DNA of 20,018 bases from a virus: positions 1 to 20,018 of IMG/VR virus record IMGVR_UViG_3300009507_000179. One strand, 5' to 3'. Below the pieces are notes generated by a model. That model was not told the DNA's origin. It made no database searches and was given only the letters and a program-made list of their open reading frames with translations. Positions 1 through 20,018 of this stretch are shown in pieces; within the stretch, counting starts at the first letter, position 1, and every line of letters begins with the position of its first letter. A program made the position numbers and the translations under genes.

Positions 1-44
1 GTGACCACAATGGTATGATGGACATGAAAGGCGAAATGGAATGA
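1..44 (+). CDS. 3' end of an upstream gene (partial)
   Basis: The frame starting at base 3 is open from the left edge and stops at TGA 42-44, reading DHNGMMDMKGEME. Its stop overlaps the ATG of the next gene (41-43) in an ATGA arrangement, the same coupling seen across this genome, so it is probably the C-terminus of a real gene that begins outside the window. The tail is rich in Met, Gly and acidic residues. Only 13 codons are visible, so no function can be given. Being next to an endolysin, it could belong to lysis or virion structure; that is inference only. Confidence 0.5.
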   Translation, partial: DHNGMMDMKGEME

Positions 45-496
45 CTTTTAAATTATCACAGCGCAGTCTTGACCGAATGGAAGGCGTAGACGAGCGGTTA
101 GTAGCCGTTGCAAAAGCAGCTATCGGGCACACAAAAACCGACTTTGGTGTAATCTGTGGACTAAGAACCATCGGAGAACAACGTGAGCTTGTCAAAAAGG
201 GCGCATCGAAAACGATGAAGTCCAAACACATTGAGGGCCGCGCTCTTGACCTCATGGCCTATATTGGCTCGCGTGGATCGTGGGAATTGAATTTGTACGA
301 TGACCTTGCGGATGCTGTGAAGCAGGGAGCTATCGACGTAGGGGTTGCTGTGCGATGGGGTGCAGCTTGGCATATCAACGACATTCGAGAGTGGGATGGA
401 ACAATGGAAGAGGCTATGAACGCCTATGTTGACTTGCGCCGTAGCCAAGGAAAACGTCCGTTTATCGACGGCCCACACTTTGAGCTTATAGATTAA
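41..496 (+). CDS. M15-family peptidase endolysin (L-Ala-D-Glu or D-Ala-D-Ala type)
   Basis: This 151-aa protein has the zinc-site signature of M15 peptidases. SKHIEGRALDL at residues 61-71 gives the SxHxxGxAxD motif (H63, D70), and PHFEL near the C-terminus supplies the third ligand (H146). The N-terminal CGLRT at 39-43 is also typical of the family. Enzymes of this type cut the peptide part of peptidoglycan and serve phages as lysins. There is no signal peptide or membrane segment, so export would need a holin or other route; no holin is visible here. The length matches single-domain M15C lysins with no separate cell-wall-binding domain. The start overlaps the preceding stop (ATGA). A virion-associated role is possible, but a lysis role is more likely. 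Confidence 0.85.
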   Translation: MTFKLSQRSLDRMEGVDERLVAVAKAAIGHTKTDFGVICGLRTIGEQRELVKKGASKTMKSKHIEGRALDLMAYIGSRGSWELNLYDDLADAVKQGAIDVGVAVRWGAAWHINDIREWDGTMEEAMNAYVDLRRSQGKRPFIDGPHFELID

Positions 497-538
497 ATTG
501 TTCGGTTTATTTTTAAAAAAAGAATAACTCGAACAATT
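496..538. other. Long A/T-rich hairpin after the lysin stop codon
   Basis: Arms 496-504 (AATTGTTCG) and 530-538 (CGAACAATT) are perfectly complementary. Pairing continues inward through 505-514 with 520-529, interrupted by one mismatch (506/528) and two G-U pairs, leaving an A5 loop at 515-519. In total 18 of 19 positions pair. There is no U-tract on either side, so it is not a textbook intrinsic terminator. It could be an RNA-processing site, a 3' end stabiliser for the lysin mRNA, or a DNA cruciform. Its right arm is shared with the palindrome at 531-542. Confidence 0.6.
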
Positions 539-571
539 GTTCAAGATGTGTATAATCGCCTTAACAGGAGG
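531..571 (+). promoter_or_regulatory. Promoter/operator and ribosome binding site before the virion gene run
   Basis: TATAAT at 551-556 is a perfect sigma70-type -10 box. A 12-bp perfect palindrome GAACAATTGTTC (531-542) covers the expected -35/spacer region, and no good -35 hexamer is visible 16-18 bp upstream. A strong Shine-Dalgarno AGGAGG (566-571) lies 6 nt before ATG 578. A weak -35 overlapped by a palindrome suggests a promoter that is repressed or needs an activator. GAAC-N4-GTTC also fits the Gram-positive LexA box pattern, but the likely host group uses a different SOS box, so the regulator is unknown. Confidence 0.6.
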
Positions 572-577
572 TTGCTG

Positions 578-2707
578 ATGCCGTTGACCAAACTTCAATT
601 TCGACCCGGTATTAACCGTGAAACTACGTCATACAGCAACGAAGGTGGCTGGTTTGACATGGATAAAGTGCGGTTTCGCTTTGGTTATCCTGAAAAAATT
701 GGCGGTTGGACAAAGTTATCCACCGCTAACTTTTTAGGAACTTGCCGAGCATTACACCCATGGGTCGCGCTAGATCGTTCTCAATTTACAGGGGTAGGCA
801 CACACTTAAAATACTATGTCTCTGAGGGTGGCGCTTTTAATGATATTACACCTTTGCGCAGCACCACGTCTGCGGGGGATGTTACGTTTTCAGCAAACGC
901 AAACACGCTCAATGCTGACATTACAGCAGTAGATACCAGTATTACTCTGACATCAGCGACAGGCTTTCCGTCCACAGGACGCATTAAAATTAATGATGAA
1001 ATTATTACTTACAGCAGTCTAAACACAAACATCCTACAAGGGTGTATTCGTGGTGTGAACGATACAACAGCTGCAAGTCATACTTCCGGAGATGCGGTTG
1101 GTTGCACAACGATAGTTGTTTCCAATACTGCGCATGGTGCCGAAGTAAATGCGTTTGTTACTTTTTCAGGAGCGTCGGACCTTTACAGTTCTGGGGGCAA
1201 TATTTCTGCGGAAGTTTTGAATCAAGAGTATCAAATAGTTGGTATTGTTGATGATAATTCATATTTAATTGAAGCACGGGAAGAAAATAATTTACCTATA
1301 ATCACAACAACGTCAGGTTACACGCCCACTCTTGTATTTTCTAACGCGAATGATACTGGAAATGGTGGTAGTTCTGGTGTTGGCGCGTATCAAATTAACA
1401 CGGGTTTAGACAACGCTTTTTTTGGCAATGGCTGGGGCGTGTCTTTCTGGGGCCGAGGAACATGGGGTTCTGGAAGTAGCGTCGGCGGTGTTGAGGAAAA
1501 CTTACGCCTGTGGACCCATGATAACTTTGGGGAAGACTTAATTATAAATGTAAGAGACAGCTCAATTTATTACTGGGATAGGAGTGCAAGTTCTAGCAGT
1601 TTTGAAAGAGCCGTTAATATTACAGATTTCATTGGGTCAAACAAAGCTCCAACTGTTGCAAAGAAAGTTTTGGTTTCAGACGTAGATCGTCACGTTATTG
1701 CATTTGGCTGTGATTCCGAGGATGATCCCGGTGTGCAAGACCCTTTGCTTATTAGATTTTCTGATCAGGAAAACATTTTAGAATGGCAGTCTTTAATAAC
1801 AAACACTGCGGGTGATTTGAGAATTGGCTCTGGCTCTGAAATTGTAACGGCTGTTGAAACAAGACAGCAAATTCTTGTTTTTACAGATGTTTCTCTACAT
1901 GCAATGCAATATTTGGGACCACCGTATACCTTCGGCATAAACGCTATTTCAGAAAACATCACTATTTCTGGTGCTCTCGCAGTGACCGCTGTTGAGGATA
2001 GCATTTATTGGATGGGTTCAAATGAGTTCTATGTGTACGCAGGTGCTGTGCAGCGTATTCCATGTTCTGTTCGTGATTATGTTTTCTCTGACTTTAATGA
2101 GCAGCAAAGATCAAAAGTTTTTGCTTCTACAAATACATCTTTTTCTGAGGTTACATGGTTCTATCCATCGGCTAATAGCGATGAGAACAATAAATATGTA
2201 ACATACAACTACGATCAAAAGATTTGGTATTACGGCACACTGTCCCGAACTGCGTGGTTAGATCGTGGGGTTTTATCAGACCCTATGGCGGCTTCCCCTG
2301 ATCACTACATGTATGTGCATGAGGTTGGTGCAGATGACGGTAGTACAACTCCTGTTAGTGCTATTACGTCTTACATTGAAAGCAGTCAGATGGACTTGGG
2401 TGAAGGTGATAACTTTGCATTTTTGCAAAGAATGATTCCAGACATTACGTTTAGAACGTCTACGGGAGACACTCCATCCGTAACAATGACACTGCAAGCA
2501 CGAAACTTTCCGGGAGCAAATTACAGTAGTTCCAATAACAGCACTGTTTCCAAAACTGCTTCAGTGCCAATCGAACAATTTACAGATCAAGTATATGTTA
2601 GACTAAGGGGGCGTTCGTTTTCTTTCAAAATTGAAAGCGATGAGGTCGGAGTAAAGTGGCGGCTTGGCTCTCCTCGCGTTGATGTAAGGCCAGACGGGAG
2701 AAGGTAA
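578..2707 (+). CDS. Large beta-rich phage structural protein (tail/head-completion type)
   Basis: This is a 709-aa protein. The start at 578 is chosen over the in-frame upstream ATG at 548 because AGGAGG sits at ideal spacing before 578, and the upstream ATG lies inside the promoter. The N-terminus (MPLTKLQFRPGINRETTSY) followed by a Trp/Gly/Arg-rich stretch matches a family I recall as common among marine tailed-phage virion proteins. Around residues 110-165 there is a small insertion module (SATGFPSTGRIKINDE ... GCIRGVNDTTAASH) that recurs in phage tail proteins. The rest has aromatic/Gly-rich strand repeats, suggesting a beta-propeller or beta-sandwich architecture like the P22 gp10 packaged-DNA stabilisation protein. 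That comparison is inference from pattern, not alignment. The stop overlaps the next ATG by one base. Confidence 0.7.
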   Translation: MPLTKLQFRPGINRETTSYSNEGGWFDMDKVRFRFGYPEKIGGWTKLSTANFLGTCRALHPWVALDRSQFTGVGTHLKYYVSEGGAFNDITPLRSTTSAGDVTFSANANTLNADITAVDTSITLTSATGFPSTGRIKINDEIITYSSLNTNILQGCIRGVNDTTAASHTSGDAVGCTTIVVSNTAHGAEVNAFVTFSGASDLYSSGGNISAEVLNQEYQIVGIVDDNSYLIEAREENNLPIITTTSGYTPTLVFSNANDTGNGGSSGVGAYQINTGLDNAFFGNGWGVSFWGRGTWGSGSSVGGVEENLRLWTHDNFGEDLIINVRDSSIYYWDRSASSSSFERAVNITDFIGSNKAPTVAKKVLVSDVDRHVIAFGCDSEDDPGVQDPLLIRFSDQENILEWQSLITNTAGDLRIGSGSEIVTAVETRQQILVFTDVSLHAMQYLGPPYTFGINAISENITISGALAVTAVEDSIYWMGSNEFYVYAGAVQRIPCSVRDYVFSDFNEQQRSKVFASTNTSFSEVTWFYPSANSDENNKYVTYNYDQKIWYYGTLSRTAWLDRGVLSDPMAASPDHYMYVHEVGADDGSTTPVSAITSYIESSQMDLGEGDNFAFLQRMIPDITFRTSTGDTPSVTMTLQARNFPGANYSSSNNSTVSKTASVPIEQFTDQVYVRLRGRSFSFKIESDEVGVKWRLGSPRVDVRPDGRR

Positions 2708-3003
2708 TGTCTAGAAATCTAAATCTTCCTTTCTTTCCGATTCCTCCTAGCGCATATGATCAAGCATACTTTGCTGAAGTCATACGCGCCTATTCTATTT
2801 ACATGCGAAACATGCAAAATGCTGGTGAGGGCCGTAACACATTTACGGTCTTTACTGACTTGCAAACAGATGACAGCGGACTTGAAGTAGGCGCAGTCTT
2901 CAATCATAGCGGCTATCTAAAAGTCTCTGAACAAAACACCCCTCACGTTCGTGGCTCTACTGGTGCGAGCGCAGTGGGATCAGTAACAGTGAGTACAACA
3001 TGA
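2707..3003 (+). CDS. Small conserved phage protein, probably virion-associated
   Basis: This 98-aa protein begins MSRNLNLPFFPIPPSAYD and has a helical middle (YFAEVIRAYSIYMRNMQNAGEGRN) followed by a beta-like C-terminal half with Ser/Thr/Val-rich residues. The type is familiar from uncultured marine phage genomes directly after the large structural gene, but its role is not established. The ATG overlaps the last base of the previous stop (TAATG), and GGGAGAAGG just upstream is a strong ribosome binding site. Its 3' end overlaps the next gene by four bases, so it is translationally coupled at both ends. The C-terminal tail is low-complexity and may be exposed. Confidence 0.7.
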   Translation: MSRNLNLPFFPIPPSAYDQAYFAEVIRAYSIYMRNMQNAGEGRNTFTVFTDLQTDDSGLEVGAVFNHSGYLKVSEQNTPHVRGSTGASAVGSVTVSTT

Positions 3004-3230
3004 CAAATACAGTTCTTACAATGCCTAATGGCTCAACATGGAAGCCTGCGAGCAGCACAGACACAGTTCATTGCGTTAATTGTGAAAATGCCGTTGACAC
3101 ACCAGAAGAGATCGCGAGCTACCCTAGCGGTAACTGTCCTGACTGCGGTCAAAGTTGGACAGGTGGCGAAAAACGCAGTACAAGTATTCAGGTAACTGTA
3201 CCAGAGTCTCTTTCTGGCAGTACACTCTAG
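3000..3230 (+). CDS. Small zinc-ribbon protein
   Basis: The 76-aa product has two CxxC pairs, C25/C28 (HCVNCEN) and C46/C49 (NCPDCG), spaced as in a four-cysteine zinc ribbon. The flanks are Ser/Thr-rich with no membrane segment. It overlaps the preceding gene by ATGA and has no clear Shine-Dalgarno of its own, so translation probably depends on coupling. Its place within virion genes suggests a small structural or assembly role. Zinc ribbons also occur in nucleic-acid-binding proteins, so the function is open. Confidence 0.7.
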   Translation: MTNTVLTMPNGSTWKPASSTDTVHCVNCENAVDTPEEIASYPSGNCPDCGQSWTGGEKRSTSIQVTVPESLSGSTL

Positions 3231-3235
3231 TAATC

Positions 3236-3265
3236 TTGAGTGATATTTGGTAACTTATTGACAAT
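3236..3265 (+). promoter_or_regulatory. Possible weak promoter in the 52-bp gap before the 332-aa gene
   Basis: TTGAGT (3236-3241) and GACAAT (3260-3265) are separated by 18 bp and each matches 4 of 6 consensus bases. A consensus -35 TTGACA also occurs at 3258-3263, but no -10 lies 16-18 bp beyond it. The gap is the only one of this size inside the virion gene run, which makes an internal promoter or processing site reasonable. Ribosome binding for the next gene is GAGG at 3272-3275. Confidence 0.25.
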
Positions 3266-3282
3266 AGTCACGAGGTTTTACG

Positions 3283-4281
3283 ATGGAGAACATGGCAAGA
3301 TACGGCAGAAACGGCGACACGGCTATGGCGCACCTCACCCCCGGTGAGACAGTTGTTCCTCGCGAAGTATTGCAGAGAAACCCTCAAGTGGCTCGCGGCC
3401 TTGGTCGTGCGTTTCAAGATGTAGGCGCTGACCCTCGGCGTTATGTCGTTGGGTCAGGTCAAAACAGCATAAATCCTATGACTGGAAAGCCTGAGTTTTT
3501 TCTTGATAAAATCATTCCATTCTTGAAAAAAGCCGCTTCTAACCCTGCGGTTCAAGGGGCCATTGGTAATGCCGCTCTGCGTAAGTTGCAGGGCAAAGAC
3601 GTGTCACTGCGTGATGCGCTTCTTGGTGCTGCTGTAGGTGGCGGACTTGGGGCTATGACAGGCCGTGGAACTGGCATTCCATTTTTTGATGCTGACCCCG
3701 GAGTTGTGAACCAGTTAACAGGTGGTTCTAATCCCTTAACCGCTTTTGGCGGTAAAGAAGGAAGCAAAGCGGCAGAACAAATAATCGCCAATAATCTAAA
3801 AGATGCAGCAGGTCCTAAGCGCGCTGAAGGTCTTATGGGCATTGGTGAGTTTTTTGGGACTAACCCCGATAGCGTTATAGGTAAAATGCTCAACTCAAAG
3901 TTTGGTGAATCTATAGCAATGGGCCTTGGCTCTCAGCTATTAGACAGTCTGTTCAGCGAAGATGTGGACCCTGATCCGTATGGCAACAGAGCGCGTTTCG
4001 AGCGTGGCGCTGGAGAAGGGCCAATTAGCTTAAAGCCACGTCCACTTCCTGATCGTCGTGTTCCACAATACGCTGACGGTGGAGTAGCATATTTCCCTCG
4101 CAGAAACGGCGGTATTATGCCAAGTGAGGGTTCTGGCACCAAAGATGATGTCCCAGCGATGCTAACCGCTGGAGAGTTTGTAATGACCCGCGATGCGGTA
4201 AAAGGCGCTGGAAACGGCAACTTAAATAGCGGTATTAACAAAATGTACGGCATGATGGACCGACTAGAGAGGAAAGCGTAA
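3283..4281 (+). CDS. Putative virion protein with tape-measure-like terminal motifs
   Basis: This 332-aa protein starts at ATG 3283, preceded by GAGG at 7-nt spacing; a second ATG at 3292 is possible. Near the N-terminus is LTPGETVVPREVL (residues 18-30) and near the C-terminus LTAGEFVMTRDAV (294-306). Both resemble the LTPGEFVVPR-type motif seen at the ends of many phage tail tape-measure-like proteins. Between them is a Gly/Ala-rich hydrophobic stretch (LLGAAVGGGLGAMTG) that could touch membrane or form a helix hairpin. The length is far below a real tape measure, and neighbours suggest a short-tailed phage, so an internal or tail-associated protein is more plausible. The stop overlaps the next start (TAATG). 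Confidence 0.65.
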   Translation: MENMARYGRNGDTAMAHLTPGETVVPREVLQRNPQVARGLGRAFQDVGADPRRYVVGSGQNSINPMTGKPEFFLDKIIPFLKKAASNPAVQGAIGNAALRKLQGKDVSLRDALLGAAVGGGLGAMTGRGTGIPFFDADPGVVNQLTGGSNPLTAFGGKEGSKAAEQIIANNLKDAAGPKRAEGLMGIGEFFGTNPDSVIGKMLNSKFGESIAMGLGSQLLDSLFSEDVDPDPYGNRARFERGAGEGPISLKPRPLPDRRVPQYADGGVAYFPRRNGGIMPSEGSGTKDDVPAMLTAGEFVMTRDAVKGAGNGNLNSGINKMYGMMDRLERKA

Positions 4282-6146
4282 TGAGCGACACAAACACAAG
4301 TATAGCCATACGCCAACTACCTGCGTACATGCAAGAATACGATGAGGCGTTGCTGTCTCAGATATTTGGTGTACCAGACGAGGACGGCGTTCTTCAGGGC
4401 GGTATTATGGATGCGGAAGCGTATCCAGACTTATTTAAAGTTCCTGATTACGTTCAAGCTAGTGAAGACCCGCTTCAAAGTGCGGTTTATCAAACTTTTG
4501 ATACTCCCGAAGAGCGTCAAGCGTTTATGGATCGCGCCAACACATATTTTATGGATGCAGAGGGTGAAGCTCGCTACCTTCCAGATGCCGCTGATCAGTT
4601 CGAAACTGGCGCAGATACTATTTCAGATGCTCTTACTGATTATTTTCCAGATGCTCAGGATTACATTGATGATGGTACAGGTAGCGTAGACGCAAAAAGC
4701 ATATACGACACTGAGCTTACGAGCGCAAAAACTAAAGCGGATGCTGGAACTCAAGCATTCGACGCCAAAACAAGAGCCGATGCCTTATACGGCAATGCTC
4801 GTTCATCTATCGAAGGCGGACGTGATGTCTTCGGCGTAGATAAAACTGCTTATGACAACGCACGTTCAGGAATAGCCAGTGGACAAGGTGAATATGAACT
4901 TAGCGGTGGTTTAGGCGAAGCTCGTGATGCTTTGAAAAAAGCTGGCGAAGGTAAGTTCGGAGCGCGTGAAGCGTTTGAGCGTGGCACAGGTCGCGCATTT
5001 GAACTCGCAGAGCAAGGTCTTGGATCGTTTGACCCATCATCGGCAACGTCAGCATTCATGGACCCATATAAAGCTCAAGTTGTTGACGCGGCAATGGAGC
5101 GCATTGATCGTGAGGGCGCAAAGCGTCGTCAAGGTGACGCAGCAAAAGCAATAAGCGCAGGCGCATTTGGTGGCTCTCGTGCAGGCGTGCAAGCTGCTGA
5201 AACAGAACGCGCTATCGAAGAAACAAAGCAAAGCACAATAGCTGACTTGATGTCGCAAGGATATGACAAAGCGTTGGCAAGTGCGATGACAACAGATGAA
5301 GCCGCTCGCAAACGTGCGTTGGAAGCCTCTGGCCTCACAGGAGAGCTAGGCTCTCGCGGCACAACTATTGAGCAAAAGGCGTATGAAGATGCCGCACAGC
5401 GTGGATTAGCTGCGGCTGGCATGTCTGCTGATCTATCACAGACAGAAGAGCAGCTTCGTCAAAAAGCCTTTCAAGATGGCAAAGCTCGTGGCCTTACAGG
5501 TGCGCAGCTTGAAAGCTCAATTGCTCAGGCAGTTGAGGACGCCCGTCAAAGCGCATTTGAGTCTGGCGAAAAACGGGAACAAACCGCTGGTACAGCACTT
5601 GGCGATTTGGCTGAATCACAGCTTTCCGCTGAGTCGGGTGCGTTCCAAGACGCTGAAAACCGTATGCTGAAAGCGGCTGACATGTATCGCAGTATGGGCC
5701 TATCTAGCGCAGAAGCGCAGGCTCGCGCAAAAGAAGACGAAAACAAACGCAGCCTTGAAGCAGGTCGCTTAACTGGTGGCTTAGGATCAGCAGTTGGCAA
5801 TCTCGGTACGGCAGAGGCCAATATCGGCAAAGGCTACGGTGCGTTGGCTGGTACGTCCGCTGACATTGGGACTGCCTACGCTGGCATGGCCCCCGCTGAT
5901 CTTAGCTACATGTACGGCATTGGTGGCAAGCAGCGTGAGTACGATCAGCAGGCTAAAGAGTTTGAGCGTCAGAACACACTTGGATACACTCAAGAGGTTC
6001 TTGCGCCTTATAGCTACGCTCAGAACTTCCTGACTGGCGCTCCATCTGCCTCAATGTACGGAGCTTATACGCATCAACCGTCACAGTCTCCTAACCCATT
6101 CCTTCAAGGTGTAGGCATGTATGCTACCTACCAAGGCGCACAATAA
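4281..6146 (+). CDS. Large Ala-rich helical virion protein (candidate internal/ejection protein)
   Basis: This 621-aa protein is preceded by GAGAGGAAA and overlaps the previous stop by one base. The first ~110 residues are acidic and Tyr/Phe/Asp-rich. The middle is long, Ala/Glu/Lys/Arg-rich and strongly helical, with degenerate repeats. It contains a FMDPYKAQVVDAAMERIDRE-like segment followed by AISAGAFGGSRAG, a signature I associate with structural proteins of marine podovirus-like phages. The C-terminal part ends with EVLAPYSYAQNFLTGAPSAS and a Gln/Pro/Tyr-rich tail, also typical of that group. There is no enzymatic motif. Together with the next two genes it probably forms an internal-core or ejection set, by analogy with T7-like gp14-gp16; this is inference from order and composition. 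Confidence 0.65.
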   Translation: MSDTNTSIAIRQLPAYMQEYDEALLSQIFGVPDEDGVLQGGIMDAEAYPDLFKVPDYVQASEDPLQSAVYQTFDTPEERQAFMDRANTYFMDAEGEARYLPDAADQFETGADTISDALTDYFPDAQDYIDDGTGSVDAKSIYDTELTSAKTKADAGTQAFDAKTRADALYGNARSSIEGGRDVFGVDKTAYDNARSGIASGQGEYELSGGLGEARDALKKAGEGKFGAREAFERGTGRAFELAEQGLGSFDPSSATSAFMDPYKAQVVDAAMERIDREGAKRRQGDAAKAISAGAFGGSRAGVQAAETERAIEETKQSTIADLMSQGYDKALASAMTTDEAARKRALEASGLTGELGSRGTTIEQKAYEDAAQRGLAAAGMSADLSQTEEQLRQKAFQDGKARGLTGAQLESSIAQAVEDARQSAFESGEKREQTAGTALGDLAESQLSAESGAFQDAENRMLKAADMYRSMGLSSAEAQARAKEDENKRSLEAGRLTGGLGSAVGNLGTAEANIGKGYGALAGTSADIGTAYAGMAPADLSYMYGIGGKQREYDQQAKEFERQNTLGYTQEVLAPYSYAQNFLTGAPSASMYGAYTHQPSQSPNPFLQGVGMYATYQGAQ

Positions 6147-6158
6147 AAGAGGTCCATT

Positions 6159-8051
6159 ATGGCTGATCCGTATGAAGAATATGTCAAAGCGAACCTTATG
6201 CCAGATCGTCGTCTTCCGACTGGAAGATCAAGGCTGGGCGGTTTGTTTGGCCTAGAAGGCCCTGAGTCTGGTGGACAGTTTGTCAATATACCCGGCGCAG
6301 ATTTTAGCCCCGGTGGTCGTATGAGCGCAATAACGAGTCTAGCAGACAATCTTGACTTTAAAGATCAAGACGCGCTGGAAGATTATTTGCAGAATATCTC
6401 TGAGAGAACTATAGGCCGCGATGGCATTTCTATTCCAGTTGAAGGTCTAGTTCCAGACGAGGGTGGCCTCTTCGGAGGAGGAGGGCCTTTCATGTCTGAA
6501 GGCGGTCAACAGTTTGGTTTTGGCGATGGAGACCTCGCGGGAATGGCGAAAGCGTATGTTGATATTAAGGATAATGCTTTTAAAACAGACCCAATTGGAA
6601 ACTTGACCAAAAAAGCCTTGCTCGAAAAACAAGCTGCTGAAAGCGGATTAGCCGCACGAGAAATGCTTGGAGAAGAAGCTGCGTTTGAAAGCTCAGGTCA
6701 TGATGACATTGGCGCTATACTAGCATCTCTTGATAACACAGAAAATGTTCAAAATGTGACTGAAGGAGAAGTAGATTCCATTGATAACCTGATAGCTCAA
6801 TCCGCGACTTCGGCGGCAGATAAAGATCGTATTGCTACGAACGCTGCTGACGAAGACACGGTTATGGATCAGTCTCTCACACCAGCAGCCATTGAAGGTG
6901 GATTCCAGGCTGGAATGAAGGACTACATGGAAGCTGCTGGAATTGACGACACTCCCAAAAAAGGCGAGACAAAAGAAGAGGCCCTTGAGCGTTACAAGAA
7001 AGAATTTGAAGAGGCTACCGGAATAGACGCAAGTGGCAAAGTCGATAAAAGCCGTGCGCTTATGGCCTTCGGACTTGCGTTGATGCAAAATAAAGCTGGC
7101 AAAAAATTTAATGTCGGGAAAATGCTACAATCTGTAGCCTCTGCTGGGGAATCAGCATTACCTGCCTTGGATAAGGCGACAGCAGACGCTAAAGCTGCGC
7201 AACTGGCGGCAGGTAAATATGCCCTAAATCAAAGACAGTCTGATGTAGATGCCCAATTGGCTTCAGCCGCAGCCGCGAAAGACTTCAAGCAGAAGGTTTA
7301 TTTGAAGTGGTACGAATCGTCTTTGAAACGAGAAGAAGAAAACCTAAAATCTCAATCGGAATTGCTAAAGATTGCCGCAGAAAACGGTGGTTCTGACTAC
7401 GATAAGAAACACGAGTTTGAGTTTACTACAGGGCAAACTAGCTTCAAAATACCTGTTGTTTACGATAAGAACAGTCCATCTGCGGGTATTATATTAAAGC
7501 CGGACCCTTACGCCAGAAAGTACATTGACGGTCGTGCTGGGGTGGAGGACGCTCTAGATGTGATTTCAACAATGCGCAGTGCGTCTCAGGCAATAGCTGA
7601 TGGCGGCGGTACTACTAAGTTTGCATATGACCGAATGAATTCCATAGCGAAAGCACTGTTTCCAGATTTGAATACAGGAGAACCATCTTCTGAGCAAGAA
7701 TATGCTCAAGGTGTTAACCTAATTATGGGTAGGTTTAAAAGGTTTTTAACGCAAGAAACGGGCAACGGTATTTCCAACAGAGATGTGGAGATATGGGAAA
7801 ACGAAATTATGAAGAAGCCCGGTTGGTTCACGAACTTTGACGAAACTGCTTCGGCTTTAGACCAGTTGGAAGATATTTTCAGATCAAAGTTAGACGAATT
7901 TGACGCTGGAATTGACTTCATATACGATGAGGCTAACTTGCTTCCCGGTGATTATGAAAAACTTGTAGAAAAATACGGTGACGTATCGCAGATACAAGGT
8001 AACACTGGAAAGTTAGTCTTCAAAGATGGAAGAATAGTTAGGTCGCAATAA
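6159..8051 (+). CDS. Large putative virion protein, unknown
   Basis: This 630-aa protein has its ribosome binding site AGAGG at 6148-6152. The N-terminal third is Gly/Asp-rich and of low predicted order. A central segment (RALMAFGLALMQNKAGKKF, then an Ala-rich amphipathic region and KREEENLKSQSELLKIA) suggests a helical bundle or coiled coil. The C-terminal third is mixed alpha/beta and includes RFKRFLTQETGNGISNRDVE and a KLDEFDAGIDF helix. I recognise the pattern from phage proteins placed just before a large membrane-active internal protein, but know no biochemical function. The stop overlaps the next start by one base, so the two proteins are likely made in matched amounts. Confidence 0.6.
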   Translation: MADPYEEYVKANLMPDRRLPTGRSRLGGLFGLEGPESGGQFVNIPGADFSPGGRMSAITSLADNLDFKDQDALEDYLQNISERTIGRDGISIPVEGLVPDEGGLFGGGGPFMSEGGQQFGFGDGDLAGMAKAYVDIKDNAFKTDPIGNLTKKALLEKQAAESGLAAREMLGEEAAFESSGHDDIGAILASLDNTENVQNVTEGEVDSIDNLIAQSATSAADKDRIATNAADEDTVMDQSLTPAAIEGGFQAGMKDYMEAAGIDDTPKKGETKEEALERYKKEFEEATGIDASGKVDKSRALMAFGLALMQNKAGKKFNVGKMLQSVASAGESALPALDKATADAKAAQLAAGKYALNQRQSDVDAQLASAAAAKDFKQKVYLKWYESSLKREEENLKSQSELLKIAAENGGSDYDKKHEFEFTTGQTSFKIPVVYDKNSPSAGIILKPDPYARKYIDGRAGVEDALDVISTMRSASQAIADGGGTTKFAYDRMNSIAKALFPDLNTGEPSSEQEYAQGVNLIMGRFKRFLTQETGNGISNRDVEIWENEIMKKPGWFTNFDETASALDQLEDIFRSKLDEFDAGIDFIYDEANLLPGDYEKLVEKYGDVSQIQGNTGKLVFKDGRIVRSQ

Positions 8052-10927
8052 TGCCAGATATTCAAGTCGAAATCAGACCCGGTGAGTTTGCTCCCTTCGA
8101 GATAAGTGGTGAAAAGCCAAACTACGTCGAAATGAAGCAAATAGAAAAACTTGTCAGGGAAATGGAAAGGTCAGACCGCAGCGTTTCTTTCGATTCTGGC
8201 TCTGAAAGTGAGTTTGATACAGAAACTGGCATTACGAACAACAAGCTAAGGCGACAACTTGCTGGCGCTGAAACTTCTGGAGAAGAAGAAAAAGTCCTTG
8301 GTCGCTTTGGTTTTAGGGAAGGTGACTATACTAGAGATAATCGTGGAAATTTAGCGATTACTCCAAAAGGCGCACTTTTGCTCGGCATAGACACTGACAA
8401 GCCTATCATGATTGACGAAAGTGGATTTAGTCTGTCTGACTTGCAAGACTTTGTGGGCGCTGCGGGTGAGGAAATAGTAGGTGGTATCGGTGGTGCAATA
8501 GCTGGACAAGCCGCGATTCCTATTCCAATTTTAGGTGCTGCAATAGGTGCTGCAATAGGTGCTGGAGGCGGCAAGCTCTTTGAAGAGGGTGTAGAAACCT
8601 TACGGGGGACCCAAGAGCAAACACTTGGTGAGGTTGGTAAAGATGCGCTAATCGAAGCCGCTATCGCAGGGGCTGGTGAAGGTATATTTGGTCTAGTTGG
8701 TAAGTCTTTTGGAGTGGTTACAGGTCGTGGAAGAGTAGGAAGTAAGCTCGCCCCTGAAACTCAAAAAGAAGTCGCAGAGGCTATAGACTCAAATTATAAA
8801 CCGTCACTATCGGCTATGGGCGCAAATTCTATTGTAGCCAGACAACAGGCTATGTCTGAAAAAGCTCTTGGTACGTCAGCGCGGTTACGACAAAATCACG
8901 AACAAATCATGCAGGACTTGGGAAAGCTGCGTGCTTATGGCGCTGATGGCGGTGTTGACATTGATGCTACGGCTGCAATCTTAACGAATGCTGTGGAATC
9001 AGGAGATACTGCTCTCTTGCAGGCAGAAAAAAGCACAATGACTAACTTGATTAAGCACATGGATGAAATTGCTGTTCAGATAGGTAAGGCCGCGAATAAG
9101 GACGAGTTGTTAAATGCTGACATACAAAACGCTTTTGTTGGCGCATATAAGGCTTTTGATGACAAGGTAAAAGAAAAGTTTGCTAACCTTGAAAACCTCA
9201 CAAATAGTGCTGTTGGAGATACTGCGCTTTTCAACACTCGCGGATTGAAAGCTGACGCCAAATTGGAGCTTGATAGACTGGTAGCGGCTGGATCAGGAAA
9301 TCTTGGGAAGTCGCGTGATGCGGTAAAGGAGCTTATGCAATTACCTGATGACGCATCTTTTACTCAAGTTTATAAAGCTAGAAAAACTTTAAATGACACT
9401 TGGATGGGTAATTACGGTTCTGACAGTGTGGAACTTATGAAAGATAAATTTCTTAGTAAGTTAGATGACTTCATATCGCCACAGTCGGTTAATAACGCCA
9501 TGAGGAGAAAGGCGGCTATTGATCTAACAGACGCAGATAAAAAACTATTTAAAGATGTCGCGGCTGAAATACCAAAATTGCGTAGTTTCTTTAAACAGGG
9601 AATGGATAGTTTTGAAAAAGTGTCGTCTGCTGCTAGTTTAAAAAGCCTAAACTCAGCCGTAAAAGGTGGGAAAGAACTTAATCCATCACAAGCGTTTAAG
9701 AATTTAATTCGTCAAGACAACCCAAAATTGCTAAAAGATGCTCGTAAAGTTTTAGGTGATAAGGTTTACGATCCCTTGCGCGAACGAGCCGCTGGTGAAT
9801 GGCTTCGCAGGGCTATGCGAGAATCTGGATCGACTTTAGATTCTACTAAAAAGTTTAGTGGCAGCAAGTTAAAGGAAAAAATAGACTCTTTAGGTGGAAC
9901 AGCCGATGAATTGTTCGGCTCTAAAATATCTGAAGTTCGAAAGCTCGCAGACCAAATGGACTCTTTGTCTTTAACTCGCGTAGATCAAAGCGTTATAGAT
10001 GATTATTTAAATGCAGGTGGAAATGAAACTGGCGTTGATTTGCTTCGTAATATTAAAGACGCGATGCAGGAAAAGGCTCAGTTTGACAAAGCAGCTATTG
10101 CTAGGAAACTTCGCGCTGGGTCATTAATGCCAGAAGAAGCGGCAGATTTATTAGCAAGTCCATCTGTGAAAGGTAATGACATTACTAAATTGTCAAAGTT
10201 TTTTCAAAACAAGCCAGATGAACTAGCCGAACTACAGTCATACTACATGCAAAATCTAATTGGAGATTTCGAGCATACATTTATGACAGACAAAAAAGCA
10301 TTTAGAATTTTATCTGACCGCTTACTAAAAGCTGAAAAGTCTGGCAAATTAAGAGCTTTATTTCCTGAAGCCGAAGCTGATTCTATAGCACTATTCGGAA
10401 GAAACATGAAAGTTTTAGGGTCATCGGCTGAAGGCGGTGATCTTGTTGCCGCGAACATTGCAGCCAATCCATTAGAAAATATAGGAACACTTGCTCGGCT
10501 TAGTATGGTCGGAAGATTTCTATCAACTGGGCCATTCTATACATCTTTTGCGGCTAGGTACGGAAAAGAAGCAGCAAAAGAAAAAACTAAAGCTGGCAAA
10601 ATGCAAGTATTTTTAAAAGTTTTGAATGATACTTCTGCGTCTTTTGCCAAACAACAAGGCACTAGAGAGATTGTAGATACTTATAGCTCAATGAAATCAG
10701 GAGCTTCTGAAATAGCAAATGATTTTAAAAATCAACTTCAATCTAATCGAATGTCCCCGGCAGCACCTCGTGTAAACCGAACAAGTGTTCCGGTTCCAAG
10801 TGTTGGACCAGTTTTTGAAATGCCTTCTGTAGCAGTCGAGAATCAAACACTTAGAGAAAGAGCGCGAGAAAACCCAGCCGTGGCCTCGACACTACTAGGT
10901 GGCTTGAGTAACGCTGGTTTACTCTAG
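8051..10927 (+). CDS. Giant internal virion/ejection-type protein with glycine-zipper segment
   Basis: This 958-aa protein begins MPDIQVEIRPGEFAPFEISG. At about residues 137-182 there is a Gly/Ala/Ile-rich hydrophobic region with GxxxG spacing, including a repeated GAAI unit, followed by a second hydrophobic patch. Such glycine-zipper segments occur in phage ejection proteins that insert into the host envelope. The rest is long, Lys/Leu/Asp-rich and helical with no catalytic motif that I can see. Being the last and largest gene of the virion run fits a DNA-ejection conduit or core protein. Its TAG stop lies in the palindrome CTAG (10924-10927), which also supplies the stop of the opposing minus-strand gene, giving a 4-bp tail-to-tail overlap. 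Confidence 0.65.
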   Translation: MPDIQVEIRPGEFAPFEISGEKPNYVEMKQIEKLVREMERSDRSVSFDSGSESEFDTETGITNNKLRRQLAGAETSGEEEKVLGRFGFREGDYTRDNRGNLAITPKGALLLGIDTDKPIMIDESGFSLSDLQDFVGAAGEEIVGGIGGAIAGQAAIPIPILGAAIGAAIGAGGGKLFEEGVETLRGTQEQTLGEVGKDALIEAAIAGAGEGIFGLVGKSFGVVTGRGRVGSKLAPETQKEVAEAIDSNYKPSLSAMGANSIVARQQAMSEKALGTSARLRQNHEQIMQDLGKLRAYGADGGVDIDATAAILTNAVESGDTALLQAEKSTMTNLIKHMDEIAVQIGKAANKDELLNADIQNAFVGAYKAFDDKVKEKFANLENLTNSAVGDTALFNTRGLKADAKLELDRLVAAGSGNLGKSRDAVKELMQLPDDASFTQVYKARKTLNDTWMGNYGSDSVELMKDKFLSKLDDFISPQSVNNAMRRKAAIDLTDADKKLFKDVAAEIPKLRSFFKQGMDSFEKVSSAASLKSLNSAVKGGKELNPSQAFKNLIRQDNPKLLKDARKVLGDKVYDPLRERAAGEWLRRAMRESGSTLDSTKKFSGSKLKEKIDSLGGTADELFGSKISEVRKLADQMDSLSLTRVDQSVIDDYLNAGGNETGVDLLRNIKDAMQEKAQFDKAAIARKLRAGSLMPEEAADLLASPSVKGNDITKLSKFFQNKPDELAELQSYYMQNLIGDFEHTFMTDKKAFRILSDRLLKAEKSGKLRALFPEAEADSIALFGRNMKVLGSSAEGGDLVAANIAANPLENIGTLARLSMVGRFLSTGPFYTSFAARYGKEAAKEKTKAGKMQVFLKVLNDTSASFAKQQGTREIVDTYSSMKSGASEIANDFKNQLQSNRMSPAAPRVNRTSVPVPSVGPVFEMPSVAVENQTLRERARENPAVASTLLGGLSNAGLL
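8533..8564 (+). repeat. Short in-frame tandem repeat (12 bp, about 2.7 copies)
   Basis: The unit AGGTGCTGCAAT starts at 8533, 8545 and 8557, the last copy being partial. It encodes successive Gly-Ala-Ala-Ile units in the glycine-zipper region of the 958-aa protein. The copies are identical at DNA level, suggesting recent slippage or maintenance of the GxxxG pattern. Because the unit is a multiple of 3, copy-number change would lengthen or shorten the hydrophobic helix without a frameshift. Confidence 0.8.
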
Positions 10928-11139
10928 TCTTCAATGACTGACGCGATCCCACCAATTCCCGAAGCGGCTGGGATCGTATAGGACGACTTGACATCAAGCC
11001 CAATGCTTTCGTATGTTTCTTCAATCATACGCGAAAGCTGACGACCAATCGCACGATCCTCGTGATCCGCAATGGCTACCAACTTGTCGTAAGCGTCTAT
11101 AGAAACACCTACGGATTTGTACTTACCGGGGTTTGGCAT
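10924..11139 (-). CDS. Small ribbon-helix-helix-like DNA-binding protein (candidate regulator)
   Basis: This is the only convincing minus-strand gene. The ATG with a ribosome binding site (AAGGAA about 7 nt upstream on the minus strand) is at 11139, giving 71 aa; an upstream in-frame ATG at 11244 would run into the divergent gene and lacks support. The sequence KYKSVGVSIDAYDKLVAIAD, then a basic helix (RAIGRQLSRMIEE), fits a beta-strand followed by two helices as in Arc/CopG-type regulators. It sits between the virion and replication modules, with a divergent neighbour and a near-palindrome over its own promoter, so autoregulation or control of the early genes is plausible. An antitoxin is the main alternative, but no toxin partner is visible. 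Confidence 0.65.
   Translation of the reverse strand: MPNPGKYKSVGVSIDAYDKLVAIADHEDRAIGRQLSRMIEETYESIGLDVKSSYTIPAASGIGGIASVIED
10944..10976. other. 8-bp inverted repeat between converging transcripts
   Basis: CGATCCCA (10944-10951) and TGGGATCG (10969-10976) are perfect complements with a 17-nt loop. They lie within the 3' coding end of the minus-strand regulator gene, just past the virion gene stop. There is no U-tract, but this is where opposing transcripts meet and there is no intergenic space, so a hairpin could slow or end either transcript. It may equally be a by-product of coding. Confidence 0.3.
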
Positions 11140-11158
11140 TGGAGATTCCTTCCCATAA

Positions 11159-11533
11159 ATGACCTTTTCAAATGTATATAATCCCAAGCGGCGTGGGTCA
11201 AGACCCAAGTATGGAAATAAGAAGGTCACGATAGATGGCATCAAGTTCGATTCTAAGTGGGAAGGCGAACGCTATCTATACATCAAGTCGCTCGAACGCG
11301 CTGGGCGTGTTAAAGACTTAGAACTACAAGTGCGCTACAACCTGATCGTTAACGAACAGAAGATATGCGCCTACATTGCTGACTTCCGCTACAAGCGTGA
11401 AGACAAGGACGGCGAGTGGCACGAAATTGTTGAAGACGCCAAGGGAGTTGAAACTCCTGAATTTAAACTAAAAAAGAAACTCATGAAGGCTTGTCTGGGC
11501 ATAGAAATATTTCTTTCCAAAAAAAGTGCTTGA
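11159..11533 (+). CDS. DUF1064-family nuclease-like protein
   Basis: This 124-aa protein has the DUF1064 pattern: a basic N-terminus, KYGNKKVTIDGIKFDSKWE (E35), AYIADFRY (D75) and IVEDAKGVETPEF (E92, K95). The D/ExK arrangement fits the PD-(D/E)XK nuclease superfamily, and the family is generally proposed to act like a Holliday-junction resolvase. It opens the replication/recombination module, which fits a role in resolving branched DNA. The ATG at 11159 lacks a well-spaced Shine-Dalgarno (GGAG is about 15 nt upstream), but no other in-frame ATG precedes the conserved region. The first ~50 bp overlap the promoter of the divergent regulator gene. Confidence 0.8.
   Translation: MTFSNVYNPKRRGSRPKYGNKKVTIDGIKFDSKWEGERYLYIKSLERAGRVKDLELQVRYNLIVNEQKICAYIADFRYKREDKDGEWHEIVEDAKGVETPEFKLKKKLMKACLGIEIFLSKKSA
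11173..11207 (-). promoter_or_regulatory. Minus-strand promoter with overlapping near-palindrome
   Basis: On the minus strand TTGACC (11196-11201) and TATACA (11173-11178) are 17 bp apart, 5/6 and 4/6 matches to sigma70 boxes, placed correctly to transcribe the ribbon-helix-helix gene. TGGGTC-AA-GACCCA (11194-11207) is a near-palindrome covering the -35 box. A repressor bound there would block this promoter, and the gene's own product is the natural candidate. The site lies inside the first codons of the DUF1064 gene, so a bound protein could also affect that transcript. Confidence 0.5.
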
Positions 11534-11559
11534 CGTACCCCACGCCATATGGTTATGTT
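11530..11559 (+). promoter_or_regulatory. Promoter for the recombination operon
   Basis: TTGACG (11530-11535, 5/6 match) and TATGTT (11554-11559, 4/6 match) are separated by 18 bp in the 62-bp gap after the DUF1064 gene. The -35 box overlaps the stop codon area of that gene. The ribosome binding site AAAGGA follows, just before ATG 11596. The spacer contains CCATATGGTTA, which recurs as part of a palindrome at 19471-19484. This promoter would drive the coiled-coil protein, Sak4-like ATPase and SSB-like genes. Confidence 0.55.
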
Positions 11560-11595
11560 TGGGACTCTAGTAACTTAAAGCGGAAAGGAAACGAC

Positions 11596-11994
11596 ATGAA
11601 CAGTCGTGAGCTATTCGAGCGTCGAGACGAACTCAAGCATGTCATCAGTGAGATGCGCCTTGAACTCAAAGACGTTGAAGAACAACTCTCAGATACATTT
11701 CTACCTGTAGCAAAAGACGTGCTGCGCTCCAACGGTAAAGACTTCGGCACTGCCCAAATCACAGAGGGCAACCAAAGGCTCAAGGTAACTGTTGGCAAGA
11801 AAGTATCATGGGATCAAGACATGTTGCGTGACAAGTTGAACGCTATGTCTCCAGAAGATGCACATCACTATGGAAAGCTGACGTTTGCCGTAGAAGAGCG
11901 CAAATTCACAGCCGCACCTCCATCTATCAGAAGTGAGCTTGAAGAGTGCCGCACAGTAGAGACAGGCCGCGTTACAGTCGAGGAGGTAGAATAA
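11596..11994 (+). CDS. Small coiled-coil protein of the recombination operon, unknown
   Basis: This 132-aa protein starts at ATG 11596 behind AAAGGA. Earlier in-frame starts would overlap the previous gene and the promoter. The first ~45 residues are a charged heptad-like helix (ELFERRDELKHVISEMRLEL) likely to form a coiled coil. The rest is mixed alpha/beta with RLKVTVGKKVSWDQDML and a C-terminal acidic tail. I recognise it only as a type of small protein that often precedes Sak4-like genes in phages; its function is unknown to me. The stop overlaps the next start (TAATG), so it may be a partner or loading factor of the ATPase. That is inference. Confidence 0.7.
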   Translation: MNSRELFERRDELKHVISEMRLELKDVEEQLSDTFLPVAKDVLRSNGKDFGTAQITEGNQRLKVTVGKKVSWDQDMLRDKLNAMSPEDAHHYGKLTFAVEERKFTAAPPSIRSELEECRTVETGRVTVEEVE

Positions 11995-12857
11995 TGGCTT
12001 TGCAAATTATCACAGCAGATCAGCGTTTAGCTGAGAAAAAGGGCCACAAGATTGTGGTGTGTGGATCAAGCGGTGTGGGTAAAACCACACTGGCTCGCAC
12101 GCTCAATCCAGCAACTACCTTGTTTATGGACTTGGAAGCTGGCGATGCGGCTATCGAGGGGCATCCTATCGACGTTGTGCGTCCTCGCACATGGGTAGAA
12201 TGTCGTGACCTTGCGTGCTTCTTGGGCGGTGCAAACCCATCCTTATCAGAAGACCAGCCATATGGTCAGTCGCACTACGACTATGTGGCGCAGATGTATG
12301 GCGACTCCTCAGACGTGTGGCAGAAGTACGATACGCTGTTTGTGGACTCAATCACCGTAGCAGGGCGTTTGTGCTTCCAGTGGTGCTTACAACAGCCTGA
12401 AGCGCGCTCTGAGCGTTCTGGCAAGGTTGATACGCGCGCTGTCTACGGAATGCACGGTCGTGAGATGATGTCGTGGCTTACACACATCCAGCACATCCGC
12501 GCAAAGAACGTGATCTTTGTCGGCATCTTGGATGAAGTCACAGACGATTACGGTCGCAAGCAATACAACATGCAGATCGAAGGCGCAAAGACTGGTCGTG
12601 AATTGCCGGGAATTGTGGACGAAGTTATCACAATGGCAGTTCTCTCAGGAGATCATGGTCAGTATCGCGCCTTTGTATGTCAGCCGCTAAACGAATGGGG
12701 CTACCCAGCCAAGGACCGTTCTGGGCGTCTTGACGTATTAGAAGAGCCGCATCTTGGCAAGCTGATTGAAAAGATGAATAGTGGCTCACCATTAACCGAC
12801 AACGATCTTACGTTTGTCGATCCTACAACTCAAACTTCTAGCGAAGGAGAAGCATAA
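11994..12857 (+). CDS. Sak4-like RecA-fold ATPase (single-strand annealing recombinase type)
   Basis: This 287-aa protein has Walker A GSSGVGKTT at residues 24-32 and Walker B YDTLFVDS ending at D118. The later elements NVIFVGILDEV and GRELPGIVDEVI fit the AAA_24/Sak4 group of phage recombination ATPases, which bind ssDNA and promote annealing with a partner SSB. The start at 11994 is set by the TAATG overlap; earlier in-frame codons lie in the previous gene. The next gene is the SSB-like protein expected as the partner, again with a one-base overlap. Confidence in the ATPase fold is high; the precise Sak4 assignment is by motif and neighbourhood. Confidence 0.85.
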   Translation: MALQIITADQRLAEKKGHKIVVCGSSGVGKTTLARTLNPATTLFMDLEAGDAAIEGHPIDVVRPRTWVECRDLACFLGGANPSLSEDQPYGQSHYDYVAQMYGDSSDVWQKYDTLFVDSITVAGRLCFQWCLQQPEARSERSGKVDTRAVYGMHGREMMSWLTHIQHIRAKNVIFVGILDEVTDDYGRKQYNMQIEGAKTGRELPGIVDEVITMAVLSGDHGQYRAFVCQPLNEWGYPAKDRSGRLDVLEEPHLGKLIEKMNSGSPLTDNDLTFVDPTTQTSSEGEA

Positions 12858-13471
12858 TGCTTAATTTTAATAATGTACCCGCAGACGAAAACCCAAAGAA
12901 CCAAGAGTTTTCTTTAATCCCTAGTGGCTCTGTGGTTCGCGCAGTAGTTCTTGTTCAACAGGGCGACATCGAATTGCCTGAATTCGGTCAAGGCGCATGG
13001 TTCAAGAAATCACAAAGCACATCCGCTAAGTGGATGAACCTTGAGTTCACAATCATCGGTGGCGAGTATGACCGCCGCAAGTTCTGGCACAGCGTATTCT
13101 TAGATGGCGACAAGCTAGGTCAAAGCGGTATGCCTCATGCTAAGGAGATTGGTCTGCGCACGTTGAAGTCTATTGTCGAAAGCGCACGAAACATCAGCCC
13201 AGCGGACGTATCTCCACAAGCGCAACAAAACCGCAACATCAGCAGTATGATGGACTTGAGCGGTATGGAGATTTGCGCTAAGGTTGGCATTAAGAAGGGC
13301 ACCAACGGTTATAAAGACAATAACCAACTCATGGCTGCTCTCACGCCAGATAACTCAGAATTTTTGCCCCAAGGCAGTATTCCAATGCAACAAACTACAA
13401 TTGCTCCGAATGCTGCACCACAAGCTCCTGCACAAAATAGCGGTGCAGTTCCTTCTTGGGCGCAAAGGTAA
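12857..13471 (+). CDS. DUF669-like ssDNA-binding protein
   Basis: This 204-aa protein begins MLNFNNVPADENPKNQEFSL, and its first ~140 residues carry beta-strand-rich segments (VVRAVVLVQQGD, WMNLEFTIIGGEYDRRKFWHSVFL) in the order of DUF669-like proteins, which are OB-fold-like phage ssDNA-binding proteins. The last ~45 residues are a Gln/Ala/Pro-rich flexible linker ending VPSWAQR, a short aromatic tail that may recruit partners, as SSB tails do. AAGGAG precedes the start. Position immediately after a Sak4-like ATPase supports the call. The RNA structure in the downstream gap may relate to this protein. Confidence 0.75.
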   Translation: MLNFNNVPADENPKNQEFSLIPSGSVVRAVVLVQQGDIELPEFGQGAWFKKSQSTSAKWMNLEFTIIGGEYDRRKFWHSVFLDGDKLGQSGMPHAKEIGLRTLKSIVESARNISPADVSPQAQQNRNISSMMDLSGMEICAKVGIKKGTNGYKDNNQLMAALTPDNSEFLPQGSIPMQQTTIAPNAAPQAPAQNSGAVPSWAQR

Positions 13472-13472
13472 T

Positions 13473-13561
13473 CTAGCGGCAGGGCCATTCCGCGCCTGCT
13501 AGACCACGGATAGGGGGGCCGTGGGCCGCGAACCCCCCAACTTACTATTCTAGCAAATAGG
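13473..13561 (+). promoter_or_regulatory. Structured RNA leader between SSB-like and helicase genes, with H-type pseudoknot
   Basis: The 97-bp gap is much richer in G+C than its flanks and can form three elements. First, a bulged hairpin pairs 13473-13475 and 13479-13483 with 13495-13502. Second, a pseudoknot at 13504-13538 has stem 1 CCACGG (13504-13509) with CCGTGG (13519-13524), and stem 2 G6 (13513-13518) with C6 (13533-13538). Its loops are 3, 0 and 8 nt, an ideal H-type geometry. Third, a small hairpin pairs CTATT (13545-13549) with AATAG (13556-13560), covering part of the ribosome binding region (AGG 13559-13561) of the helicase gene. Control of helicase translation, or of SSB amount, is the likely purpose; the ligand is unknown. 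Confidence 0.6.
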
Positions 13562-13568
13562 TATAATC

Positions 13569-15263
13569 ATGTTACTCAGACCCTACCAAGAGGTAGCCGT
13601 GTCTGACGCTTGCACAGCGTTAGACAAACACAAAAACACACTCGTAGTCGCGCCCACAGGTGCAGGCAAAACGATCATGTTATCCGCCCTTGTTGGCAAG
13701 AGATACAAAAAGGGAAAGCGCGTCCTAATCATCCAGCATAGGGATGAGCTAGTTGAGCAGAACAAAGAGAAGTTCGAGCGCGTTAACCCATACATCACAA
13801 CAAGCATTGTGAACGGCACAGTAAAGCATTGGGACGGCGAAGCTGTATTCTCAATGGTTCAAACAATGTCGCGAGATAATAACCTGCGCAAACGCCCGAA
13901 GTTTGACATGGTAGTTATCGACGAAAGCCACCACGCCGCCGCAGACACCTATCGCAAGGTGATCGACGCTGTGATCGAAGACAACGAAGACGCAGAGATT
14001 GTAGGCTTTACAGCCACTCCAAACCGGGGGGATGGCAAGGGGCTGCGCGATGTATTCAACAACTGCGCACACCAGATCGAAATGGCGACACTAATCCGCG
14101 AAGGATTTCTTGTGCGCCCTACATCTTATGTCGTTGATCTGGGCGTTAATGACCAACTGGATAATGTGACGCGCCGTGGCAAAGAGTACGACATGGAAGA
14201 GGTCGCAGCGATTATGGATCGCCAAGTCATCAACGAACGTATCGTGGATGAGTGGATGGAAAAAGCTGGTGATCGCAAGACAGTCGTGTTCTGCTCAACC
14301 GTATTACATGCCGAACATGTTTGCGAAGCCTATCTTCGCGCTGGCATCAAAGCCAATTTTGTTACGGGAGAAACGCCCAAGGACAAACGTGCAGAAATGC
14401 TGCATGATCTTGAGTTTGGTGATCTGCAAGTTATCGTCAACGTAATGGTGCTGACAGAGGGATTTGATGCACCTCCAGTCTCATGTGTTGTCTTGACGCG
14501 CCCGTGCTCTCAGAAGGGCACAATGGTGCAGATGATCGGTCGTGGACTGCGCATCGTTGATCCTGAGCTATATCCAAATACCATCAAGACCGATTGCATC
14601 GTCATGGACTTTGGCACATCAATCATCACGCATGGTACGCTGGACGAAACAGCAAACCTAGACGGCGCAGAGAAGCGCGAAGGCGAGGAAGCTCCCACTA
14701 AGGTTTGCCCAGAGTGCGAAAGCGAAGTCGCAACAAATACGCGCGTCTGCCCAATCTGTGAACACGAGTTCGAGCAAAAGCAAAAAGACGAATTGCACAA
14801 CTTCGTCATGACCGAATACGATCTCATGGAAATGTCACCATTCATGTGGATTGATCCATATGGTCTTGGCACTGCAATGATGGCTACAGGCTTCCAAGGG
14901 TTCACTATGGTGGCGAAGGTCGGAACATACTGGATGGCGATTGTAAAGCCGCAGTCAGGGCGCGTTAGAGTGGTATCTATCGGTGAGAAGGTGCAAGCGA
15001 TGGCCGCAGCGGATGATTTCTTGCGCGAGATCGAAGATAGTAGCGCAGCAAACAAGTCAAAGCGGTGGCTTAACCAAGCCGCTACGCCAAAACAAAAAGA
15101 AATTCTGCGCAATAAAGGCGTGCAGATCAGCGAAATGGATTTCTCTTGGACAAAGTACAAAGCTGCATGTTGTTTAGGATACTATTTTAATCGAACACAA
15201 ATTGATAGACTGATTTCAGATAACTGGGAAAGACTAACGGGAGAAGAACATGGAACGATCTGA
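13569..15263 (+). CDS. SF2 DEAD/DEAH-box-type helicase with C-terminal zinc finger
   Basis: This 564-aa protein has a complete superfamily 2 motif set: Q7 upstream, motif I APTGAGKT (28-35), motif II DESH (118-121), motif III TATP (148-151), motif V TEGFDAP and motif VI QMIGRGLR (321-328). Behind the helicase core is a four-cysteine zinc finger (C380, C383, C394, C397), then a ~160-aa C-terminal domain with an ATPKQKEILRNKG segment. It resembles phage SSL2/RadD-like helicases that unwind or remodel branched DNA during replication and recombination. The ribosome binding site is weak (AGG, 7-nt spacing) and sits in a potential hairpin, consistent with translational control. The stop lies 14 bp inside the next gene. 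Confidence 0.9.
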   Translation: MLLRPYQEVAVSDACTALDKHKNTLVVAPTGAGKTIMLSALVGKRYKKGKRVLIIQHRDELVEQNKEKFERVNPYITTSIVNGTVKHWDGEAVFSMVQTMSRDNNLRKRPKFDMVVIDESHHAAADTYRKVIDAVIEDNEDAEIVGFTATPNRGDGKGLRDVFNNCAHQIEMATLIREGFLVRPTSYVVDLGVNDQLDNVTRRGKEYDMEEVAAIMDRQVINERIVDEWMEKAGDRKTVVFCSTVLHAEHVCEAYLRAGIKANFVTGETPKDKRAEMLHDLEFGDLQVIVNVMVLTEGFDAPPVSCVVLTRPCSQKGTMVQMIGRGLRIVDPELYPNTIKTDCIVMDFGTSIITHGTLDETANLDGAEKREGEEAPTKVCPECESEVATNTRVCPICEHEFEQKQKDELHNFVMTEYDLMEMSPFMWIDPYGLGTAMMATGFQGFTMVAKVGTYWMAIVKPQSGRVRVVSIGEKVQAMAAADDFLREIEDSSAANKSKRWLNQAATPKQKEILRNKGVQISEMDFSWTKYKAACCLGYYFNRTQIDRLISDNWERLTGEEHGTI

Positions 15264-15516
15264 AACATTAGATACAGCTAAGGAATATGTTACCAAGGAT
15301 CGTGCCGCTACGCATGGTGATATGGAGTCAAACCTGACAACTATAGCAAACCTATGGTCGATTTACTTGGACACGTTAATCAAGCCGCATGACGTAGGGG
15401 CTATGATGGCTATGCTTAAAATTGCTCGCATAAAATCCAATCCCCAAAATGCAGACAACTGGATCGACGGCTGTGGTTACTTGGCGTGTGGCAACGAATT
15501 GTCCAGCAAGGAATAA
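15250..15516 (+). CDS. DUF6378-like small phage protein
   Basis: This 88-aa protein has the pattern I associate with DUF6378: R-A-A-T-H-G-D near the N-terminus, then IANLWSIYLDTLI, DVGAMMAMLKIARI and DNWIDGCGYLA. It looks all-helical. The family is common in phage replication regions and I know of no firmly established function. The start overlaps the helicase 3' end by 14 bp and is preceded by GGGAGAAG, so the two are translationally linked. Confidence 0.75.
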   Translation: MERSETLDTAKEYVTKDRAATHGDMESNLTTIANLWSIYLDTLIKPHDVGAMMAMLKIARIKSNPQNADNWIDGCGYLACGNELSSKE

Positions 15517-15518
15517 AA

Positions 15519-15824
15519 ATGGCTCGCTTTGAAATGTACCTATTTATGGTCGAATCAGAAAAACAGACGATAGAAAGCTCTGAATATGAATTGATCTGTT
15601 GGGTAAAAAATAGCGAAGACCTTAATGAAATTCAGTCAGTGGCGAATGATGTAATCAACACCCACATAGAAGAGGCTGAAAACACAGTTATGTTTGGAAC
15701 CGCAAGCATAATGGTTAGAGGGGAAGAGGTTATGAATCTAGGATTCAGAAACAACGAAATTGACCCCGATAAAATTGACGAGGTAATAGACCTTATTTCG
15801 ACAGGAGAGGAAATTGAGCATTGA
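15519..15824 (+). CDS. Small acidic protein, unknown
   Basis: This 101-aa protein starts at ATG 15519 behind AAGGAA; an upstream in-frame ATG at 15486 lies inside the previous gene and has no binding site. It is strongly acidic, with alternating strand/helix patterns (MARFEMYLFMVESEKQT, ELICWVKNSEDLNEIQ) suggesting a small alpha/beta fold. I do not recognise a family. Its stop overlaps a TTG start of the next gene. Small acidic proteins in phage early regions sometimes act as inhibitors of host or defence proteins, but nothing in the sequence proves that here. Confidence 0.65.
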   Translation: MARFEMYLFMVESEKQTIESSEYELICWVKNSEDLNEIQSVANDVINTHIEEAENTVMFGTASIMVRGEEVMNLGFRNNEIDPDKIDEVIDLISTGEEIEH

Positions 15825-16048
15825 GCGATAATTCAACAGCACCAGAGCCAATGAAAGAATTGGCACACATACTTGGAGTATTCGGCTGGAACACAAGGTT
15901 TTCTGATTTAACAGAAGAGCAAGTACATACGCTGATATTCGGTATCCAAGAAGCAAAAAGATTAGATCAGGAGATTAACATTGGGCAACTCGAAGACACC
16001 TACTTTAAGTCAACAGGCACTTGGCCCTCTACTTCAATCCCGTTCTAG
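15821..16048 (+). CDS. Small protein, unknown, probable TTG start
   Basis: This 75-aa ORF begins at TTG 15821, overlapping the preceding TGA, with GGAGAGG about 10 nt upstream. An ATG at 15851 would give 65 aa but lacks a binding site. The middle (ELAHILGVFGWNTRF, then DLTEEQVHTLIFGIQEAKR) is helical and resembles many small phage proteins without a known role. The last 68 bp overlap the nuclease gene in another frame, so the C-terminus (STGTWPSTSIPF) may be constrained by that gene. Function unknown. Confidence 0.55.
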   Translation: MSDNSTAPEPMKELAHILGVFGWNTRFSDLTEEQVHTLIFGIQEAKRLDQEINIGQLEDTYFKSTGTWPSTSIPF

Positions 16049-16760
16049 GGTCGATCCTGTAGCGGAAAGCATCAAAGAAGCTGTGGATAAAGCAGTCGTT
16101 GCGGGTGAGCAAAAAAGAGAGCGCCGTAAATACATCGGGGCATCAAGTATTGGCGACGAGTGTTCGCGAAAAATACAGTACAGATACCTCAACTACCCCA
16201 TAGATGCTGACAAGGCATTTAGCGCCCGTACACTGCGTATATTCCAGTTCGGCCACGAGATTGAGGACTTTGCTGCAAAGTGGCTCAAAGACGCTGGTTT
16301 CGATCTGCGCACAGAAGACAAAGACAATAAGCAATTTGGCTTCTCTATCGCTGACGGCGAGATACGCGGTCACATAGACGGCGTAATATGCGATGGCCCT
16401 GTAGCTATGGGCTACCCCGCGCTGTGGGAGTGCAAATCAGCCAATGACAGCAAGTTTAAAGGGTTTGTACGTCATGGCGTCGAAAAAGCGAACAAAACAT
16501 ACGCAACTCAGTTGGCTCTGTACCAGACCTACATGGAGTTAACTGAAAACCCTGCGCTGTTTACCGTTATCAATAAAAACACCTCAGAGGTCTATTATGA
16601 GCTAGTGCCTTACAATAAAGCCTTGGCTCAAGAGGCAAGTGATCGAGCCGTGAATATCTTGACGGCATCAAAAGCTGGTGACATGCTACCGCGTGTTGCG
16701 CAAAGTAAAGATTTTTTTCTGTGCAAGTTCTGCGAGTTTCGTGAAACATGCTGGAATTAG
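15981..16760 (+). CDS. Cas4-like PD-(D/E)XK exonuclease with probable 4Fe-4S cluster
   Basis: This 259-aa protein starts at TTG 15981 with CAGGAG 7-8 nt upstream; no ATG occurs before the conserved domain. The domain holds D133 (HIDGVI), E150 and K152 (LWECKSA) and a downstream QLALYQTYM helix, the RecB-like nuclease pattern. Cysteines C61 (IGDEC) and C248, C251, C257 (CKFCEFRETC) are spaced like the Fe-S ligands of Cas4 and AddB. Phage Cas4-like nucleases resect DNA ends to feed strand annealing, fitting the Sak4/SSB genes upstream. There is no CRISPR array in this window, so a recombination role is favoured over spacer acquisition. Confidence 0.85.
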   Translation: MGNSKTPTLSQQALGPLLQSRSRVDPVAESIKEAVDKAVVAGEQKRERRKYIGASSIGDECSRKIQYRYLNYPIDADKAFSARTLRIFQFGHEIEDFAAKWLKDAGFDLRTEDKDNKQFGFSIADGEIRGHIDGVICDGPVAMGYPALWECKSANDSKFKGFVRHGVEKANKTYATQLALYQTYMELTENPALFTVINKNTSEVYYELVPYNKALAQEASDRAVNILTASKAGDMLPRVAQSKDFFLCKFCEFRETCWN

Positions 16761-16765
16761 TAAAA

Positions 16766-16803
16766 AAATATGGGACGCGCTTGGTCGGCGGCATCCCATA
16801 TTT
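16766..16803. terminator. 10-bp perfect hairpin between nuclease and primase-helicase genes
   Basis: AAATATGGGA (16766-16775) and TCCCATATTT (16794-16803) are perfectly complementary with an 18-nt loop. On the + strand the following sequence is only TTT then AGTAG, so termination would be weak. On the minus strand the stem is followed by an unbroken T7 (complement of 16762-16768), making a good intrinsic terminator for antisense transcription. It may also shield the 3' end of the nuclease mRNA. Confidence 0.5.
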
Positions 16804-16833
16804 AGTAGTTAGGTTGTGAACAGGGACAAGATA

Positions 16834-19056
16834 ATGAATCTATTGAGATATGGCAAGACACCACAAGAGGTAGCAAAGAGAATTTCGGAAGAAGTTCCCC
16901 GTAGTGTCCAATTGTCCGCACTTTTCGAAACATACCCACAAGGGGTGCAGCGCGGTAAGGAATTCTTTTTAGGTTCATTACGTGGCGAATCGGGTCAATC
17001 ACTTCGCATTAACATCGACACAAGCAGTCCGTGGTTTATGACTGGAAAAGATTTCGAATCAGGCGATGGCATCGGTGGTATCTGCAAGGTGTTTAAAGAA
17101 GGTCGCGGATATTCGCTCACAGAATGCCTAGATTACTTCAAGCATCATCTGCCCACAGACTACGTTGCCCCGCCAGAAAATATTGTTAAGCCGAACAATC
17201 CCATTAACTTCTCTGTAATGGCATCATCCCCACCGCCGCAGGTTCCACAGCAAACCGAACAAAAGAAAACTATTAACCCAAGTACGCCGTTCGAAGAGGA
17301 ATATGCCTATACAGATGAGGATGGTGTAGTTCTCGTTACTGTGCGCAAATACTTTGACCGGGATGTAACCGGAGAAATTGTTCGGGATAGTTCCGGTAAG
17401 CCAAAGAAACAATTCCGCCAGTTCATGAATGGTCGCCAAGGCGTGCCAGAACCAAGACCTTTATATAATATTCCGAACATATCTGGAGCAAACAAAGTTA
17501 TATGGGTCGAGGGAGAAAAATGCGCGAACGCTTTAACTGAGCTAGGTTACGCTGCAACTTGTACCATCGGTGGTGCAGGTATGCTGTCAGAGAACACGGC
17601 ACATAAGTTCGACTTTACGCAACTGCGCAACAAAGAATTAGTCCTATGGCCTGACAATGACGAAGCTGGCAAAAAGCTCGCTCGCATTGTCGAAGCGCAA
17701 GCTAAAGAAGCAGGAGCCAAAAGTACACTGATTTTGCAAATCCCAGCTACAAAAGAAGAGAAGTGGGATGCCGCAGACGCGATTGATGAAGGCTTCGATA
17801 TTAACAAGTTTATCAAGTCGCAAGAAAGCAAAATCAAAAAGCCAATATCCCTGCTAGACGAAAGCCTGCTAATTGACCAGTATTTCGTTGGATCGCCGCC
17901 AGAGCAAAAATTCCTCATTGGCGATACAATTCCGCTCGGCGTGCCCACAGTATTCGCCGCAGCAGGGGATAGCGGTAAAGGCATGATGACACTCGATCTC
18001 GCAATGAAGGTCGCATCAGGCGCATCTATGCAAAGCGCATTCGGTGGCCTCGTAGCAGAACACGGCGATGTGATCTTAATTACAGCAGAAGATGATAAAG
18101 GTGAGATGCACAGACGTATCTCACGCCTCGATCCAAAGCGATACCGTGAGCATTACGATCATAAGCTCCGCATCCTCCCCCTGCCCAACCTCGGTGGCGT
18201 GTTCCCTATTATGCAGAAGTTCGACAATAGCTATCTCATGGGTGCAGACTTTGAGCGTATTTATGATCAAATGCTTGAAATGGATAACCTCAAGCTCATC
18301 ATCATTGATCCTATGGCATCATTCGTACACGCAGATGTAAACGCTGATCCCGCCGCTGGGGCTGCATTCATGGGCCTACTTGCTCAGATGGCAACCGAAA
18401 CAGGCGCAACGGTCATGGTTAATCACCACATGGCTAAGATTAAGGATAACGAACCTGTCAAGACGCCAGAGCAAGCGCGGAACCTTATTCGCGGTACATC
18501 AGCTATCGTTGATGGCGTGCGCTGCGCGTTCTCAGTTTGGTCAGTGGATGAAAGCACAGGCAAACAACGGTGTAGAGACCTGAACATAGAATATACACGC
18601 AATGGCGTGTTCGATGGCGCGGTCGTTAAATCAAACGGGCCAGCTAATCGAGACATCAGACACTTCATTCGTAACCCGAACACAGGTCTGCTCGAAGACC
18701 GCTCGGCAGATATTCGCTCATTGGCAATGTCCACAACAGTTCGTCAGCGCCTAGAACACATTGCTGAGTTCGTGCGTATGCGCGAAAACGAAGGTCGTGC
18801 AGTATCCCACGGTGGGGCAAACGATGGCCTGTACCATGCCGTACACGAATCAAGCTCAGGAGAGCCGTGCGTTATATTCCTTAAAAACGCAGGGGCAGAG
18901 AGCACAATCAAATCCGCTATCACCGCCGCAACCTCCGCAGGGCTTATTCGAAAGTACGCATTGTCTACAGGCGGGTCAGAGAAATGGCTCGGCACTATGG
19001 ATGGCCCACTCGCTCGCGGCGAATACGAACGCCAGACCGGGCGAGATAACATGTAA
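16834..19056 (+). CDS. Bifunctional primase-helicase: TOPRIM plus RepA/RecA-type ATPase
   Basis: This 740-aa protein starts at ATG 16834, chosen because AGGG sits 8 nt upstream; a GTG at 16816 has poor spacing. The first ~110 residues look like a degenerate primase-associated domain. TOPRIM motifs follow: VEGEK with E226 and DND at 274-276. The helicase part has a Walker A-like AAAGDSGKG with K382, Walker B LIIIDP with D492, and VNHH, RNLIRGTSAI and GVRCAF segments typical of RepA-like hexameric helicases (AAA_25). The Walker A lacks the first Gly and has Gly where Ser/Thr usually follows Lys. The C-terminus (~100 aa) is winged-helix-like. It probably primes and unwinds DNA at the phage fork. 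Confidence 0.88.
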   Translation: MNLLRYGKTPQEVAKRISEEVPRSVQLSALFETYPQGVQRGKEFFLGSLRGESGQSLRINIDTSSPWFMTGKDFESGDGIGGICKVFKEGRGYSLTECLDYFKHHLPTDYVAPPENIVKPNNPINFSVMASSPPPQVPQQTEQKKTINPSTPFEEEYAYTDEDGVVLVTVRKYFDRDVTGEIVRDSSGKPKKQFRQFMNGRQGVPEPRPLYNIPNISGANKVIWVEGEKCANALTELGYAATCTIGGAGMLSENTAHKFDFTQLRNKELVLWPDNDEAGKKLARIVEAQAKEAGAKSTLILQIPATKEEKWDAADAIDEGFDINKFIKSQESKIKKPISLLDESLLIDQYFVGSPPEQKFLIGDTIPLGVPTVFAAAGDSGKGMMTLDLAMKVASGASMQSAFGGLVAEHGDVILITAEDDKGEMHRRISRLDPKRYREHYDHKLRILPLPNLGGVFPIMQKFDNSYLMGADFERIYDQMLEMDNLKLIIIDPMASFVHADVNADPAAGAAFMGLLAQMATETGATVMVNHHMAKIKDNEPVKTPEQARNLIRGTSAIVDGVRCAFSVWSVDESTGKQRCRDLNIEYTRNGVFDGAVVKSNGPANRDIRHFIRNPNTGLLEDRSADIRSLAMSTTVRQRLEHIAEFVRMRENEGRAVSHGGANDGLYHAVHESSSGEPCVIFLKNAGAESTIKSAITAATSAGLIRKYALSTGGSEKWLGTMDGPLARGEYERQTGRDNM

Positions 19057-19079
19057 CCCGACAATTTGTTCGGGTTACA
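19052..19079 (+). terminator. 10-bp perfect hairpin overlapping the primase-helicase stop codon
   Basis: TGTAACCCGA (19052-19061) pairs perfectly with TCGGGTTACA (19070-19079) across an 8-nt loop, and the TAA stop lies in the left arm. No U-tract follows, so it is not a classical terminator, but it is well placed to protect or process the mRNA 3' end. Its right half contains TTGTTCGGGTTA, nearly identical to 498-509 in the other stop-codon-adjacent hairpin. Confidence 0.5.
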
Positions 19080-19081
19080 AA

Positions 19082-19110
19082 GGTTAACTAAATCATGTAC
19101 CCGGTTAACT
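19082..19110. repeat. Two GGTTAACT repeats 21 bp apart (operator-like)
   Basis: GGTTAACT occurs at 19082-19089 and 19103-19110, a 21-bp period that puts both on the same face of the helix. Each contains the palindrome GTTAAC. They lie just upstream of the promoter at 19117-19146, where an activator or repressor would be expected. The HTH protein encoded at 19554-19877 is one possible binder; this is inference. Confidence 0.45.
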
Positions 19111-19116
19111 TTTCGC

Positions 19117-19146
19117 TTGATTACTCTGGGACTAAATGGTAATAAT
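19117..19146 (+). promoter_or_regulatory. Promoter for the small-gene cluster at the right end
   Basis: TTGATT (19117-19122, 4/6) and AATAAT (19141-19146, 5/6) are 18 bp apart. A strong Shine-Dalgarno AAGGAG (19161-19166) follows, then ATG 19173. The spacing equals that of the promoter at 11530-11559, and both have ATGGT(T/A)AT running into the -10 box. Confidence 0.55.
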
Positions 19147-19172
19147 CCCATATCTACAAAAAGGAGAACAGT

Positions 19173-19400
19173 ATGATTCATGTATTCGAAAAAGAAGCGC
19201 CGACACTCGAAAAGGCGCAAGAACTGGTCGGTGGCTTGGTCGAAATGGTTCGGTCGCCAATTGACACAGAAATTCAAGTCCTTGTTAATGAAGAGGGATT
19301 GCTTAAAGGAATGCCCTTCAACAAAGAGGCTACAGAACTATGCGGCACTGGGATTGTTGGTGACGCTGTAATTCTAAAAGGGTCTGCGAAATGGACGTAG
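19173..19400 (+). CDS. DUF3846-like small protein
   Basis: This 75-aa protein has an ideal Shine-Dalgarno and reads VGGLVEMV, then VLVNEEGLLKGMPFNKEAT and GIVGDAVILKG, the pattern of DUF3846 proteins found in phages and mobile elements. These are small, beta-rich and of unknown function. It is the first gene of a new transcription unit. Its last 10 bp overlap the next small gene in another frame, indicating translational coupling. Confidence 0.75.
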   Translation: MIHVFEKEAPTLEKAQELVGGLVEMVRSPIDTEIQVLVNEEGLLKGMPFNKEATELCGTGIVGDAVILKGSAKWT

Positions 19401-19570
19401 ACGCCATTACAGTGCTTAACCGCATAAAGCGGTGCGTAAGCACATCTAAGGTCAGAGCCTTAAATAACAATAACCATATGGTTAAACAGCAAATGGAAGA
19501 AATAGAGGCTCTGATCGACATACTAGAAAGAAAACTTGAAAAGGTAGATGAAAATGAATCAGAAACCTAA
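19391..19570 (+). CDS. Small coiled-coil-like protein, 59 aa
   Basis: ATG 19391 opens a 59-codon frame ending at TAA 19568-19570. It starts inside the last codons of the DUF3846-like gene and ends inside the start of the HTH gene, a spacing typical of this genome. The C-terminal half (VKQQMEEIEALIDILERKLEKV) has clear heptad-like Leu/Ile spacing and strong charge, suggesting a short coiled coil. The N-terminal half is mildly basic with four consecutive Asn. It contains a 14-bp DNA palindrome (19471-19484). No family is recognised. Confidence 0.6.
   Translation: MDVDAITVLNRIKRCVSTSKVRALNNNNHMVKQQMEEIEALIDILERKLEKVDENESET
19471..19484. promoter_or_regulatory. 14-bp perfect palindrome TAACCATATGGTTA
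   Basis: The sequence equals its own reverse complement over 14 bp. Its right portion CCATATGGTTA is repeated exactly in the promoter spacer at 11545-11555. It lies inside the 59-aa gene, so it could be chance coding, but symmetry of this length suggests a dimeric protein site. Confidence 0.4.
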
Positions 19571-19877
19571 ACAGTGGCAAATAGATAAGTATCAAGACAT
19601 ATACAAAAGGGCTTGGGATCGACAAAACAAAATCGACAGAATTGCAAACCCAAAAATCATGCCATCACCTCAAGCAAAAAACGGACATAATGCAGGAAAA
19701 TTCGGAAAGCTGGGTGGAGCACCAAAGCTGACTCTATCCGAAAATGCCAAGATTATAAACAAGATGCTCATAAAAAAGATGACCGTGGCAGAAATCTCGG
19801 AAATACTTGGCAAATCTCATCGAGCCGTAACTCAAGTGAAAAACAGGTACGGACTGCCAAGAGAAACAGAGAAATGA
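19554..19877 (+). CDS. Small helix-turn-helix DNA-binding protein
   Basis: This 107-aa protein (start at ATG 19554, about 9 nt after AAAGG; ATG 19548 would add two residues but is too close) is basic in its first half, with a Gly-rich segment AGKFGKLGGAPKLT. Near the C-terminus MTVAEISEILGKSHRAVTQVKNRYGLPR (residues 76-103) fits a helix-turn-helix of the sigma-region-4/HTH_23-like type. It is likely a transcription regulator of the phage; its targets are unknown. It overlaps the 59-aa gene before it and the ORF after it. Confidence 0.7.
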   Translation: MNQKPKQWQIDKYQDIYKRAWDRQNKIDRIANPKIMPSPQAKNGHNAGKFGKLGGAPKLTLSENAKIINKMLIKKMTVAEISEILGKSHRAVTQVKNRYGLPRETEK

Positions 19878-20005
19878 AAAAAATAGAGCTACAATCTTAC
19901 TGTAATATAATTATCGTGCGGATGACCGTGACAGTTAAACTGTGGCGCAATTTGGTAGCACGAACCAACAACAACTACACCCCGTGTAAGCGATTGTTAA
20001 TATAA
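19874..20005 (+). CDS. Possible small ORF, 43 aa
   Basis: ATG 19874 overlaps the preceding TGA (ATGA) and opens 43 codons to TAA 20003-20005, reading MKKIELQSYCNIIIVRM and a basic, Asn-rich tail. The coupling is the main support. Most of the frame is covered by the foldable element at 19916-20017, so it may instead be incidental to a non-coding element. No family is recognised. Confidence 0.35.
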   Translation: MKKIELQSYCNIIIVRMTVTVKLWRNLVARTNNNYTPCKRLLI

Positions 20006-20017
20006 AGTCATCCGCGC
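19916..20017 (+). ncRNA. Candidate branched structured RNA at the right end
   Basis: An 11-bp outer stem (one G-U) pairs 19916-19926 with 20007-20017. Inside are two arms. One is CGTG/CACG (19927-19930 with 19959-19962) holding the hairpin ACAGT/ACTGT (19931-19935 with 19939-19943). The other is AACAA/TTGTT (19967-19971 with 19994-19998) holding TACAC/GTGTA (19976-19980 with 19984-19988). The shape is a three-way junction. GCGCAATTTGGTAG at 19945-19958 looks like a tRNA D-loop, but there is no T-arm or anticodon arm. Function unknown; it could be a stable RNA, a transcript end or a processing signal. Confidence 0.35.
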
Positions 20018-20018
20018 A

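Follow-up and report, generated by a model that had tools for sequence, protein, structure and literature searches.

In the alpha-operon S4 mRNA of E. coli a nested pseudoknot controls ribosome entry, and HDV-like ribozymes display a nested double-pseudoknot strand order in which P1.1 comprises 1-2 bp. Among phages, the gene 32 operator of T4 is a pseudoknot located in the leader of gp32's own gene, and a 2010 review considered the gene 32 pseudoknot of the T4 type to be perhaps the sole viral pseudoknot that takes part in translational autoregulation (PMC3014915). As for relevant ssDNA-binding proteins, PrgE is a filament-forming protein with an OB fold (PMC11137577), and SSBs of the DUF669 type are known to be encoded beside sak4 genes (PMC5928155).

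Here we describe a conserved RNA element found between the genes for an SSB-like protein and a helicase in a 20,018-base IMG/VR virus record, the whole of which is referred to as the window. All features described below lie on the + strand.

The SSB-like protein and its gene neighbourhood

The gene order at this locus is Sak4-like ATPase, SSB-like protein, RNA and RadD/ResIII-like helicase, with a PDDEXK_14 nuclease gene ahead of the helicase in some phages. The gene for the Sak4-like AAA ATPase or annealase (11946-12857, with an uncertain start codon) matches phrog_124 (E 2.3e-46) and PF13479 AAA_24 (E 3.1e-40). Directly behind it, the ORF of the SSB-like OB-fold protein (DUF669/PrgE-like; 12857-13471) belongs to phrog_2300 and closes with a TAA stop codon at 13469-13471. 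The RadD/ResIII-like DEAD-box helicase gene (13569-15263) is recognized by PF04851, PF00271 and phrog_16 and shows a zinc-ribbon match; its similarity to the RadD/YejH model NF053632 (E 3.6e-55) falls below the cutoff of that model.

The SSB-like protein is not accounted for by any Pfam or NCBIfam model. The window protein lacks any Pfam match at E<=1, the Pfam DUF669 model is matched by none of 47 relatives, and a profile search of PDB sequences yielded triosephosphate isomerase and other spurious matches only. An AlphaFold2 model built from the 47 relatives (pLDDT 77, pTM 0.69) retrieved PrgE in Foldseek (8s4s/8s4t, E 8.9e-6 to 7.6e-5), together with models of phage DUF669 proteins. The SSB assignment made from the sequence-only reading thus holds, since predicted structure and synteny agree.

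Architecture and covariation of the RNA element

The sequence-only reading placed an H-type pseudoknot at 13504-13538, and these coordinates are correct. Stem 1 joins CCACGG (13504-13509) to CCGTGG (13519-13524) and stem 2 joins six G (13513-13518) to six C (13533-13538), with a first loop ATA (13510-13512), a junction of 0 nt between the stems and a third loop GCCGCGAA (13525-13532). As a feature of a single sequence, this pseudoknot could be explained by chance. Dinucleotide shuffling produced perfect 6/6 H-type pseudoknots with comparable loops at a rate of 0.48 per shuffled window (29 in 60 shuffles, counting both strands), and two are present in the real window, at 13504 and 9731. The one starting at 9731, with loops of 6, 1 and 9, lies on the + strand within the coding region 8051-10927 and accords with the approximate chance rate. 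Nested-only MFE folding assigned the element the same stability as its shuffles (z = -0.03); since the fold is pseudoknotted, plain MFE folding does not set it apart from shuffled sequence.

It is the homologues that show the pseudoknot to be real. The SSB-like and helicase proteins, used as queries, brought together hundreds of related contigs, from which 65 distinct elements were analysed. Stems 1 and 2 are complementary in all 65, and two-sided changes are present in both. G and C runs varying independently, or a second stem devoid of covariation, were looked for among these homologues; no such case appeared and the changes are compensated throughout. The pseudoknot between the SSB-like and helicase genes is therefore genuine.

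The comparison further reveals that the pseudoknot forms the centre of a larger element with two additional covarying helices, the long-range helix A and helix B. The whole structured element spans 83 nt (13472-13554) and begins 0-3 nt past the SSB stop codon in all versions; a covariance model matches 13472-13561 with 103.7 bits (E 4.6e-32), the window being part of its training set. The simple H-type geometry of the initial description is replaced by five helices with at least two crossing pairings, because most of the supposed third loop belongs to helix A, its GCCGC pairing with GCGGC at 13476-13480.

Helix A (GCGGC 13476-13480 with GCCGC 13525-13529) shows two-sided changes, as GCGGC/GCCGC, GUGGC/GCCAC and GCGAC/GUCGC; its inner three base pairs are kept in 65/65 elements, including one large clade that has lost the outer two. 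Helix B closes a hairpin (GGGC 13482-13485 with GCCU 13494-13497), is 100% paired and has three two-sided pairs; it occurs as GGGC/GCCU, AGGC/GCCU, GGGU/ACCC and GGAC/GUCU. Helix C, which corresponds to stem 1 (13504-13509 with 13519-13524), is likewise 100% paired, with two-sided changes in four of five counted pairs; it occurs as CCACGG/CCGUGG, CCAAGG/CCUUGG, CCUCUG/CAGAGG, CCUCGC/GCGAGG, CCACCG/CGGUGG, CCACGC/GCGUGG, CCACUG/CAGUGG and CCUCGG/CCGAGG. Helix D, the pseudoknot helix equivalent to stem 2 (13513-13518 with 13533-13538), is 100% paired in 65/65 elements under a register rule independent of pairing, either as 5, 6 or 7 G:C pairs (e.g. GGGGGG/CCCCCC) or as AGGGGG/CCCCCU and GGGGAG/CUCCCC. 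On a quick tree of the SSB protein, helix C changed at least 15 times and helix D at least 5 times, and the changes were always compensated.

Evaluated over 27 distinct sets of stems, the structure with its five helices comprises 26 pairs and 94.7% of the cells are paired. Two-sided changes affect 11 pairs, compared with 5.8±1.3 in shuffles (0/500 reach 11), and the covariation score is 0.232 against 0.099. When the structure was slid so that partners were shifted, at most 2 pairs showed two-sided changes. The stem sets were excised before alignment and helix C was found by complementarity, so the shuffle and slide controls are generous for this helix. Across helices B, C and D and the inner part of A there are 33 G·U cells and 0 A·C cells, which identifies the + strand RNA as the constrained molecule. 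A chance pseudoknot or a DNA-level element would find its argument in the approximately 0.5 such pseudoknots expected per shuffled window, but compensatory changes in four helices and the excess of G·U over A·C reduce this explanation to a negligible probability. Helices B, C, A and D are established by comparison of homologous sequences, and that the element is a real conserved RNA is, in our judgement, nearly certain.

Helix E (GCUAGA 13498-13503 with UCUAGC 13549-13554) is of a different nature. Almost all versions retain 4 or more of its pairs, yet it hardly varies, GCUAGA being invariant in 65/65, so its support comes from conservation and not from covariation. Its first pair is lost in about one third of the versions, including the large clade with the reduced helix A. 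UCUAGC at 13549-13554 constitutes the 3' boundary of the element, UCUAG being kept in nearly all versions while the flanks vary. Pairing of helix E would turn the element into a nested double pseudoknot whose end falls just short of the Shine-Dalgarno (SD) sequence of the helicase gene, AGG at 13559-13561, which lies 4 nt past the helix. The small hairpin that had been described over the helicase ribosome binding site (CTATT/AATAG) is not conserved, as it reaches 5 bp in only 23/65 versions. Two other readings of the region were discarded: an intrinsic terminator, as no U-tract or terminator-like site exists at the element, and readthrough of the stop codon into the element, since the frame that follows is not kept from one clade to the next.

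The strands of the element follow one another as A, E, C, A' and E', with helix D linking the C loop to the strand that comes after A', an order similar to the nested double pseudoknot seen in HDV-like ribozymes, and a self-cleaving ribozyme placed exactly between two genes could separate the SSB and helicase messages. Against this idea, helix D has 6 bp where P1.1 of HDV has 1-2 bp, no catalytic C motif is recognized, helix A is degraded in one clade and four divergent members gave no Rfam ribozyme match at E<=10. We regard a ribozyme as highly improbable.

A second copy of UCUAG is found at the 5' end (13472-13476), where it is present in 59/65 elements and can pair alternatively with 13499-13503. 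UCUAG thus stands at both ends of the element, and either copy fits the single GCUAGA. The alternative 8-bp helix, UCUAGCGG with CUGCUAGA, is fully paired in 53/65 elements. Nested-only folding, which cannot weigh pseudoknots, gave a mean probability of 0.70 to this 5' hairpin and 0.11 to helix E. Because both UCUAG copies match the same GCUAGA, the arrangement suggests a strand-exchange switch.

Distribution among phages and the inserted nuclease gene

The RNA lies directly after the SSB stop codon in 462/463 loci that have an SSB-like relative and a 3' flank, although these totals count overlapping loci of one contig repeatedly and distinct elements (65 in the analysed set, more in the 463-locus set) are the safer figure. 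It is missing only in the isolate AcaML1, where the SSB homologue shows just 34% identity. The carriers are hundreds of phage contigs, mostly marine, and their elements share 71-100% identity with that of the window, usually more than the flanking coding DNA. One copy per record was found in 20/20 records searched, including viral contigs of 54-56 kb.

The SSB-helicase stretch had no nucleotide match among 50,697 phage records. At the protein level, phage records yielded only remote homologues of SSB, in Wolbachia WO, Acidithiobacillus AcaML1 and a Megaira phage, and the RNA did not appear downstream of SSB in those of their flanks that were sampled. A pattern scan of genome contigs returned 5 matches, of which 2 were genuine; these two lie in MAG contigs and keep the gene order. 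They are the only copies found in bacterial genome assemblies, L326 (a 3.2-kb contig of a Thalassolituus MAG) and L327 (a 24.6-kb contig of a Rhodobacteraceae MAG), and have the nuclease-inserted form; they may be host hints or binning contaminants.

No copies were found in other gene contexts, the order always being SSB, RNA, optionally the PDDEXK nuclease, and helicase. This single context speaks against a metabolite riboswitch controlling recombination genes, since riboswitches usually precede several different genes; nor did four divergent members give any Rfam riboswitch match at E<=10. Compactness, strong conservation, a pseudoknotted fold of several helices, some of them in competition, and a place beside an SD are features that a riboswitch might show, and even so we find this explanation very unlikely. 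More generally, no Rfam 15 family reaches its gathering score in the window, and the four divergent members show only chance-level matches at E<=10. An open-access literature search found nothing on this RNA, an absence that the open-access limit makes weak evidence. The element represents a structured RNA family, most likely cis-acting, without an Rfam counterpart and previously uncatalogued.

The PDDEXK_14 (PF24579) nuclease gene, of approximately 136 aa, is an optional member of the locus and, where it occurs there, always separates the RNA from the helicase gene. It is carried by L004, L046, L112, L116, L136, L251, L254, L311, L327, L367 and L397; among near-identical phages, L022 is devoid of it and L023 has it. 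Over the SSB tree the nuclease gene switched between presence and absence at least 10 times, with the RNA retained throughout. The gene behaves as a mobile, possibly homing, gene. In most nuclease-inserted forms the sequence diverges directly after UCUAG(C), which sets the 3' boundary of the RNA at that point; one group also shares the AAAUAGG that follows. The 3' end of the element adjoins the SD of whichever gene comes next.

Possible roles of the element and comparison with known systems

In our view the element most likely acts in cis as a gate on translation of the downstream gene, be it the helicase or the inserted PDDEXK_14 nuclease, a proposal with about an even chance of being correct. 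According to this model, the RNA would fold in the mRNA of the phage replication/recombination operon, in the stretch that runs from the SSB stop codon to the following ribosome binding site. In one state, the 5' strand UCUAGCGG would pair with CUGCUAGA in the 8-bp hairpin, and neither the 3' UCUAG nor the SD region would be engaged. In the other, helices A, B and E would lock the region adjacent to the SD and hinder 30S loading. Given the general ribosome footprint, a ribosome terminating at the SSB stop codon would cover about the first nine nucleotides of the element (13472-13480), which correspond to the 5' UCUAG and the 5' strand of helix A, so that SSB translation could set the fold. Either SSB translation or an RNA-binding protein could in this manner determine the state and, with it, the ratio of SSB to helicase or nuclease. 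The two-state idea derives from the shared sequence and from nested-fold energies, which ignore pseudoknots. A truly bistable switch, in which ribosomes finishing the SSB gene, or SSB itself, choose the winning UCUAG, is put forward tentatively and seems rather doubtful; if true, helicase or nuclease synthesis would be metered against SSB output.

Several observations go against the translational gate. Helix E shows no covariation and often lacks its first pair, and helix A is shortened in one clade. The SD is near the structure but outside any conserved helix, and the fixed distance between the RNA and the SSB stop codon fits a role in the 3' UTR equally well. The alternatives to the gate are, in falling order, protein binding (by SSB or helicase), 3' UTR stability, a riboswitch and a ribozyme.

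With respect to protein binding, a gp32-like operator may be envisaged by analogy, in which the SSB-like protein would bind the pseudoknot, spread over the A/U-rich tract and, once there is more SSB than ssDNA, repress the helicase or nuclease. The RNA always adjoins the SSB gene, the tract from helix D to the AUG, which includes the 3' strand of helix E, is 56-80% A+U (mean 68%), and T4 gp32 itself uses a pseudoknot and an A+U-rich tract (PMC3014915). The position differs from that of the gp32 operator, which lies in the leader of its own gene, as the RNA here is 3' of the SSB gene; action on SSB is possible only as a 3' UTR, and autoregulation only from that 3' position. Moreover, the A/U-rich tract is just ~26-35 nt long, UUAA repeats are not conserved, and the helicase gene is as constant a neighbour as the SSB gene. 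Such an operator therefore appears unlikely.

A processing or stability element in the 3' UTR, whose fold would shield the 3' end of the SSB mRNA or mark a cleavage site so that this mRNA outlives the rest of the operon, would be in line with the constant distance to the SSB stop codon while the downstream gene changes, with a G/C-rich stacked pseudoknot and with the fact that SSB is needed in far larger amounts than the helicase. Yet the RNA ends at the SD of the next gene in every version, and a plain roadblock needs no strand-exchange design. We hold this possibility to be just as unlikely as the operator, and favour the translational gate.

Few structured regulatory RNAs are known from phages, and whatever its mode of action, the element contributes a well-supported family with a complex fold. 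As a compact RNA between genes whose products must differ greatly in amount, it makes the SSB/helicase balance directly testable, and the recurrent PDDEXK_14 gene behind it offers natural experiments on the target of the RNA.

Regarding the known systems, the SSB-like protein of the window shares its predicted fold with PrgE of pCF10 and with phage DUF669 SSBs, which likewise adjoin sak4; it differs from them in matching no Pfam sequence HMM, and its identity to the Wolbachia WO and AcaML1 homologues is approximately 30%. Compared with HDV-like ribozymes, the element has a 6-bp helix D and lacks a known catalytic core or a Rfam HDV match. Its sequence, genes and host are other than those of the E. 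coli alpha-operon S4 pseudoknot, and binding of S4 is not implied. The functional analogue is found in the gene 32 operators of T4, T2 and RB69, where a phage pseudoknot beside an SSB gene is followed by an A/U-rich stretch up to the ribosome binding site (PMC3014915, PMC535899); helices C and D supply the covarying two-stem pseudoknot expected of such an operator. In contrast to these operators, the RNA described here comes after the SSB gene and before the helicase or nuclease gene, and has two more helices that covary as well as another pairing that crosses the first.
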